This document shows positions 1 through 64,000 of a DNA stretch of 64,000 nt, piece after piece. Under the pieces are notes generated by a model that worked only from the letters and a program-made list of their open reading frames with translations, made no database searches and was not told the DNA's origin. This DNA is from Actinophytocola xinjiangensis (lineage in GTDB: Bacteria; Actinomycetota; Actinomycetes; Mycobacteriales; Pseudonocardiaceae): positions 1 to 64,000 of the forward strand of contig NZ_MSIF01000002.1 of assembly GCF_001921215.1 (NCBI RefSeq), in the 5' to 3' direction. Each line of letters opens with the position of its first letter. Position 1 is the first letter of the stretch. Position numbers and translations under genes: made by a program.

Positions 1-1
1 G

Positions 2-141
2 GCCGCCGAGCTGGGCGCCGCCGGCCGGGCGCCGTGGCAGGTGCTGGCCGGCGCCGCGCCCCGGGGCTGGCGCGCCGTGCGGGCCAGCCTGCTGGTGCCC
101 TTCGGCGTGGCCTACCACTTCGCGGTCTGGGACCCGGCCCG

Positions 142-145
<4 letters not shown>
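2..145 (+). CDS. C-terminal end of a class III extradiol dioxygenase-like protein (5' truncated by window)
   Basis: Only the last 47 codons are present, in the frame that ends at the TGA at 143-145. The visible residues include [19 protein letters not shown] near the end. In actinomycetes the gene just before miaA is commonly a class III extradiol ring-cleavage dioxygenase subunit-B-like protein, and this tail is consistent with that family, but the active-site half lies outside the window. Its stop overlaps the GTG start of miaA in a GTGA junction, so the two are probably translationally coupled. The assignment rests mainly on context. Confidence 0.5.
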
Positions 146-1035
<890 letters not shown>

Positions 1036-1045
1036 GGTCGGTACC

Positions 1046-1855
1046 GTGCACATTCCGTTCGTCAAGGGGCACGGCACTGAGAACGACTTCGTGCTGCTGC
1101 CCGACCCCGACGCCGCGCTCGACCTCACGCCCGCCCGTGTCCGCGCGTTGTGTGACCGCCGGGGCGGGCTGGGTGCCGACGGCGTGCTGCGGGTCGTGCG
1201 CGACCGCGAGCACCCCGGCGCCTGGTTCATGGACTACCGCAACGCCGACGGCTCGGTCGCCGAGATGTGCGGCAACGGCGTGCGGGTGTTCGCCCGCTAC
1301 CTGCTCGACGATGGCCTGGTCGAGGGCCGCGAGTTCCCCGTCGGCACCCGGGCCGGGGTCCGTGACGTGCGGATCGACGAGCACGGCGAGGTCACCGTCG
1401 ACATGGGCAAGGCGGCGGTGTTCGGCGAGTCCGAGGCGGTGCTCGGCGACCGGCGGTTCCCCGGGGTCGCGGTCGACGTCGGTAACCCGCACCTGGTGTG
1501 CCGGGTCGAGCGCCTCGACGACCTGGACCTCACGGTGGCGCCGGAGTTCGACCGGGCGGTCTTCCCCGACGGGGTGAACGTCGAGTTCGTGGTGGTCGAG
1601 GCGCCGGACCGGATCCGGATGCGGGTGCACGAGCGCGGCGTCGGCGAGACCCGGTCGTGCGGCACCGGCACGGTCGCGGCCGTGACCGGGGTGTTGCACG
1701 CGTCCGGGCACCAAACGGGCGCGGCGGACGTTGACATACCAGGCGGACGGGTGCGCGTGGTGATCGGAGACGACACCTGCACCCTCACCGGACCGGCCGT
1801 TTTCGTCGCGCGCGGCGAAATCGAACGATCGTGGTGGGAGTCGGCGGCGGAATAA
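1046..1855 (+). CDS. dapF: Diaminopimelate epimerase
   Basis: DapF interconverts LL- and meso-diaminopimelate, supplying meso-DAP for peptidoglycan and lysine. The 269-residue protein has both active-site cysteines in their conserved settings: Cys75 in EMCGNGVR and Cys205 in [10 protein letters not shown]. The N-terminal GHGTENDFV and the GNPHLV segment are also as expected. It starts with GTG ten bases after the miaA stop. The miaA-dapF-hflX order is widely conserved in actinobacteria. Confidence 0.97.
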
Positions 1856-1932
1856 TTCCGTCGATTCGTTCGCTGGTGCATGCGACCATGTGCTGACCGG
1901 CACGAACGGATCGAGAAAGAGGGTTTCACCAC

Positions 1933-3396
1933 GTGACAGAGAATCTCAATCAGCGGCAAACCGACGGGCACACCGACTACGGGTTGACTGACCTGGCTGA
2001 GCTCTCCACGGGTGAACTTGAGCTCTCCGACCGTGCCGCGTTGCGGCGCGTTTCCGGTCTGTCGACCGAACTCACCGACGTCACCGAGGTCGAGTACCGC
2101 CAGTTGCGGCTCGAACGGGTCGTGCTGGTCGGGGTGTGGACCGAGGGCAGTGCCGCCCAGTCGGAGGCGTCGCTGGCCGAACTGGCCAGGCTCGCCGAGA
2201 CCGCGGGCTCGGAGGTCCTCGACGGCCTCGTCCAGCGTCGTGACCGGCCGGACCCGGCCACCTACATCGGTTCCGGCAAGGTCGCGGAGCTGTCCGGGAT
2301 GGTCGCCTCGGCCGGCGCCGACACGGTCATCTGCGACGGGGAGCTGTCCCCGTCCCAGCTGCGCCAGCTGGAGGCCAAGCTCAAGGTCAAGGTCATCGAC
2401 CGGACGGCCCTGATCCTGGACATCTTCGCCCAGCACGCCCGCTCCAAGGAGGGCAAGGCGCAGGTCGAACTGGCCCAGTTGCAGTACTTCATGCCGCGCC
2501 TGCGCGGCTGGGGTGAGGCACTGTCCCGGCAGGCCGGTGGCCGCGCCGGCGGCGCGACCGGCGGTGTCGGTACGCGTGGCCCCGGTGAGACCAAGCTGGA
2601 GACCGACCGTCGGCGCATCCGGACCAGGATCTCCAAGCTGCGCAAGGAGATCGCCGCGATGAGCACGGTGCGCGAGACCAAGCGCGGCCGCCGCACGGCC
2701 AACGAGGTGCCCAGCGTCGCCATCGCCGGGTACACCAACGCCGGCAAGTCGAGCCTGCTCAACGCGCTGACCGGCGCCGGGGTCCTGGTGGAGGACGCGC
2801 TGTTCGCCACCCTGGACGCGACCACCCGGCGCACCACCACGCCCGACGGGCGCACGTACACGCTCACCGACACGGTCGGGTTCGTGCGGCACCTGCCCCA
2901 CCAGCTGGTCGACGCGTTCCAGTCCACGCTGGACGAGGTGGCCGACGCCGACCTGATCCTGCACGTCGTGGACGGGTCCGACCCGAACCCGGAGTGGCAG
3001 GTGGAGGCGGTGCGTGAGGTGCTCGGCGAGATCGCCGACCGGCGCGAGGAGAAGCTGCCGACCGAGCTGGTGGTCGTGAACAAGATCGACGCGGCCAACG
3101 AGCTGGCGCTGGCGCGGCTGCGCAACCTGCTGCCCGGCGCGGTGTTCGTCTCCGCGCACACCGGTCTGGGCATCGAGGAGCTGCGGGAACGGGTCGCCGG
3201 CCTGATCCCCCGGCCGGACGTCGAGGTCGAGGTGCTCGTCCCGTACGCGCGCGGCGAACTCGTCGCGCGGGTCCACCGGGAGGGTGAGGTGCTCACCGAG
3301 CGGCACACCGAGCGGGGCACGGTCCTGGCCGCGAAGGTCAAGCCGGACCTGGCCGGCATGCTCGGCGACTTCGCGGTGAACGGCACGTCCGTCTGA
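1933..3396 (+). CDS. hflX: Ribosome-associated GTPase HflX
   Basis: HflX is a GTPase that splits stalled 70S ribosomes. The 487-residue protein has the HflX N-terminal domain with the conserved PATYIGSGKV segment, the glycine-rich stretch GGVGTRGPGETKLE, and a G domain starting at about residue 266 (GYTNAGKSS), with DTVGFVRHLP as G3 and NKID as G4. It starts at a GTG preceded by a purine-rich site (GAGAAAGAGGG, 1912-1922). It lies 77 bases after dapF, so it may have its own promoter. Confidence 0.96.
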   Translation: MTENLNQRQTDGHTDYGLTDLAELSTGELELSDRAALRRVSGLSTELTDVTEVEYRQLRLERVVLVGVWTEGSAAQSEASLAELARLAETAGSEVLDGLVQRRDRPDPATYIGSGKVAELSGMVASAGADTVICDGELSPSQLRQLEAKLKVKVIDRTALILDIFAQHARSKEGKAQVELAQLQYFMPRLRGWGEALSRQAGGRAGGATGGVGTRGPGETKLETDRRRIRTRISKLRKEIAAMSTVRETKRGRRTANEVPSVAIAGYTNAGKSSLLNALTGAGVLVEDALFATLDATTRRTTTPDGRTYTLTDTVGFVRHLPHQLVDAFQSTLDEVADADLILHVVDGSDPNPEWQVEAVREVLGEIADRREEKLPTELVVVNKIDAANELALARLRNLLPGAVFVSAHTGLGIEELRERVAGLIPRPDVEVEVLVPYARGELVARVHREGEVLTERHTERGTVLAAKVKPDLAGMLGDFAVNGTSV

Positions 3397-3440
3397 GGCG
3401 TTACCGTGGACGCCGGGATCGGGTCCACGGAGGTGTCGGC

Positions 3441-4499
3441 GTGCGGGGAGCACTGCTCGCGGTGTTACTGCTGCCCGGGTTGGCGTTGGTCGCGCCGACC
3501 AGGGCAGCGGCCGTCCAGCCGCGGGAACCGCAGGTCAGGTGCACCATCACCGATCCACGGCTGAGTGAGCTGTCCGGTCTGGTCGCCGGCCGGGACCACT
3601 GGTACGCGGTCAACGACGGCGGCACCCAGGCCACCGTCGTGGTGCTGACCAAGGACTGCGCGGTCGACCGGGAGATCGTCGGCGACATCGACCCCTACGA
3701 CGTCGAGGACCTCGCGCGCGGCCGGGACGGCACGTTCTGGCTGTCGGACACCGGCGACAACGACCGCGACCGGGACACCGTCGCGCTGATCGCGTTGACC
3801 CCGGACGGGTCAGCGACCCTGCACCGGCTGACCTACCCGGACGGCGCGCACGACACCGAGGCGCTGCTGCTGGACCGGGACGGCACGCCCTACCTGGTCT
3901 CCAAATCGACCTCCGGCCAGGCGAAGGTGTTCCGGCCGGCCGGTGAGCTGGCCAGCCCGGGGCCCACGCCGCTGGAGGTGGTCGGCTCGGTCGACTTCGC
4001 ACCGACGGGCACCCAGGGCGGTCCGGTGCCGGCGTTCGTCGGTTCGGTGACCGTGACCGGAGGCGCGACCAGCGCGGACGGCTCGGTGGTGGCGCTGCGG
4101 ACCTACACCGACGCGTACCTGTGGCACGTCGAGGACGACCTGGTGGCGGCGCTGGGGACCACGGCGGTGCGGATCCCGTTGCCCGACGAGGCCCAGGGCG
4201 AGGCGATCGCCTTCGAACCGGACGGCACGCTGCTGTCGGCCTCGGAGGGCACCGGTGAGCCGGTGCGGGCCGTCCCGGGCGCCGCCGCGCTCGTCGCCCC
4301 GCCGGAACCGTCCCCGTCCCCGTCGCCCTCCCCGTCGGCGCCGTCGTCGGCGCGGTCGAGTGGTGGGTCGGACGAGACCAGCGGCCGGTCAGGGGAGGAT
4401 GGGATGTCCGCCCTGCCGGCCGCCGTGGTCGCCGTGGTCGCCGTCGTGCTCGTGGGAGGCACGCTGCTGTTCGTCCGCCGCCGCGCCCGGCGGCGGTGA
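3441..4499 (+). CDS. Secreted, membrane-anchored beta-propeller-like protein of unknown function
   Basis: A 352-residue protein with a signal peptide at residues 1-25 (MRGALLAVLLLPGLALVAP), an extracellular region rich in short beta-strand motifs (LSELSGLV, WYAVNDGG, DVEDLA, FWLSDTGDN), a Pro/Ser-rich stalk at about 288-315, and a C-terminal membrane helix followed by an Arg-rich tail. The repeated DxE/DxGDN blade motifs resemble esterase-like or SdiA-regulated-type propellers, but no catalytic set can be assigned. No LPXTG signal is present, so anchoring is by the terminal helix. It starts 44 bases after hflX and ends 4 bases from the 3' end of the convergent lexA gene. Confidence 0.75.
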   Translation: MRGALLAVLLLPGLALVAPTRAAAVQPREPQVRCTITDPRLSELSGLVAGRDHWYAVNDGGTQATVVVLTKDCAVDREIVGDIDPYDVEDLARGRDGTFWLSDTGDNDRDRDTVALIALTPDGSATLHRLTYPDGAHDTEALLLDRDGTPYLVSKSTSGQAKVFRPAGELASPGPTPLEVVGSVDFAPTGTQGGPVPAFVGSVTVTGGATSADGSVVALRTYTDAYLWHVEDDLVAALGTTAVRIPLPDEAQGEAIAFEPDGTLLSASEGTGEPVRAVPGAAALVAPPEPSPSPSPSPSAPSSARSSGGSDETSGRSGEDGMSALPAAVVAVVAVVLVGGTLLFVRRRARRR

Positions 4500-4503
4500 G
4501 TGG

Positions 4504-5280
4504 TCAGAGTCGGCGCAGGACCGCGACCACCTTGCCCAGGATGCTGGCGTCGTCGCCGGGGATGGGCTCGTAGGCGTCGTTGTGCGGCATCAGCCAGACG
4601 TGCCCGTCCTTGCGCTTGAACGTCTTCACCGTGGCCTCGCCGTCGATCATGGCGGCGACGATCTCGCCGTTGTCGGCGGTCGGCTGTTGGCGCACGACGA
4701 CCCAGTCCTGGTCGGTGATGGCGGCGTCGACCATCGAGTCACCGGTGACCCGCAGCAGGAACAGCGACCCCTCGCCGACGATCTCCTTCGGCAGCGGGAA
4801 GACGTCCTCGACGGCCTCCTCGGCCAGGATCGGCCCACCGGCGGCGATCCGGCCCAGGACAGGGACGTAGGCCGGGCGGGGCGAGTCGGTGGTCGAGGCG
4901 GTGTCGGCGGTGCCCTCGCTGACCAGCGTCGCGGCGCCGACCTCGGGCTGGGCCGGGACCGGGATCGCGTCGGGCGGCAGGACACCGATGGCGCGCGGCC
5001 GGTTGGGGTCGCGGCGCAGGTAGCCCTTCTGTTCCAGGGCACGCAGCTGGTAGGCGACCGAGGAGGTGGAGGTCAGGCCGACCGCCTCACCGATCTCGCG
5101 GACGCTCGGCGGATACCCGAAACGCTCGACCCAGGTACGGATGACCTCGAGCACCTCCCGCTGGCGGACGGGGAGTTCGACGTCGTCGCCGGTGTTGACC
5201 TCCGGGAAACTGCGCAGGTTGCCCCGCAACGGCTTCCGCTTCGGTACACCCTTGGGTATTCCTCCCGGTTTGCGTGGCAC
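4504..5280 (-). CDS. lexA: SOS repressor LexA
   Basis: LexA represses DNA-damage genes and self-cleaves when RecA is activated. The 258-residue protein has an N-terminal winged helix (about 35-98, with [20 protein letters not shown]) and a C-terminal S24 peptidase domain. The cleavage bond is Ala147-Gly148 in RIAAGGPI, the nucleophile is Ser182 in GDSMVDA, and the general base is Lys219 in ATVKTF. The GTG start at 5280 has a good ribosome site (GGGAGG) and gives a basic N-terminal extension of about 35 residues before the winged helix. A LexA box lies about 98 bases upstream. Confidence 0.97.
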
Positions 5281-5377
5281 TGCACTGCCTCCCTGCGTGC
5301 CGGACCGCCTCGACGATCCGGGCGTGACTGTCTGTTTTCACGTGCACCTTCGACGTTAACCGTCGGCCACGACGAGA

Positions 5378-5393
5378 TCAAACACCTGTTCGA
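5378..5393 (-). promoter_or_regulatory. LexA (SOS) box of lexA
   Basis: Read on the minus strand, the 16-mer TCGAACAGGTGTTTGA matches the Gram-positive LexA box TCGAACNNNNGTTCGA except for one base in the right arm. It lies about 98 bases upstream of the lexA start, which fits autoregulation. Confidence 0.8.
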
Positions 5394-5458
5394 CGACACG
5401 CCGTGCGGGTCTCGTTTTCCGCCGGTTCCCTGTGCTACAAATTCGCACGAGGGTTCGA

Positions 5459-5474
5459 TCGAACGACTGTTCGA
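5459..5474 (+). promoter_or_regulatory. LexA (SOS) box of the LysM gene
   Basis: TCGAACGACTGTTCGA is a perfect inverted repeat with TCGAAC/GTTCGA arms and a 4-base centre. It lies 36 bases before the ATG of the LysM gene and 66 bases from the lexA box. The two boxes serve divergent genes. Confidence 0.88.
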
Positions 5475-5510
5475 GGTTCGGTCAGGTGTTCGACGGTTCG
5501 GGAGGCCGAC

Positions 5511-5981
5511 ATGAGCGTCGCGGCGCACAGGACGGAGCAGGTGGGACAGGGTGCGGCGGCACGCGTACCGGTCCAGCTGACGATCCCGGCCGACCCGCTA
5601 TCCGCGCCACCGCGCCGCGTACGCGTCTACGGCTACACCGCCCCGCCGACCCGCCGCCGGGTGGCGGGCGCGCCCCGCGTCGTGGTGAGCACCACGTGCC
5701 GCCCGAGGCAGCGGATCTCGGCCCTGTCGTTGATCACGGCCGGCGCGGCGGTGTGCCTGGCGGTCATCGGCCTCGGCGCCCTCGCGGGTGCCGGAGCGGT
5801 GGACGTCCCGGCCAGGACGGAGGTGGTGCGGGTGCAGCCGGGGGAGACCCTCTCGGACCTCGCCGCCAGGATGGCCCCGTCCAGCGACCGGGGCGCGGTC
5901 GTCGACCGGATCAGGGAACTGAACGCGCTCGACGCCGGGCTACGCCCCGGTCAGCCGTTGCGCGTCCCCGCCGAGGGCTGA
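5511..5981 (+). CDS. SOS-controlled membrane LysM protein, probable cell-division inhibitor (Rv2719c/DivS type)
   Basis: A 156-residue protein with a basic cytoplasmic N-terminus (1-68), one membrane helix (about 69-93, ALSLITAGAAVCLAVIGLGA) and an extracytoplasmic LysM domain (about 104-153, with VQPGETLSDLAARM and LRPGQPLRVP). The layout, the divergent position next to lexA and just before nrdR, and the perfect LexA box upstream match mycobacterial Rv2719c (ChiZ) and functionally resemble corynebacterial DivS, both SOS-induced division suppressors. The start is the ATG at 5511 with GGGAGG nine bases upstream; reading further upstream would run through the LexA box. Its 3' end overlaps the convergent gene by 42 bases. 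Confidence 0.85.
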   Translation: MSVAAHRTEQVGQGAAARVPVQLTIPADPLSAPPRRVRVYGYTAPPTRRRVAGAPRVVVSTTCRPRQRISALSLITAGAAVCLAVIGLGALAGAGAVDVPARTEVVRVQPGETLSDLAARMAPSSDRGAVVDRIRELNALDAGLRPGQPLRVPAEG

Positions 5982-6386
5982 CCGCTCCACGACCCGCGCG
6001 GTCGGATCCGGCGCGCCCGGATCGACCAGCCGGTCGGTGAGCAGGAAGGTGGTCAGCTCGAACGTTGTCGCGTGCTCGGCCTCGGTGAGCCGGAAGGTCC
6101 CGCCGCGCTGTCCGGGCTCCCAGCCGTGCGCCAGGGCGTGGTCGACGATCGCGCGCACGTCGCCGCTCGTCGGGTAGGCGCCGTCGGTGGCGCAGGCACC
6201 CGGCGGCGCGGGCCAGTTCGTCGAGAGCAGGTCGACCTCCAGCGCCTGGCTGTTCTTCCCGGCGGCCCAGGCGCGGACGCGGATGCCCCGGTGGCAGTCG
6301 CCCGAGCCGGGGACGTGGCGGATGCGGGCGGTCCAGGTGATCACCTGGTCGCCGCGGCGCAGGGTTCGCAGGCGGTTTCTGGCCAC
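5940..6386 (-). CDS. Conserved hypothetical protein
   Basis: A 148-residue soluble protein starting with a GTG (VARNRLRTLRRGDQVITW). It has no signal peptide, membrane helix or motif I recognise. The sequence is not low complexity and includes a His/Asp/Cys-bearing stretch near GSGDCHRGIRVRAW. Its last 14 codons are antisense to the end of the LysM gene, so transcription of the two genes may interfere. It is divergent from nrdR. Function unknown. Confidence 0.7.
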   Translation of the reverse strand: MARNRLRTLRRGDQVITWTARIRHVPGSGDCHRGIRVRAWAAGKNSQALEVDLLSTNWPAPPGACATDGAYPTSGDVRAIVDHALAHGWEPGQRGGTFRLTEAEHATTFELTTFLLTDRLVDPGAPDPTARVVERSALGGDAQRLTGA

Positions 6387-6684
6387 GTGCTGACCGTAGC
6401 CTGTCGCGGCGCTGGAGCGGCGCGTCCGGGTACGGGTTCGGTGGGTGCGCGTACGGGCCGTGAGCATGCCCGCCGGTGGTGTGGTCGCCGCCACTCGTCC
6501 CGCGTGTCGGGGGTGTCCGACTTGCATCATGTGGCGTCTCGGCCTACCGTCGACCCCAACATCTAGTAGTTACATCACTGTAGTTAGTCCACAGGTTGGG
6601 GCGACCTGTCCACCGGTTGTCCACCGCTGCATCCACAAGATGATCTCCTGTTGGGCTGTCCGGCGCGCACGAGGGGTGGTTCGG
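6387..6684 (+). promoter_or_regulatory. nrdR-nrdJ promoter region with repeated motifs
   Basis: This 298-base gap before nrdR holds a tight cluster of motifs. Two near-direct repeats, ACATCTAGTAGTT (6559-6571) and ACATCACTGTAGTT (6572-6585), lie side by side and are candidate paired NrdR boxes. Three DnaA-box-like 9-mers follow in one orientation: TAGTCCACA (6585-6593), CTGTCCACC (6606-6614) and TTGTCCACC (6617-6625). I see no B12-riboswitch structure and no convincing small gene. The regulatory roles are inferred from position and sequence. Confidence 0.5.
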
Positions 6685-7158
6685 ATGAGGTGTCCGTTCT
6701 GTCGTCATTCGGACTCCCGGGTCGTCGACTCCCGAGAGGTGGACGAGGGCCAGGTCATCCGGCGCCGCCGGTCCTGCGCGAAGTGCAGCCGCCGGTTCAC
6801 CACCGTCGAGGAGGCCGTCCTGGCCGTGGTGAAGCGGTCCGGGGTCACCGAGCCGTTCAGCCGGGAGAAGGTCGTCACCGGGGTCCGCCGCGCCTGCCAG
6901 GGCCGGCCGGTCAACGAGGACGACCTGCAACAGCTGGCCCAGCGGGTCGAGGACGCGATCCGGTCGACCGGCGCGGCCGAGATCCCCAGCCACGAGGTCG
7001 GGCTGGCGATCCTCGGGCCGCTGCGCGAGCTCGACGAGGTGGCCTACCTGCGCTTCGCCAGTGTGTACCGGTCCTTCTCGTCCATAGAGGACTTCGAGAA
7101 GGAGATCGCGGGCCTGCGCGACGCGATGGCCAGGAAAGCGGAACACGAGGGGACATGA
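6685..7158 (+). CDS. nrdR: Transcriptional repressor of ribonucleotide reductase genes
   Basis: NrdR is an ATP/dATP-sensing repressor of ribonucleotide reductase genes. The 157-residue protein starts with the zinc ribbon MRCPFC (Cys3, Cys6) and CAKC (Cys31, Cys34), followed by an ATP-cone domain at about 46-136 ([20 protein letters not shown]). The ATG at 6685 places the first zinc-ribbon cysteine at residue 3, as in the family. nrdJ follows 119 bases downstream, so repressor and target are neighbours. Confidence 0.97.
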
Positions 7159-7277
7159 GTCGAACCAGCCGCCGGAGCGCGACACGGCGACGCGCCAGGC
7201 AGCGATCAGGACCTCACCGGGTGGGGAACCCGGTGGCACGTGTGGGACGAGCGAGCAACGAGGGAGAGGGTCAGGGC

Positions 7278-10200
7278 ATGACGGAAACCGTCGACACGTC
7301 GGAGCGTGGGCTGGCGGACGGTGGGCTCACCGTCCGGCGGGTGCACACCACCGAGGGGGTGCACCCGTACGACGAGGTGACCTGGGAACAGCGCGACGTG
7401 GTGATGACCAACTGGCGCGACGGTTCGGTCAACTTCGAGCAGCGCGGGGTCGAGTTCCCCGAGTTCTGGTCGGTCAACGCGACCAACATCGTCACCAGCA
7501 AGTACTTCCGGGGCGCCGTGGGCACCCCGGTGCGTGAGCACTCGCTGCGCCAGCTGATCGACCGGGTGGTGCGGACCTATGTGGACGCCGGCGTCAAGCA
7601 CGGCTACTTCGGCACGCCCGCCGACGCCGAGGTCTTCGAGCACGAGCTGGTCTGGATGCTGCTGCACCAGGTGTTCAGCTTCAACTCGCCGGTCTGGTTC
7701 AACGTCGGCACCAGCTCACCTCAGCAGGTGTCGGCGTGCCTGCCCTACGACTCGCTGGTCAACACGCCTGGGGGTCTCGTCCCCATCGGTCAGTTGGTGG
7801 CCGACGACGCTGTCGGTGCGAAGGTGTACGACGCCCACGGCGTGACCAAGATCGTCGCCACCAAGGCCAACGGTGTGCGTGAGGTCTACCGCCTGCACAC
7901 CAAGGCCGGTCACCAGCTCGACGTCACGGCCGACCACCTGGTGTGGAAGGCGACCGGGGATGGCACGGGTCGGTTCGTCGAGGCCGGCACGCTGCGCCCC
8001 GGCGACCAGCTCGAATGGCACCGGCGGTCGTCCTACGGGGAGGCGGAGGTCACCCGGCGGGAGATCGCGGAATCGGCTCTCGCCGGCTGGCTCCAGTCGG
8101 ACGGGTTCGTGGGGCAGTACGCCGGCACCAACAGTTCGCTGACGATCGAGGCGATGACGGTCACCGACGCCGAACTGGCGTGGGTGTGCGACGCGCTGGA
8201 TGTGGTGTTCCCCGACGTCCACCGGCACGAACGTGTGGTTCCCACGCAGGACACCACCTTGGACTGCCGGCGCACCCGGTTGTACGGAAACGTTCTCGAG
8301 GAGTTCGTCGACAGCTGGCGGCTTCGTGATCGGGGCGTCGACATGGAGGTGCCCGAGCGGTTGTTCGCCGCACCGCTCCCCGTCGTCGCCGCCTACCTGC
8401 GGAGCCTGTTCCAGGCGGAGGGATTCGTCTCCGCTCGGGAGCGGTCGACGCTCGTCGGGGTTGGCATGATCAGTGAGAAGCTGATCAGGGGTGCCCAGGC
8501 ACTGTTGGCGCGCTTCGGGATCTTCGCTCAGGTCGGTCACAAGAAGGAGACCCGGGAAAACCGGCATGACCTGTGGGAGCTGCGGATCCAGAGCGCCGGT
8601 GACCGCAGGATCTTCGCCGACGAGATCGGGTTCGTCGACCCGGTGAAGGCGGCCAAGCTGGAGGCGTCGTTCGACCTCCCCGGGCTGCCGGCACGGGCGA
8701 CGAAGCGTCTGGAGATCGCCCGTATCGAGCACCTCGGTCCGATGGAGGTCTTCGACATCCAGACCGAGAGCGGCGAGTTCCTCGTCGAGAACCTGCGTGT
8801 GCACAACTGTTTCATCCTCGCCGTCGACGACACGATGGACTCGATTCTCAACTGGTACCGCGAAGAGGGCCTGATCTTCAAGGGCGGCTCCGGCGCCGGC
8901 CTGAACCTGTCCAGGATCCGTTCGTCCAAGGAGCTGCTGTCCTCCGGCGGCACCGCGTCCGGCCCGGTGTCGTTCATGCGCGGCGCCGACGCCTCGGCCG
9001 GCACCATCAAGTCCGGTGGCGCCACCCGGCGCGCGGCGAAGATGGTCGTGCTGGACGTCGACCACCCGGACGTCGAGGAGTTCATCGAGACCAAGGCCAA
9101 GGAGGAGCGCAAGATCCGCGTCCTGCGTGACGCCGGTTTCGACATGGACCTCGGTGGCGCCGACATCACCTCGGTGCAGTACCAGAACGCCAACAACTCG
9201 ATCCGGGTGTCCGACGAGTTCATGCGTGCCGTCGACGCCGGCACCGACTTCGGGCTGCGGTCCCGCACCACCGGCGAGGTGCTGGAGCGCACCGACGCGA
9301 AGGCGCTGTTCCGCAAGATGGCGCACGCCGCGTGGGAGTGCGCCGACCCGGGCGTGCAGTACGACGACACGATCAACGACTGGCACACCTGCCCCGAGTC
9401 GGGCCGGATCACCGCGTCCAACCCGTGCAGCGAGTACCTGCACCTGGACAACTCCAGCTGCAACCTGGCGTCGCTGAACCTGTTGAAGTTCCTGCGTGAG
9501 GACGGCACGTTCGACGCCGACGTGTTCGCCCGGTCGGTGGAGCTGGTCATCACGGCGATGGACATCTCCATCTGCTTCGCGGACTTCCCGACCGAGCCGA
9601 TCGGTGACACCACCCGCAAGTTCCGCCAGCTGGGCATCGGCTACGCCAACCTGGGCGCGCTGCTGATGGCCACCGGCCACGCCTACGACTCCGAGGGGGG
9701 TCGCGCGCTGGCCGCGTCGATCACCTCGCTGATGACCGGCACCGCCTACCGCCGGTCGGCGGAGCTGGCCGGGGTTGTCGGCGCGTACGAGGGCTACGCC
9801 CGCAACGCCGACGCGCACCAGCGGGTCATGCGCAAGCACGCCGCGGCCAACGACCTGATCCGCACCTACCACGTCAACGACGCGTTGGTGCAGCGCCGCG
9901 CGACCCAGGAGTGGCAGCTGGGTCTGCGGTTGGGCGCCGAGCAGGGGTGGCGCAACGCGCAGGCGTCGGTGCTGGCCCCCACGGGCACGATCGGCCTGAT
10001 GATGGACTGCGACACGACCGGCATCGAGCCGGACCTGGCGCTGGTGAAGTTCAAGAAGCTGGTCGGCGGCGGTTCGATGCAGATCGTCAACCAGACGGTG
10101 CCGCGCGCGCTGAAGTCGTTGGGCTACCAGGACGAGCAGATCGAGGCGATCGTCGAGTACGTCGCCGAGCACGGTCACGTGGTGGACGCCCCGGGGCTGC

Positions 10201-11153
10201 GCCACGAGCACTACGAGGTGTTCGACTGCGCGATGGGTGAGCGTTCGATCGCCCCGATGGGTCACGTGCGGATGATGGCGGCGGTCCAGCCGTTCATCTC
10301 CGGCGCGATCTCCAAGACGGTGAACATGCCGGAGGCGGCGACCGTCGAGGACGTCGAGCAGATCTACTTCGAGGGCTGGAAGCTGGGTCTCAAGGCCCTG
10401 GCGATCTACCGCGACAACTGCAAGGTGGGCCAGCCGCTGTCGGCGGGCAAGGGCGCGAAGGCGTCGGCGGAGCCGGAGACGGTGATCGAGTACCGGCCGG
10501 TCCGCAAGCGCCTGCCGAAGAAGCGCCCGTCGCAGACGGTGTCGTTCACCGTCGGCGGGGCCGAGGGCTACCTGCACGCGGGGTCCTACCCGGACGACGG
10601 TCTGGGCGAGATCTTCGTGAAGCTGGGCAAGCAGGGTTCGACGCTGGCCGGCGTGATGGACGCGTTCTCGATGTCGATCTCGGTGGGGTTGCAGTACGGG
10701 ATCCCGCTGGAGTTCTACGTCTCGAAGTTCCAGAACCTGCGCTTCGAGCCGGCGGGCATGACCGACGACCCGGACGTGCGCATCGCGACGAGTGTCCTGG
10801 ACTACCTGTTCCGCAGGTTGGCCCTGGACCACCTGCCCTACGAGAAGCGCGCGCAGCTGGGCGTGTTCACCGCCGACGAGCGCGCCGCCCAGGTCAGCGC
10901 CGACTACGGCACGTCCTCGGACGTCGACCTGGAGGCCCTGCGCACCACGGTCGACGCCACGCCGCGCACGGCGGTGGAGTCGGCGAAGGACGAGCCGGAG
11001 ATCACCGAGGCGCACAGCTCGACCGAGCTGCTGGAACTGCACCTCGGCAAGGTCGCCGACGCCCCGCTGTGCATGACCTGCGGCACGAAGATGCGCCCGG
11101 CGGGTTCGTGCTACGTCTGTGAGGGCTGCGGCTCGACCTCCGGCTGCAGCTGA
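7278..11153 (+). CDS. nrdJ: Adenosylcobalamin-dependent (class II) ribonucleotide reductase with an intein
   Basis: NrdJ reduces ribonucleotides to deoxyribonucleotides using coenzyme B12. The precursor is 1291 residues; removing the intein at 154-510 leaves 934, about the normal length. The host protein has the redox cysteine in SACFILAVDD, the NPCSEY active-site loop, PTGTIGLMMDCDTTGIEPD, and a C-terminal zinc-binding tail (CMTCGTK, CYVCEGCG). The ATG at 7278 is chosen because MTETVDTSERG leads directly into the conserved region, with a purine-rich stretch upstream. A UUCG-loop terminator follows 17 bases after the stop. Confidence 0.97.
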   Translation: MTETVDTSERGLADGGLTVRRVHTTEGVHPYDEVTWEQRDVVMTNWRDGSVNFEQRGVEFPEFWSVNATNIVTSKYFRGAVGTPVREHSLRQLIDRVVRTYVDAGVKHGYFGTPADAEVFEHELVWMLLHQVFSFNSPVWFNVGTSSPQQVSACLPYDSLVNTPGGLVPIGQLVADDAVGAKVYDAHGVTKIVATKANGVREVYRLHTKAGHQLDVTADHLVWKATGDGTGRFVEAGTLRPGDQLEWHRRSSYGEAEVTRREIAESALAGWLQSDGFVGQYAGTNSSLTIEAMTVTDAELAWVCDALDVVFPDVHRHERVVPTQDTTLDCRRTRLYGNVLEEFVDSWRLRDRGVDMEVPERLFAAPLPVVAAYLRSLFQAEGFVSARERSTLVGVGMISEKLIRGAQALLARFGIFAQVGHKKETRENRHDLWELRIQSAGDRRIFADEIGFVDPVKAAKLEASFDLPGLPARATKRLEIARIEHLGPMEVFDIQTESGEFLVENLRVHNCFILAVDDTMDSILNWYREEGLIFKGGSGAGLNLSRIRSSKELLSSGGTASGPVSFMRGADASAGTIKSGGATRRAAKMVVLDVDHPDVEEFIETKAKEERKIRVLRDAGFDMDLGGADITSVQYQNANNSIRVSDEFMRAVDAGTDFGLRSRTTGEVLERTDAKALFRKMAHAAWECADPGVQYDDTINDWHTCPESGRITASNPCSEYLHLDNSSCNLASLNLLKFLREDGTFDADVFARSVELVITAMDISICFADFPTEPIGDTTRKFRQLGIGYANLGALLMATGHAYDSEGGRALAASITSLMTGTAYRRSAELAGVVGAYEGYARNADAHQRVMRKHAAANDLIRTYHVNDALVQRRATQEWQLGLRLGAEQGWRNAQASVLAPTGTIGLMMDCDTTGIEPDLALVKFKKLVGGGSMQIVNQTVPRALKSLGYQDEQIEAIVEYVAEHGHVVDAPGLRHEHYEVFDCAMGERSIAPMGHVRMMAAVQPFISGAISKTVNMPEAATVEDVEQIYFEGWKLGLKALAIYRDNCKVGQPLSAGKGAKASAEPETVIEYRPVRKRLPKKRPSQTVSFTVGGAEGYLHAGSYPDDGLGEIFVKLGKQGSTLAGVMDAFSMSISVGLQYGIPLEFYVSKFQNLRFEPAGMTDDPDVRIATSVLDYLFRRLALDHLPYEKRAQLGVFTADERAAQVSADYGTSSDVDLEALRTTVDATPRTAVESAKDEPEITEAHSSTELLELHLGKVADAPLCMTCGTKMRPAGSCYVCEGCGSTSGCS
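7737..8807 (+). mobile_element. Intein with LAGLIDADG homing endonuclease inside nrdJ
   Basis: A 357-residue in-frame insertion begins with Cys (CLPYDSLVNTPGG) and ends with the intein terminal pair His-Asn (ENLRVHN). The next host residue is Cys511 of CFILAVDD, which is both the +1 splicing nucleophile and the conserved active-site cysteine. The N-terminal splicing block includes the TxxH motif (VTADHLVW). A central endonuclease domain has two LAGLIDADG motifs, LAGWLQSDGFV and YLRSLFQAEGFV, each keeping an acidic residue (Asp, Glu). All key splicing residues are present, so splicing is expected, and endonuclease activity is possible. Confidence 0.95.
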
Positions 11154-11170
11154 CACGTGTGACCCGGAAA

Positions 11171-11204
11171 GGGGAGCCGGCCCTTCGGGGCCGGCTCCCC
11201 TTTT
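11171..11204 (+). terminator. Intrinsic terminator of nrdJ
   Basis: A perfect 13-bp stem (arms 11171-11183 and 11188-11200) closes on a C(TTCG)G tetraloop and is followed by TTTT. Flanking AAA before the stem and TTTT after it make it usable from both directions. It lies 17 bases after the nrdJ stop. Confidence 0.93.
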
Positions 11205-11240
11205 CCGAATTTCGGATGCGTGACAAGGCAGAATTGCCGG

Positions 11241-11696
11241 ATGACGGGGTTGCGCTGGGAGGACGTCGAGGACTGCTTCTCTCTGGACGGAAGCCTGCGC
11301 GATGCCTACGTCCAGGACACCGGGTTGACGGACTGGCAGACCTTTCTTGACCTGGTGCGCGCCAGGTGGCCGCACACCTACACGGTGGACCAGCGCGAGC
11401 AGCGGCTGCCGGAACGCGCGGACGACGTCCTCAACCGTGGCGACGACGACGCTCGGCTGCTGGACATCAGGCCGGTTCCGGAGATCCAGGCCAATGTCCA
11501 CTTCTTCACGGTCGAGCAGATCGAGATCGACTTCGCCCCTGCGGAACTGCTGGGACAGCGGCGGCTGGACGTTCTGCTGGCCTTCTTCCGGGACATCGGC
11601 CGGGCACTGGGCAAGCCGGTGATCTTCACCCCGGAGAACGTTCCCGAACGTCCGTTGTTCACCTACGACCCGCGCCACGACCGGGTCACGCGGTGA
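11241..11696 (+). CDS. Hypothetical protein
   Basis: A 151-residue acidic soluble protein starting at the ATG at 11241 (MTGLRWEDVEDCF), with AATTGCCGG just upstream and no strong ribosome site. Features include a Trp-containing N-terminus, a PEIQANVHFFTVEQIEIDF strand-rich segment and a helix before KPVIFTPEN. The length and acidic nature resemble small immunity-type or SUKH-like proteins, but no toxin partner lies next to it, so I do not assign a function. It follows the nrdJ terminator and faces the VOC gene convergently. Confidence 0.7.
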   Translation: MTGLRWEDVEDCFSLDGSLRDAYVQDTGLTDWQTFLDLVRARWPHTYTVDQREQRLPERADDVLNRGDDDARLLDIRPVPEIQANVHFFTVEQIEIDFAPAELLGQRRLDVLLAFFRDIGRALGKPVIFTPENVPERPLFTYDPRHDRVTR

Positions 11697-11732
11697 GCCG
11701 GCCCGGGACGGCACGCCGCGCCGGACAGGCCG

Positions 11733-12110
11733 CTACGCGGGGTCCGGTTCGGACACCAGGTGGACGATGGCGGCCGGGCTGGTGATCCAGAACGCCGAGT
11801 CGCTGTCCAGCGGTTCGATGTCGTCGCAGCGGGTGACGCCGTCGGTGGCCAGGTGGTGGGCGGCGGTCGCGGTGTCTGAGGTGGTGACCTGGAGCCACAG
11901 TTCGGTCTGGCTCATGCCGGGGACGCGGTCGATCCACAGGTGGTTGGGGCCGAAGGCGAAGCCGACCGACGGCGGGCCGGAGGTGTAGGGGTTGTCCAGT
12001 TCGCGCAGGGCGAGGGTGTCGCGGTAGAAGGCGACGGTGGCCTCCCACTGGTGCGGGGGCACCTTCATCGCGATGTTGCGTCCGCCGGCGAAGGTGGGGC
12101 GGTCGGTCAC
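11733..12110 (-). CDS. VOC (glyoxalase/bleomycin-resistance fold) family protein
   Basis: A 125-residue single-domain protein with the paired beta-alpha-beta-beta-beta layout of the vicinal oxygen chelate family (HQWEATVAFYRDTLALRE, LWIDRVPG, ELWLQVTTSDTATAAHHL, AFWITSPAAIVHLV). Such proteins are metal-dependent lyases, dioxygenases or drug-binding proteins; the substrate cannot be told. Its GTG start overlaps the ArsR stop (GTGA), so it is the third gene of a coupled operon whose other members are an ArsR regulator and an SRPBCC protein. Confidence 0.85.
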   Translation of the reverse strand: MTDRPTFAGGRNIAMKVPPHQWEATVAFYRDTLALRELDNPYTSGPPSVGFAFGPNHLWIDRVPGMSQTELWLQVTTSDTATAAHHLATDGVTRCDDIEPLDSDSAFWITSPAAIVHLVSEPDPA

Positions 12111-12436
12111 GGTGTTCCTCCTGACTCGGCGGTGTTCTTGAGGCGTTCCAGGCGCCGGTCCCAGCGTTTCCCGAGGTCGGTCAGCCAGGCGGCGGAGCGG
12201 GTCAGCTGTTCGGGGCGTACGGCGAAGAGGGTTTCCCGGCCTCGGCGGGCGGAGCTGACCAGGCCGGCTCGTTCCAGGACGCGCAGGTGCCGGTCGACCG
12301 CCTGGCGTGACACCGGCAGCGGGAGGGCGAGGGTGGTGGCCGTCGCGCCGTGGGGGTGGTCGCCGAGGGTTTCCAGCAGGTGGCGCCGGTGGGGGTCGCT
12401 CAGCGCCGCGAAGACCTGGCCGACGTCGACGCTCAC
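12107..12436 (-). CDS. ArsR/SmtB-family regulator
   Basis: A 109-residue winged-helix repressor: FAALSDPHRRHLLETLGD at the start and SRQAVDRHLRVLERAGLVSSARRGRETLFAV as the recognition helix and wing. No cysteine-rich metal site is visible, which fits the non-metal ArsR group that accompanies SRPBCC (AHSA1) proteins. Its GTG start overlaps the SRPBCC stop and its stop overlaps the VOC start, giving two GTGA junctions. Two identical-architecture inverted repeats lie just upstream of the operon and are its likely operators. Confidence 0.92.
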   Translation of the reverse strand: MSVDVGQVFAALSDPHRRHLLETLGDHPHGATATTLALPLPVSRQAVDRHLRVLERAGLVSSARRGRETLFAVRPEQLTRSAAWLTDLGKRWDRRLERLKNTAESGGTP

Positions 12437-12882
12437 GGGGCGTCCAGGGCGTGGCGGGCGGCGGCGAGTTCGGTCTCCCAGCCTTCGGTGTGCTCGTCGA
12501 GGGTGCGTCGCCGCTGGTCCTCGGTGGCGTCCAGGGTGTGCAGGCCGCTCTCGACGACCCGCAGGAGCACGCCGGGGCCGGGGCGGTCCTCGATCCAGAA
12601 CTCGACCAGGGTCGATCGTTGGTCGTCGGGGCGGCCGGCGCTGTCGGTGGTCAGCCAGCGGTAGGCGGCGTAGCGCGGCGGTTCCAGCCGCACCGTGCGA
12701 ACGGGGAAGGCTCCGTGCACCGGGTCGTGCACGATGGCGAGGTCGCCGTCGTGGTCGACGCGGTGTTCGGTGATGCGGCCGTCGTTGATCCACCAGCCTG
12801 GTTCGGACACCAGCTGCCAGACCCGGTTCGGGTTCGCGTCGATCTCGATCGACCGTTCGATCCGGTCGGTGTTCCCGCTCAT
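12433..12882 (-). CDS. SRPBCC (AHSA1-like) domain protein
   Basis: A 149-residue START/AHSA1-like protein (RIERSIEIDANPNRVWQLVSE near the N-terminus, TLVEFWIED and GVLLRVVESG in the middle, EGWETELAAARHALD as the long C-terminal helix). The fold encloses a hydrophobic cavity for ligands; the ligand is unknown. The ATG at 12882 has AGGTGG seven bases upstream. It is the first gene of the SRPBCC-ArsR-VOC operon, so regulator and putative effectors are made together. Confidence 0.88.
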   Translation of the reverse strand: MSGNTDRIERSIEIDANPNRVWQLVSEPGWWINDGRITEHRVDHDGDLAIVHDPVHGAFPVRTVRLEPPRYAAYRWLTTDSAGRPDDQRSTLVEFWIEDRPGPGVLLRVVESGLHTLDATEDQRRRTLDEHTEGWETELAAARHALDAP

Positions 12883-12898
12883 CGTCCACCTCGCTTCG

Positions 12899-12922
12899 AC
12901 GTGCAACGCGATGGTTGCACGT
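12899..12922 (-). promoter_or_regulatory. Candidate ArsR operator, copy 1
   Basis: Perfect inverted repeat ACGTGCAA-N8-TTGCACGT, 16 bases upstream of the SRPBCC start codon. Its half-sites are identical to those of the copy at 12932-12955, and ArsR repressors typically bind such short palindromes over promoters. Confidence 0.72.
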
Positions 12923-12931
12923 CCCGCCCTA

Positions 12932-12955
12932 ACGTGCAACCAATGCATTGCACGT
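12932..12955 (-). promoter_or_regulatory. Candidate ArsR operator, copy 2
   Basis: A second perfect ACGTGCAA-N8-TTGCACGT palindrome with the same 8-8-8 layout, centred 33 bases (about three helical turns) from copy 1. Its last base touches the stop codon of the HxlR gene, so the whole promoter fits in about 70 bases. Confidence 0.72.
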
Positions 12956-13341
12956 CACGTGGAGTCCCAGCGGGTGCGGGCGGCCTCGATGGCGGGAGCG
13001 TGCTCACGGGACCAGTCCGCCAGCTGGGTGATCAGCCCGGCGAGACTCCGCCCGAGGTCGGTGAGGCGGTACTCGACCTGCGGCGGGATCGTCGCGTGGG
13101 CGGTGCGCTCGACCAGCCCGTCGCGGCCAAGACGTTTGGTGGTCAGGGTCAGCATCCGCTGCGAGATACCGGGGATCGCGCGTTCCAGCTCCCGGAAACG
13201 GCGCACACCCTTCGCCAGCTCGACCACCACCAGCACGCTCCACCGGTCGCCCAACCGGTCCAGGACGTCGCGAATCCCACAGTCGTCGTCCCCGCAGGGG
13301 CCGGTGACCTGGGCGGTGACCGCCGTGTTCGTGACCGACAT
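12955..13341 (-). CDS. HxlR-family regulator, probably thiol/quinone-sensing
   Basis: A 128-residue winged-helix regulator with the HxlR hallmark GIRDVLDRLGDRWSVLVVVEL and RFRELERAIPGISQRMLT. Two cysteines, Cys16 and Cys21 (PCGDDDCG), sit just before the first helix, the place used for redox sensing in QorR/YodB-type members. It is divergent from an NmrA-type NAD(P)-binding gene with 75 bases between starts, the usual regulator-target arrangement. Cys-based sensing is inferred. Confidence 0.92.
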   Translation of the reverse strand: MSVTNTAVTAQVTGPCGDDDCGIRDVLDRLGDRWSVLVVVELAKGVRRFRELERAIPGISQRMLTLTTKRLGRDGLVERTAHATIPPQVEYRLTDLGRSLAGLITQLADWSREHAPAIEAARTRWDST

Positions 13342-13416
13342 CGAAGTGCCTCCTTACCGTCCCGCCGGTGTGCGGGGACGCTGCTCGCACCAGCTACCAA
13401 CGCGGAGGACCTGCCG

Positions 13417-14277
13417 ATGATTCTCGTCACCGGAACCTCGGGCGCGCTCGGCGGCCTGATCCACGCCGGACTGTCGGCCGTGGACGGGCTCGACGTCACC
13501 GCCGCCAGCAGCCGACCAGGCCCCGCCGGGCGGCGCGTCGACTTCGACGACCCGCGCACCCTGGCCACCGGTTTCGCCGGGGTCGACGTGCTGGTGTTCG
13601 TCTCCGCCGGGTTCGCCGAGGACGACGTGGTGCTCGCCCGGCACGGCGCCGTCGTGGACGCCGCGGCCGCCGCCGGGGTACGGCACGTGATCTACACCAG
13701 CCTCGCCGGCTCGGGGGAACACACGACCCTGGCGCTGGCCCACCGCTGGACCGAGGCCCGCCTGGCCGCCGCCCCGTTCGCGGTCACTGTGCTGCGCAAC
13801 GGGTTCTACGCCGAACTACTGGCCGGTCTCGCCCTGGCCGGGGCGGCGGGCGGAGGCGAGCTCACCGCCGCGCTGGGCACCGGCCGGGTGTCGGTCGTCG
13901 CCCGGGCCGATCTCGCCGACGTCGCGGTGCGGGTGGCCGCCGAGGTCGGGCGTGACCTGGACGCCGGCGGCCGGTCCGCCCACGCCGGGCGCACCTACGA
14001 GCTCGAGGGCGTCGCCGCGCTGGGCGGCGACGACCTCGCCGGGCTGTTGTCCGTCGGCTACCGGCCGGTCACGCTGGCCGACGCCCGCGCGGCCCTGGCC
14101 GGCGCGCCCGCCTACCAGGTCACGCACACCTTGTCGCTGCTGGCCAACGCCGCCGCCGGCGTCCTGCTGGCCGGCGACACCGACCTGACCGCGCTGCTGG
14201 CGGCGCCGCCCCGACCCGTCCGGGACCTCATCGCGACAGTGTTCGCCACAGGAACTCGTACACCAGAGCCCATTTGA
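13417..14277 (+). CDS. NmrA/QorB-like NAD(P)-binding oxidoreductase
   Basis: A 286-residue atypical short-chain dehydrogenase: nucleotide-binding loop TGTSGALGGLIH at the N-terminus, then VRHVIYTSLAGSGEH, typical of NmrA/YtfG (quinone reductase QorB) proteins. The ATG at 13417 has CGGAGGA nine bases upstream. It is divergent from the HxlR gene, its likely repressor. The last 50 bases overlap the 3' end of the convergent prolyl oligopeptidase gene. Confidence 0.9.
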   Translation: MILVTGTSGALGGLIHAGLSAVDGLDVTAASSRPGPAGRRVDFDDPRTLATGFAGVDVLVFVSAGFAEDDVVLARHGAVVDAAAAAGVRHVIYTSLAGSGEHTTLALAHRWTEARLAAAPFAVTVLRNGFYAELLAGLALAGAAGGGELTAALGTGRVSVVARADLADVAVRVAAEVGRDLDAGGRSAHAGRTYELEGVAALGGDDLAGLLSVGYRPVTLADARAALAGAPAYQVTHTLSLLANAAAGVLLAGDTDLTALLAAPPRPVRDLIATVFATGTRTPEPI

Positions 14278-16249
14278 ACGCGGCCTGGGCGTTGTCGGCG
14301 GCGCCGCCGTGACCGCCCTCGATGTTCTCGTAGTAGCGGACGTCGTGGTCCAGTTCGCGCAGGCGGGCGACCATCTTCCTGGCGTGACCGGGGTGGACGC
14401 GGTCGTCGCGGGTGGAGGTCAGGACGAACGTCGGTGGGTACGGGCGGTCGGCGTCGACGTTCTGGTACGGCGAGTACTCCCGCAGGAACGCCCAGTCCGC
14501 CGGCTCGTCCGGGTCGCCGTACTCGGCCATCCAGGACGCCCCGGCCAGCAGCCGGTGGTAGCGGCGCATGTCCAGCAGCGGCACCTGGCACACGATCGCC
14601 CCGAACAGCTCCGGGTAGCGGGTGAGCATCACACCCATCAGCAGGCCGCCGTTGGACCCGCCCATGGTGGCCAGGCGCTCCGGGCTGGTCAGCCCCCGGT
14701 CGACCAGATCCCGTGCCACGGCGGCGAAGTCCTCGTACACGCGCGGCCTTTCGGCGCGCAGGACCGACTGGTGCCAGGTCGGGCCGTACTCGCCGCCGCC
14801 GCGGATGTTGGCCACGACGTAGGTGCCGCCCCTGGCCAGCCAGCCCCGGCCGATGATGCCGCTGTACCCGGGGGTCAGCGAGACCTCGAAGCCGCCGTAG
14901 CCGTACAGCAGGGTGGGGCCGGTGGCGCCGGGGCGGCCGACGACGAAGTACGGGATGCGGGTGCCGTCGTCGGAGGTCGCGAAGTGTTGGTGTGCCTCAA
15001 GGTCCTGCGCCGGGAAGAACGCGGGGGCGCGGCGCAGGACCTGCGGCTGCGCGCCGATCTCGCCCCGGTACAGGGTCGCCGGCTGGGTGTAGCCGCTGGC
15101 GTTGAGCCAGTACTCGTCGGACTCGTCGGGGCTGGTGTCCAGGATGTCGGCCGAGCCGACCTCGGGGACGCCGGCCAGCGGCGCGCGGGCCCAGCCGTCC
15201 GGTCCGGGGGTCAGCACCTCGAAGCGGCTCTTGACGTCGTGCAGCATGGCCAGGATCAGGTGGTGGCGCGTCCACGCGTGGTAGGACAGCGACGTGTGCT
15301 CGTCCGGTGCGAACAGCACGTCGAAGGACCGCCCGCCGGCCAGGAAGTCGTCGAAGCGGGTGGCCAGCAGGGCGCCCGACGGGTAGGTGAGGTCGCCGAC
15401 CGTCCACTCCGAACGGGTCGAGACCAGCAGCCACTCGCGGTGGACCGAGGTCTCGGCGTCCTCGGGGACCTCGATCCGCACCAGGCCCGACGGGGTGCGC
15501 AGGAACTTCTCGGTGCGGTAGAAGTCCGGGTTGCGGTAGACGAAGTCGCGTTCGTAGCCCTCGGTGGGGTCGTGGTAGGCGCCGGCCGAGACGTCGTCGG
15601 GCTTGCCCTCGAACACGGTCGTCGCGTCGGCGAGTGGGGTGCCGCGCCGCCACTGCTTGGCGATCCTCGGGTAGCCGGAGGCGGTGAGCGAGCCCTCGCC
15701 GAGGTCGGTGCCGACGTAGATGGTGTCCTCGTCGATCCATCCGACGCGGCTCTTGGCCTCCGGCAAGGAAAAGCCATCCTCCACAAAGGACAGCGAGACG
15801 AGGTCGAACTCGCGGACGACGGCCGCGTCGGCGCCGCCCCGGGACAGCTCCACCAGCGCCCGCCGGTACCCGGGGCGCAGCACCGCCGCGCCCTGCCACA
15901 CCCAGCTCTCGCCCTCGGCCTCGGCCAGCGCGTCCACGTCGAGCACGATCTCCCACACCGGCTCCGGCTCCCGGTAGGACTCCAGGGTCGTGCGCCGCCA
16001 CAGGCCGCGCGGGTGGGCGGCGTCCTGCCAGAAGTTGTACAGGTACTCGCCGCGCCGGCGCGGGTACGGGATGCGGTCGTCGGCGTCGAGCACCTCGCGG
16101 ACCTCGTCGCGCAGGGCGGCGAAACGCGGCGCGCCGGTCAGCTCGTCGACGGCCTCGGCGTTGCGTGCCCGCACCCACTCCAGGGCGGTGTCCCCGGTGA
16201 CCTCCTCCAGCCAGAGGTACGGGTCGTCGTCATGGTCGTCATCGGTCAT
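14228..16249 (-). CDS. S9A prolyl oligopeptidase family serine peptidase
   Basis: A 673-residue cytosolic-type peptidase (no signal peptide). The N-terminal part starts with DDPYLWLEEVTGDTALEWVR, the classic S9A entry, followed by the propeller domain. The C-terminal alpha/beta hydrolase has the nucleophile in GGSNGGLLMGVM and the histidine in IEGGHGG near the end. It cleaves short peptides after proline or a related residue. It lies 18 bases after the methyltransferase on the same strand, so it may be the last gene of the envelope operon. Confidence 0.95.
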   Translation of the reverse strand: MTDDDHDDDPYLWLEEVTGDTALEWVRARNAEAVDELTGAPRFAALRDEVREVLDADDRIPYPRRRGEYLYNFWQDAAHPRGLWRRTTLESYREPEPVWEIVLDVDALAEAEGESWVWQGAAVLRPGYRRALVELSRGGADAAVVREFDLVSLSFVEDGFSLPEAKSRVGWIDEDTIYVGTDLGEGSLTASGYPRIAKQWRRGTPLADATTVFEGKPDDVSAGAYHDPTEGYERDFVYRNPDFYRTEKFLRTPSGLVRIEVPEDAETSVHREWLLVSTRSEWTVGDLTYPSGALLATRFDDFLAGGRSFDVLFAPDEHTSLSYHAWTRHHLILAMLHDVKSRFEVLTPGPDGWARAPLAGVPEVGSADILDTSPDESDEYWLNASGYTQPATLYRGEIGAQPQVLRRAPAFFPAQDLEAHQHFATSDDGTRIPYFVVGRPGATGPTLLYGYGGFEVSLTPGYSGIIGRGWLARGGTYVVANIRGGGEYGPTWHQSVLRAERPRVYEDFAAVARDLVDRGLTSPERLATMGGSNGGLLMGVMLTRYPELFGAIVCQVPLLDMRRYHRLLAGASWMAEYGDPDEPADWAFLREYSPYQNVDADRPYPPTFVLTSTRDDRVHPGHARKMVARLRELDHDVRYYENIEGGHGGAADNAQAAFKWALVYEFLWRTLSR

Positions 16250-16267
16250 GTCCCCGAGTCTGCCCGA

Positions 16268-17065
16268 TCAGACCCGGTCGAACGCGAGCCGGATGAACGT
16301 GTAGTCCAACCTGGTGCGGTTCCAGTACACCGGCCGCTCGATGTGCTCCAGCCGCAGCTCCCCCCGCAGCGCCAGCCCGTGCTTGGCCGCCAGCCACACG
16401 AACTCGCGGATGTCGTCGGGGGAGAAGATGTGCACCGGCTGCCCGTAGGCGGTGACCCCGGTGGTGTCCGGCGGCTCCATGTCGTAGTCGGTGGCCACGA
16501 TCACCAGCCCGCCCGGCCGCACGATCCGCGCGCACTCGGCGGCGAAGGGCCCGAGCTCGACCCCGTGCTCGATGACGCTCATGCAGGTCACCGCGTCGAA
16601 CCGGGCGTCGGGGAAGTCGGTGGCGGTGATGTCGCCGTAGCGGAACCGCACGCCCGAGCGCCGCACCTGCGAACCGAACTCCAGGTTGATGCCGACCAGG
16701 TCGGTCAGCCCGTAGAGGCGTAACCAGGGCAGGATCGAGGAGTACCTGGCCGCGCCGGCGTCGAGCACCGCCGCCTCCCGCCCGACCGTGCGCAGCACCG
16801 TGCCGACGGCGCCGAGCGCGTCCCAGTTCTTCGGGATGTCGCGGTGCAGCGGCAGCTTGAGCCGCTTGCACTCGGCCACCGCCGCCTGCCAGGACGCCGA
16901 GTCGCGCAGCAGGTCGGTGTCGGGCATCGGCGGCGGCACCGGGCGCGGCTCGCCGGACCTGGCCTCGATCCGCCGCCGCAGCGCCACCCTGGTCCACAGC
17001 ACGCGCTCGGCGACCCGCCGGGCGACGTTGAGGGCCAGACCACCGGGAGGAGCTGCCTTGGTCAT
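16268..17065 (-). CDS. Class I SAM-dependent methyltransferase in the envelope locus
   Basis: A 265-residue protein. An N-terminal helix-rich region is followed by a Rossmann methyltransferase core: motif I in AAVLDAGAARYSSILPWL, FDAVTCMSVIEHGVELGPF as motif IV, and RIVRPGGLVIVATDYD. The ATG overlaps the stop of the membrane protein before it (ATGA), so the genes are coupled. Its neighbours are a GT4 glycosyltransferase and membrane proteins, so it probably methylates a sugar or lipid-linked glycan; this is inferred from context. Confidence 0.88.
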   Translation of the reverse strand: MTKAAPPGGLALNVARRVAERVLWTRVALRRRIEARSGEPRPVPPPMPDTDLLRDSASWQAAVAECKRLKLPLHRDIPKNWDALGAVGTVLRTVGREAAVLDAGAARYSSILPWLRLYGLTDLVGINLEFGSQVRRSGVRFRYGDITATDFPDARFDAVTCMSVIEHGVELGPFAAECARIVRPGGLVIVATDYDMEPPDTTGVTAYGQPVHIFSPDDIREFVWLAAKHGLALRGELRLEHIERPVYWNRTRLDYTFIRLAFDRV

Positions 17066-18015
17066 GGTCGGGTCCCTTCGTCGGCGGCGGCCCTGGCGCG
17101 GGGCGCCTGCCGGTCCGCCCGGCACACCGGCAGGGTGGCGGCGGCCATGACGAAGTCCAGCATGGTGAGCATTATCCGGGAGATCAGCGCCACGGCCAGC
17201 GACTCGCCGTGACCGAGTACCGGCCCGAACGCCAGCACCAGCGCGACCTCGCGGATCCCGACCCCGGCCGGCGCCGGCACGAACAGCAGACCCAGGCAGA
17301 ACGCCAGCGCCAGCCCGCCGACCGCCAGCGGCAGCGACGGCCCAGCCGGGGCGCCGAACCCGATCATCAGCAGCCAGCAGTGCAGCCCGAGCAGCAGCCA
17401 GCCCAGCGTGTACCAGCCGGCGGCGGTGAGCAGCCCCCGGTAGCTCGGCCACCGCACCAGCGGCTCCCGGCGCAGCAGCCGCAGCACCCGGTCCAGTACC
17501 GGCCCCACGACCCTGGGGTGCAGGAACGTCACGCCGGCCAGCACGACCGGCACCATCCACCAGTACCGCCGCAGCGCCCCGTCGCCGGCCGGCAGCATCA
17601 CCACCGCCGTCGCCGCGCCGGTGCCCAGCGCCAGCAGCAGCCCCAGCACACTGCCGGTGACCGTGATCTTCCTGGACACCGCGTGGTCGCGGGCCAGCTC
17701 GGCCTGCGCGAGGAACGACCAGACCGACCCCGGCAGGTACTTGCCCAGCTGACCCAACAGGAACACCCGCGCCGCGCCGCGCACCGGCAGCCGGCCGCCG
17801 AGGTCGGCGAGCATGGTGCGCCAGCCCTGGCCGGTGGCCAGGATGCTCGCCGCGGCCGGCACCGCCGCGGCCGCCACCAGACCCCACGACAGCTGGCCGA
17901 GCGCGGCGCGCAGCTGCGGCCAGCGGGCGGCGACGAACACGACCCCGAAGGCCAGGGCCACGACCAGGAACCCGACCCGGACCCAGTGCGCGGGTCCGGG
18001 CCGGGTCACGGTCAC
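17062..18015 (-). CDS. LPG-synthase-TM / AglD-type (PF03706) multi-spanning membrane protein
   Basis: A 317-residue protein with about eight hydrophobic segments. It carries the family signature LLGQLGKYLPGSVWSFLAQAELA and the late glycine-rich VPAPAGVGIREVALVLAF. Proteins of this family are the membrane part of lysyl-PG synthase or stand-alone lipid-linked sugar flippase/transferase-associated proteins such as AglD. The GTG at 18015 overlaps the glycosyltransferase stop in a GTGA junction. It is a paralogue of the protein at 21661-22647. Confidence 0.88.
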   Translation of the reverse strand: MTVTRPGPAHWVRVGFLVVALAFGVVFVAARWPQLRAALGQLSWGLVAAAAVPAAASILATGQGWRTMLADLGGRLPVRGAARVFLLGQLGKYLPGSVWSFLAQAELARDHAVSRKITVTGSVLGLLLALGTGAATAVVMLPAGDGALRRYWWMVPVVLAGVTFLHPRVVGPVLDRVLRLLRREPLVRWPSYRGLLTAAGWYTLGWLLLGLHCWLLMIGFGAPAGPSLPLAVGGLALAFCLGLLFVPAPAGVGIREVALVLAFGPVLGHGESLAVALISRIMLTMLDFVMAAATLPVCRADRQAPRARAAADEGTRP

Positions 18016-19112
18016 CTGGCGTCCTCGGCGAACGAGGTCAGTGCCTTGAGGTAGCGGTTCCACTGCGGCTCCGCGTCGGGGCGGCGCACGGCCGACCGCA
18101 GCCGCAGCGCGGTGTTCCCGGCGTAGAACTCGCACAGCGTCGCCGCCAGCGAGTCCACGTCGTCGGGCACCGCGAGCAGGCCGTCGACCCCGTCCTGGAC
18201 ATCATCGGGCAGCGTACCGATGTTGGAGGCGATGACCGGCACGCCGTGCTCGAAGGCCAGGAACGTGTTCACCGACGCGGTCACCGACCGGTAGGGCAGC
18301 ACCATCGCGTCCACGCCCCGGAACAGGCCGGGCACGTTCTCCGCGTCGACGTAGCCGGGCCGCAGGTCGACCCGGTCGGCCAGACCGAGCTCGTCGACCA
18401 GGTCGTCGACGACCGAGGCCATGTCGCCCCAGAACTCGCCGGCCACGGTCAGCGACACGTCCGGCGGGCCGGCGGCCAGCGCGCGCAGCAGCACGTCCAG
18501 GCCCTTGTAGGGGCGGACCAGGCCGAAGAACAGCAGCCGCCGGTGCAGCGTCGGGTCGCGGTAGCGGTGCCGCGACGGCGCGACCACCAGCGGCGCCAGC
18601 TGTTCCACGGCCACCGGCGCGTCGGTCAGCGACGCGGCGAGCTCGGCCTGGGTGTTGGAGTGGGTCATGACCCCGTCGACCCTGGCCAGCACGCCCCGGA
18701 TGAGCCGCAGGTCGGCCGGGCCGCGTTCGTGCGGCAGCACGTTGTGGCACTGGGTGACGACCCTGGCCCGCCGGCCGGTGCCCAGCCCGGCGAGCACGCC
18801 CCGGTAGGCCGGCATCTGCACGGGGCTGGCGACCACGAGCACGACCAGGTCGTGGTCGCGGACCCGGCGCCCGCAGGCGTACCAGGAGTCCGGGCGGCGC
18901 CAGGACAGTTTGCGGTGGGTGTGCGGGAACACCGGCAGTTCCGGCCTGTCGACGGTCAGCCGGCCGGGGTAGAGCCGCGCCGGGTACTGGTGGGACCACG
19001 ACTCCAGCGCGACGTCGTGCCCGGCGGCGGTCAGTTGGTGGGCGAGTTCGGTGGTGTACTGGGAGATTCCACCCTTGAACGGGTGAGTGGGGCCGATGAC
19101 GGCGATCCGCAT
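18012..19112 (-). CDS. GT4-family glycosyltransferase
   Basis: A 366-residue GT-B glycosyltransferase: N-terminal GPTHPFKGGISQYTTELAHQL acceptor-side loop, a YKGLDVLLRAL helix after the LLFFGLVRPYKG strand, and the donor-binding AFEHGVPVIASNIGTLPD segment (a variant of the EX7E motif). No signal or membrane segment, so it acts on the inner face of the membrane. It starts 8 bases after the YfhO-like gene and is coupled to the following membrane protein. Sugar donor unknown. Confidence 0.93.
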   Translation of the reverse strand: MRIAVIGPTHPFKGGISQYTTELAHQLTAAGHDVALESWSHQYPARLYPGRLTVDRPELPVFPHTHRKLSWRRPDSWYACGRRVRDHDLVVLVVASPVQMPAYRGVLAGLGTGRRARVVTQCHNVLPHERGPADLRLIRGVLARVDGVMTHSNTQAELAASLTDAPVAVEQLAPLVVAPSRHRYRDPTLHRRLLFFGLVRPYKGLDVLLRALAAGPPDVSLTVAGEFWGDMASVVDDLVDELGLADRVDLRPGYVDAENVPGLFRGVDAMVLPYRSVTASVNTFLAFEHGVPVIASNIGTLPDDVQDGVDGLLAVPDDVDSLAATLCEFYAGNTALRLRSAVRRPDAEPQWNRYLKALTSFAEDAR

Positions 19113-19120
19113 GGCAGCCT

Positions 19121-21523
19121 CTAGTCCCTGGTTCCGAGTTCGACATCGGGTTGGGTCGTTGCGTACTGCCTCCTGCGCGAGAACCGCTCGACGATGATCA
19201 GTGCGCACAGGATCGCGCCGGTCGCGGCGGACAGCCACGTCCCGGCGCCGTTGGTGGGGGTGGCGTAGGTGAGCCGGACGGTGTGGGTCCCGGCGCCGAC
19301 GGCGACGGCGCTCAGGGCGTGGTCGGCGGCCAGCAGCGGCGCCGGTTCGCCGTCGACCTCCACCTGCCAGCCGGTGCGCAGCGCGTCGGCGACGACCAGG
19401 TGACCGGCGCCGGTGGCGGTCACCCGGACCTCGATCGTCTCGGCCTCGTCGACGGCGACGTCGAGCGTGGCGTCGGCGCCGCCTGACCGGCCGGCGGGGG
19501 CGTCGAGCAGAACCTCGTCGGGGTCGAGGTCCCCGCCGGCGAGCATCGCCAGCCGGCGGTCCGGGTCCGGTTCGACGACCGACCGCCCGGCCCACCGCAC
19601 GCGCGGCAGGGCCCGTTCCCGCTGGTAGACCGTGGCCGGCTCGGACATGACCACGCGCAGGCCGTCGTCGGGCTCGTCCATGAGCGGCGCGGACGTGGCG
19701 GCCACGAAGTAGCGCACCGAAAGCCGGTCCAGGATCGGGCTGGTGACCACCGGGGCGCGCGGCACCAGCGACGGCAGCGTCGGCGGGTCCCGGAACTGGC
19801 GGCCCGGCAGCGCCTCGACGAGCTCACCGAGGCGCCGGTCGGCGAAGCCGTGCCCGGTCAGCGCGCGCAGCCGGTGCAGCGAGCTCTCGCCGGGAAGCAG
19901 GGTGTCGACGGGGGAGGCGTAGCGGTCGGCGCCCAGGTTGGCCGCGAGGAACTCGTGCACGGGTGTCCTCGGGTAGAACGTCTCGCGGTCGGCGTGCGCC
20001 CAGAACGGCACGGCGAACACCAGCGCCTGGGCAGCGACCAGCACCGCGACCCCGGCCAGCGCGATCCGCCGCCGCCCCCACCAGGCCAGCGCCAGACACC
20101 CGCCGGCGGCCGCGAGGAACGCCAGGCCGACCAGCAGGTCCGGCCGGGAGGTCGCCGGCCAGGCCGCGACCACCACCGCCAGCCCGCCGAGCCCGGCGCC
20201 GCCCCACACCGTCCAGGTCCACACCCGCCCGCCGGCCCGGTGCCGGCGCGCCACCACCTCGAACCCGACCGCCGCCAGCACCGCGACCAGCAGCCCCAGC
20301 ACCGACCGCAGCCGGCCGACGAAGTTCTCGGCGAACAGCACCGGCAGTTGCTGGGCCACGGCCAGCGGCGGGCCGCCCGCGTACATCAGCACCACCGCCA
20401 CCCCGGTCGAGGCGACCAGGAACCACCACACCCCGCGCGGCAGCAGCGCCCGCCCGGCCGCCACCCCGGCCAGCGCCAGCAGCAGGGTGGCGGCGCCGAC
20501 GTAGGACAGCATCTCGACGATGTTGGTGCCGGCGTGGGTGGCGCCCAGCGCGTCCGGGGCGATCGCGGTGACCAGCGACGAGAACGGCAGGTGGTCGGCC
20601 GGGGTCTGCTCGCGGCCCCACACGTGCGCCTGGGCCATGAACGACGCGAACGGCAGCAGTTGGAAGGCCGCGAGCCCGAACGCCCCGGCGACGGCGGCGA
20701 CCCCGCCGGCGGCGACCCCGGCCAGCCGCCGTCCCCGGTGCAGCGCGCCGATCCGCACCGCGAAGTAGACGCCCGCGGTGAGCAGCGCGTACCCGGTGAC
20801 CGCCGGAAATCCGCCGAGCAGCATCGCCGCGCCGGCCAGCGCCACCAGCACACCGTCGGTCGGTCGGCGGCGCGTGGCCAGCCGCTCGACCGCCCAGAAC
20901 AGCACCGGGACGAACGCGGCCGTGCGGGTCTGCGGCCAGCCCGTCCAGGCCAGCAGGAACGCGCTGGTGGCGAACGCCAGACCGCCGGCCAGCGCGGCCG
21001 GGCGGCCCAGGCCGAGGCGGCGGGCGAACAGGAACGTGCCGCCGACCGCGACGGCGATCTCCGCGACCTTCACCCACGCCGGCGCGAACCAGGCGGGCAG
21101 CACGTAGAAGGGCAGGCTCAGCGGGTTGAACACCGCGTTGTTGGGCACCGCGCCCAGCGGGACACCGCCCAGCTGGTACGGGTTCCACGCGCCGCTCGAA
21201 CCGCTCATGACCTGGTCGACGAACAGCGCGGTCTGCGGGATCACCCCGTCGGCGACGTCCTGCAGGAAGGGGTTGCCGGGGGTGGTTCCGGCCAGGACGG
21301 TGTTGGCGTAGGGCGCCCAGTTCGCCAACAGGTCGGTCGGGGCGAACACGCCGTGGCCGACCAGCGGCCAGCCGATCCCGATCACGGTGAACGCGCCGAC
21401 GGCGCCCAGCAGGCACCACGACAACAGCCGCGCCGAGGTGGCACCGTCCTCGGCGGACCGGTTGGGCCCACGGGTCGGGACCGCGCCTGGCAGGCGGGCC
21501 CCGTCCTCCAGCACTCTGCTCAT
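19121..21523 (-). CDS. YfhO-like GT-C-type membrane protein (first of two)
   Basis: An 800-residue multi-spanning protein with an acidic first outer loop (FAPTDLLANWAPY), the NPYQLGGVPLGAVP and NPLSLPFYVLP motifs of YfhO, about a dozen membrane helices, and a C-terminal extracellular beta-rich domain (VVADALRTGWQVEVDGEP) ending in one more helix. YfhO proteins of firmicutes glycosylate teichoic acids outside the cell with lipid-linked sugars. The ATG at 21523 is chosen because GAGAGG lies ten bases upstream. It is a paralogue of the protein at 28129-31059. Confidence 0.9.
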   Translation of the reverse strand: MSRVLEDGARLPGAVPTRGPNRSAEDGATSARLLSWCLLGAVGAFTVIGIGWPLVGHGVFAPTDLLANWAPYANTVLAGTTPGNPFLQDVADGVIPQTALFVDQVMSGSSGAWNPYQLGGVPLGAVPNNAVFNPLSLPFYVLPAWFAPAWVKVAEIAVAVGGTFLFARRLGLGRPAALAGGLAFATSAFLLAWTGWPQTRTAAFVPVLFWAVERLATRRRPTDGVLVALAGAAMLLGGFPAVTGYALLTAGVYFAVRIGALHRGRRLAGVAAGGVAAVAGAFGLAAFQLLPFASFMAQAHVWGREQTPADHLPFSSLVTAIAPDALGATHAGTNIVEMLSYVGAATLLLALAGVAAGRALLPRGVWWFLVASTGVAVVLMYAGGPPLAVAQQLPVLFAENFVGRLRSVLGLLVAVLAAVGFEVVARRHRAGGRVWTWTVWGGAGLGGLAVVVAAWPATSRPDLLVGLAFLAAAGGCLALAWWGRRRIALAGVAVLVAAQALVFAVPFWAHADRETFYPRTPVHEFLAANLGADRYASPVDTLLPGESSLHRLRALTGHGFADRRLGELVEALPGRQFRDPPTLPSLVPRAPVVTSPILDRLSVRYFVAATSAPLMDEPDDGLRVVMSEPATVYQRERALPRVRWAGRSVVEPDPDRRLAMLAGGDLDPDEVLLDAPAGRSGGADATLDVAVDEAETIEVRVTATGAGHLVVADALRTGWQVEVDGEPAPLLAADHALSAVAVGAGTHTVRLTYATPTNGAGTWLSAATGAILCALIIVERFSRRRQYATTQPDVELGTRD

Positions 21524-21660
21524 GTGAGTGAACCTCTCCACAGCAGGAGCGACAGAGTAGCGCAGACGTTATGGCCTCGTTATCGAGGTATGTGCGCTGC
21601 GGTATACCAAGATCACGCTCGGTAGTGGAGGGTGGGTCGGGTTCCGGCCGGTCCGTCCCG
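21524..21660 (-). promoter_or_regulatory. Leader region of the first YfhO gene
   Basis: 137 bases between two same-strand genes. It holds a small hairpin, CCTCG-TTAT-CGAGG at 21575-21588, and AT-richer patches that suit a promoter for the five-gene run downstream. No gene is visible. Confidence 0.35.
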
Positions 21661-22647
21661 TCAGGCCTGTTCGGCGACCTCAGCGGCCTTCGCGGTCGCC
21701 CGCCGGCCGATCACGTACTGCGTTCCCGCCATCGTCAGGTCGACCAGAGTGAGCAACGCGCGAGAAAGCAACGCGAGCAACAACGCCGCCGGCGCCGGCA
21801 CCACCGTCGACATCACCAACGTCAACACCGCCTCGCGCACCCCGGCGCCCGCCGGCAGCCCGATGGCCATCTGACCGACCGAGTAGGCCAGCGCGTACCC
21901 GCCGATCGCCACCGGCAACGCGCTCAACGCCGGCGCGCCAAGGCCGATCAGCAGGATCCACGCGTGCACCCCCAGCAGCAGCCAGGTGGTGAACTGGAAC
22001 GAGGCCGTGGTGCCCAGCCCGCGCCACGACGGCGGCTTGGGCAGCGGATCCCGGCGCGCCAGCCGCAACACCAGGCCGAGACACCGGTTGAGCACCGCCG
22101 GCACCAGCAGCGACACCAGCACCGGCAGCACCAGCAGCACCCACCAGTACCGCGCCAGCGCGTCGGGCATCGCGAACGGCAGCATCACCACCGCCACCGT
22201 CAGCCCGGTGGTCACCGCGATCGCGATCGACAGGACGCCGACCGTCAGCACCGACCGTTTGGGCACGTTGTGCTGCTGGGACAGCTCCATCTGGGTCAGG
22301 ATCGACCACACGCTGCCCGGCACGTACTTGCCGAGCTGACTGAGGAAGAAGATCCGGGCCGCGGGCCGCCACGGCAGCCGCGATCCGACGTCGGCCAGCA
22401 GTGAACGCCACTGGCCCAGCGAGGTCCCCAACGCCAGCAGCCCCGGCACGAACGCCGCCGGAATCGCCCACGGCGCGGTCTCCCGCAGCGCCTCCGCCAG
22501 CCCGTCACGGTTGGTCACGATCGCCGCCACGGCGAACCCGAGCAGCAGGACCAGCATCACCCGCCGGAACCACACCCGCTTGCGCGAGACCGGCGCCGGC
22601 GTCGCGCTGACCGCCGCCTCCGTGGTCTGCTCACTCACCGTCGACAT
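21661..22647 (-). CDS. LPG-synthase-TM / AglD-type (PF03706) membrane protein, second copy
   Basis: A 328-residue protein with about eight hydrophobic segments and the same signature as its paralogue at 17062-18015: FFLSQLGKYVPGSVWSILTQMELS, and AIGLPAGAGVREAVLTLVMS near the end. The ATG at 22647 opens MSTVSEQTTEAAVSA, a short cytoplasmic tail before the first helix. It is divergent from the methyltransferase at 22821, with 173 bases between starts. A role in moving or presenting lipid-linked glycans is inferred. Confidence 0.88.
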   Translation of the reverse strand: MSTVSEQTTEAAVSATPAPVSRKRVWFRRVMLVLLLGFAVAAIVTNRDGLAEALRETAPWAIPAAFVPGLLALGTSLGQWRSLLADVGSRLPWRPAARIFFLSQLGKYVPGSVWSILTQMELSQQHNVPKRSVLTVGVLSIAIAVTTGLTVAVVMLPFAMPDALARYWWVLLVLPVLVSLLVPAVLNRCLGLVLRLARRDPLPKPPSWRGLGTTASFQFTTWLLLGVHAWILLIGLGAPALSALPVAIGGYALAYSVGQMAIGLPAGAGVREAVLTLVMSTVVPAPAALLLALLSRALLTLVDLTMAGTQYVIGRRATAKAAEVAEQA

Positions 22648-22820
22648 GCCCACCGTTCTTCGGCCCTCGCGGATCCTTCCCGACGCGAGCGTAGCGGCGC
22701 CGCGCCACCAGCACGGGTTTGCCCCTTGACACGGGGTGCGCGCGGTGTAACGAGCCGCAAGTACCATCACCGCGTGGCCTTCCGCCAGCCCTGACTGTCC
22801 ATCGAGAGGAACCAGCCGAC

Positions 22821-23621
22821 GTGGCCGAGCGCGAGATGCAGCTTGCCTACTCCGAGCTCCAGCCGGAGATGCACGCGGAGTCGGGGCGGCGCAAGAAGGC
22901 GCAGAAGATCATCCGGGTGCTCGAACACCACCTCGGCCGCGAGGACCTCAAGGACCTGGTGGTCCTGGACCTCGGCTGCTCGACCGGGTTCATCGCCGAC
23001 GAACTGGCCAAGGCCGGCGGCCAGGTGGTCGGTATCGACATCGACGAGCCGGGCCTGGTCGCGGCCAGCAAGCGCTTCGGCAACGCCGTGGCCTTCCTGT
23101 GCACCGACGGCAGCGCCCTGCCGTTCCCGGACAACTCGGTCGACATCGTGGTGTTCAACCAGATCTACGAGCACGTCGTCGACCCGGACGCGGTGATGGA
23201 CGAGATCCGCCGGATCCTGTCGCCGACCGGCGTCGCCTACCTCGGCCTTGGCAACCGCCTGCAGGTCATCGAGCCGCACTACGGCCTGCCGCTGCTGTCC
23301 TGGCTGCCCTACGGCCTCGCCGACCGCTACATGCGCGCCGCCGGCAAGGGCGAGAAGTACTACGAGCGGTTCCGCACCCGCCCCGGCCTGCGCAAACTCT
23401 GCCACGGCCTGCGCATCTGGGACTACACCTACACCGTGCTTTGCGAACCGGAACGCTTCGGCGCCGACGACATGGTGCCCGGCCGCCTGGCCACCGCCCC
23501 GCCCGCCTTCTGGAAGGCCCTGGCGCCGATCATCCCGACCTACATCTGGCTGGGCACCAAGGAGGGACCGGCCCCGGCCGGCGGCCCCACCCGCTTCCCC
23601 CCGACACCCTTCCAACTCTGA
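22821..23621 (+). CDS. Class I SAM-dependent methyltransferase
   Basis: A 266-residue protein with a clear methyltransferase core: VVLDLGCSTGFIADELAKAG (motif I), GIDIDEP (motif II acid), and FNQIYEHVVDPDAVMDEIRRIL before LGLGNRL. The C-terminal region (LPLLSWLPYGLADRYMR, aromatic-rich) is like methyltransferases found beside glycosyltransferases. The GTG at 22821 has GAGAGGA eleven bases upstream. Substrate unknown; context suggests a sugar or glycolipid. It runs into a long repeat array. Confidence 0.9.
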   Translation: MAEREMQLAYSELQPEMHAESGRRKKAQKIIRVLEHHLGREDLKDLVVLDLGCSTGFIADELAKAGGQVVGIDIDEPGLVAASKRFGNAVAFLCTDGSALPFPDNSVDIVVFNQIYEHVVDPDAVMDEIRRILSPTGVAYLGLGNRLQVIEPHYGLPLLSWLPYGLADRYMRAAGKGEKYYERFRTRPGLRKLCHGLRIWDYTYTVLCEPERFGADDMVPGRLATAPPAFWKALAPIIPTYIWLGTKEGPAPAGGPTRFPPTPFQL

Positions 23622-24391
23622 CCCAGGCGCGAGCCGCTCCCACGGACCGCGCCACGCCACCGCGCCCCCGCCGGAGCCGGTACCGCGCGACCGCTGCCCA
23701 GCCCACCGCCACCGCCCCGCTGTCGCTGCCGCGCGACCGGCACACTGTCGCTGCGGCGCGACCGCGCCGGAGCCGGTACCGCGCGACCGCTGCCACCGCT
23801 GCCACGCCGTCGCCGCTGCTACCGAGCCGCTGCCGCTGCCACTGCCGGAGCGGTACCGCGCCGCTGCTACTGAGCCGCTGCCGCTGCGGAACCGCGCGAC
23901 CGCTGCCGCTGCGCGACCGCCACCGCTGCTGCGCGACCGCTGCCGCTGCGCGACCGCCACCGCTGCTGCGCGACCGCTGCCGCTGCCATCGCGACCGCGC
24001 TGCCGCCACGTGACCGCGCGACCGCGCCGTTGTGACCGTGTCGCCGCGACCGCGCCATCGCCGGTACCGGTACCGCGTGACCGCTGCCGAGCCCACTGCC
24101 GCTGCCACCGCTGCTGCGCGACCGCTGCCGCTGCCACCGCGACCGCGCTACCGCCGTGCGATCGCGCCGCTGTGACCGCACCACCGCCGGACCCGTATCG
24201 CGCGACCGCCGCCACCGCTGCCGCGACCGCCCCACCGCGACCGCCGCGCCGCCGCGTCATCGCCACTACTGCGTCACCGCGACCGTGTCGGCGCCGGTCC
24301 CGGCCTGCGCCCGTGGACCGGCCCGCCGCCCGTGAACCGGGCGGCGCCATGAACCGGGCGGCCCCGGCGACCGTGATCGTCGGCCGTGGGC
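23622..24391. repeat. Low-complexity tandem repeat tract (GCGCGACCGCTGCC family)
   Basis: The whole 770-base gap between two convergent genes is built of degenerate repeats with the core GCGCGACCGCTGCC. A clean tandem part has a 37-base period: copies at 23894-23930 and 23931-23967 plus a partial copy from 23968. A second repeat, a 30-base block beginning CGCCGGAGCCGGTACCGCGC, occurs at 23669-23698 and 23765-23794, with a diverged relative near 24060. All six frames look open over long spans because the repeats lack stop words. A period of 37, not a multiple of 3, argues against coding. Confidence 0.9.
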
Positions 24392-25567
24392 TCAGCGGCC
24401 GGCGACCTCGTGCAGCAGCGCGCAGTACCGGGCGCCCAGCGCGTCCACCGAGAACTCCTGCGCTCGTCGCGTGCCGCCGGCCGACAGGCGCTCCCGCAGG
24501 CCGGCGTCGCCGAGCAGCTCCCGCAGGACCCCGGCGAGCGCGTCCGCGTCGTCCGGCGCGACCAGCACACCGCTCTCCCGGTCCACCACGGCCGCGTCGA
24601 TCCCCGGGATCCGCGAGGCCACCACGACCGGGCCGGCCGACATCGCCTCCAGCAGCGCCACCGGCAACCCGTCCTGGTCGCCCGAGGCCGCCGCCTTCGA
24701 CGGGAACACCGCGATCTGCGCCCTGGCGTAGACGGCCGCCAGCTGCGCGCGGCCCGCCTGGCCGTGGAAGGTCACCGGCAGTCCCTGCGCCTGACGTTCC
24801 AGCTCGGCCCGTAGCGGCCCGTCGCCGATCACGTCCAGCTGCCAGCCGGGCAGGTCGGCCAGCGCCCGCAGCGCCGTCAGCAGCACCGCTGCGCCCTTCT
24901 TCTCCACCAGCCGGCCGACGAACATGATCCGGCCCGGCTCGCGGTCCACCCCGGCGCCGGCCGCGCGGATCGTGTCGACGTCCGCGCCCATCGGCAGCAC
25001 CGTGGTGGTGTCGGCGTCGGCGCCCAGGTCGATCAGCCGCTGGCGCATGTCCTCGTTCATCGTGGTGACCGCGCTGGCGCGGCGCAGCACGGCGCGCTTG
25101 AGCCGGCGGCTGACCGGGTCCTTGAGGGCGTAGACGTCACCGCCGAGCGTGGTCACCACCCACGGGACCTTGCGCGCGGCCAGCAGCGCCGACACGCCCT
25201 GCGGGATCATCCAGTGCACGTGCACGACGTCCGGGCGGTGCCGGCGCACCGCGCGCCGCAGCGCGATGATCTCGGAAAGAAAGAACGGCGGCACCTGCAA
25301 CCAGCGGGACTTCTTCGTCCGCAGGTTCTCGATGATCGCGCCGTGCGCCAGATCCTCCCACCGCCGGGGGAAATACCGGAACCGGCGCACGGTCATGCCG
25401 TTCACGTTCTCCACCGGCTGGCCGCCCCGCACCTGCGGGACCAGCACCTCGGTGTCGAACTCGCGCGCCTGGAAGGCTGCCAGGTCGCGCACGAACGCCG
25501 GTGTGCCATCCTCTGCGGACGCGGGAAAAGTAGAGGCGACGACGAGCAGACGCGGGCGCCGGCTCAC
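24392..25567 (-). CDS. GT4-family glycosyltransferase
   Basis: A 391-residue GT-B enzyme: N-terminal VVASTFPASAEDGTPAFVRDL, then DVVHVHWMIPQG, GRIMFVGRLVEKKGAAVLL at the domain hinge, and the donor site GLPVALLEAMSAGPVVVASR. No membrane segment. It starts with GTG at 25567, only 27 bases from the divergent epimerase start, and I see no good ribosome site ahead of it, so a leaderless message is possible. Likely a step in the locus's glycan assembly; sugar unknown. Confidence 0.93.
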   Translation of the reverse strand: MSRRPRLLVVASTFPASAEDGTPAFVRDLAAFQAREFDTEVLVPQVRGGQPVENVNGMTVRRFRYFPRRWEDLAHGAIIENLRTKKSRWLQVPPFFLSEIIALRRAVRRHRPDVVHVHWMIPQGVSALLAARKVPWVVTTLGGDVYALKDPVSRRLKRAVLRRASAVTTMNEDMRQRLIDLGADADTTTVLPMGADVDTIRAAGAGVDREPGRIMFVGRLVEKKGAAVLLTALRALADLPGWQLDVIGDGPLRAELERQAQGLPVTFHGQAGRAQLAAVYARAQIAVFPSKAAASGDQDGLPVALLEAMSAGPVVVASRIPGIDAAVVDRESGVLVAPDDADALAGVLRELLGDAGLRERLSAGGTRRAQEFSVDALGARYCALLHEVAGR

Positions 25568-25594
25568 CGGTCACTGCCACGGAGGAACGTCAAC

Positions 25595-26548
25595 ATGGAC
25601 CAGGAGAACGGGTCGGCGGGCGACGCGAACCCGACGACCGCGCCGTCCTCGGCACCGGCCGCCGTCGTCGGCGCGTCCGGGTTCCTCGGCACGGTGCTGG
25701 TCCGCACGTTGCGCGCGGGCGGTGTTCGCGTCGCTGAATACACGCGTGAAACTCCCTTTCTGACCGGTCCCGGCGTGCCGGACGACCAACTACTGAGCGC
25801 CAGGACAGTGTTCTGGTTGGCGACGAGTATCAATCCCGCGGTCGCGGATGCGGAGCCGTGGCGGGCTCAGGAGGACCGCGACACGTTCGCGTCGATGCTG
25901 CGAACAGTGGGACAACTTGCCAATCCACCGCGAATAGTACTGATCAGCTCGGGCGGCACGGTGTACGACCCGGCGGGGGAACCGCCCTACCGCGAGGATT
26001 CGCCGACTGTCCCGCCCAGCGCCTACGGTCAGGCGAAGCTGGCGATGGAAGGCTGTCTGCTCACCGCCGGGCCGGTCGGCGAGCGGGGCCTGGTGGCGCG
26101 CGTGGCGAACGCGTACGGGCCCGGTCAGCCGGCGGCCAGCGGCCAGGGCGTCATCGCGTACTGGATGCGGGCGCTGGCCAGGGGTGAGCCGATCACCCTG
26201 TTCGGTGACCCGTCCACCACCAGGGATTTCGTGTACGTCGACGACATCGCCGAGGCGTTGGCCGCCGTGCACGACCACCACGCCGGCCCGCTGCCCCCGG
26301 TGCTCAACGTCGGCTCCGGCGTACCGACCTCGCTGGGCGACCTGGCCGAGGCGGTCTGCGACGTCACCAGCACCCCGTTCTCCGGTGTGCGGCGCGAGTC
26401 CGCCCGAGGTTTCGACATCCCCCACTCGTGGCTGGACGTGGGGCTGGCTGGTGAGTCCCTGGGCTGGAAACCCCGTACGCCGCTGCGCACGGGGTTGTCG
26501 GCCGCGTGGCGGCACGTGCTGGACGCGGTTGGTCGGGGTGCGCGGTAG
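25595..26548 (+). CDS. NAD-dependent epimerase/dehydratase (extended SDR)
   Basis: A 317-residue nucleotide-sugar-modifying SDR: VVGASGFLGTVLV as the NAD-binding loop, the catalytic Ser in LISSGGTVYD, the YxxxK pair in SAYGQAKLAME, and FGDPSTTRDFVYVDDIAEAL near the C-terminus. Members epimerise, dehydrate or reduce NDP-sugars. The ATG at 25595 has GGAGGA nine bases upstream. It is followed by a methyltransferase 21 bases downstream, so the pair may build a modified, possibly O-methylated, sugar. Confidence 0.92.
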   Translation: MDQENGSAGDANPTTAPSSAPAAVVGASGFLGTVLVRTLRAGGVRVAEYTRETPFLTGPGVPDDQLLSARTVFWLATSINPAVADAEPWRAQEDRDTFASMLRTVGQLANPPRIVLISSGGTVYDPAGEPPYREDSPTVPPSAYGQAKLAMEGCLLTAGPVGERGLVARVANAYGPGQPAASGQGVIAYWMRALARGEPITLFGDPSTTRDFVYVDDIAEALAAVHDHHAGPLPPVLNVGSGVPTSLGDLAEAVCDVTSTPFSGVRRESARGFDIPHSWLDVGLAGESLGWKPRTPLRTGLSAAWRHVLDAVGRGAR

Positions 26549-26569
26549 CCACTGGCTAGGATCGCTCGG

Positions 26570-27391
26570 GTGACCGAGACCACCAACGCGACCACCGACG
26601 CCCCCACCCAGCCGGCCGAGGCGACCGCCAACGGCCGGGTCCGGCACCGGCAGGGCAAGGCCAGGATCCGCGACGGGGTCCCGTACTCGGACCCGACCAG
26701 CACGCTGTCGCTGCTCCCCGGCGCCGCGATCGGCGAATGGCTGGCCGATGTGGGCGACGTGTTCACCGGTCGCCTGCTCGACGCCGGCGCCGGCAACCAG
26801 CCCTACCGCGACTGGTACGAGCCGAAGGTCGACCAGGTCGTCGCCGTCGACGCCGCCCCGATCGAGGGCCTGTCCGCCCTGGCCTTCGCCAACCGCCTAC
26901 CGTTCCGCGACGCCTCCTTCGACACGGTGCTGTCGACCCAGGTCTGGGAACACGTCGACGACGCCGGTGCCGCCGCCCGCGAGACGTTCCGTGTGCTGCG
27001 CCCCGGCGGGCACCTGATCGTCACCGTCCCGTTCTTCTACCCGACCCACGAGGCCCCCTACGACTACGCCCGGTTCACCCGCTACGGCCTGGCCGCCGTC
27101 CTGCGCAACGCCGGCTTCGAGGTGGAACGGGTCGACGCCCAGGGCGGCCCGCTGCTGCTGGGCAGCCACATGGGCGTGCTGGCCCTGTCCCAGGCCCTCA
27201 ACGCCCTGGGACGGCTGCTGCGCCTGAAGCGCCCCCTGAGCCTGCTGCCGGGCCTGCGCCACCTGCTGTGCCTACCCCAACAGCTGGCGATCGCCGTGCG
27301 CTACCGGCTGCGCGGCACCCGCCGGGGCATCCGCTTCGGCAGCGGCCTGGTCTCCCTCGGATACTTCGCCGTGGCCCGCAAACCAGACTGA
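26570..27391 (+). CDS. Class I SAM-dependent methyltransferase
   Basis: A 273-residue protein. The N-terminal 35 residues are polar and Thr/Ala-rich. The core has GRLLDAGAGNQPYRDWYEP (motif I), VVAVDAAP, FDTVLSTQVWEHVDDAGAAA and LRPGGHLIVTVPFFYPTHEAP, the layout of methyltransferases in polysaccharide loci. It starts with GTG 21 bases after the epimerase stop and probably shares its transcript. Acceptor unknown. The gene runs into a tandem-repeat array. Confidence 0.9.
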   Translation: MTETTNATTDAPTQPAEATANGRVRHRQGKARIRDGVPYSDPTSTLSLLPGAAIGEWLADVGDVFTGRLLDAGAGNQPYRDWYEPKVDQVVAVDAAPIEGLSALAFANRLPFRDASFDTVLSTQVWEHVDDAGAAARETFRVLRPGGHLIVTVPFFYPTHEAPYDYARFTRYGLAAVLRNAGFEVERVDAQGGPLLLGSHMGVLALSQALNALGRLLRLKRPLSLLPGLRHLLCLPQQLAIAVRYRLRGTRRGIRFGSGLVSLGYFAVARKPD

Positions 27392-27522
27392 CCAGCCCGC
27401 CCCGTCTGACCGACCGACTCGCGGCGACCAGACCACTCGCGACCAACGTTGTCCACAGCCCCGGCCCAACACTCCCGAACCCCAGGCCTCCTCGACTAAA
27501 ATGGAAATCGGGGGGATCCCCG
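27392..27522. other. Spacer before the 34-base repeat array
   Basis: About 130 bases with no gene. It contains one perfect DnaA-box 9-mer, TTGTCCACA, at 27449-27457, and a G-run GGGGGGATCCCC. The repeat array starts at its right edge. Confidence 0.5.
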
Positions 27523-28115
27523 CGCCAGATGGGCTCTCCGACGGCGCGGCCCACACGGGCCAGATGAGCCTTCGGCGGTGCCCTGCGCCGGCCAGACCGG
27601 CTGCCCGGTAACGACCCGCGCCGGCCAGGTGGGCTTTCCGGCAGTGCCCCCCGCGCCGGCCAAGCGGGCCTTCCGGCGGCTCCCTGCGCTGGCTGGACGG
27701 GCTTTCCTGCGGTACCCCCGCGGCCGGCCAAGCGGGCTTTCCGGCGGTCCCCCCGCGCCGGCAAGGCGGCCTTTCCGGGCGGTGCCCACCCGCACGTCCA
27801 TGGGCTTTCCGGTGGCCCCCTGCGCTGGCCAGGTGGGCTTCCGGCGGCTTCCTGCGCTGGCTAGGCGGCCTTTCCGGGCGGTGCCCACCCGCACGTCCAT
27901 GGGCTTTCCGGTGGCCCCCTGCGCTGGCCAGAAGGGCTTTCCTGCGGTGCCGCCGCTCCAGCCAGGCGGGCTTTCCTGCGGTGCCGCCGCTCCAGCCAGG
28001 CGGGCTTTCCTGCGGTGCCCCCGCACCAGCCAGGCGGGCTGCCCGGTGGCACCCCACAGGGCCCGACGGCTGTCCATCGGTGCCCCGCGCGCCGGCCGGT
28101 CGGCAGTGTCCGCGA
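27523..28115. repeat. Tandem array of about 17 units of roughly 34 bases
   Basis: About seventeen head-to-tail units of 32-35 bases, each opening with a GGGCTTTCCKGCGGTG-like core and closing with a GCCGGCCAGGC-like end. Units at 27934-27967 and 27968-28001 are identical, and the unit at 28002-28035 differs at few positions. A higher-order duplication is also present: 68 identical bases at 27765-27832 and 27864-27931, 99 bases apart. Units toward both ends are more diverged. No unique spacers separate the units. The array fills the gap between two convergent genes. Confidence 0.93.
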
Positions 28116-28128
28116 GCCGGGCGAGCGG

Positions 28129-31059
28129 CTACTCAGCGGGGGGTTGTGCGGTGGGCTTCCCGTCGCGGCGGCGGCGTTGGACGAGTTGGTCGGTCACGAC
28201 CACGCCGATCAGCAGCACGGCGGTGAACAGGCTCAACCACAGCCCGGCGTTGCTGTACGGGGCGACGTAGCGCAGCGTCACGGTGTGCCGGCCCTCGGGC
28301 ACGGCGACCGCGACGACGCCCTGGTCGGCCGGCAGCAGCTCGGTCGGCTGGCCGTCGATGGTGGCCTGCCAGCTGACCTGGTCGGCGTCGGCGACCACCA
28401 GGTAGCCGTCGCCCTCGGCGTTGACGGTTGTCTCGACGACGTCGTTGAGGTCCTGGGCGATGCTGACGTCGGCGCCGGCGCCGGACGCGGGCGGCGCCTC
28501 CTCGTTGAGCAGCACCTGGTCGTCGTCGATGGCCCCGGCGGCCAGCAGGGCGACCCGCTGCACCTCGTCGGACTCGGTGTAGACGCTGGAGGCCCAGCGG
28601 ATGCGCGGCAGCGCGGTGGTGCGTTCCCAGACGACGGCCGAGCCGACGTGGGCGAGTTCGAGCCCGTCGTCGGCGACGGCGACCGAGGACACGGACGGTT
28701 CGAGGCCGGTGCCGCGCACCGCGAGCCGCTCGCCGAGGTTCAGGGTGAACGTGGCGGTCAGCGACGTGCCGGCGGGCACGTCCTGGGCGTCGATCGGGAT
28801 CATGAACGGGCGGTTGGCGGTCATGCCGCGTGCGCTGCGCCGCGCGGTGGCGACGGTGTCGCCGTTGGCGTCGGTCAGTTCGACGTCGACGCCGTAGGTC
28901 GGGTCGTCCTGCTCGGGGAAGGTGACGCCCGGGACGAAACCGACGGCGCGGACCGGGCCTTCGCCGGGGACCGGGAGCGTGACGGGGGTGTTGCCGGACA
29001 TCGGCACCATCGAGCCGTCGCCCCAGTCGATCCGCCGGGCGCCGAAGACGTCGTTGATCGGCGAGGTGACGAAGTAGCGCACCCCGAGCCGGTCGAGCAC
29101 CGGGCTGGTGGCGACCGACGGCAGCGGCCGGAAGTTCAGGTGGGTCGGGTAGGGGATGGGGTTGCCCGGCATGCCCCGGATGAGCGTGGCGAAGTTCTTC
29201 TCGATGAACGTGTGGCCGGTCAGCGCCCGCAGTTTCATGGCCGAGTCGGCGCCCATGACCATCGCGTCGACGGAGCCGGCGAACCGGTCGGGCCCGAGGT
29301 TGTCGGCGAGGAAGGCGTGCACGTCGGTCGTCGGGTAGAAGGTGTCCTTGTCGACGCGCGGCCAGTAGGAGTTGGCCAGCGAGAACGACTGCCCGGCGAT
29401 GATCGCGAGCAGTACGGTCGCGGCGCCGAACCGGGTGAACCGCCAGCCCCCGCGCCGCCCCGCCGAGGCGAAGATCAGCACGGCGGCGACCAGCCCCGCA
29501 CCGACCAACGCGACGCCGAGCACCATGTTCTGGTCGAGGTGTTGGAGGCGGCTGACCGGGTCGGTGCCGGCCTCCTCGTCCTTGGCGAGCGCGGCATCCC
29601 GACCCGCCAGCCACACGACGGCGATCCCGGCCCCGGTGCCGGCCACGACGAGAACTCCGTACAGCGCCCGCAGCTTCGCCGCCCGCAGCGCCTCACCGAT
29701 CCGCTTGCGGTTGCGCAGCAACAACTCGAACCCGACGGCGGCGAGGACCGCGAGCAGCATGCCGAGCACACAGCGGGCGCGGCCGATGTAGTTGCTGGAG
29801 AACACGGGCAGGGTGTGCACGAGCGAGAGCGGCCCGGGGAGGTAGATGAGCGCGAGCCACGCGAGGCTCATCCCGGTCAGCACCCACCAGGCGGACTTCG
29901 GCAGCAGGGACCGTCCGGCCCGCGCGAGCGCGATCGCCACGACGATCAGCACGACGGCGCCGGCGCCGATGTAGGACATGGCCTCGACCATGTTGCGCCC
30001 GAAGTGCGGGAGGTACCAGATCGGTGGGTCGGCGGCGTTGAGCCCGCCCATCGCGTGCGGCGCTATGGCGGTGGTCAGCTCGGGGAGGCCGAGATGGTCG
30101 TCGGGTGTTTGTGATCTGCCCTCGATGAGCCAGTTCTGGTAGAACTTCGCGAAGGGGAGGAGTTGGAACGCCGACAACGCGGCCCCGGCGGCGATCGCCC
30201 CGATGGCGCCGAGCGTGACCCCGACGAGTCGTCGCCAGTGCCCGAGATGTTCGGCGAAGACCCGAACCAGGAAGTAGATCCCCGCGCTGATCAGCGACAG
30301 TGCGGTCACCGCCGGGAACCCGGCGAGCAGCATGAAGGCGACAGGCAGGGCGAGCAGTACCGCGTCGGTAGGTCGTCGTCGCTGGATGAGCCGCTCCACG
30401 CCCCAGAACACCCACGGAATCATCGCGGCGACCCTGGTCTGCGGCCAGTTCGTCCACATGATCATGAAGGCGGAGCTGGTGAACACCAGTCCACCGAGGA
30501 TCGCCGCGGGCTTACCGAGATTGAGACGACGCAGGAACAGGTAGGCGCCCAACAGCGCGGCGGCCATCTCCAGGAGTTTGACGTAGGCGGGCGCGAGCCA
30601 CCCCGGAAGGAGGTAGTAGGGGATGCTCAGCGGCGAGAACACGGCGTAGCTGGGAATGGACCCGAGCGCGGTACCCCCGGCGATGTAGGGGTTCCACTGG
30701 GCGGAGACGCCCTCACGCAGGGATTCCATGTACAGAATGGTGTTCGGCAACATGGCGTCGTAGGTGTCGTCCATGTAGGTGTTCTGCACGTCGATGCCAC
30801 CGAGCCCACTGTCGAAGTAGGGACTGGTGGTGGACAGCTCATCGGTGGCGGCGAACACGGTGGTGCCGAGCAGCGGGGTGCCGATCCCCGCCAGAATGAA
30901 GAAGACGGCGGCGATCAGGCTGACACTGGTCAGCGCACCCGGGAGGAATCTCCGCCGCCGAGCCTCCGTGGGCGCGTCAGCTCCGGACACCCCGCCGGAC
31001 CCTTCCGACTCCGACACGATCCCGTCCTGCGACGGCGGTGCTTCGGTCCGTTCGGACAT
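28129..31059 (-). CDS. YfhO-like GT-C-type membrane protein (second of two)
   Basis: A 976-residue multi-spanning protein. Key segments: FAATDELSTTSPYFDSGLGG in the first outer loop, WNPYIAGGTALGSIPS, PLSIPYYLLPGWLAPAYVK, WPQTRVAAMIPW, then many helices and a large C-terminal extracellular domain that ends DADQVSWQATIDGQPTEL, RHTVTLRYVAP and a final helix. It has the same plan as the 800-residue paralogue but a longer outer domain. It likely transfers a sugar from a lipid carrier outside the membrane (inferred from YfhO of teichoic-acid glycosylation). The ATG at 31059 has GAGAG upstream. Confidence 0.9.
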   Translation of the reverse strand: MSERTEAPPSQDGIVSESEGSGGVSGADAPTEARRRRFLPGALTSVSLIAAVFFILAGIGTPLLGTTVFAATDELSTTSPYFDSGLGGIDVQNTYMDDTYDAMLPNTILYMESLREGVSAQWNPYIAGGTALGSIPSYAVFSPLSIPYYLLPGWLAPAYVKLLEMAAALLGAYLFLRRLNLGKPAAILGGLVFTSSAFMIMWTNWPQTRVAAMIPWVFWGVERLIQRRRPTDAVLLALPVAFMLLAGFPAVTALSLISAGIYFLVRVFAEHLGHWRRLVGVTLGAIGAIAAGAALSAFQLLPFAKFYQNWLIEGRSQTPDDHLGLPELTTAIAPHAMGGLNAADPPIWYLPHFGRNMVEAMSYIGAGAVVLIVVAIALARAGRSLLPKSAWWVLTGMSLAWLALIYLPGPLSLVHTLPVFSSNYIGRARCVLGMLLAVLAAVGFELLLRNRKRIGEALRAAKLRALYGVLVVAGTGAGIAVVWLAGRDAALAKDEEAGTDPVSRLQHLDQNMVLGVALVGAGLVAAVLIFASAGRRGGWRFTRFGAATVLLAIIAGQSFSLANSYWPRVDKDTFYPTTDVHAFLADNLGPDRFAGSVDAMVMGADSAMKLRALTGHTFIEKNFATLIRGMPGNPIPYPTHLNFRPLPSVATSPVLDRLGVRYFVTSPINDVFGARRIDWGDGSMVPMSGNTPVTLPVPGEGPVRAVGFVPGVTFPEQDDPTYGVDVELTDANGDTVATARRSARGMTANRPFMIPIDAQDVPAGTSLTATFTLNLGERLAVRGTGLEPSVSSVAVADDGLELAHVGSAVVWERTTALPRIRWASSVYTESDEVQRVALLAAGAIDDDQVLLNEEAPPASGAGADVSIAQDLNDVVETTVNAEGDGYLVVADADQVSWQATIDGQPTELLPADQGVVAVAVPEGRHTVTLRYVAPYSNAGLWLSLFTAVLLIGVVVTDQLVQRRRRDGKPTAQPPAE

Positions 31060-31367
31060 ACGCTCTCAGCTTTCGGCTTTACCCATTCTCAGATCGCCCA
31101 AGCCCCGACAGCCCGAAGCCAACGATCGACGCGACCGACGCGACCGGCGCCCCGGCGACTGTACCGGGGCCGGGAGCGTCCTCCCGCCGGTGGTCAACCA
31201 GCACACCGCCGACACTTGCCTGTCACGCAGCGAACCCCTGGCCACTGAGTGACCAACATCCACCCAGTCGGGTGATTTCGCCCCTGCTGAGGTGAACAGT
31301 CCACAAACCCAACACACACGACACGGCGTTCAGGGTTGCGCCCCGAAAAGGATCGTCCACACCGTTT
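31060..31367 (-). promoter_or_regulatory. Upstream region of the second YfhO gene
   Basis: About 300 bases without a credible gene. It should hold the promoter of the large YfhO gene on the minus strand, but I cannot place -35 and -10 boxes with confidence. The base composition is a little less GC-rich than the flanks. Confidence 0.35.
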
Positions 31368-31560
31368 GCCGCCACCGCCACCGCCACCGCCACCGCGCCG
31401 CCACCGCCGCCGCCGCTCCGCCGCCGCCGCCGCTCCGCCACCGCGCCGCGGCCATGGCCGGTGGGTCGCATGCCGCGATCACCGCTGCTGCTGTCGCGTT
31501 CGCCGTTGTCGTTGTCGCCGTTGCTGTTGTCGCGGTTGTTTGTCGTTGTTGGCGTTGCGG
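31368..31560. repeat. Microsatellite-like tract: (CCGCCA)n followed by (GTTGTCG)n-like repeats
   Basis: From 31368 to about 31452 the plus strand is a run of CCGCCA and CCG trinucleotide repeats (GCCACC repeated at least four times, then CCGCCGCCG and CTCCGCCG blocks). After a short break, 31484-31560 is made of GTTGTCG/GTTGCTG-type units such as CGTTGTCGTTGTCGCCGTTG. The tract lies upstream of the second YfhO gene and just past the TetR gene's 3' end. No gene is supported in it. Confidence 0.85.
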
Positions 31561-31617
31561 AATCCGCGCTCGTTGTCGCGATTGCTGGTCCGCTTCGCTG
31601 TGGTGGGCGGGGAATCG

Positions 31618-32262
31618 TCAGGTGCCGCTGAGGCGGCGCATCGCCCTGGCGACTTCGTCCGGTTCGAGTGGTGGCGCTGGCAGCGGGTGTGCGGCCGCCG
31701 CGCGGAATCCGTCCAGCATGAACGCGAGGTGTCGTCGCCACGCGTTCGGGGCGTGTTCGCCGGTGGCCTCGATCGTGCGGGTGGTGCCCCACAGCACGAA
31801 GGCGAAGTCGCCGTCGTCGAAGTCCGCGCGTAGTTCGCCGGCGCGTTTGGCGTTGTCGATCACCTGGCGCAGCAGTCCGGCTCCCCGCTCCTTGAGCGCG
31901 GTGACCTCGACGGCGTCGTCGAGTTGGCTCGCGCACAGGTCGTTGTAGCCGCGATCGGACGCCTGCAACTCACACGTGCGCTCGAGAAACCACACGAAAC
32001 CAGCCCAGGAGTCCTCCGTCGCCACCGCCTGTTCGGCGAACTCGACCGCCGACGCGACCTTCGACGCCAGCGCGGCGTCGACCAGCGACCCCCGCGTGGG
32101 GAAACGGTTGTACAACGTGCCGATGCTGACCCCGGCCTCCCGTGCGACGTCCTCCAGCGGCACATCCAGTCCCCGTGTCGCGTACAGCCGCCGGGCCGCG
32201 GCGACCAGCAGGTCTCGGTTGCGCTGGGCGTCCCGGCGCAGCGGTCGGTCGGTCGTGGACAC
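31618..32262 (-). CDS. TetR-family transcriptional regulator
   Basis: A 214-residue regulator. The N-terminal helix-turn-helix is canonical: RDLLVAAARRLYATRGLDVPLEDVAREAGVS then IGTLYNRFPTRGSLVDAAL. The C-terminal ligand/dimer domain is like TetR_C proteins with a conserved Trp-rich helix (SWAGFVWFLERTCE). It starts with GTG at 32262 and is divergent from an SDR gene, with three copies of one palindrome between them, so it very probably represses itself and the SDR. Confidence 0.95.
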   Translation of the reverse strand: MSTTDRPLRRDAQRNRDLLVAAARRLYATRGLDVPLEDVAREAGVSIGTLYNRFPTRGSLVDAALASKVASAVEFAEQAVATEDSWAGFVWFLERTCELQASDRGYNDLCASQLDDAVEVTALKERGAGLLRQVIDNAKRAGELRADFDDGDFAFVLWGTTRTIEATGEHAPNAWRRHLAFMLDGFRAAAAHPLPAPPLEPDEVARAMRRLSGT

Positions 32263-32275
32263 ACCCCAATCCTAG

Positions 32276-32320
32276 AACTTGAGAACGCCCTCAACCTAAA
32301 CTTGAGGGCGTTCTCAAGTT
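32276..32320. promoter_or_regulatory. Double TetR operator forming a 19-base-arm inverted repeat
   Basis: Two copies of TTGAG-N6-CTCAA, at 32279-32294 and 32302-32317, are arranged so that together they form one perfect inverted repeat with 19-base arms (32276-32294 and 32302-32320) and a 7-base centre. They sit directly upstream of the TetR start and are the probable main operator. Confidence 0.85.
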
Positions 32321-32342
32321 GGTGCTACGGTGACGACGGAAG

Positions 32343-32358
32343 TTGAGGACATACTCAA
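32343..32358. promoter_or_regulatory. Third TetR operator, before the SDR gene
   Basis: A third TTGAG-N6-CTCAA palindrome, 18 bases before the GTG of the SDR gene, 41 bases from the middle copy. Its place between promoter and start fits repression of the SDR gene. Confidence 0.8.
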
Positions 32359-32376
32359 GTTATTGGAGCATCACCT

Positions 32377-33102
32377 GTGAAGACCGTCGCCGTCTTCGGC
32401 GCTGGCCCAGCGCTTGGCCTGTCCGTCGCCCGCCGCTTCGCCGCCGAAGGACACCGGGTCGCCCTCGTCGCCAGAAGCCAGGAGAACCTCGACGCGCTTG
32501 TGGCCGGCCTGCCCGGCGTGGAGACCGCCACGTTCACCGCCGACCTGCTCGACCGCGCCCAACTCGTGGCCGCCGTCGAGGCGATCACCGCGCACTTCGG
32601 ACACATCGACGTCGCCGTGTACAGCCCGAACGGCCTCGACCACCCGCCCGTCGGCATCTTCGACGTTGACGGCGACGCCCTGCCCCACCAGCTCGACCTG
32701 CTGCTGCTCGCGCCGATCGCCCTGACCGGACTCCTGCTGCCGGGTATGCGCGAACGCGGCCACGGCTCGCTGCTGTTCGCCTCGGGCTCCAGTGCCATCG
32801 AACCGACGCCCCAACTGGCGAACGTCGGCATCGCCCTGGCCGGCATGCGCAACTACCTCCACAACCTCAACGCGGCCGTCGCCGGTGACGGTGTGTATGT
32901 CGGTGTCGTGCCGATCGGCGGGCTCATCCGCCGTAGCGCGGTGGAAGCACTGCTGGCCAGCTCCGCCGGCGCCACCCAGTTCGGTGACTTCACCCCGGAC
33001 GAACTGCGGTTCGAGATGCTCGACCCGGATGACATCGCCGATGTCTTCTGGGACCTGCACAGCAGGCGGGACCGCCCCGAGGCCGTCGTCGGCGGCCGCT
33101 GA
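32377..33102 (+). CDS. Divergent short-chain dehydrogenase-like protein lacking the Tyr-Lys pair
   Basis: A 241-residue Rossmann protein with an SDR start (TVAVFGAGPALGLSVARRFAAEGH), an acidic DLLD, and LLFASGSSAIEP where the catalytic Ser sits (Ser138/139). The usual Tyr-x-x-x-Lys about 13 residues later is absent: the stretch reads QLANVGIALAGMRNYL. It may bind NAD(P) without classical catalysis, or use another mechanism. It starts with GTG at 32377, without a clear ribosome site, divergent from the TetR gene that probably controls it. Confidence 0.88.
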   Translation: MKTVAVFGAGPALGLSVARRFAAEGHRVALVARSQENLDALVAGLPGVETATFTADLLDRAQLVAAVEAITAHFGHIDVAVYSPNGLDHPPVGIFDVDGDALPHQLDLLLLAPIALTGLLLPGMRERGHGSLLFASGSSAIEPTPQLANVGIALAGMRNYLHNLNAAVAGDGVYVGVVPIGGLIRRSAVEALLASSAGATQFGDFTPDELRFEMLDPDDIADVFWDLHSRRDRPEAVVGGR

Positions 33103-33223
33103 CCAGCCCCACCGGCGTGCGACGCGCGGTATCCTCGGTTCAACCCGCGAGATCGTCGTCGATGGCTCGGGCGTGCCGCGAAACGCCTCTCACCATGACC
33201 GAAAGGACCTGCCAGGGCGCCCG

Positions 33224-33745
33224 ATGAGCGCCGGGCCGATGTGGGTGCGCACGAGGGCCGAACTACGTGGCCGCCGTCGCAGGCGTGCTCATTCCTGTTG
33301 GGATCACCTCCTCCTTGCTCCGTTGTGGCCGAAACACGGCGTCAACCTCGGCACCCTGCTGCGTACCTGCGACGCGGTGGGTGCCTGTCTCGCCGTCCCG
33401 GTCAGGCCGTGGATCCGGGACGCGCTGGACCGGGGCAACACGTTGCGTCGCCCGTCGTGCGTGCACTGGGTCAACAACCCCCTCGGCTGGCTCGCCGCCC
33501 AACGCCGCGCCGGCAGCGACGTCATCGGGGTCGAGCTGGCCGACGAGGCCATCCCGCTCGCCGACCTGGCCCCCGCGCGTCGACGCACGGTCGTCGTGCT
33601 CGGCCACGAGAGCGACGGCATCCCGACCGAAGCCACCGCCCTGCTCGACCGCGCCGTCGAGATCCCGATGATCGGCACCGGGCTCAGCCTCAACGTCGCC
33701 GTCGCCGGTTCGTTGATCGCGTACAAGCTCGCCGGGCTCATCTGA
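33224..33745 (+). CDS. SPOUT (TrmH/SpoU) family RNA methyltransferase
   Basis: A 173-residue protein with the trefoil-knot signatures of TrmH-type 2'-O-methyltransferases: N-side NLGTLLRTCDAVGA (motif 1), VVVLGHESDGIP (motif 2) and IPMIGTGLSLNVAVAGSLIAYKL (motif 3). It has no N-terminal RNA-binding extension beyond about 30 basic residues, so it is a minimal member. The start may be the ATG at 33224 or the one at 33239. RNA target unknown. Confidence 0.9.
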   Translation: MSAGPMWVRTRAELRGRRRRRAHSCWDHLLLAPLWPKHGVNLGTLLRTCDAVGACLAVPVRPWIRDALDRGNTLRRPSCVHWVNNPLGWLAAQRRAGSDVIGVELADEAIPLADLAPARRRTVVVLGHESDGIPTEATALLDRAVEIPMIGTGLSLNVAVAGSLIAYKLAGLI

Positions 33746-33749
33746 CCCG

Positions 33750-33766
33750 CCACGTCGGCGACGTGG
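33750..33766 (+). terminator. Weak terminator-like hairpin after the SPOUT gene
   Basis: CCACGTC-GGC-GACGTGG, a perfect 7-base stem with a 3-base loop, starts 5 bases after the stop. There is no T run, so its effect is uncertain. Confidence 0.35.
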
Positions 33767-33865
33767 TGGTCGACACCCACGACCTGACGTGGCTTCCGCA
33801 CGCCGGGGGACGTATCTCGATTCGTTGTGTTTCTCCTTTGCTGTCACCTTTCTGTTCGATGGGGC

Positions 33866-34900
33866 CTACCGGTGATGTGCCTCGGTACGGCCCTCCTCTC
33901 CGCGTTCGACCGCAGCGATGTCGCCGAGCAGCGCCGACTTCAGCTCCGACGAGCAGAACGCCGCGTGCACGCCGGCCCGTGCCAGGTCCGCCAGCTCGGA
34001 CCGGCCGAGGCCGAAGTGTTCATGGCACAGCAGGTACTCGGAGTTGAGGTCGGTGTGGAACATGCCCGGGTCGTCGGTGGCGAGCGTGACCGGGACACCG
34101 GCGTCGAGCAGCCTCGGTAACGGGTGCTCGGCGAGCGAGCGGACGGCCCTGGTGCGGATGTTGGAGCTGGGACAGACCTCCACCGCGATGCCCTCACCGG
34201 CCAGGTGCGCCAGCAACTCCGGGTCGTCGGCGGCACTGGTGCCATGGCCGATCCGTTCGGCGTGCAGGTCGCGCAGCGCCGACCAGATCGTCTCCGGGCC
34301 GGTGGTCTCCCCGGCGTGCGGTACGAGGTGCAACCCGCCCTCGCGCGCCATGCGGAACGGATCGCTGTACTTGGACCGGGGAACACCGACCTCGTTGCCG
34401 CCGAGTCCGAACCCGACAGTGCCCGCCGGCCGGTGGGCCAGCACCCACTCGGCGGTGGCGATGCCCTGCCGGTAACCGAGAGACCCGGCGATGTCGAACA
34501 CCCACGCCACCTCGACCCCGTGCCGCTGCCGGGCGAGCGTCCTGCCCACGGTCAGCGCCTCGGCCAGCTCCACCGGGTCGAGGCCCATCAGCAGATGAGC
34601 GGACGGAGTGACCGTGACCTCGGCGTAGCGCACACCGTTGCCGGCGAGGTCCGTGGCGAGCCCGTCGACCAGCGCCGTCACGTCCGTCGCCTCGGTCACC
34701 AGCCGGTTGACCTGGACGTAGACCTCGATGAAGTGCGCGAAGTCGGTGAACTCGTAGAAGGAGTGCAGCGCGTCCCGTTCGGTGGGCACACCGATGTCCG
34801 GGTGCCGCCTGGCCAGCTCCAGGACGGTGTCGGCGGACGCCGAGCCGATGAGGTGCACATGCAGCTCGGTCTTGGGCAGCGCTGAGACGAATTCCTTCAT
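33866..34900 (-). CDS. Adenosine deaminase family protein
   Basis: A 344-residue amidohydrolase that probably deaminates adenosine or a related purine to the inosine form. Metal ligands are visible: the HxH pair in ELHVHLIGS (His14, His16), LVPHAGETTGPE with the third His and the catalytic Glu, and TLATDDPGMF with the paired Asp. The start at the ATG at 34900 puts the HxH at the usual distance; an upstream ATG at 34981 would add 27 residues unlike the family. Neither start has a strong ribosome site. The reading continues to a stop at 33866. Confidence 0.92.
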   Translation of the reverse strand: MKEFVSALPKTELHVHLIGSASADTVLELARRHPDIGVPTERDALHSFYEFTDFAHFIEVYVQVNRLVTEATDVTALVDGLATDLAGNGVRYAEVTVTPSAHLLMGLDPVELAEALTVGRTLARQRHGVEVAWVFDIAGSLGYRQGIATAEWVLAHRPAGTVGFGLGGNEVGVPRSKYSDPFRMAREGGLHLVPHAGETTGPETIWSALRDLHAERIGHGTSAADDPELLAHLAGEGIAVEVCPSSNIRTRAVRSLAEHPLPRLLDAGVPVTLATDDPGMFHTDLNSEYLLCHEHFGLGRSELADLARAGVHAAFCSSELKSALLGDIAAVERGEEGRTEAHHR

Positions 34901-34940
34901 GGGGACATCGTGCCCCAGAACTTCGGTAATGCCCGAACGG

Positions 34941-35082
34941 TTGTCCACAGGTAGTTCTTCCGGTGGCGGCTCCCCGAACATCGCTCGCGCGCGGCGCGAC
35001 AGGATAGCTCAACCCACCGACAGTTCCGTTTTCGAAGGCCGTTTCACGGGGCAGTTGTCCACACCGACTCTGGTTGTCCACA
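34941..35082 (+). promoter_or_regulatory. Cluster of three perfect DnaA boxes
   Basis: The 9-mer TTGTCCACA, the actinobacterial DnaA-box consensus, occurs three times in one orientation: 34941-34949, 35055-35063 and 35074-35082, between the adenosine deaminase and DUF4192 genes. In such GC-rich DNA chance clusters should be rare. No dnaA or dnaN lies nearby, so this is not the main origin; it may titrate DnaA or regulate the DUF4192 gene. Confidence 0.6.
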
Positions 35083-35133
35083 GATCGCGATCTGGTCCGT
35101 GCCACACCGTTGTTTCTCACGCAGGGTGGAGGC

Positions 35134-36177
35134 ATGACAACGCCACCCGCTTCCCCGCTCATTCCTTCCGAAGCCCACATCGACGAACTCGGCGAACTGA
35201 TCGCCGGTCTTCCCGGCATGCTCGGCTTCGTCCCGGATCACTCGCTCGTCCTGTCCACCTTCACCAGACAGGGCGGCCCTTTCCTGGGCCCGACCATTCG
35301 CGTCGACCTCCCCGACGACAACGACGACCGCCGCGAACTCGTCGACCAACTGGGCAACGTCATGGCACGCAACGACGTCGTCTCGGCGACGATCGTGGTC
35401 GTCTGCGGTGGCAACGCCGATCCGCCCGACCTGCCGCACAGCGAACTCATCGACATGGTGACCGAGAAGTTCGCCCACCTCGACGTCCGGCTCACGCACG
35501 CGGCCTGGGTGCCCTCGATCGAGCTCGGCGGAATCTGGTGGTGCTACCAGTGCGATGACTGCGCCGGACGAATACACGACCCGGGAACCTCCACCATCGC
35601 CGCCGTCCACGCGGTCGAAGGCATGGTCACCTTCGCCAGTCGCGACGAGATGCGCGACGTGCTCGCCCCGGACGACGAGGACCGGGTGGCGCACCGCGCG
35701 CAGCTACTGGCCGCCTACGCCGAGGGCATGGACGAGGACGCCTCGTCGCTGCGGGCGGAGGTGACGGCCACCGTCGAGTTCGCGGCGAGTCATCCGGCCC
35801 TGCCCGAGCTGGACGACGAGCAGATCGCGCGCCTGTCCATCGCGCTGAGCAACCAACAGGTACGCGATCACTGCCTGACCCTGTGCGTCACCGGCAACCC
35901 GTCCGGTGCGGAGCGACTGTGGACCGTCCTCACCAGAACAGTGCCCACTCCGGAACGTGCCGTTCCGGCCACGCTGTTGGGACTGTGCGCCTATCTGAGG
36001 GGTTCGGCGGTGCTCGCCAGCATGGCGTTGGAGATCGCCCTGGACTCCGAGCCGGACCTGCGCCTCGCGTTGCTGCTGCGCACCTGCATCGACCGGGGCA
36101 CCCCGCCCGACGAGGTCCTGGGCATGGTCGAGACCAGTGCCGGCATGGCGTCCAACGACAGCCGAGAGGAGGTGTGA
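35134..36177 (+). CDS. DUF4192-family protein
   Basis: A 347-residue cytoplasmic protein of the actinobacterial DUF4192 family: DELGELIAGLPGMLGFVPDHSLVL at the start, THAAWV and the WWCYQCDDCAGRIHDPGTS segment with a CxxC, and the helical second half with HCLTLCVTGNPSGAERLW and PATLLGLCAYLRGSAVLASMAL. Function unknown. The ATG at 35134 is chosen for the GGTGGAGG site upstream. The DnaA-box cluster lies within its promoter region. Confidence 0.85.
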   Translation: MTTPPASPLIPSEAHIDELGELIAGLPGMLGFVPDHSLVLSTFTRQGGPFLGPTIRVDLPDDNDDRRELVDQLGNVMARNDVVSATIVVVCGGNADPPDLPHSELIDMVTEKFAHLDVRLTHAAWVPSIELGGIWWCYQCDDCAGRIHDPGTSTIAAVHAVEGMVTFASRDEMRDVLAPDDEDRVAHRAQLLAAYAEGMDEDASSLRAEVTATVEFAASHPALPELDDEQIARLSIALSNQQVRDHCLTLCVTGNPSGAERLWTVLTRTVPTPERAVPATLLGLCAYLRGSAVLASMALEIALDSEPDLRLALLLRTCIDRGTPPDEVLGMVETSAGMASNDSREEV

Positions 36178-36216
36178 GTCCGATGAGGACTCGACGACCG
36201 CACGCGGCAGGGCCGG

Positions 36217-37179
36217 TCAGGCGGTGGCGCGGGCGCGCGCGAACTCCCACGCGTCGCGCACGATCCCCTCAAGGTCGGTGTGTCGCGGCTTCCAGCCGAG
36301 ATCGGCCTGGGCGAGCTCGCTCGACGCGACCAGCGAGGCGGGATCGCCCGGACGGCGGCCCTTCACCTCCTGGGGAATGGGGTGGCCGGTTACCGACCGG
36401 CAGGCCTCGATGACCTGGCGCACGGAGAAACCGGTGCCGCTGCCCAGGTTGTAGATCTGGTGCGAGCCCGGCTTGGCGTGCTCCAGGGCCAGCAGGTGCG
36501 CGTCGGCGAGATCCCCGACGTGGATGTAGTCGCGGATGCACGTGCCGTCGGCGGTCGGGTAGTCCTCGCCGTACACGTGGATCGCCTCGCGCTGCCCGAG
36601 AGCCACCTGCAACACCAGCGGGATCAGGTGTGTCTCGGTGGCGTGCCGCTCCCCGAAGCCGCCGTAGGCACCGGCGACGTTGAAGTACCGCAAACTCACC
36701 GCGGACAGGCCGTACGCGGTGGCATAGGAGGTGATCGCATGATCGATGGCCAGCTTGGAGGCGCCATAGGTGTTGGTCGGGCGAGTGGGCGCGCTCTCCG
36801 GGATCGGCACCTGCTCCGGCTGGCCGTACACCGCGGCGGTGGAGGAGAAGACCAACCGGGGAGTGCCGGCGTGCCGGACCGCTTCCAGCAGACGCAGTGA
36901 GGTGAGCACGTTGCCCGACCAGTACTTCGCCGGATCCTGCATCGACTCGGCCACCAGCGACTTGGCCGCGAAGTGCAGCACGCCGTCGAAGCCCTCGGCG
37001 AGCAGGTCGGCGGCGGCGTCGGCCAGGTCCGCCTGGACGAACCGGCAACCGTCGGGCACCGCGTCCGCGTGTCCGGTGCTCAGGTCGTCGAGTACGACGA
37101 CCTCGTGGCCGGATTCGAGCAGCCGCGTCGCGCAGACACTCCCGACATATCCGGCCCCGCCCGTCACGAGCAGCTTCAC
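36217..37179 (-). CDS. galE: UDP-glucose 4-epimerase
   Basis: GalE interconverts UDP-glucose and UDP-galactose. The 320-residue protein has [23 protein letters not shown], the catalytic Ser in [12 protein letters not shown], the YxxxK in [11 protein letters not shown], and [19 protein letters not shown]. It is followed upstream (same strand) by galK 56 bases away, and by an IdeR-type gene before that; galE downstream of ideR is a known mycobacterial arrangement. It could also supply UDP-galactose to the envelope locus. Confidence 0.94.
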
Positions 37180-37235
37180 CGCGGTCCTCGCTTCCTCTGG
37201 TTCGCGGGCCAGCGCCCGCCCGTTCGCTTCGTCGA

Positions 37236-38483
37236 TCAGATGTCGCGGCCGGCCCCCGCCGAGGGCACCGCCGTGAACAGGCCGGGCGCCGGTAGTGAAC
37301 GTTCGGCGAACGCCGCGATCACCTTGTCCCCGACCGTGTCCCGCTCCGTGTGGGGCACCAGGGCGATCGCGGAGCCACCGAACCCACCACCGGTCATCCT
37401 GGCACCCAGGGCTCCGGCCGCGAGCGAGACGTCCACGGCGACGTCCAGTTCGAGGCAGGACACCTGGTAGTCGTCGCGCAGGCTCTCGTGCGACGCGGTG
37501 AGCAGCTCGCCGATCTCGGCGAGCCGACCGGCGCGCAGCAACTCGACTGTGTGCTCCACCCGGTCGTTCTCGGTCACCACGTGCCGGACCAGCGGACGGA
37601 GTTCCTCGGGCAGCGCGGCCAGCGCGTCGTCGAGGACGGGCGTGCCGGTGCCGGCCGGGGACGTGTCAGCCGACCCGTTCGGGGCGCCGCTGAGCGAGAC
37701 GTCGCGCAGCGCGCGCACCCCGAGCAGCGCGGCGGCACGTTCACAGCCGGCGCGGCGTTCGCGGTAGCCGGAGTCGCTGTGGGAGTGCCGTGCCTTGGTG
37801 TCGATCACCAGCACGTCGAAACCGGCTGCCGCGGCATCGAAGGGCACCTGCTCCATCCCCCCGGAGCGGACGTCGAGGAACAGCACGTGCGACTCGACGC
37901 AGCACAACGAAGCCGTCTGGTCCAGCAGGCCGGTCGGGACGCCGACGAAGTCGTTCTCCGACCGCTGGACCCAGGCGGCCACCTGGGACCGGCTCGGCGC
38001 GCCCTGGTGGTCCAGCTCGACCCCGGCCAGGCCGAGCAGCGCCAACGCGGTCGCGCACTGCAGTGCGTGGGAGGAGGACAGTCCAGCCCCGGCCGGCACG
38101 TCGCCGGCGATGAGCAGATCAGCACCAGAAGGGAAACCCTCGTGACGCAACACCCAACTCACCCCGGACGGGTACGCGGCCCACCCGGTCACCCGGCCCG
38201 GCTCCAGCGACTCGACCGGCACCGGCTCCGCTCGTTGCGGCCGGCCGTCGTCACCGACCGTGGTGATCGCCAGCAGGCCGTCGGTGCGGGCCCGCGCGGC
38301 CACCGCGATCCGGAACGGCAACGCGAACGGCAGCACGAACCCGTCGTTGTAGTCCGTGTGCTCGCCGATCAGGTTCACCCGCCCCGGTGCGGACCACACA
38401 CCGGTGGGGGCGTGCCCGTGAACCCTGGCGAACTCGGACGCCGCGCGGGTCGGCACACCACCGGCTCGCGCGGACCCGGTCAC
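37236..38483 (-). CDS. galK: Galactokinase
   Basis: GalK phosphorylates galactose at C1. The protein (about 415 residues from the GTG at 38483) has the signature [22 protein letters not shown], the GHMP ATP loop [18 protein letters not shown], and the C-terminal [20 protein letters not shown] three codons further upstream is an alternative start. It is transcribed with galE; no galT is seen in the window, so a complete Leloir pathway is not encoded here. Confidence 0.95.
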
Positions 38484-38523
38484 TCGGCCCACCCGTGGGC
38501 GCGCTCCCGCCCGTGGTCGCCCG

Positions 38524-39219
38524 TCACTTGGCGCGTGCGAGCACGGCGTGCAGCACGCTGGGTGCGACCTGCGCCGTGGCGTGCTCGTTGCTGACCTCGA
38601 TGGTGTTGCCGTCGCCCTTGGACGGTCCGACCTGGATGGTCTGGCCGGGGACGACACCGACGGTCTTGAGCTCGGCCATCAGATCGGGGTCGAGCTGGAC
38701 GTGCTCGGCGATGCGGCGGATCTCGACCTTGCCGCCGCCGCGGCGGGCGACGTCGTCGACCCGGACGAGGCCGGCCTCGACCGGGGGTGCCGGCTCGCCC
38801 TCACCGAGCTTGTCCAGGCCGGGGATGGGGTTGCCGTAGGGGGACGTGGTCGGGTGGCCGAGGAGCTTCACCAACTTGCGCTCCACGGCCTCGCTCATCA
38901 CGTGCTCCCAGCGGCAGGCCTCGCTGTGGACGTGCTCCCACTCCAGACCGATCACGTCGACGAGCAACCGCTCGGCGAGGCGGTGCTTGCGCATGACGGT
39001 GACGGCGAGGGCGCGGCCGTGGTCGGTGAGTTCCAGATGCCGGTCGCTGGAGACGATGACGAGCCCGTCGCGTTCCATCCGGCCGACCGTCTGGCTGACC
39101 GTGGGGCCACTCTGTCCAAGACGTTCGGCGATCCTGGCGCGCAGCGGGACGACACCCTCCTCCTCAAGCTCGTAGATGGTCTTGAGGTACATCTCCGTGG
39201 TGTCGATGAGCTCGTTCAC
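38524..39219 (-). CDS. ideR: Iron-dependent repressor IdeR (DtxR family)
   Basis: A 231-residue metal-sensing repressor of iron-uptake and storage genes. All metal ligands are kept at IdeR positions: Met10, Cys102, Glu105 and His106 for one site, His79, Glu83 and His98 for the other. The helix-turn-helix is [24 protein letters not shown], and the C-terminal SH3-like domain is present. The GTG at 39219 has AAGGGG eight bases upstream. It lies 40 bases before galK. Confidence 0.96.
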
Positions 39220-39410
39220 GCCAATCCCCTTCGTCCGGTATCCATACTAGTCGTTCGCCCGGTTGGAGCATTCGCGCGGTCGCACAGGGTGAAGTGCCCG
39301 CGCGTCATCCGTCATGGGTGTCGCAACGCACTGACCCGAAAGGCTGAAAGGAGCATCCCACGGCCACAGGAACAGGCGCTGTCCCGGTGGCGGTCGACCA
39401 CAATGGCGCC

Positions 39411-40343
39411 GTGATCTCACCGCTCGTGTCGTGTGCCGAACTCTCCGCGTCACTCTCCGCGTCCCCACCGCCCGCCCCGTCGTCGCCCCCGTCGTCGACG
39501 TCGTCGACGACGTCGTCCGGGGTACCGGCCGGCCGACGGTCGCCCGTCGTGCTGGACGTGCGGTGGCGACTCGGTGGTCCTCCTGGTCGGGAGGACTATG
39601 ACCGGGGACACCTCCCGGGCGCGGTCCACCTCGACCTGGACGTCGACCTCGCCGGGCCCCCGGGGGCCGGTGGACGCCACCCGCTGCCCGGCCTGGACGT
39701 GCTGCAGGGGGCGTTGCGGGCGGCCGGCGTGCGGTCGGACCGGCCGGTCGTGGTCTACGACACGGACAACGGGTCGGTCGCGGCGCGGGCGTGGTGGCTG
39801 TTGCGCTGGGCGGGACACCGGCAGGTCAGCGTGCTCGACGGCGGGTTCGCGGCCTGGGTGGCCGAGGGCCTGCCGCTCACGACCGAGGTACCGACCCCCG
39901 AACCGGGCGACATCACCGTCCGGTCCGGCGGCATGCCCGTGCTCGACGCGGACGAGGCCGCCGACCTGGCGCGGCACGGTGTCCTGCTGGACGCCCGCGC
40001 CCCGGAGCGCTACCGGGGCGACACCGAGCCGATCGACCCGCGTGCCGGTCACATCCCCGGCGCGCGCAACGCCCCGTTCTCCGGCCACACCGGCGACGAC
40101 GGCCGGTGGCGTTCCCCCCGGGAACTCGCCGGCCGGTTCGCCGGGCTCGGCGTTCCCGAGGCGGGCGGGACGCGGGTCGGCGCGTACTGCGGGTCGGGAG
40201 TCACCGCCGCCTCGGTGGTCCTGGCACTGGAGGTCGCCGGGGTCACCGGGCCGGACGCGCCCGCGGGCCTCTACGTCGGCTCGTGGTCCCAGTGGAGTGC
40301 CGACCGCGACCGGCCCGCCGCCACCGGCCAGGAACCAGGCTGA
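39411..40343 (+). CDS. Two-domain rhodanese (3-mercaptopyruvate-type) sulfurtransferase
   Basis: A 310-residue protein from the GTG at 39411, or eight codons longer from the GTG at 39387. Two rhodanese domains are visible: an N-terminal inactive one (VVLDVRWRLGG, YDRGHLPGAVHLDLD, VYDTDNGSVAARAWWLLRW, VSVLDGG) and a C-terminal active one with VLLDARAPERYRGD and the catalytic cysteine in AYCGSGVTA. The first domain has a Ser/Pro-rich stretch at about residues 10-35 that looks like an expanded low-complexity linker. It moves sulfur from thiosulfate or mercaptopyruvate. Confidence 0.92.
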   Translation: MISPLVSCAELSASLSASPPPAPSSPPSSTSSTTSSGVPAGRRSPVVLDVRWRLGGPPGREDYDRGHLPGAVHLDLDVDLAGPPGAGGRHPLPGLDVLQGALRAAGVRSDRPVVVYDTDNGSVAARAWWLLRWAGHRQVSVLDGGFAAWVAEGLPLTTEVPTPEPGDITVRSGGMPVLDADEAADLARHGVLLDARAPERYRGDTEPIDPRAGHIPGARNAPFSGHTGDDGRWRSPRELAGRFAGLGVPEAGGTRVGAYCGSGVTAASVVLALEVAGVTGPDAPAGLYVGSWSQWSADRDRPAATGQEPG

Positions 40344-40532
40344 GCCAACAGCCGGTTGGGGCGTGTGGTCCGGCCCCGGAGCCGAACCCGGTCGTGATCG
40401 CGGTCCCGGCGGCGGGCACCCCTTGGCCCGTCGCGGCGTGACGCGTGCGCCGCCGGTCCACTTCTCGTGGGTGCGGTGGTGCCGGTGAGTTGGGGATCGG
40501 CCGGGTGGGGGTGGCGAGGTTAGGGTGATCGC

Positions 40533-41708
40533 ATGGGTTTGCCGGCGGCGGTTGTGTGGGATTCGGCGTTGCTCGGGTACGACCTGGGCGGTGAGCACCC
40601 TTTAAACCCCATCCGGTTGGAGTTGACCGTTCGGTTGGCTTCGGCGTTGGGGGTGCTGGACGGGGTCGAGCTGTTGGTGCCCGAGTCCGCACCGGAGGAG
40701 GAGATTCGGCGGATCCACGACGCGGCCTACATCGCCGCGGTGCGGGAGGCGCCGATGGCCGGGTGGGACGTCGGACACGGGCTGGGAACCACCGACAACC
40801 CGATCTTCGACCGCATGCACGAGGCCTCGGCCATGGTGGTCGGGAGTTCCCTGATGGCCGCCCGGCAGATCGCGTCCGGCGCCACCAAACGGGCGGTGAG
40901 CATCGCGGGGGGACTGCATCACGCCATGCGGAGCCGGGCGGCCGGGTTCTGTGTCTACAACGACACGGCCGTCGCGATCTCCTGGCTGCTCGACCACGGA
41001 TTCGAGCGGATCGCCTACGTCGACACCGACGTCCATCACGGGGACGGGGTGCAGGCCGCCTTCTACGACGATCCCCGGGTGCTCACGATCTCCCTTCACC
41101 AGAACCCGCTGACGCTGTTCCCCGGTACCGGGTTCGCCGACGAGATCGGGAGCGACGGGGCCGAGGGGACCTCGGTCAACGTCGCGCTGCCGCCGTTGAC
41201 CGATGACCGGGCGTGGTTTCGGGCCTTCCACGCGGTCGTTCCCTCGCTGCTCAACGCCTTCCAGCCGCAGCTGCTGGTCAGCCAGTGCGGAGTGGACACC
41301 CACGACGAGGATCCGCTCGCGTCCCTGTCGCTCTCGGTGGACGGGCACCGGCGCATCTACCAGACCGTGCGGGACCTCGCCGAGCGCTACGCCGGTGGTC
41401 GGTGGCTCGCCGCCGGCGGAGGCGGGTACCAGCTCATCCGGGTCGTGCCCCGGTCGTGGACCCACCTGATCGCCACGATGCTCGACCGGGACGTCGACCC
41501 GTCGACCCCGCTGCCTCGCGAGTGGACCGACCTCATCGAACGGATCGCGCCGACCGCCGAACTCCCGGCCACCATGGGGGAGGGCCGCGGTACCGACCAC
41601 GAGCCGTGGGACGGCACCGTGGAACTCGCCGTGGACCGGAGCATTCGGGACACCAGGCATGCCGTGTTCCCGCTGCACGGCCTGGATCCCGCCGACCCTC
41701 GGGACTGA
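40533..41708 (+). CDS. acuC: Acetoin utilization protein AcuC-type lysine deacetylase
   Basis: A 391-residue zinc-dependent deacetylase of the arginase/HDAC fold: AGGLHHAMRSRAAGFCVYND, DTDVHHGDGVQAAFY with the metal Asp and His, LFPGTGFADEIG, and SQCGVDTHDEDPLASLSLSVDG. In Bacillus, AcuC deacetylates and reactivates acetyl-CoA synthetase modified by AcuA. Here the next gene, 11 bases downstream, encodes a GNAT-bearing protein, so deacetylase and acetyltransferase are paired. Confidence 0.93.
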   Translation: MGLPAAVVWDSALLGYDLGGEHPLNPIRLELTVRLASALGVLDGVELLVPESAPEEEIRRIHDAAYIAAVREAPMAGWDVGHGLGTTDNPIFDRMHEASAMVVGSSLMAARQIASGATKRAVSIAGGLHHAMRSRAAGFCVYNDTAVAISWLLDHGFERIAYVDTDVHHGDGVQAAFYDDPRVLTISLHQNPLTLFPGTGFADEIGSDGAEGTSVNVALPPLTDDRAWFRAFHAVVPSLLNAFQPQLLVSQCGVDTHDEDPLASLSLSVDGHRRIYQTVRDLAERYAGGRWLAAGGGGYQLIRVVPRSWTHLIATMLDRDVDPSTPLPREWTDLIERIAPTAELPATMGEGRGTDHEPWDGTVELAVDRSIRDTRHAVFPLHGLDPADPRD

Positions 41709-41718
41709 GGAGACGGTC

Positions 41719-44700
41719 ATGGACCCGTTCGACTACCCCAGGCGCTGGGAGGCGGACGTGGTGCTGTCCGACGGCGGTACCGTCCACTTGAGACCCATCG
41801 TGCCGACCGACGCCGACGCGTTGGTCGCCTTCCACGGGCGCCTGTCCCAGCGCACCCGCTACCTGCGCTACTTCGGCGCCTACCCGAGGATCCCGCAGCG
41901 CGACCTGGAACGGTTCACCACCGTCGACCACCACGACCGGGTCGCGTTCGTCGCGCTGCTCGGGGACGACATCGTCGCGGTCGCGCGGTACGAGCGGCTC
42001 GGGGAGCGGCCGTCGGCCGAGGTGGCGTTCGTGGTGGAGGACGCCCACCAGCACCGGGGGCTCGGGCCGATCCTGCTCGAACACCTCGCCGCCGCCGGCC
42101 GGGAAAGCGGTATCCGCACGTTCGTCGCCGAGGTGCTCGCCGAGAACTCCGCCATGCTGGGCGTTTTCCGGGCCGCCGGCTACCAGGTCGCGCGGGCCAT
42201 GGAAGAAGGCGTGTTCCACCTCGAGTTCGCCATCGACCCCACCGAGGAGTCGGTCGCGGTCGCCTGGGCGCGGGAGCAGGCCGCCGAGGCACGCAGCGTG
42301 CACAACCTGCTTCACCCGCGTTCGGTCGCGCTCATCGGCGCCTCGGCCGACCGGGAGAAGATCGGCTACGCCGTCCTGGGCAACCTGCTGCGCGCCGACT
42401 TCACCGGGCCGGTCTACCCGGTCAACGCGGAGCGGCCGTCGGTGCGCGGTGTGCGGGCCTATCCGAGTGTGCTGGACATTCCCGGCCCGGTGGACCTCGC
42501 GGTGGTCGCCGTGCCGGCCGCCGGGATCGACGAGGTCATGGACGCCTGCCTGGACAAGGGCGTCAAGGCGCTGGTCGTCATCTCCTCGGGGTTCGGCGAG
42601 ACCGGGCCGGACGGTCAGGGCGCCGAGCGGCGCCTGGCCACCGAGGCCCGGGCGCACGGCATGCGGGTCGTCGGCCCGAACGCGCTGGGCGTGGTCAACA
42701 CCGATCCGTCGGTGCGGCTCAACGCCACGCTCGCCCCTGTTCTGCCTGGTCAGGGGCGTACTGGCTTCTTCTGTCAGTCGGGGGCGCTCGGCACGGCCAT
42801 CCTCGCCGACGCGGCTTCCCGAGGGCTCGGGCTGTCGACGTTCGTCTCCGCTGGCAACCGTGCCGACGTGTCTGGCAACGACCTGCTCCAGTACTGGGAG
42901 ACCGACCCGGCCACTGACGTCGTGCTGCTCTACCTGGAATCGTTCGGTAACCCGCGCAAGTTCGCCAGGCTGGCGCGCCGGCTGGGGCGGGTGAAGCCGA
43001 TCGTCGCCGTGCGGTCCGGGCGCAACGCCGTGTTGCCGGCGCTGGCGGCGAACTCGGTGCCGGTCGACGAGGCCAGCGTCGCGGCGCTGTTCGAGCAGGC
43101 CGGCGTGATCCGGGTCGACTCGCTCGCCCAGCTCTTCGACACCGCGCTGCTGCTGGCCCACCAGCCGCTGCCGAGCGGCGGGCGGGTCGCCATCGTCGGC
43201 AACTCCTCGGCGATCGGTGTGCTGGCCGCCGACGCCGCGCTCTCCCGCGACCTCGAACTCGCCGGGTCCCCCGTCGACGTCGGCGCCGCCGCCGGACCGG
43301 ACGCCCTCGCCGACGCCGTCCGCGACGCCCTGCGCCGGCCCGAGGTCGACGCGCTGGTCGTCGTGTTCGTGCCGCCGCTGACGACGCCGGGCGCGGCCTA
43401 CGCCAGGGCCCTGCGCGACGCGGTCGCCGAACTGGACGAGCGCAAGCCGATCGTCTCGACGTTCCTGGCCACCGAGGGCATCCCGGCCGAACTGGCCGTT
43501 CCCGGGCCGGGCGGTGCGCCGGGGCGCGGTTCCATCCCGAGCTACCCGAGCCCGGAGCGGGCGGTGTTCGCGCTCGCGCGCGCCACCCGTTACGCCCGGT
43601 GGCGGGCCGCGCCACAGGGTGAGCTGGCCCGCCCGCAGAACCCGGACACCGACCGTGCCCGCGCCATCGCCACCGCCGCCCTGTCCGACGCGGCGGACGG
43701 TCGCGGAAGTGACCCTGTGGACCGCTCGCCGGACGATCCCGCGGGTGGTCGCGCAGGCGGTCAGGGTGGCGATGTGGCGACTGGTCCAGCCGGCGCACCA
43801 GCGGACGGTCGCGGAAGTGACGCTGCGGACCGCTCGCCGGACGATTCTGCGGGTGGTCGCGCAGGCGGTCTGGCGGGCGATGTGGCGACTGGTCTCGCCG
43901 GCGTACCAGTGGATGGGTCGGCGGATGGCTCTGGGGGCGGCGCGGCGGACGATCCGGCAAGTACTGACGGGGGCGACCCCTCGGATCACTCAGCGGGTGA
44001 TGCGGCGGGTGACTCGGTGGACCGTCCGGCGGGCGCGGTGGGCGCCTCGGCGAGCGGGACGACCGCTGGTGGTTCGGGGAGTGCTGGGGTGAGTGGCCCT
44101 GCGGAGGGTTCGGTGGGCGGTTCGGCCGCGGGTTCTGTTGGCGACCACACGGGCGGTTCGGTGGGTGGTGTGGCGGCCGGTCGTGTGGGTGGTTGGGGGA
44201 GTGCTGGGGTGAGTGGTCCTGTGGATCGCTCGGTGGGCGGTCCTGCTGGCGGGTCGGTGGAGGGTGGTGGTCAGAACCAGTCGGGCAGCGACTGGGGGGA
44301 TGGTCTGGTGGGGGGAGCCGGCGGCGGGCCGGGGGGTGGTCAGGTTGAGCTGGATGATGAGCGCACGGTTGCTCTCCTGGGGTGTTACGGGATTGACGTT
44401 GTCGCCTTTCGGGCGGCGCACAGTGCGGATGATGCTGTCGCGGCCAGTGTGGGGTTGGGGTTTCCGGTTGTGGTGAAGGCGATCGGGGAGCGGTTCTGGC
44501 GGCGGCCCGATCTTGTCGGGGTTCGGCTGGATCTGTCCACTGAGGACTCTGTGCGGGCCGCTTATGCCGAGTTGACCGAGCTTTCCGGGGTGGGCTCCGT
44601 GTACGTGCAGCGGATGGCCAGGCGGGGGACCGGGTGCGCCATCGGGGTTCAGGACGATCCCTCGTTCGGGACGTTGATCTCGTTCGGGCTTTCGGGGGTG

Positions 44701-45039
44701 GTCAGTGATCTCGTGGGGGACCGGGCTTATCGCGCCCTGCCGTTGACCGATGTGGACGCCGCCCGGTTGGTGCGGGCGCCGCGCGCCTCCCCGCTGCTCA
44801 CCGGGTACCGGGGGAGTGAGCCGGTTGATCTCGACGCCCTGACCGATCTCCTGGTCAGGGTCGCCGCGTTGGCTGAGGATGTGCCGGCGGTTCGGTGGCT
44901 CACGTTGGAGCCGATCCTCGCTTCCCCGGACGGGGTCGCGGTGTTGCGTGGGCGGGTTCGGGTCGGACTGTCACCCTCCCGGCCGGACACCGGGCCTCGG
45001 CGGCTTCGGTCGCTGTCCTTCGACGACCTACGAAAGTAG
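41719..45039 (+). CDS. PatA-type protein acetyltransferase: GNAT + degenerate NDP-forming acyl-CoA synthetase + long linker + ATP-grasp
   Basis: An 1106-residue multidomain protein. Residues 1-175 are a GNAT acetyltransferase (VAFVVEDAHQHRGLGPILLEHL as the acetyl-CoA loop). Residues about 193-650 match the CoA-binding and ligase domains of NDP-forming acetyl-CoA synthetases (SVALIGASADREKIGYAVLGNLL). Where active enzymes have SHTGALAG with the phospho-histidine, this one has ANSVPVDE (445-450), so synthesis is probably lost. Residues 655-874 are a Gly/Ser/Asp-rich linker with repeats, then an ATP-grasp domain (LLGCYGIDVV onward). GNAT-first order is as in Streptomyces lividans PatA, which acetylates acyl-CoA synthetases. 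Confidence 0.93.
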   Translation: MDPFDYPRRWEADVVLSDGGTVHLRPIVPTDADALVAFHGRLSQRTRYLRYFGAYPRIPQRDLERFTTVDHHDRVAFVALLGDDIVAVARYERLGERPSAEVAFVVEDAHQHRGLGPILLEHLAAAGRESGIRTFVAEVLAENSAMLGVFRAAGYQVARAMEEGVFHLEFAIDPTEESVAVAWAREQAAEARSVHNLLHPRSVALIGASADREKIGYAVLGNLLRADFTGPVYPVNAERPSVRGVRAYPSVLDIPGPVDLAVVAVPAAGIDEVMDACLDKGVKALVVISSGFGETGPDGQGAERRLATEARAHGMRVVGPNALGVVNTDPSVRLNATLAPVLPGQGRTGFFCQSGALGTAILADAASRGLGLSTFVSAGNRADVSGNDLLQYWETDPATDVVLLYLESFGNPRKFARLARRLGRVKPIVAVRSGRNAVLPALAANSVPVDEASVAALFEQAGVIRVDSLAQLFDTALLLAHQPLPSGGRVAIVGNSSAIGVLAADAALSRDLELAGSPVDVGAAAGPDALADAVRDALRRPEVDALVVVFVPPLTTPGAAYARALRDAVAELDERKPIVSTFLATEGIPAELAVPGPGGAPGRGSIPSYPSPERAVFALARATRYARWRAAPQGELARPQNPDTDRARAIATAALSDAADGRGSDPVDRSPDDPAGGRAGGQGGDVATGPAGAPADGRGSDAADRSPDDSAGGRAGGLAGDVATGLAGVPVDGSADGSGGGAADDPASTDGGDPSDHSAGDAAGDSVDRPAGAVGASASGTTAGGSGSAGVSGPAEGSVGGSAAGSVGDHTGGSVGGVAAGRVGGWGSAGVSGPVDRSVGGPAGGSVEGGGQNQSGSDWGDGLVGGAGGGPGGGQVELDDERTVALLGCYGIDVVAFRAAHSADDAVAASVGLGFPVVVKAIGERFWRRPDLVGVRLDLSTEDSVRAAYAELTELSGVGSVYVQRMARRGTGCAIGVQDDPSFGTLISFGLSGVVSDLVGDRAYRALPLTDVDAARLVRAPRASPLLTGYRGSEPVDLDALTDLLVRVAALAEDVPAVRWLTLEPILASPDGVAVLRGRVRVGLSPSRPDTGPRRLRSLSFDDLRK
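43681..44340 (+). repeat. In-frame repeats encoding the 220-residue linker of the PatA-like protein
   Basis: The DNA has two direct 108-base units (43693-43800 and 43801-43908; 36 codons each) that encode similar GRGSD...DRSPDD.AGGRAGG stretches. A second repeat of about 25 bases (GGGGAGTGCTGGGGTGAGTG core) occurs at 44076-44100 and 44196-44220, 120 bases (40 codons) apart. Both periods are multiples of three, and the reading frame stays open throughout, so this repeat expansion is translated, unlike the intergenic arrays elsewhere in the window. Confidence 0.85.
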
Positions 45040-45091
45040 GGTTTGTGCGGCGCTGTGCAACGCGCCGGCGCCGGCGGTTCGTCCTGAGAGC

Positions 45092-45562
45092 ATGAGACGC
45101 CTAGGAACCGTTGTTGGCGCCGGTGTCCTGCTCTTACTGACGGCAGCCTGCGCCAACCAGCAGGAGAACCCGACCACCCCTCCTCCCACCCCGACCACGA
45201 CGGCGCCGGCCGACACCGAGCCGGCCCGCCAGCCCGCGCGCACACCGCCCGCCGGCGGTGAGCGGGTCGCTCCCCAGCAGATCGACGCCACCGCCCTGCC
45301 CAAGGGCTACCCGGTGATGGTCTGGACCGAGGACGACGGCCGCACGCTGGGCGTCGTCACCCAGGAAGGCGGTTGCGGCAAGGCCAGTGTCGAGGTGTCG
45401 TCGCAGGACTCCGCCCGGGTCGCGGTGACGATGGTGGAGACGGTGCCCAGTGATCCGGCACCGTGCACGATGGACCTGCGGTACCCGAAGGTCACCACCG
45501 AACTCGACCAGCCGCTCGACCAGCGGACCGTCGTCCTGACCAACGAACAACGCAAGAGCTGA
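45092..45562 (+). CDS. Lipoprotein with a small conserved domain (first of two paralogues)
   Basis: A 156-residue lipoprotein with a lipobox LTAAC at residues 16-20, a Pro/Thr-rich spacer to about residue 60, and a domain that starts QQIDATALPKGYPVMVW and ends RTVVLTNEQ. Two cysteines, in EGGCGKASV and APCTMD, could pair. It has a paralogue directly downstream that shares both cysteines and the RTVVL end. Function unknown; anchored outside the membrane. Confidence 0.8.
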   Translation: MRRLGTVVGAGVLLLLTAACANQQENPTTPPPTPTTTAPADTEPARQPARTPPAGGERVAPQQIDATALPKGYPVMVWTEDDGRTLGVVTQEGGCGKASVEVSSQDSARVAVTMVETVPSDPAPCTMDLRYPKVTTELDQPLDQRTVVLTNEQRKS

Positions 45563-45662
45563 CGCGTCCCGAGGTGTCCGGCCGTGTCTGCCCCCACGCC
45601 CCCGCACGGCCGGACACCACCTCCCATGCAACCTCGCGCCCGCCCGCTACCGTCCATCGACC

Positions 45663-46244
45663 ATGAGGGCATTACTGATCGCGAGCGTGACCGCAGCGAC
45701 ACTCATCGGGCTCGCCGGGTGCGGCCAGAGCGACGACGGCGGCCAGGCCACCGACCAGCCCACCGACCAGACGTCCGTCGAGTCCGCGCCGGCCACCACC
45801 GAGCCCAGCCTCACGCCCACGCCGCCGAGCACCAAGCTCGACGAGCCGCCGCCCAGCACGAACCCGGCCGCTCCCGCACCGCCGGTCAGCATCGAGAACC
45901 AGGAACCCGTCGTGCCGCCCGGCGTCACCCAGGTGCCCGCCGCCCAGGTCGACGCGAGCGCCGTGCCCGAGTACTACGACCACCGTGGCCTGGTCTGGTC
46001 GTTCGACGACGGCCGTGCCCTGCAGACCTTCGCCATGGCCACCAGCGGCTGCGGCGGCGCGGAGGCCAGCCTCACCGGCGAGACCGAGACCGAGGTGCGG
46101 ATCGAGCTGCGCCCGCTCGACCAGCCGCAGGGCGGGCCGGCCGACGGCCGCATGTGCACCACCGTCATGACCCCCCGCCCGGTCACCGTCGCCCTCGACG
46201 CGCCGCTGGGCGACCGCACGGTCGTCCTCGACGGCGGTCGCTGA
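45663..46244 (+). CDS. Lipoprotein with a small conserved domain (second paralogue)
   Basis: A 193-residue lipoprotein: lipobox LAGC at residues 17-20, a long Pro/Thr/Ser spacer to about residue 90, and the same C-terminal domain as its neighbour (QVDASAVPEYYDHRGLVW, ATSGCGGAEASL, RMCTTVM, DRTVVLDGG). The two genes are 100 bases apart and are probably a tandem duplication that diverged mainly in the spacer. Function unknown. Confidence 0.82.
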   Translation: MRALLIASVTAATLIGLAGCGQSDDGGQATDQPTDQTSVESAPATTEPSLTPTPPSTKLDEPPPSTNPAAPAPPVSIENQEPVVPPGVTQVPAAQVDASAVPEYYDHRGLVWSFDDGRALQTFAMATSGCGGAEASLTGETETEVRIELRPLDQPQGGPADGRMCTTVMTPRPVTVALDAPLGDRTVVLDGGR

Positions 46245-46255
46245 ACGGCGGTGAC

Positions 46256-47914
46256 TCAGCGGCGGAAGGCGATCTGCAGGGTCGGCTGGGACGTGCCGGC
46301 GAAGAAGTCGTTGCCCTTGTCGTCCACCACGACGAACGCCGGGAAGTCGACCACCTCGATCTTCCAGACCGCTTCCATCCCCAGCTCCGGGTACTCCAGG
46401 ACCTCCACCCGCTTGATGCAGTCCTGGGCCAGCCGCGCCGCCGGGCCACCGATCGACCCCAGGTAGAACCCGCCGTGGTTCTGGCAGGCCTCGGTGACCT
46501 GGCGGGAACGGTTGCCCTTGGCCAGCATCACCTGTGAGCCGCCGGCCGCCTGGAACTGCTCGACGTAGGAGTCCATCCGGCCGGCGGTCGTCGGGCCGAA
46601 CGAACCCGACGCGTACCCGTCGGGGGTCTTGGCCGGGCCGGCGTAGTAGACGGGGTGGTCGCGCAGGTAGTCGGGCATCGGCTCGCCCGCGTCCAGCCGC
46701 TCCTTGATCTTGGCGTGGGCGATGTCCCTGGCCACCACCAGCGGCCCGGACAGCGACAGCCGCGTCTTCACCGGCAGTGTCGTGAGCAGCGCGCGGATCT
46801 GGTCCATCGGCTGGTTGAGGTCGACGTGCACGACCTCGTCGGTCAGCTCGTCGTCGGTGACCTCCGGCAGGTACTGGGCCGGGTCGCGTTCCAGCTGCTC
46901 GATGAACACGCCCTCGGCGGTGATCTTCGCCTTGGCCTGGCGGTCGGCCGAGCAGGACACGGCGATGCCGACCGGGCAGGACGCGCCGTGGCGGGGGAGC
47001 CGGATGACCCGCACGTCGTGGCAGAAGTACTTGCCGCCGAACTGGGCGCCGATGCCGAACTGCCTGGTCAGCTCCAGTACCTGCTGTTCGAGGTCGACGT
47101 CGCGGAACGCGTTGCCCAGCGGCGAACCCTCCTTCGGCAGGTCGTCGAGGTAGCGGGCCGAGGCGAGCTTGGCGACCTTGAGGTTGTGCTCGGCGGACGT
47201 GCCGCCGACCACGATCGCCAGGTGGTAGGGCGGGCAGGCGGCGGTGCCGAGGCTGCGCAGCTTCTCGTCGAGGAACCTGGCCAGGCGCGTGGGGTTGAGC
47301 AGCGCCTTGGTCTCCTGGTACAGGAACGTCTTGTTGGCGCTGCCGCCGCCCTTGGCCATGAACAGGAACTCGTACTCGGCCTTGTCGCCGTCCTTGTGGA
47401 ACAGCTCGATCTGGGCCGGCAGGTTGGTGCCGGTGTTGCGCTCCTCCCAGAAGGTGACCGGCGCGAGCTGCGAGTAGCGCAGGTTCAGCTCCTGGTAGGC
47501 GTCGAACACGCCGCGGGCGATGGCCGCCTCGTCCGCGCCGCCGGTCAGCACGTTCTCGGTGCGTTTGCCCATGACGATCGCGGTGCCGGTGTCCTGGCAC
47601 ATCGGCAGCACGCCGCCGGCGGAGATGCACGCGTTGCGCAGCAGGTCCATGGCGACGAACCGGTCGTTGCCGCTGGCCTCCGGGTCGTCGACGATCGCGC
47701 GGAGCTGGGCGAGGTGCGAGGAGCGGAGCAGGTGCTGGATGTCGCGGATGGCCTCCTTGGCCAGCAGCGTCAGCGCCTCGGGCGCCACCTGGAGGAACGT
47801 CCGTCCGGCCGCCTCGACGGTGCTGACCCCGTCCGGGGTGACCAGGCGGTACTCGGTGTGGGTGTCCTGACCCAGCGGCAGCAGCTCTACGTGGTCGAAG
47901 GAGGCGGCGGTCAC
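46256..47914 (-). CDS. fum: Class I fumarate hydratase
   Basis: An iron-sulfur fumarase that interconverts fumarate and malate in the TCA cycle. The 552-residue protein contains cluster cysteines in MCQDTGTAI and [16 protein letters not shown], and the C-terminal swivel domain with [21 protein letters not shown]. The GTG at 47914 is chosen because AAGGGAG lies 9-15 bases upstream; the reading frame extends further upstream without family resemblance. It is convergent with the second lipoprotein gene (11-base gap). Confidence 0.95.
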
Positions 47915-48162
47915 CGTGATGACTCCCTTGTCGGGTGGTGGGATCGTCCCGACGTTACCGCCCGGCCCGAACGGGTAATCCCCCGTGGTGGGCAACGCCA
48001 CGGAGCCCCGAAAGCCGGAAGGCCGGGGCGGCCCCCGGCCGTCCCGACCTCCCGTCGCGAGCGATTACGCACCGTCGCTGACAGTCCGCACCGCGTAGTC
48101 TCGTGCATCGACCGTGCCGTCTGGGGCAGGTGAAGTCAATGGCGGTCCTGCTCCGTGGGAAG
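47915..48162. other. Upstream region of fumarase
   Basis: About 250 bases with no gene. It holds the fumarase ribosome site next to the start and a small GC-rich hairpin GGCCGGGG-CGGC-CCCCGGCC at 48021-48040 that could act in the fumarase leader. A stretch near 48060-48120 is AT-richer and may be the promoter. Confidence 0.4.
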
Positions 48163-48212
48163 ACGTAAGCCGCGCCGCGACAGGTTGCCTGGCTTCGCGA
48201 CGCGGCTTACGT
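48163..48212. terminator. Large hairpin after the SigB gene
   Basis: Arms ACGTAAGCCGCG (48163-48174) and CGCGGCTTACGT (48201-48212) pair perfectly, continue after a one-base mismatch with CGCGA/TCGCG, and enclose a small inner stem (CAGG/CCTG). It lies 17 bases after the SigB stop on the minus strand. There is no clear T run on that side, which is common for actinobacterial terminators. Confidence 0.72.
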
Positions 48213-48229
48213 TCCTCTTTCGTCCCTGG

Positions 48230-49201
48230 TCAGCTGGCGTACGCGCGGAGGCGCTCCGCTCGCTCACCCTGGCGCAGCTTCGACATGACCTCGCGTTCGA
48301 TCTGACGCACCCGCTCGCGCGAGAGGCCGAACCGCTTGCCGATCTGGTCGAGCGTGTGTGGCTGTCCGTCATCGAGGCCGTAGCGCAGCCTGATGACCGA
48401 CTGCTCCCGATCGTCCAGCGTCGCGAGAACGCGGCGCAGGTCGTCGTGCAGCAGGCCGGAGATGACCGCGCTCTCGGCGTCGGTCGCCTCGCCGTCCTCG
48501 ATGAAGTCGCCGAGTGGGGCGTCCTCCTCCGAGCCGACCGGCATGTCGAGGCTGACCGGGTCGCGGGCGTGGTCGAGCAGGTCGGAGACCTTCTCCGGGG
48601 TCAGGCCGACCTCCTTGGCCAGCTCGTCGTGGGTGGCCTCGCGGCCGAGTTGCTGGTGCAGGTCGCGCTTGATCCTGGCCAGCTTGTTGACCTGCTCGAC
48701 GAGGTGGACGGGGAGCCGGATGGTGCGGCCCTGGTCGGCCATGCCACGGGTGATGGCCTGGCGGATCCACCACGTCGCGTAGGTGGAGAACTTGAAACCC
48801 TTGGTGTAATCGAACTTCTCGACCGCCCGGATGAGGCCCAGGTTGCCTTCCTGGATCAGGTCGAGCAGTGGCATGCCGCGGCCGGTGTACCGCTTGGCCA
48901 GCGACACCACGAGCCGGAGGTTGGCCTCCAGCAGGTGGTTCTTCGCCCGGTGTCCGTCGCGGACGAGTGCCTGCAGTTCGGTGGTGCTCGCGCCGTCGAC
49001 GTCGGCGGCGTTGGACTCGAGCATGTGGTGGGCGAACACGCCCGCCTCGATGCGTTTGGCCAGCTCGACCTCTTGGGCCGCGGTCAGGAGCGCGGTCCTG
49101 CCAATGCCGTTGAGATAGACGCGGACCAGGTCGGCGGCGGGGCCCTGGGCGTCGAGATCGATCTCGCCGGGCTCCGGGTCGCGCTGTTGTGGGACCGTCA
49201 T
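48230..49201 (-). CDS. sigB: Group 2 (SigB/HrdB-like) RNA polymerase sigma factor
   Basis: A 323-residue sigma-70 factor with regions 1.2 to 4 but no long region 1.1: [29 protein letters not shown] (1.2), [40 protein letters not shown] and [15 protein letters not shown] (2), [16 protein letters not shown] (3), and the region 4 helix-turn-helix [19 protein letters not shown]. The short N-terminus fits the group 2 stress/stationary factor SigB rather than the primary SigA. The ATG at 49201 has GGGAGGGAGAG upstream. Confidence 0.92.
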
Positions 49202-49452
49202 GCTCTCCCTCCCCCTGTTCGTGGGTCGGTGTGCTCTGTGTCACACACCGGCACCTGACGTCCGGTGAGCCTTCGACCGGGTGTCACGGGTCAGGCACTG
49301 ACCACTCGGCTGGAGCCGTCGTGGGTCCGTCGTTGGCTGGACATTCTGGAAAACGTGCGTGTAGCTCGTTTCGTTCCCGACTTCTCAACCTGGATGACGT
49401 CATGCATGCCACACCGGTTGCTCAACTAAACCTGAGCTTTCCCTGAGAACCG
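49202..49452 (-). promoter_or_regulatory. sigB upstream region
   Basis: About 250 bases with no gene. It is less GC-rich than its flanks and should hold the sigB promoter(s). TTGCTCAACTAAACCTGAGC near 49419-49438 is an imperfect palindrome, but I cannot assign a regulator. Confidence 0.4.
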
Positions 49453-49488
49453 GTGGGAGCGCACGGCTGTGACAGCGGGCGCTCCCAC
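49453..49488. terminator. Hairpin after the TPR gene
   Basis: Perfect 10-base arms GTGGGAGCGC (49453-49462) and GCGCTCCCAC (49479-49488) with a 16-base loop, 72 bases past the TPR gene's stop on the minus strand. No T run; the likely end of the Hsp90-like/TPR transcript. Confidence 0.6.
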
Positions 49489-49560
49489 TGCATGGTTATG
49501 CACGAACGGGTGACACTCGATCAGGAACAGGTCACTTCGGACAGTTACCCGCTGGCGGGG

Positions 49561-52317
49561 TCACTGGTCGAGCGACTCCAGGTAACCCATCAGTCGCTCC
49601 CGCGCGTCCTGGGCGTCCGGCGGGATCTCCCGCGCCGCCGCGGTGAGCAGCTCCCGCGCCTCGGCGACCCGATCGCCGTCGGCCAGCAGCCGGGCCCGCA
49701 GCATGGTGGCGGCCACGGACTCCACGATCCCGCCCACCGCGCGGAAACCGTCGGCCGCCGCCGACGCGCGGGCCATCCCGTCGGCCGCGCGGCCGAGGTT
49801 GGCGTGGATGCGCGCGGCGTCGTAGTCCAGGAAAGCCTTCTGCCACGCCAGATCCGGGCCGTCGTCAGCAGTCAGCCGGTCTGCCAGTTCGGCCGCCATG
49901 GCATCCGCCTCGGCCAGCGCGTCCAGACAGCGCTGCTCCTCGGCGGCCCAGTGCCAGGACAACGCCGCCAGCCGCCGGTTCGCCAGCGCGGCGATCGGCT
50001 CGTCCGCCGCACCGAACAGCTCCGCCGCCACGGCGAACTCGGCCGCCGCCTCGTCGTCCCGGTTCAGCTCGTCGAGGATCTCACCGGCGATCCCGTGCAT
50101 CTGGCCGGCGCCGGCCTGGTTGTCCTCGGCCGCGCACAGCTGGGCGATCTCGGCGCACAGCGGCAACGCCTGCTCGTGCTGGCCCAACGCCCGGTAGGCC
50201 CGAACCAGGACGAACCGGGCGTGCTTGCCCGGCTCGACGGCCTCCGGCGGCAACTCGGCCAGCGCCTCCTCCACCGCGTCGGCGGCCTCCTCCGGCCGCC
50301 CGGCGGCCAGGCTCGCCTCCGCGAAGGTCACCTTGGCGAGCGCGGTCGGCCGGCCGGCGGCGGCGAGGTCGGCGACCGCGGCGGCCAGTGGCCCACACGC
50401 CTCGTCCGCCCGGTCCTGGTCCAGCGCGACCTGACCGGTGAGGGTCCGCGCGTTCGCGCGGACCCCCGGGTCGGTCGTCCGCTCGGCCGCCGTGAACTGG
50501 GCGCGTGCCTCATCCCACTCGCCGAGGGAGGCGTGCAGCCGGCCGAGGAGGATCCGTGCCCCGGCCAGCGCGCCGCTGCCCGGCTCGGCCTCGTAGGCGG
50601 TCACCGCCCGCCGCAGCAGCGCCATCGCCGCCGTCGTGCGCGCGGGGGTGGCCTTGGCCTCTGCCATGGCCAGGGCGTACAGGGCGTCGCCGACCAGCAT
50701 CGGATCGCCGTACTCCCGCGCCAGCTCCACCGCCGTGGTGAACGCCGCACGGGCCTGTTCGTCGCGGCCGGCGAGCTCGTGGACAGCGCCGAGGCAGAGC
50801 TGGGCACGCACCCGCTGCTGCTCGTCGCCGATGGTCATCAGCTCGGCGGTGGTCGCCGCCACCAGCTCAACGGCCTCCTCGACCCGACCGAGGTGACACC
50901 ACACCAGGCCGAGCCGACTCCGGTTGACCGCCACCTGGACCGGGTCGCCGAGCTCCTCGTACAGCGCGATCACGCGCTCCACGAGCCGCCCCGCCTCGTC
51001 CGGGGCGACCTCGGGGACACGCGCGCTCAGCCGCTGGGCCAGCAGGTCCGACTCGGGATCGGGGCACACCTCGTCGAAGCGCCGCCACACGGCCGCCTCC
51101 GCGACGTGGTTGCCGGCCAGCCGCTCGCGGCGCGCCAGCGCCACGAGGTCGGCCGGAGACGCCGGCAGCTCCTCGACCGGCTCGGGGGCCGGGGCAGCGG
51201 CCCGGCGGGCCAGACCGGACAGCGGCAGCCGCGCCACGAGCGGCTCCGCCGCGATCGTCGCCTCGATCCGGTCGCCGACCGCCGAGGTGCCGTTGCGCTC
51301 GTCGAACCGCCGGGCCAGGCCACGGGCCCGCGCCGCCAGCTCGTCGTGCAGCTGCTTGGCCGGCAGGGTCGTGGCCGGCGCGTCGTCCAGCGCCGGGCGC
51401 CGGACCGGGGTGTCGCCGTGGCCGGCGTCGGTGACCAACCGCAGCACCAGCGCCGCGGCGGCGCTGAAGCACAGGTCGGCGTAGGGGCTCGGCGGCTCGG
51501 CCAGCCACCCCAGGTGCCGCTCCACCAGCTCCAGGCCCCGGGCGTGGTTGCCGGTCAGCGCGCAGAACGTCAGGTGGTCGCCCATCATCCGCAGCTCGCC
51601 CCGGTTGGCCTGGATCAGGCGGTAGGCCCGCCGGTGGGCGCCCGCCGCCTCCTCCAGCCGGCCGGTGCGCAGGTAGGGGACCAGCAGGCTCGTCAGGATC
51701 GCCTGCGGCTGTTCGAGACAGTCCAGCGACCCGTCCAGCACCGACAGCGAGGCCGCCACCGCCTCCTCGTCGCGGCCGTTCCAGGTCAGGAAGCGCACCT
51801 TCTCGGTCGGCTCGCAGGCCGCGCAGTCGGACAGGCTGCCGCGCGGCGCCGTGCACCACAGCCGGTACTGCTCGGCCGCGGTCTCCCGGTCACCGATGTG
51901 CCGGGCGACCGCCTCGCGGTTCTGGTGCACGGGGTTGAGCGTGTGGCCGCCCAGGCGGTACCGCCGCTCCATGTCGTCGAGCATGGCGTAGGCGCTGGCC
52001 AGCGGGATGTCCGGGAAGTCGGTCAGCTTGGTCATCCACTTGAACTGCCACAGCAGCTCCTGCTCGTCGTCGGGTCGCCCGCCCTCGCGGTCGAACGCCG
52101 CCAGGCACCAGGCGAAGGTGACGAACGCCTTGGCCGGCTCGCCGCCGAAGGTGTACGCGCTGGTCGCGACCATCCGCGCGGCGAACCGCAGCTCGTCCTC
52201 GCCCAGGGCGTCGGCGTGGCGGACGATCTCCTCGACGGTGGTGGTCTTGGTGCGCCCGTAGGGCATCCGGTGGGCGGCGCCGAGCCGGTCCCACAGCTCA
52301 CGGTCGGTGCGGCTCAC
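49561..52317 (-). CDS. Large tetratricopeptide-repeat protein coupled to an Hsp90-like ATPase
   Basis: A 918-residue soluble, Ala/Glu-rich helical protein. From about residue 180 to the end it reads as many degenerate TPR helices (such as RTGRLEEAAGAHRRAYRLI, LGRVEEAVELVAATTAEL, ALGQHEQALPLCAEIAQL, DRVAEARELLTAAAREI). The N-terminal 170 residues are different and hold a cysteine cluster, Cys155, Cys165 and Cys168, that could bind zinc. Its GTG start overlaps the stop of the Hsp90-like gene (GTGA), so the two are made together. No enzymatic motif is seen; a scaffold, co-chaperone or client-binding role is inferred. Confidence 0.9.
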   Translation of the reverse strand: MSRTDRELWDRLGAAHRMPYGRTKTTTVEEIVRHADALGEDELRFAARMVATSAYTFGGEPAKAFVTFAWCLAAFDREGGRPDDEQELLWQFKWMTKLTDFPDIPLASAYAMLDDMERRYRLGGHTLNPVHQNREAVARHIGDRETAAEQYRLWCTAPRGSLSDCAACEPTEKVRFLTWNGRDEEAVAASLSVLDGSLDCLEQPQAILTSLLVPYLRTGRLEEAAGAHRRAYRLIQANRGELRMMGDHLTFCALTGNHARGLELVERHLGWLAEPPSPYADLCFSAAAALVLRLVTDAGHGDTPVRRPALDDAPATTLPAKQLHDELAARARGLARRFDERNGTSAVGDRIEATIAAEPLVARLPLSGLARRAAAPAPEPVEELPASPADLVALARRERLAGNHVAEAAVWRRFDEVCPDPESDLLAQRLSARVPEVAPDEAGRLVERVIALYEELGDPVQVAVNRSRLGLVWCHLGRVEEAVELVAATTAELMTIGDEQQRVRAQLCLGAVHELAGRDEQARAAFTTAVELAREYGDPMLVGDALYALAMAEAKATPARTTAAMALLRRAVTAYEAEPGSGALAGARILLGRLHASLGEWDEARAQFTAAERTTDPGVRANARTLTGQVALDQDRADEACGPLAAAVADLAAAGRPTALAKVTFAEASLAAGRPEEAADAVEEALAELPPEAVEPGKHARFVLVRAYRALGQHEQALPLCAEIAQLCAAEDNQAGAGQMHGIAGEILDELNRDDEAAAEFAVAAELFGAADEPIAALANRRLAALSWHWAAEEQRCLDALAEADAMAAELADRLTADDGPDLAWQKAFLDYDAARIHANLGRAADGMARASAAADGFRAVGGIVESVAATMLRARLLADGDRVAEARELLTAAAREIPPDAQDARERLMGYLESLDQ

Positions 52318-54083
52318 GGCAGGTCCTCGGTGGTCGGCACGGCCTGGTCGAGCAGGCCGAGGAACGAACGGTTCAGCAGCGCGGCGTCGGCCGGCCGGAT
52401 CGGGTGGTAGCCCAGCAGCAGCGCCTGCCCGTAGAGCGACTCCACCGCCAGGCGCACCAGGTCGGGTTCGGTGAGCCGGCAGATGCGGCGCACCAGCGGG
52501 CTGCGGTGGTTGAGCACCAGCTGGGGGCGGTCCTCGGCCGGCTTCTCGAACGCCGAGAGCACCCCGGCCCACAGCTCGTCGGCCCGCTCGCGGGTGGCGC
52601 GCAGTTCGCTCTGGAACGCGGCGGCCCGGTCGACCAGGAACAGCACCGGCAGCGACGCCGGCTCGAACGCGCGCAGCACGACGTCGCAGCCGAACGGGTC
52701 CATGCCGCGCTGGGCGGCCAGCAGGAACGGGCGCAGCGCCAGCTCGGCGGCCGGTTCGAGCGCCTCGAACCGGGTGGCCAGGTCGCTGGGTTCGAGCCGG
52801 GCGACGGTCAGCTCGGCGTCGAGCGCCGGCAGCCGCTCGATGATCTCCGCGTCGTAGGTGTAGCCGCCGTTGACCAGCGGCAGGTTCTGCGCGGCGGCGA
52901 CGGCGGCGAGCTGGCGGAAGTCGTCGGTGGTCGCCGAGTAGCGCACGGTGCCGTACCGGGCGCGGAAGTCGGCGAGGGTCATCTGGCCGACGTTGGTCTC
53001 CATCGGCCACCACTGGTCGACCAGCCGGAGCATCTCGTCGTCGTGCAGCGCGAGGGCCTTGACGCCGAGGTGGTGGATGCCGAGGAACTGGTTGAGCCGC
53101 GCGGGATCGGTGCGGCCCAGGTCGACCAGCCAGCCGCGCAGCGCGTCGCCGAGCGCCTCGCGGGTGCTGTCCAGCAGCGAGTCGGCGTGCAGGGCCTCCC
53201 GGCTGGCGGTGGGCCGTAGCTCGCCGGAGTCGACCACGCAGCGGGCGAAGAACGCCCAGTCGGGCAACAGGTCGGTGGCCGACTCGGACAGCAGCATCCG
53301 CTTGAGGTAGACGCGGTGGCCGGCGCGCGCGGCCGGGCTCGCGGCGAAGGGCAGCACGAACGCCAGCCCGGTCAGGCCCGCCTCGGGCACCGACAGCTCG
53401 ACGACGTCGAACGGGGTGAAGCCGAAGGTGTCCTGCGCGTAGCCGACGAGGTCCGCGCGGCGCTGGCCCGGCGTGCGGTCGCCATCAGCACCGTCGGCGC
53501 GCCACGGCGGTTCACCGCTGACGGTCTCGCCGTTGACCGTGACCGGGTGGGGCAGCAGGCCGCCGTAGAGGCGGGCCAGCTCGATGACGGTCGGCACGGC
53601 GAACCACTGCTCGCAGCCCGGCCGGGCGGTGAGAGTGACGGTGGTGCCGGCGCTCGCCCGCTGGGCGGGGCCGACGGTGTAGGTGCCGTCCGCGCGTCCG
53701 ACCCAGGCCACGGCCGGTGCGTCGCCGCAGCGGGTCACCACGCGCACGTCGTCGGCGACCAGGAACGCCGAGAGCAGACCGATGCCGAACTGGCCGAGGA
53801 ACTCGTGGCGGGCGAAGCCGAGGTCGTCGCGCTTGGCGCTGCGGCCGATGGTCGCCAGGAACTCGTGCACCTGGGCCTCGGTGAGCCCGATGCCCGAGTC
53901 GCTGATGGTGAGCGTGCGCCCGTCCACCTCGACGGCGATGGTCGCGCCGTCGGTACCGGCGGCGGTGGTGGCATCGACGGCGTTCTGCATCAGTTCCCGC
54001 AGGTAGACGCGGGGGCTGGAGTAGAGGTGGTGGCTGAGCAGGTCGACGATGCCGCGAAGGTCGACCTGGAAGGTGCGGTTCAC
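52314..54083 (-). CDS. Hsp90/HtpG-like GHKL ATPase
   Basis: A 589-residue protein with an intact Hsp90-type ATP site: ELMQNAVDA (30-38, catalytic Glu30 and Asn34), DSGIGLT (62-68), IGRSAKRDD (lid) and GQFGIGLLSAF (97-107). The middle domain keeps PTASREALHAD, equivalent to the Hsp90 SRE loop with the catalytic Arg. It is somewhat shorter than HtpG and its C-terminal third is diverged. The start GTG at 54083 gives NRTFQVDLRGIVDLLSHHLYSS, matching the Hsp90 N-terminus. It is translationally coupled to a large TPR protein. Confidence 0.93.
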   Translation of the reverse strand: MNRTFQVDLRGIVDLLSHHLYSSPRVYLRELMQNAVDATTAAGTDGATIAVEVDGRTLTISDSGIGLTEAQVHEFLATIGRSAKRDDLGFARHEFLGQFGIGLLSAFLVADDVRVVTRCGDAPAVAWVGRADGTYTVGPAQRASAGTTVTLTARPGCEQWFAVPTVIELARLYGGLLPHPVTVNGETVSGEPPWRADGADGDRTPGQRRADLVGYAQDTFGFTPFDVVELSVPEAGLTGLAFVLPFAASPAARAGHRVYLKRMLLSESATDLLPDWAFFARCVVDSGELRPTASREALHADSLLDSTREALGDALRGWLVDLGRTDPARLNQFLGIHHLGVKALALHDDEMLRLVDQWWPMETNVGQMTLADFRARYGTVRYSATTDDFRQLAAVAAAQNLPLVNGGYTYDAEIIERLPALDAELTVARLEPSDLATRFEALEPAAELALRPFLLAAQRGMDPFGCDVVLRAFEPASLPVLFLVDRAAAFQSELRATRERADELWAGVLSAFEKPAEDRPQLVLNHRSPLVRRICRLTEPDLVRLAVESLYGQALLLGYHPIRPADAALLNRSFLGLLDQAVPTTEDLP

Positions 54084-54211
54084 CGGTGGGGGTACCTCGT
54101 GTGTGCTGAGTCGGTGGCCGCACCTCACGCGTCCCGAGGGCGCGAGGGGGCTCGGTGGGGACCCAGAAGCATACGGGCCGACCGTCGGTGGCGGTGCGGG
54201 GTTTTCGAGGT

Positions 54212-54646
54212 TCAGACCTCGACGATGACGGTGAACGGGCCGTCGTTGACCGACGTGACGGCCATCATCGCGCCGAACCGGCCGGTCGCCACCCGCGCCC
54301 CGCGCCCGCGCAGCTCGGCGACGACCTTCTCGACCAGGGGCTCGGCCACCTCGGGCCGGGCGGCTGCCGTCCACGACGGTCGGCGACCCTTTCGGGTGTC
54401 CCCGTACAGAGTGAACTGGCTGACTACGAGTAGTGGTGCGCCGGCGGTGGCGCAGGACTGCTCGTCGCGCAGGACACGCAGCTCATGGAGCTTGCGGGCC
54501 ATGGTCGCGGCCTGCTCGGCGGTGTCGGTGGTGGTCACACCCAGCAGCACCAGCAGGCCCGGTTCGTCGATCGCGCCGACGACCTCACCGGAGACCGAAA
54601 CACTCGCCGAACTCACCCTCGCCGCCACCGCACGCACGGCGATCAT
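54212..54646 (-). CDS. dtd: D-aminoacyl-tRNA deacylase
   Basis: DTD hydrolyses D-amino acids wrongly attached to tRNA. The 144-residue protein has the [17 protein letters not shown] motif and the NDGPFT motif near the C-terminus, the two signatures that form the active site, with the usual length. It starts with ATG at 54646. It is followed on the same strand, 15 bases upstream, by a methyltransferase gene. Confidence 0.95.
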
Positions 54647-54661
54647 GGTGGCAGGGGCGTC

Positions 54662-55402
54662 CTACACGCGGGCAACCAGGTGGAAGTAGCGCGCGGTGAG
54701 CAGCTGGGGCATCCGGTCGGCCAGGGTGATCTCCAGCCGGGTCAGGTCGGCGAGGAAGTCGGGGTCCTCGGCGTGCCCCAGGTCGATCAGGTCGGACACA
54801 CAGCGCACCCCGTAGCGCACGACCTCGGTCACCCCCAGCTCGGCGAGCGCGGTGACGAGCTCACCGACCGGCGCCGGCCGGTCACTGAGCACCGTGCGCA
54901 GCGCCTCGTCCGGGTCCAGGTCGCGGACCACGGCGTGCAGCGGGTCGAAGTCGGGGTTGGGGCCCAGCAGCGACAGCAGACCGCCCTCGCGCAGCGGCGC
55001 GGTCACGGCCATCAGCACCTCGGCCGGGTCGTCCACGTAGTGCAGCAGGTTGTGGCACAGCACCAGGTCGAAGTCGCCCCGGCCGAAGACCTCGGGCGCG
55101 TCGGCCGCACCGGCCTGGACCACGTGCAGCCGCTCACCGACATCGACGCTCTCGGCGGTCTCGATGGCCAGGTTGAGCATCGCGCCGGCCGGGTCAAGGA
55201 CGGTCACCTCGTGGCCAAGCGCGGCCAGCCGGACGGCCTCGACGCCGGTCCCACCGGCGACGTCGAGCACCTGTTGCGGAGCGGGGTCGAGGTGTCGCAG
55301 CAGGTTGGCCTCGGTGACGGTGTAGCGCAGACGTTCCAACGGACTTTCGAGCGGGCGTTGCCGGAACTGGTCCAGTCGGGGGTCGAGCCCGCTCAACGTC
55401 AT
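54662..55402 (-). CDS. Class I SAM-dependent methyltransferase
   Basis: A 246-residue protein of the CmoA/SmtA-like group: QQVLDVAGGTGVEAVRLAALGHEVTVLDPAGAML (motif I and acid), FDLVLCHNLLHYVDDP and LREGGLLSLLGPN. The ATG at 55402 has AAGGT five bases upstream and gives MTLSGLDPRLDQFR; an extended frame upstream is not supported. Substrate unknown. It is just upstream of dtd on the same strand and divergent from the DUF3099 gene. Confidence 0.88.
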   Translation of the reverse strand: MTLSGLDPRLDQFRQRPLESPLERLRYTVTEANLLRHLDPAPQQVLDVAGGTGVEAVRLAALGHEVTVLDPAGAMLNLAIETAESVDVGERLHVVQAGAADAPEVFGRGDFDLVLCHNLLHYVDDPAEVLMAVTAPLREGGLLSLLGPNPDFDPLHAVVRDLDPDEALRTVLSDRPAPVGELVTALAELGVTEVVRYGVRCVSDLIDLGHAEDPDFLADLTRLEITLADRMPQLLTARYFHLVARV

Positions 55403-55503
55403 GAGACCTTCATACCGGCTCGACCCGGTCGAGCGATCCATCTCCACCCGGATGGCCCAATCCTCTGGGAGGAGTGGGAGCATGGGTAGCAGGAGGTGGT
55501 GTC

Positions 55504-55815
55504 GTGAAATCCGAGCGGGACGACACCCCGGTGCTCATTACCGAGGCGGCGCGTTCGTACGAGGAAGAGTTCGCCGAGCGCAAACGCAAGTACCTGACGA
55601 TGATGCTGTTGCGTTTCCCCTGTCTGGTGCTCGCCGGCATCTTCCACGAGACCTGGTGGCTGGCCGTGGGTTTCGTGGTGTTGTCGATCCCGCTGCCGTG
55701 GGTCGCGGTGCTCATCGCCAACGACCGTCCGCCGCGCAGGGCCGAGGAGGTCAACCGCTACCAGCGGCCGGCCAAGGCCATCGAGGGCGAGGGCCGCTCC
55801 GTCATCGAGGGCTAA
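55504..55815 (+). CDS. DUF3099-family small membrane protein
   Basis: A 103-residue protein with a polar N-terminus (about 1-35), two membrane helices (about 36-80: LLRFPCLVLAGIF, WWLAVGFVVLSIPLPWVAVLI) and a basic tail. This is the actinobacterial DUF3099 family, often encoded near sigB. It starts with GTG at 55504 and overlaps the convergent kinase gene by 4 bases. Function unknown. Confidence 0.85.
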   Translation: MKSERDDTPVLITEAARSYEEEFAERKRKYLTMMLLRFPCLVLAGIFHETWWLAVGFVVLSIPLPWVAVLIANDRPPRRAEEVNRYQRPAKAIEGEGRSVIEG

Positions 55816-56687
55816 CGCGGGGGCTGTGCCCCCGTACGCCCCACGGCCAACGCTCCCGCGCGCACACCGGCCAACAGGCTGTCCTCTGTGGACTTTCCGG
55901 CGAGCCAGGCGCTCAACAGCCCGGCGTCGAACGCGTCCCCGGCACCGGTCGTGTCCACGCACGCACCCGGCGCGGCCGGCACCGACACCGTGCCGTCGCG
56001 GTCCACCCAACTGGCCCCCGCCGGGCCGGTGGTCACCGCGACCGCACCGAAGGCCCCCAGCAGCCGCTCCGCGCTCGCGGCGCTGCGCGAACCGGTCAGC
56101 GCCGCCAACTCGTCCAGGTTGGGCAGCAGCAGGTCCACCCCGGCCAACTCCTCGACGAACCGCGCCGGGTCGGTGATCAGGGCGGCGGCCTGCGGGTCGA
56201 CCGAGGTGGTCAGGCCGGCGTCCCTGGCAGCCGCCAGCATCGCCAGCCCCGCGCCGAGCGTCGACTCGTCGAGCAGCACGTAACCCGACAGGTGCAGGTG
56301 CTCGGCGCCGGCCAGCAGCGCCGGGTCGAGGTCGTCCGGGGTCATCCGGGCGCTCGCCCCCCGGTCGGGCAGCATGCTGCGCTGACCCTGGTCGTCGACC
56401 AGAACCACGACGCAGCAGGTCGAGGCCTCGCCGTCGAAAGTGAATGCGCAACGCACCCCGGCGGTGGTTAGCTCCTCGAGTGCCTGCCGACCCGCCGCGT
56501 CCTCACCGACCCGCGCCACCAACGCCACCTCGGCCCCGCACCACGCCAGCCACGCCGCCGTGTTCGCGCCGGCACCGCCGGTCGTGAGGGCGATCCGCGC
56601 CCGCGAGTCGCCGCCGTGCACCACCGGTCCGGAATGGGCCGCGACCACGTCCACCGCCACGTCCCCGACCACGACCACTGTGTTCAC
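55812..56687 (-). CDS. PfkB-family carbohydrate/nucleoside kinase, possibly pseudouridine kinase
   Basis: A 291-residue ribokinase-fold protein: VVVVGDVAVDVVAAHSG at the start, TTGGAGANTAAWLAWCGAEVALVARVGED, and the PfkB signature DTTGAGDAFDAGLLSAWL near the end with the catalytic Asp. The substrate cannot be read from sequence alone. A pseudouridine-5'-phosphate glycosidase lies 2.6 kb away on the same strand, so PsuK is a good guess. Its GTG start is 47 bases from the divergent ABC permease. Confidence 0.88.
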   Translation of the reverse strand: MNTVVVVGDVAVDVVAAHSGPVVHGGDSRARIALTTGGAGANTAAWLAWCGAEVALVARVGEDAAGRQALEELTTAGVRCAFTFDGEASTCCVVVLVDDQGQRSMLPDRGASARMTPDDLDPALLAGAEHLHLSGYVLLDESTLGAGLAMLAAARDAGLTTSVDPQAAALITDPARFVEELAGVDLLLPNLDELAALTGSRSAASAERLLGAFGAVAVTTGPAGASWVDRDGTVSVPAAPGACVDTTGAGDAFDAGLLSAWLAGKSTEDSLLAGVRAGALAVGRTGAQPPR

Positions 56688-56734
56688 GTGCGCACCACCA
56701 ACTCGAACGATCTCCGACGGGCGAGGTTAACCGC

Positions 56735-57547
56735 GTGAGCGACACCAGCACCAGTGGGCTGCCCCGGATCCTCGCCGTGGTCGCCGCAGCGGGCTTCCGC
56801 CGGCACTCGACCTACCGGCAGGCGACCATCGCCGGGGCGTTCACCAACACCATGTTCGGCTTCATGCGCTGCTACATCATGCTGTCGGTGGTCGACGTCA
56901 CCGGGCAGGCCGGCGGCTACGACCGCGCGCAGCTGGCGACGTTCGTGTGGGTCGGGCAGGGCCTGCTGGCGGTGGTCAACTTCTGGACGCCGCCCGAACT
57001 GGCCGAGCGGGTGCGCTCGGGGGACGTGGTGGCCGACCTGCTGCGCCCGGTCGACCTGATGGCGATGGTGCTGGCCACCGACCTGGGCCGCGCCGGCTAC
57101 GCGCTCATCACCCGGTTCGTCGTGCCGGTGGTGGTGGGGATGCTGGCCTTCGACCTGTTCCTGCCGGCCGACCCGCTGACCTACGCGGCGTTCGCGGTGT
57201 CGGTGCTGCTGGCGGTGCTGATCAGCGCGACCTGTCTGCATCTGGTGGCGCTGACGGCGTTCTGGTTGATGGACGTGCGCGGCGTGACGATGGTGTGGGC
57301 GTTGCTGTCCGGTGCGGCCAGCGGGTTGTACTTCCCGCTGACGCTGCTGCCGGACTGGCTGGCGACGCTGCTGTGGGTCGGCACGCCGTTCCCGTCGCTG
57401 ATGCAGGCGCCGCTGGACGTGCTGGTCGGCCGGGGGTCGGCGGCACTGATGGTCGCCGGGCAGGTGGCGTGGCTGGCGGTGGTGGTCGCGCTGGCGCGGG
57501 TGGTGCAGCGGCGGGCGCTGAACAGGCTGGTGATCCAGGGTGGTTGA
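56735..57547 (+). CDS. ABC-2-type transporter permease (first)
   Basis: A 270-residue protein with about six membrane helices and the ABC-2 layout of the two-permease exporters: TYRQATIAGAFTNTMFGFMR, WVGQGLLAVVNFWTPPELAERVRSGDVVADLLRPVD, and YFPLTLLPDWLATLLWVGTPFPSLMQAPLDVLVG. Such systems export lipids, drugs or glycans. It starts with GTG and overlaps the next permease gene by 8 bases. Confidence 0.9.
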   Translation: MSDTSTSGLPRILAVVAAAGFRRHSTYRQATIAGAFTNTMFGFMRCYIMLSVVDVTGQAGGYDRAQLATFVWVGQGLLAVVNFWTPPELAERVRSGDVVADLLRPVDLMAMVLATDLGRAGYALITRFVVPVVVGMLAFDLFLPADPLTYAAFAVSVLLAVLISATCLHLVALTAFWLMDVRGVTMVWALLSGAASGLYFPLTLLPDWLATLLWVGTPFPSLMQAPLDVLVGRGSAALMVAGQVAWLAVVVALARVVQRRALNRLVIQGG

Positions 57548-58334
57548 GCCCTACCTCCGGCTGCTGGTCGCCCAGGTCCGCGGCCAGACCCAGTACCGCG
57601 CGTCGTTCGTGGTGGAGTTGGTGTTCAGCACGTTGATGACCGCGCTGGACGTGGTCACGGTGTTCGTCATCTTCAGCGTCAACGACCGGCTCGGCGGGTT
57701 CGGTGGGACCGAGGTGCTGATGATCGTGGGCATCGCGGCGTTCGGGTTCCCGGCGGCCGATCTGGTCGTGGGCAACGTGGAGCGGCTGCGGGTCTACGTG
57801 CGGACCGGGCTGTTGGACGCGGTGCTGGTGCGGCCGCTCTCGGCGCTGGGCCAACTGGTGGCGATGGACTTCTCGGTGCGCCGGGCGGGGCGGGTCGTCC
57901 AGGGGACGGCGCTGTACGTGGTGGCTCTGGTGGTCGCGCCGGTGGTGTGGTCGCCGGGGGCGGTGGTGTTGGTGGTGCTGGCGCCGTTGTCGGCGACGGT
58001 GTTCTTCGGCGCGATCTTCGTCGTCGGGGCGACGGTCGCGTTCTGGTGGATCGAGTCCGGTGAGATCGCCAACGCCTTCACCTACGGCGGCCGGGACTTC
58101 ACCTCCTACCCGATGACTGTCTTCAGTGGACTGTTCCGCCGGGTTTTCGCCTATGGACTGGGATTCGCGTTCGTCGCGTACCTGCCGGCCCTGGCGCTGC
58201 TCGGCCGGTCGGACCCGATCGGCGCGCCGGACTGGCTGCGCTGGTGCTCACCGCTCGTCGCCCTGTTCGCCGCCGGGGTCGCCGCGTTGTTCTGGCGTAC
58301 CGGCATCCGCCACTACCGGAGTACCGGATCGTGA
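57540..58334 (+). CDS. ABC-2-type transporter permease (second)
   Basis: A 264-residue paralogue-like permease with about six helices: LLVAQVRGQTQYRASFVVELVFS, then VERLRVYVRTGLLDAVLVRPLS, the coupling segment seen in DUF990-type ABC-2 proteins, and FTSYPMTVFSGLFRRVFAYGLGF. It starts with GTG inside the end of the first permease and its stop overlaps the ATPase start (GTGA), so all three are one transcript. Confidence 0.9.
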   Translation: MVEPYLRLLVAQVRGQTQYRASFVVELVFSTLMTALDVVTVFVIFSVNDRLGGFGGTEVLMIVGIAAFGFPAADLVVGNVERLRVYVRTGLLDAVLVRPLSALGQLVAMDFSVRRAGRVVQGTALYVVALVVAPVVWSPGAVVLVVLAPLSATVFFGAIFVVGATVAFWWIESGEIANAFTYGGRDFTSYPMTVFSGLFRRVFAYGLGFAFVAYLPALALLGRSDPIGAPDWLRWCSPLVALFAAGVAALFWRTGIRHYRSTGS

Positions 58335-59290
58335 CCGCTGTCATCAAGACCTCCGCGCTGCGCAAGGACTTCACCGTCTGGCACAAGACCGGACGACTGC
58401 GCAGACAACGCCGCGTCGTGTCCGCTGTGGACGGTGTGGACCTGACCGTCACAGAGGGCGAGCTGCTCGGCTACATCGGACCGAACGGCGCCGGCAAGTC
58501 CACCACGCTGAAGATGATGACCGGGATCCTGAGCCCCAGCGGCGGGCAGGTGTCGGTCTGCGGGCTGACCCCGGTTCCCCAGCGGACCACGCTGGCGCTG
58601 CGGATCGGTGTGGTGTTCGGCCAGCGCTCCCAGCTGTGGTGGGACCTGCCGCTGTCCGAGTCGTTCTCCCTGCTGCGCCACGTCTACCGGGTCCCGGCCG
58701 CCGACCACGCCGCCCGCCTGCGGCGCTGTCGCGAACTGCTCGACCTCGACGCCTTCCTCGCCACCCCGGTCCGCCAGCTCTCGCTGGGCCAGCGGATGCG
58801 CGGCGAGCTGACCGCCGCGCTGCTGCACGGCCCGAAGGTGCTGTTCCTCGACGAGCCGACCATCGGCCTGGACGTGCTCAGCAAGCAGGCCGTGCGCGGC
58901 TTCCTCGCCGAACTCGACGCGCGCGGCGACACCACGGTCGTGCTCACCACCCACGACCTCGCCGACATCGAGAAGCTGTGCCGCCGGCTCGTGGTGATCG
59001 ACCACGGCCGGGTCGTGCACGACGGCACGGTCGCGCAGCTGCACGCGGCCTACCGGTCGCGGCGGCGCGTCGTGGTCGACCTCGACGCGCCGTGGCCGGC
59101 GGACCTCGTCCTGCCCGGCGCGTCGGTGGAACGGGTCGAGGCCGACGGCCTGCGGGTCACCATCGCGCTGGAGGACACCACCGCCGGCGAGCTGCTCGGC
59201 CGGCTCGCCGGCAGCGTCGCGCTGCGCGACCTGTCGGTGCGCGAACCGGAGATCGACGACGTGATCGCCCGGCTCTACGCCGGCAGGTGA
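58331..59290 (+). CDS. ABC transporter ATP-binding protein
   Basis: A 319-residue nucleotide-binding subunit: Walker A GPNGAGKST, the signature LSLGQRMRGEL (a variant of LSGGQ), Walker B VLFLDEPTIGLD and the switch TTHD. The sequence before the core (FTVWHKTGRLRRQRR) and the C-terminal regulatory segment are typical of DRI-type exporters. It pairs with the two permeases. It overlaps the end of the convergent psuG gene by 16 bases. Confidence 0.95.
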   Translation: MTAVIKTSALRKDFTVWHKTGRLRRQRRVVSAVDGVDLTVTEGELLGYIGPNGAGKSTTLKMMTGILSPSGGQVSVCGLTPVPQRTTLALRIGVVFGQRSQLWWDLPLSESFSLLRHVYRVPAADHAARLRRCRELLDLDAFLATPVRQLSLGQRMRGELTAALLHGPKVLFLDEPTIGLDVLSKQAVRGFLAELDARGDTTVVLTTHDLADIEKLCRRLVVIDHGRVVHDGTVAQLHAAYRSRRRVVVDLDAPWPADLVLPGASVERVEADGLRVTIALEDTTAGELLGRLAGSVALRDLSVREPEIDDVIARLYAGR

Positions 59291-60249
59291 GTGGCGATCT
59301 CGGCGGCGACCCTGACGTTGGCCAGCACCAGCGCCTCGTTGGTGTCCAGCGACGCGCCCTCGCTGGCGGTGTGGAAGTGCTCCAGCAGCAGCGGGGTGAC
59401 GTCCCCGCCCCGGACGTCGGCGGCCGCGACCATGGCCATGCCCTCGGCGAGCAGCCGGTCGTGCAGGTCGGCGTCCAGCTCGTGCTCGTGGGGCACCGGG
59501 TTGACCACCAGCACGCCCGAGCCGGGGCCGTCGGCCCGGTGCGCGGCGATGACCTCGGCGGCCGAGGCCGGGGTGTCGACCCGCCACGGCACCTCGAAGC
59601 GCGACTCGCGCCGGTAGAACGCGGGGAAGGTGTCGGTCCGGTAGCCGAGCACGGGCACCGAGCGGGTCTCCAGCACCTCGACCGTCGCGGCGATGTCGAG
59701 CACCGACTTCACCCCCGAGCACACGACCGCGACCGGGGTGGTGGCCAGCACGTCCAGGTCGGCCGACACGTCCCAGGACGACGCGGCGCCGGGGGCTGGC
59801 AGGTGCACCCCGCCCAGGCCGCCGGTGCCGAACACGCCGATCCCGGCGGCGTGCGCGATCAGCGTGGTGCTGGCGATCGTGGTCGCGCCGTCGCGGCGCA
59901 GGGCGATCGCCGGGCCGAGGTCGCGTGCCGAGAGCTTCGCCAGACCCGACGCCGGGTCGCACACCCGGTCCAGGGCGGCGTCGTCCAGGCCGACGCGCAG
60001 CTGGCCGTCGAGCACGGCGATGGTCGCCGGGACCGCGCCGGCCGCGCGCACCACGTCCTCGACGGCGGTGGCGACCTTGCGGTTGCGGCCGGCCGGTAGG
60101 CCGTGGGCGAGGATCGTGCTCTCCAGCGCGACGACCGCCCGGCCCTGGGCCAGCGCGGTCGCCACCTCCTCGGCAACCAGCATGTGCTCGCTCTCGTCGA
60201 GGGTGCGCACCGCGTCTACCTCCGCCTCACGGTCGTTCGGGTCGTCCAC
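59275..60249 (-). CDS. psuG: Pseudouridine-5'-phosphate glycosidase
   Basis: PsuG breaks the C-C bond of pseudouridine 5'-phosphate to uracil and ribose 5-phosphate. The 324-residue protein has VALESTILAHGLPAGRNRKVA with the catalytic Glu, VCSGVKSVLDIAATVEVLET with the Lys, LGYRTDTFPAFYRRES, and NPVPHEHELD near the end. A shorter start at the ATG at 60183 is possible; the GTG at 60249 adds 22 residues. It lies 2.6 kb from the PfkB kinase on the same strand, split from it by the ABC genes. Confidence 0.94.
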   Translation of the reverse strand: MDDPNDREAEVDAVRTLDESEHMLVAEEVATALAQGRAVVALESTILAHGLPAGRNRKVATAVEDVVRAAGAVPATIAVLDGQLRVGLDDAALDRVCDPASGLAKLSARDLGPAIALRRDGATTIASTTLIAHAAGIGVFGTGGLGGVHLPAPGAASSWDVSADLDVLATTPVAVVCSGVKSVLDIAATVEVLETRSVPVLGYRTDTFPAFYRRESRFEVPWRVDTPASAAEVIAAHRADGPGSGVLVVNPVPHEHELDADLHDRLLAEGMAMVAAADVRGGDVTPLLLEHFHTASEGASLDTNEALVLANVRVAAEIATHLPA

Positions 60250-60272
60250 GCCCGAGGATAACCGCGGCCCGG

Positions 60273-61079
60273 TCAGTCGAAGATGCCGCGCGGTTTGGCC
60301 ACCTCACGCAGCCAGCCCTCGATCCGCGGCTCCCAGTTCGTGCGCCCCAGCGCGGCGTACTCGACGACGAACATGCCGAGCATCGACTGGGTGCGTCCGT
60401 TGAGGCCGCCGCCCTTGGTCACCCGGACCCGCTTGTGCGCGTCCAGCACGATCTGCACGTCCCGTGGCCGGGCCAGGAAGGTGACCGCCAGCTCCTCGAA
60501 CGCCGACGCGAACGCCGGCGACGGTGCGAAGTTGATCTCCTGGAAGAACGGCAGCTGCTGCTCGGCCCCGTTGAGCCGCTCCTTGACCAGGTTGGCCGAG
60601 CGGAACTGGAAGCCCAGCCGGCTCAGCGCGTCGAGGATGCGGTGCTGGGCGGGTACCGGTTCGATCGGGATGGCGTCGACGTCCTGCGGGTCGACCACGG
60701 TCTTGGCCAGGTCGAGGTTGGTTTGCAGGCCGACGGCCATCCCGGTGAGGTATTTGCCGAACACCGTGGTCACGGGGGTCTCCCACGGCATCTGCATCTC
60801 GAACGGGACCTTGATCTGGGCACCTGCCCTGACCAGCTCGTTCCCCGCGAGATGCACGTTCTGGAAAGGCAGGTCGACGAGGGTCGGCTGGGGGCCGTCG
60901 CCCTGTTCGACCCTCGCGAGCAGGGTCACTCCGAGTGACTCGACCTCCTGGTCGACCTGCCCGCCGGTGAGCAGCACCTCGCCGCGCAGTGTGCCGCCGG
61001 GGCGCACGTGCCGGTCGAGTATCCGGGCGTCGACGGTGGCGCCGCCCTGGCCGAAGCTGGCCATCACCTTCTGGAACAT
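60273..61079 (-). CDS. SpoOM-family (arrestin-like) protein
   Basis: A 268-residue beta-rich protein with the Spo0M/arrestin-like start MFQKVMASFGQGGATVDARI, then RPGGTLRGEVLLTGG and VPFEMQMPWETPVTTVFG. In Bacillus, Spo0M influences sporulation; in actinomycetes its role is unclear. The ATG at 61079 is chosen over further-upstream codons because it gives this conserved N-terminus. It is divergent from the DUF3039 gene. Confidence 0.9.
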   Translation of the reverse strand: MFQKVMASFGQGGATVDARILDRHVRPGGTLRGEVLLTGGQVDQEVESLGVTLLARVEQGDGPQPTLVDLPFQNVHLAGNELVRAGAQIKVPFEMQMPWETPVTTVFGKYLTGMAVGLQTNLDLAKTVVDPQDVDAIPIEPVPAQHRILDALSRLGFQFRSANLVKERLNGAEQQLPFFQEINFAPSPAFASAFEELAVTFLARPRDVQIVLDAHKRVRVTKGGGLNGRTQSMLGMFVVEYAALGRTNWEPRIEGWLREVAKPRGIFD

Positions 61080-61137
61080 GGGCGCATCCTGCCAGCAGGT
61101 GCGCGGCCGGTGAGCCGTTTCCGGCATCATTGGCAGG

Positions 61138-61380
61138 GTGAGTACGCAAACGCTGCCCGAGGTCGACACCCGGCCGGAGGGAACAGACACCACGGGTGAC
61201 GACACCCCGAAGATGTTCCACTACGTCCGCAAGGACAAGATCACCGAGAGTGCTGTCACCGGCAAGATGGTGGTCGCCCTGTGCGGCGAGGTCTTCCCGG
61301 TCACCCGCTCGCCCAAGCCCGGCTCGCCGGTCTGCCCGGAGTGCAAGCGCATCTACCAGAACCTGCCCGGCGACGAGTAG
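61138..61380 (+). CDS. DUF3039-family zinc-binding-like protein
   Basis: An 80-residue protein with a polar N-terminus and a small conserved C-terminal part: FHYVRKDKITESAVTGKMV, ALCGEVFPVTRSPKPGSP and VCPECKRIY. The Cys and CxxC positions suggest one zinc site. It starts with GTG at 61138. This family sits next to the YihY and helicase genes in other actinobacteria. Confidence 0.9.
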   Translation: MSTQTLPEVDTRPEGTDTTGDDTPKMFHYVRKDKITESAVTGKMVVALCGEVFPVTRSPKPGSPVCPECKRIYQNLPGDE

Positions 61381-61383
61381 TCG

Positions 61384-62565
61384 CTAGTCGCGGGCGTTGG
61401 ACCCGCTGGTCCGCTGGTCGGGTCCGGGCGGGCGGTGCTTGCGGGGCCGCCGCGTCGGCGAGGCCTTCACGACCCGGGGCGGCGGCGGTGGCCGCTCGCC
61501 GGGCGCGAGCTGCCTCGGCTGGGGCTGCTGGTCGGCCTGCGGCGCCTGGCCGTTGCCGGGCGGCGGCGGGGCCGGTGTGTCGCGGGGGGTGTCGTGCGGC
61601 GTGTCGCGGGCCCGGTCCATCTCCAGCCGGCGCCAGCGGCGGCGCTGACGGCGGGTCATCCTGGCCGGCCACATCTCCTGGATCGCGGCGTTGAAGTACG
61701 CGCCGATCACGATGGCCAGGCCGATGAAGAACGTGAACAGCAGGAACGCTATCGGCGTGGCCAGCGCGCCGTAGGTGTAGCCGGTGGTGGTGATCCACCC
61801 GATGTAGAGCCGTAACCCGATGCTGGAGAGCATGAACACGACCATCGCCAGCATCGCGCCCGGCAGGCCCCGGTGCCAGGGCAGCTTGCGCGGCAGGGCC
61901 ACCTTGTAGAGGGTGGCCAGGGCCAGCACGATCAGCACCCCGAGAGCCGGGTAGTAGAACGTGTCCACCCAGAAGCTGATCTCCGCGCGCCACGCCACGG
62001 GGAACAGCTTGGGCAGCGTGTCCGGGCCGATCGCCAGGATCGGCAGGCCGACCACCAGGATGCTCAGCGACGCCAGGTACAGCAGCAGCGCGAAGATCCG
62101 CTGCCACACCTCGTTGCGGACCCCGTACTGGTCGTGCGCGACGGTGATCGCGTCGACGAACGACGACATCGCCGACGAGCCGGCCCACAACGAGATCAGG
62201 AAGCCGACCGTGAGGATCTCGCCCCGGCCGTGTTCGAGGATGTCGTCGACGGTCGGCTGGATGATCTGGTCGACGACGTTGGTGCTGAACGCGGTGCGCG
62301 ACCATTCGATGATCGCGTCGTGCACCGACCGGATGACCTCCTCGCCGAACCAGCTGGCGACGTACCCGAGGCTGCCGAGCAGTCCCAGCAGCAGCGGCGG
62401 GAGGGAGAGGATCTGCCAGAACGCGGCCTCGGCGGCCTCGGAGAACAGGTTGCCCTCCCACGCCTTGGACCAGGTCCGGCCGAGCAGCCGCAGCGGCCCC
62501 CGGCGCAGCAGGGCGCCGGTACGCTGGGCCGCGTTGCGGTCGGGCTGCTGTGGTGGCGGGCTCAT
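61384..62565 (-). CDS. YihY/BrkB-family membrane protein
   Basis: A 393-residue protein with about six membrane helices: AFWQILSLPPLLLGLLGSLGYV, VGFLISLWAGSSAMSSFVDAI, YGVRNEVWQRIFALLLYLASLSILVVGLPI, LIVLALATLYKVALPRK, MLAMVVFMLSSIGLRLYIGWI and FLLFTFFIGLAIVIGAYFNAAI. The C-terminal 70 residues are Pro/Arg/Gln-rich and cytoplasmic. The ATG at 62565 has GAGG upstream, which is better than the ATG at 62580. Function unclear; once mis-called ribonuclease BN. Confidence 0.9.
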   Translation of the reverse strand: MSPPPQQPDRNAAQRTGALLRRGPLRLLGRTWSKAWEGNLFSEAAEAAFWQILSLPPLLLGLLGSLGYVASWFGEEVIRSVHDAIIEWSRTAFSTNVVDQIIQPTVDDILEHGRGEILTVGFLISLWAGSSAMSSFVDAITVAHDQYGVRNEVWQRIFALLLYLASLSILVVGLPILAIGPDTLPKLFPVAWRAEISFWVDTFYYPALGVLIVLALATLYKVALPRKLPWHRGLPGAMLAMVVFMLSSIGLRLYIGWITTTGYTYGALATPIAFLLFTFFIGLAIVIGAYFNAAIQEMWPARMTRRQRRRWRRLEMDRARDTPHDTPRDTPAPPPPGNGQAPQADQQPQPRQLAPGERPPPPPRVVKASPTRRPRKHRPPGPDQRTSGSNARD

Positions 62566-62817
62566 CTCGGCCTCAAGCATGGTCCATCGGACGATGATCG
62601 GCGCGACGCGTCCGAAGATCGTGATGATCGTGCTGGACGTGGCGCATCTGACAGGACCGACCTTTCAGCGTGGCGCACCCCGGCGGTGCGCCAGGCCCGA
62701 GGGTAGAGTCGTGACGCCCTCAACGGAGCAGGACTCCTCGCTTGAGGGCTTTGGTTTGCCCGGATTTCCCGGAGAGTTGTGCCCGGATCACGTGCCGGGG
62801 GAAGGAGCGACCAGCCG

Positions 62818-64000
62818 GTGACAGCCGAGCCGATCGTGCAGGGGACCGAGGACCGACCGGCCGCGAGGCCGTTGCGCGCCTGGCAGCGCCGGGCGATCAC
62901 GAAGTACCTGGCCGGCGGGCCGAAGGACTTCCTGGCGGTGGCGACGCCCGGCGCCGGCAAGACCGTGTTCGGTCTGCGGGTGGCCGCCGAACTGCTCGCC
63001 GACCGGATCGTCGAGCAGGTCACGATCGTGACCCCGACCGAGCACCTCAAGCACCAGTGGGCCGGCGCGGCGGCCGGCGCGGGGATCGCCATCGACCCGA
63101 ACTTCCGCAACGGGGCCGGTGCCACCTCCAGCGACTATCGGGGTGTCGCGGTCACCTACGCCCAGGTCGCGGCGCATCCGATGCTGCACCGGGTGCGCAC
63201 GGAGAACCGCAAGACGCTGGTCATCCTGGACGAGATCCACCACGGCGGCGACGCCAAGTCCTGGGGCGACGCGATCCGCGAGGCGTTCACGCCGGCCGTG
63301 CGCCGCCTGGCGCTGACCGGGACGCCGTTCCGCAGCGACGACTCGCCGATCCCGTTCGTCAACTACGAGCCCGACGAGTCCGGGTTCCAGCGCAGCCGGG
63401 CCGACCACACCTACGGCTACGCCGACGCGCTGGCCGACGGCGTGGTCCGGCCGGTGATCTTCCTGGCCTACTCGGGTGAGGCGAGCTGGCGGACCAGCGC
63501 CGGCGAGGAGTTCACCGCGCGGCTGGGCGAGCCGATGACCGCCGAGCAGACCGCGCGGGCGTGGCGGACCGCGCTGGACCCGCAGGGCGAGTGGATCCCG
63601 GCGGTGCTCGGCGCCGCCGACGTGCGGTTGCAGCAGCTGCGTCAGGTCGTGCCGGACGCCGGGGGGCTGGTGATCGCCTCGGACCACGAGTCGGCCAAGG
63701 CCTACGCCAGGCTGCTGGAGGTCACCACCGGGTCGCCGCCGGTGGTGGTGCTCTCCGACGACCCGAAGGCCTCCGGGCGGATCGCCGAGTTCGCCGAGTC
63801 CGACGACCGGTGGCTGGTCGCGGTGCGGATGGTGTCCGAGGGTGTCGACGTGCCCCGGCTGGCGGTCGGGGTCTACGCGACCAGCGCGTCGACGCCGCTG
63901 TTCTTCGCCCAGGCCGTCGGCCGGTTCGTCCGGGCGCGCCGGCCGGGGGAGACGGCAAGCGTGTTCCTGCCGAGCGTGCCGGTGCTGCTGGATCTGGCCA
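62818..64000 (+). CDS. DEAD/DEAH-box (SF2) helicase, 3' end cut by the window
   Basis: The first 394 residues of an SF2 helicase are visible: AWQRRAITKYLAGG (Q-like entry), ATPGAGKT (Walker A), ILDEIHHGG (Walker B DEIH), ALTGTPFRSDD (motif III), and, in the second RecA domain, MVSEGVDVPRLAVGVYATS and FFAQAVGRFVRARRPGE. The GTG at 62818 has GAAGGAG 10-16 bases upstream. This is the actinobacterial helicase group next to DUF3039; its DNA or RNA substrate is unknown. The rest lies past 64000. Confidence 0.93.
   Translation, partial: MTAEPIVQGTEDRPAARPLRAWQRRAITKYLAGGPKDFLAVATPGAGKTVFGLRVAAELLADRIVEQVTIVTPTEHLKHQWAGAAAGAGIAIDPNFRNGAGATSSDYRGVAVTYAQVAAHPMLHRVRTENRKTLVILDEIHHGGDAKSWGDAIREAFTPAVRRLALTGTPFRSDDSPIPFVNYEPDESGFQRSRADHTYGYADALADGVVRPVIFLAYSGEASWRTSAGEEFTARLGEPMTAEQTARAWRTALDPQGEWIPAVLGAADVRLQQLRQVVPDAGGLVIASDHESAKAYARLLEVTTGSPPVVVLSDDPKASGRIAEFAESDDRWLVAVRMVSEGVDVPRLAVGVYATSASTPLFFAQAVGRFVRARRPGETASVFLPSVPVLLDLA

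Follow-up and report, generated by a model that had tools for sequence, protein, structure and literature searches.

Two overlapping genes in the window (the whole stretch of 64,000 nucleotides of Actinophytocola xinjiangensis DNA that was analysed) probably form a two-gene chaperone unit, consisting of a divergent Hsp90, here called Hsp90C, and a dedicated co-chaperone. We assign a probability of about 0.6 to this reading. It suggests that certain Hsp90s of bacteria work with their own specific co-chaperone, and the constant gene pair provides a concrete candidate for a bacterial Hsp90 co-chaperone. The Hsp90 branch itself is already on record; what appears to be new is its near-constant pairing with a partner family that is uncharacterised in the profile libraries searched (NCBIfam, Pfam, PADLOC and PHROG). 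The pair has the following features, all on the reverse strand.

52314..54083, reverse strand: Hsp90C gene, 589 aa; NCBIfam NF010683 at 781 bits, cut-off 455
49561..52317, reverse strand: partner gene, 918 aa
52314..52317, reverse strand: GTGA, overlap of the Hsp90C stop and the partner start, the start codon being GTG
52325..52328, reverse strand: GAGG, ribosome-binding-site-like core within the 3' end of the Hsp90C gene, ending 7 bases before the partner GTG
53970..53996, reverse strand: ATP-site motif ELMQNAVDA, residues 30-38, with E30, N34 and D37 identical in 57/57
53886..53900, reverse strand: ATP-site motif DSGIG, residues 62-66, with D62, G64 and G66 identical in 57/57
53778..53795, reverse strand: motif GQFGIG, residues 97-102, with G97, F99, G100 and G102 identical in 57/57
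53196..53204, reverse strand: middle-domain SRE loop with R295, identical in 57/57; a low-confidence segment of the model
51193..52317, reverse strand: partner residues 1-375, the constant N-terminal domain, predicted to be an all-helical TPR-like solenoid; profile match in 80/80 (best 80 of at least 570 loci)
51814..51825, reverse strand: C165-x2-C168 of the partner, from the alignment of 57
51718..51720, reverse strand: C200, third cysteine of the partner set, from the alignment of 57
50146..50808, reverse strand: TPR stretch assigned by Pfam in the variable C-terminal arm of the partner, about residues 504-724

The frames of both genes, including the GTGA overlap and the 918-residue TPR protein of the original prediction, were confirmed. 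Their codon-position G+C values (0.79/0.52/0.95 for Hsp90C and 0.75/0.49/0.96 for the partner) follow the pattern of real genes. An open reading frame of 985 aa on the opposite strand (49453-52410) was rejected as not gene-like, its values being 0.93/0.53/0.80. A gene for a sigma-70 family factor (48233-49201, reverse strand) is located just downstream of the pair.

The first protein scored above the cut-off of the curated 'HSP90 family protein' model NF010683/PRK14083 (781 vs 455 bits) and did not reach that of NF003555 for the molecular chaperone HtpG (155.5 bits, cut-off 371). Pfam PF00183 covered 52 positions at 23.5 bits in the protein scan, below its cut-off of 24.4, and reached 24.5 bits, just above this cut-off, at the DNA level in the genome scan. 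The Hsp90-type ATP site was indeed complete, as had been claimed from the window sequence: residues E30, N34, D37, D62, G64, G66, G97, F99, G100, G102 and R295 (11 of 11) were identical in all 57 aligned proteins, which comprise the window protein and 56 from the best 80 loci of at least 570 relatives, selected at 82% identity and 300 aa. The arginine of the SRE loop, here R295, has a catalytic role in Hsp90.

An AlphaFold2 model of Hsp90C had a mean pLDDT of 86.4 and a pTM of 0.75. Values below 50 occurred at residues 83-92, 292-300 and 587-589, so that the SRE loop is poorly modelled. TRAP1 was the top PDB match both by sequence and by fold, and the model aligned with full-length TRAP1 over 619 columns (E 9.9e-34, TM 0.67, about 20% identity). 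The NF010683 score and this full-length fold match together identify the window protein, as judged by sequence and model, as a complete Hsp90 that belongs to a divergent branch. It has the N-terminal, middle and C-terminal domains, the ATP site and the SRE arginine in common with canonical HtpG and TRAP1, but differs from them in its low identity over the whole fold and in the PF00183 score of the protein scan. The description of this Hsp90 as shortened is mildly correct, with 589 aa against the 604 positions of the family model, but all three domains are kept. Hsp90C as the housekeeping HtpG of this organism was ruled out by a canonical HSP90 that is encoded elsewhere in the same genome, by a separate gene at C12:639783-641069.

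In the accessible portion of Chen et al. 2006 (PMC1525184), bacterial HTPG proteins are split into Groups A-C, and Streptomyces coelicolor is given two HTPG proteins of different groups with lengths of 638 and 615 aa, the latter being HTPG2. The accessible portion of Press et al. 2013 (PMC3708813) recognises hsp90B and hsp90C, sets both aside from the analysis, and states that an obligate bacterial Hsp90 co-chaperone had not been identified. From length and distribution we infer that NF010683 corresponds to Group C HTPG and to hsp90C. The partner gene is not mentioned in these portions of the two papers, and nothing on bacterial co-chaperones was found in the accessible portion of PMC11687934. 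Titles and abstract openings in the open-access literature yielded no description of the Hsp90C-partner pair, which may still be in print.

The co-occurrence and adjacency expected for a fixed pair were observed in other genomes. In a class-level set, 36 of 296 genomes contained 41 Hsp90C copies, and the partner was found directly downstream on the same strand in 40 of these 41, which places the pairing beyond chance. The profile matches of the two proteins were 9-71 bp apart in the 40 pairs. Counted by genome, 35 had both families, one had Hsp90C only, three had the partner only and 257 had neither, giving a Fisher p of 8e-41 for co-occurrence with kinship ignored. A phylum-level set yielded 12 Hsp90C copies above the cut-off in 10 of 296 genomes, the genome of the window among them, and the partner was directly downstream on the same strand for all 12 when compared by eye. 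Hsp90C was present twice in five of the 36 class-level genomes, every copy with its own partner. The single unpaired Hsp90C (in G419) had the lowest score of the 41 and is coupled by an ATGA overlap to a TPR protein of 297 aa from a family that is different from the partner or very diverged. Weak matches to the TPR part only were not counted as partners (G036, G211, G221 and G231), nor were such matches in second place (G000, G107, G128 and G204).

Four of 44 partner copies stood without Hsp90C (those in G171, G204 and G565, plus the second of G466), which indicates that the domain is able to work by itself or with another component and counts against the co-chaperone reading. The lone partner in G171 adjoins a transposase-like open reading frame, as seen by eye. 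At locus L045 (6245-7441), a transposase-like open reading frame is situated upstream of a lone partner, at the place expected for Hsp90C, which may reflect a secondary loss.

Loci were fetched for the best 80 of at least 570 confirmed relatives, covering 24 named genera and three MAGs; this is a biased sample because the loci are the best ranked and all are labelled actinobacterial. All 80 had a partner profile match downstream on the same strand, including three in which the match is broken or cut by a contig end (L070, L094 and L095) and one in which the full domain match begins 1.2 kb downstream (L121). The first usable partner start was exactly at -4 in 63 of these best 80 of at least 570 loci, and no start was resolved in two. 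A start codon was present at -4 in 71 of the 80, with a ribosome-binding-site-like core ahead of the partner start in 55 of the 71 as compared to a background of 11% in the same genes. Tree distances of Hsp90C and partner were correlated over 77 of the 80 loci, with a coefficient of 0.865 (shuffles up to 0.115) that includes species history and is expected as much from shared descent as from interaction. At three loci (L061, L067 and L057) one Hsp90C gene is followed by two tandem partner genes. Neither of two findings contrary to the original prediction, genes unlinked in most relatives or an Hsp90C that is simply the HtpG of its genome, was obtained, because the families stay adjacent and a standard HSP90 gene is present elsewhere in the genome of the window.

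The partner contains TPR repeats recognised by Pfam, with TPR_16, TPR_12 and TPR_2 above their cut-offs and the best stretches at residues 504-648 in the C-terminal part; TPR_19 at residues 670-724 was below its cut-off. The N-terminal domain of the window partner had no Pfam match, and the corresponding domain of a Listeria partner gave a marginal match to TPR_8 (26.1 bits, cut-off 25.7). It is this domain that is conserved. Mean identity to the window partner was 47% in the N-terminal domain and 31% in the remainder, and the N-terminal domain was the better conserved part in each of the 59 complete partners of at least 800 aa from the best 80 of at least 570 loci. Residues 1-375 were modelled by AlphaFold2 as an almost all-helical solenoid with a mean pLDDT of 96.2 and a pTM of 0.93, for which Foldseek returned generic TPR/PPR superhelices (best E 1.8e-4). 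Conservation and the model place the constancy of the partner in a predicted TPR-like solenoid of about 375 aa at its N-terminus and outside the TPR array recognised by Pfam.

The C-terminal arm varies and consists of TPRs, a YbjN domain or nothing. Listeria has two tandem partner copies of 324 and 320 aa and Paenibacillus one of 353 aa, all comprising the N-terminal domain alone, and the pair is retained in both genera. In the partner of Catellatospora tritici (L124) the N-terminal domain is followed by a YbjN domain, as it is in the copies of G204 and G466 that stand without Hsp90C. YbjN resembles secretion chaperones. Partner-domain proteins ending in YbjN with no adjoining Hsp90C were also seen at L044 (8005-9606) and L145 (6265-8016), the former encoded behind a free-standing YbjN gene.

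The CxxC-type cysteine cluster noticed in the window sequence corresponds to C165 and C168 together with C200. Conservation of these cysteines was all-or-none, with all three present in 51 and all three absent in 6 of the 57 aligned partners, and the set was complete in 12 of 12 members of a wider alignment that included Listeria and Paenibacillus. C252 was considered as a fourth member and dropped, as it varies on its own in the alignment of 57. The three cysteines probably form a structural metal-binding site and are possibly redox-sensitive.

In the proposed unit, the first gene would provide a complete ATP-driven Hsp90 of the Hsp90C branch, which is expected to dimerise and to hydrolyse ATP. 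The second gene, coupled to it stop to start and presumably carried on the same message, would provide the dedicated co-chaperone. The constant module of this co-chaperone, an N-terminal helical solenoid of about 375 residues, would most likely bind Hsp90C, whereas the interchangeable arm (TPR array, YbjN or none) would most likely hold or select clients, with a presumed direction of action within the pair. The constancy of the Hsp90 and of the helical domain, the changing arm and the kept coupling are together most simply explained by a dedicated co-chaperone.

Gene-order conservation by itself also fits a client and its chaperone. The strongest rival explanation is that the partner is a private client, a helical-repeat protein that does the actual work and that is folded or stabilised by Hsp90C. 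The tight pairing and coupling would suit a chaperone that is made together with its sole client, and complete partners in the best 80 of at least 570 loci are mostly 860-1073 aa long. However, partners of 324-368 aa that have the N-terminal domain only are still paired, four partner copies lack an Hsp90C, and the constancy is in one domain rather than in length, which makes a private client unlikely. Less probable again is a housekeeping operon of which the proteins are co-made and act separately, with no physical contact. The existence of lone partner copies would agree with this, but the 4-base overlap is kept, duplicates occur as pairs, and other neighbouring genes are common to at most 6 of 35 representatives drawn from the best 80 of at least 570 loci, so that there is no conserved third gene. 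Upstream of the Hsp90C loci no CIRCE element (best 7 mismatches) or HAIR element (best 4 mismatches) was found and a SigR-like pattern occurred at only 1 of 81, giving no sign of known heat-shock control, which speaks against the co-chaperone reading.

The dedicated co-chaperone reading calls for comparison with eukaryotes, in which the TPR co-chaperones Hop, FKBP51/52 and PP5 bind the C-terminal MEEVD of Hsp90. The likeness to these proteins that was drawn in the original prediction is not supported. In both cases a helical-repeat protein accompanies an Hsp90, and the constant domain of the partner is TPR-like by fold, but the Pfam TPR array is variable or absent and none of the 80 Hsp90C proteins (best 80 of at least 570 loci) ends in EEVD. 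A eukaryotic-type MEEVD clamp was rejected, as these C-termini are at odds with it. The CO-Hsp90 of Shewanella, a TPR-containing bacterial protein, reportedly also acts with Hsp90, according to a preprint.

Both families were present in the same two of 14 control genomes, by presence count, these being Deinobacterium chartae, a member of the Deinococcota, and Corynebacterium glutamicum. As the latter is a tractable laboratory bacterium, it can be tested directly whether Hsp90 co-chaperones were invented by eukaryotes. Among the 36 class-level genomes with Hsp90C, a canonical HSP90 was also found in 10 at E 1e-30, with no match in the other 26. We tentatively extend the proposal, at slightly less than even odds, to the entire Hsp90C branch: this would be a machine made of two proteins, the Hsp90 and a member of a co-chaperone family specific to it with interchangeable client-binding arms, often serving as the sole Hsp90 of the genome, distributed over Actinomycetota, Bacillota and probably Deinococcota, and of an origin independent of the eukaryotic MEEVD-TPR system.

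Residues 18-269 of the partner match PHROG 34905 and residues 108-577 of the Hsp90 match PHROG 32952, both annotated as unknown function, which led us to consider a phage gene pair. Phage records matching the Hsp90 numbered 31, two of them across at least 80% of its length, and two records matched the partner. The two genes were found together in one record, MT837560.1 (Bacteriophage sp., 6.6 kb), with identities of 45.5% and 33.7%; it is a short unannotated piece and probably bacterial DNA. A scan of viral contigs gave two weak Hsp90 matches, the partner domain being in neither locus, and no pair. The phage gene pair was rejected.

Enrichment near defence genes, which had been suggested, was not seen among the ten window neighbours. 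Five of these belong to Pfam families (CoA ligase/acetyltransferase, sigma-70 factor, D-Tyr-tRNA deacylase, methyltransferase and PfkB kinase) and five have no Pfam family. PADLOC gave partial matches for two of the ten, to the models MzaA and mad2, via regions of the sigma-70 factor, which matches the end of MzaA at 190 bits, and of the methyltransferase; by Pfam both neighbours are ordinary proteins of these families. The N-domain of the window Hsp90 matches the PADLOC models TmtA (E 2.8e-10) and REase_II, phage RIIA families and, below cut-off, the BbrUII/HgiDII restriction enzyme model. Among 72,556 plasmid records, seven contained the Hsp90, and two of these seven plasmids are predicted to be mobilizable.

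These matches and plasmid records would fit a stress or conflict sensor in which an Hsp90-type ATPase works with a helical-repeat switch, akin to Hsp90-like ATPase systems with TIR or nuclease effectors, but such a sensor is very improbable, since the N-domain matches span only the ATPase fold common to those families, the window pair has no effector domain in Pfam, and the viral contigs and PADLOC neighbour matches gave the results described above. A defence role for the pair is possible but is not supported by the neighbours and matches examined. A distant Hsp90 relative with 27% identity (L059, 7932-10562), which would fit such a sensor, had no partner-domain match at its locus. It is encoded on a plasmid of Pseudanabaena sp. 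ABRG5-3 that is predicted to be mobilizable, and has a C-terminal extension with a weak TIR-like match (19.5 bits, Pfam cut-off 24.7). Its neighbours include an adjacent TIR-domain gene, a helicase-family gene and, second downstream, a TPR gene, and the locus is possibly a conflict system built on an Hsp90 relative.
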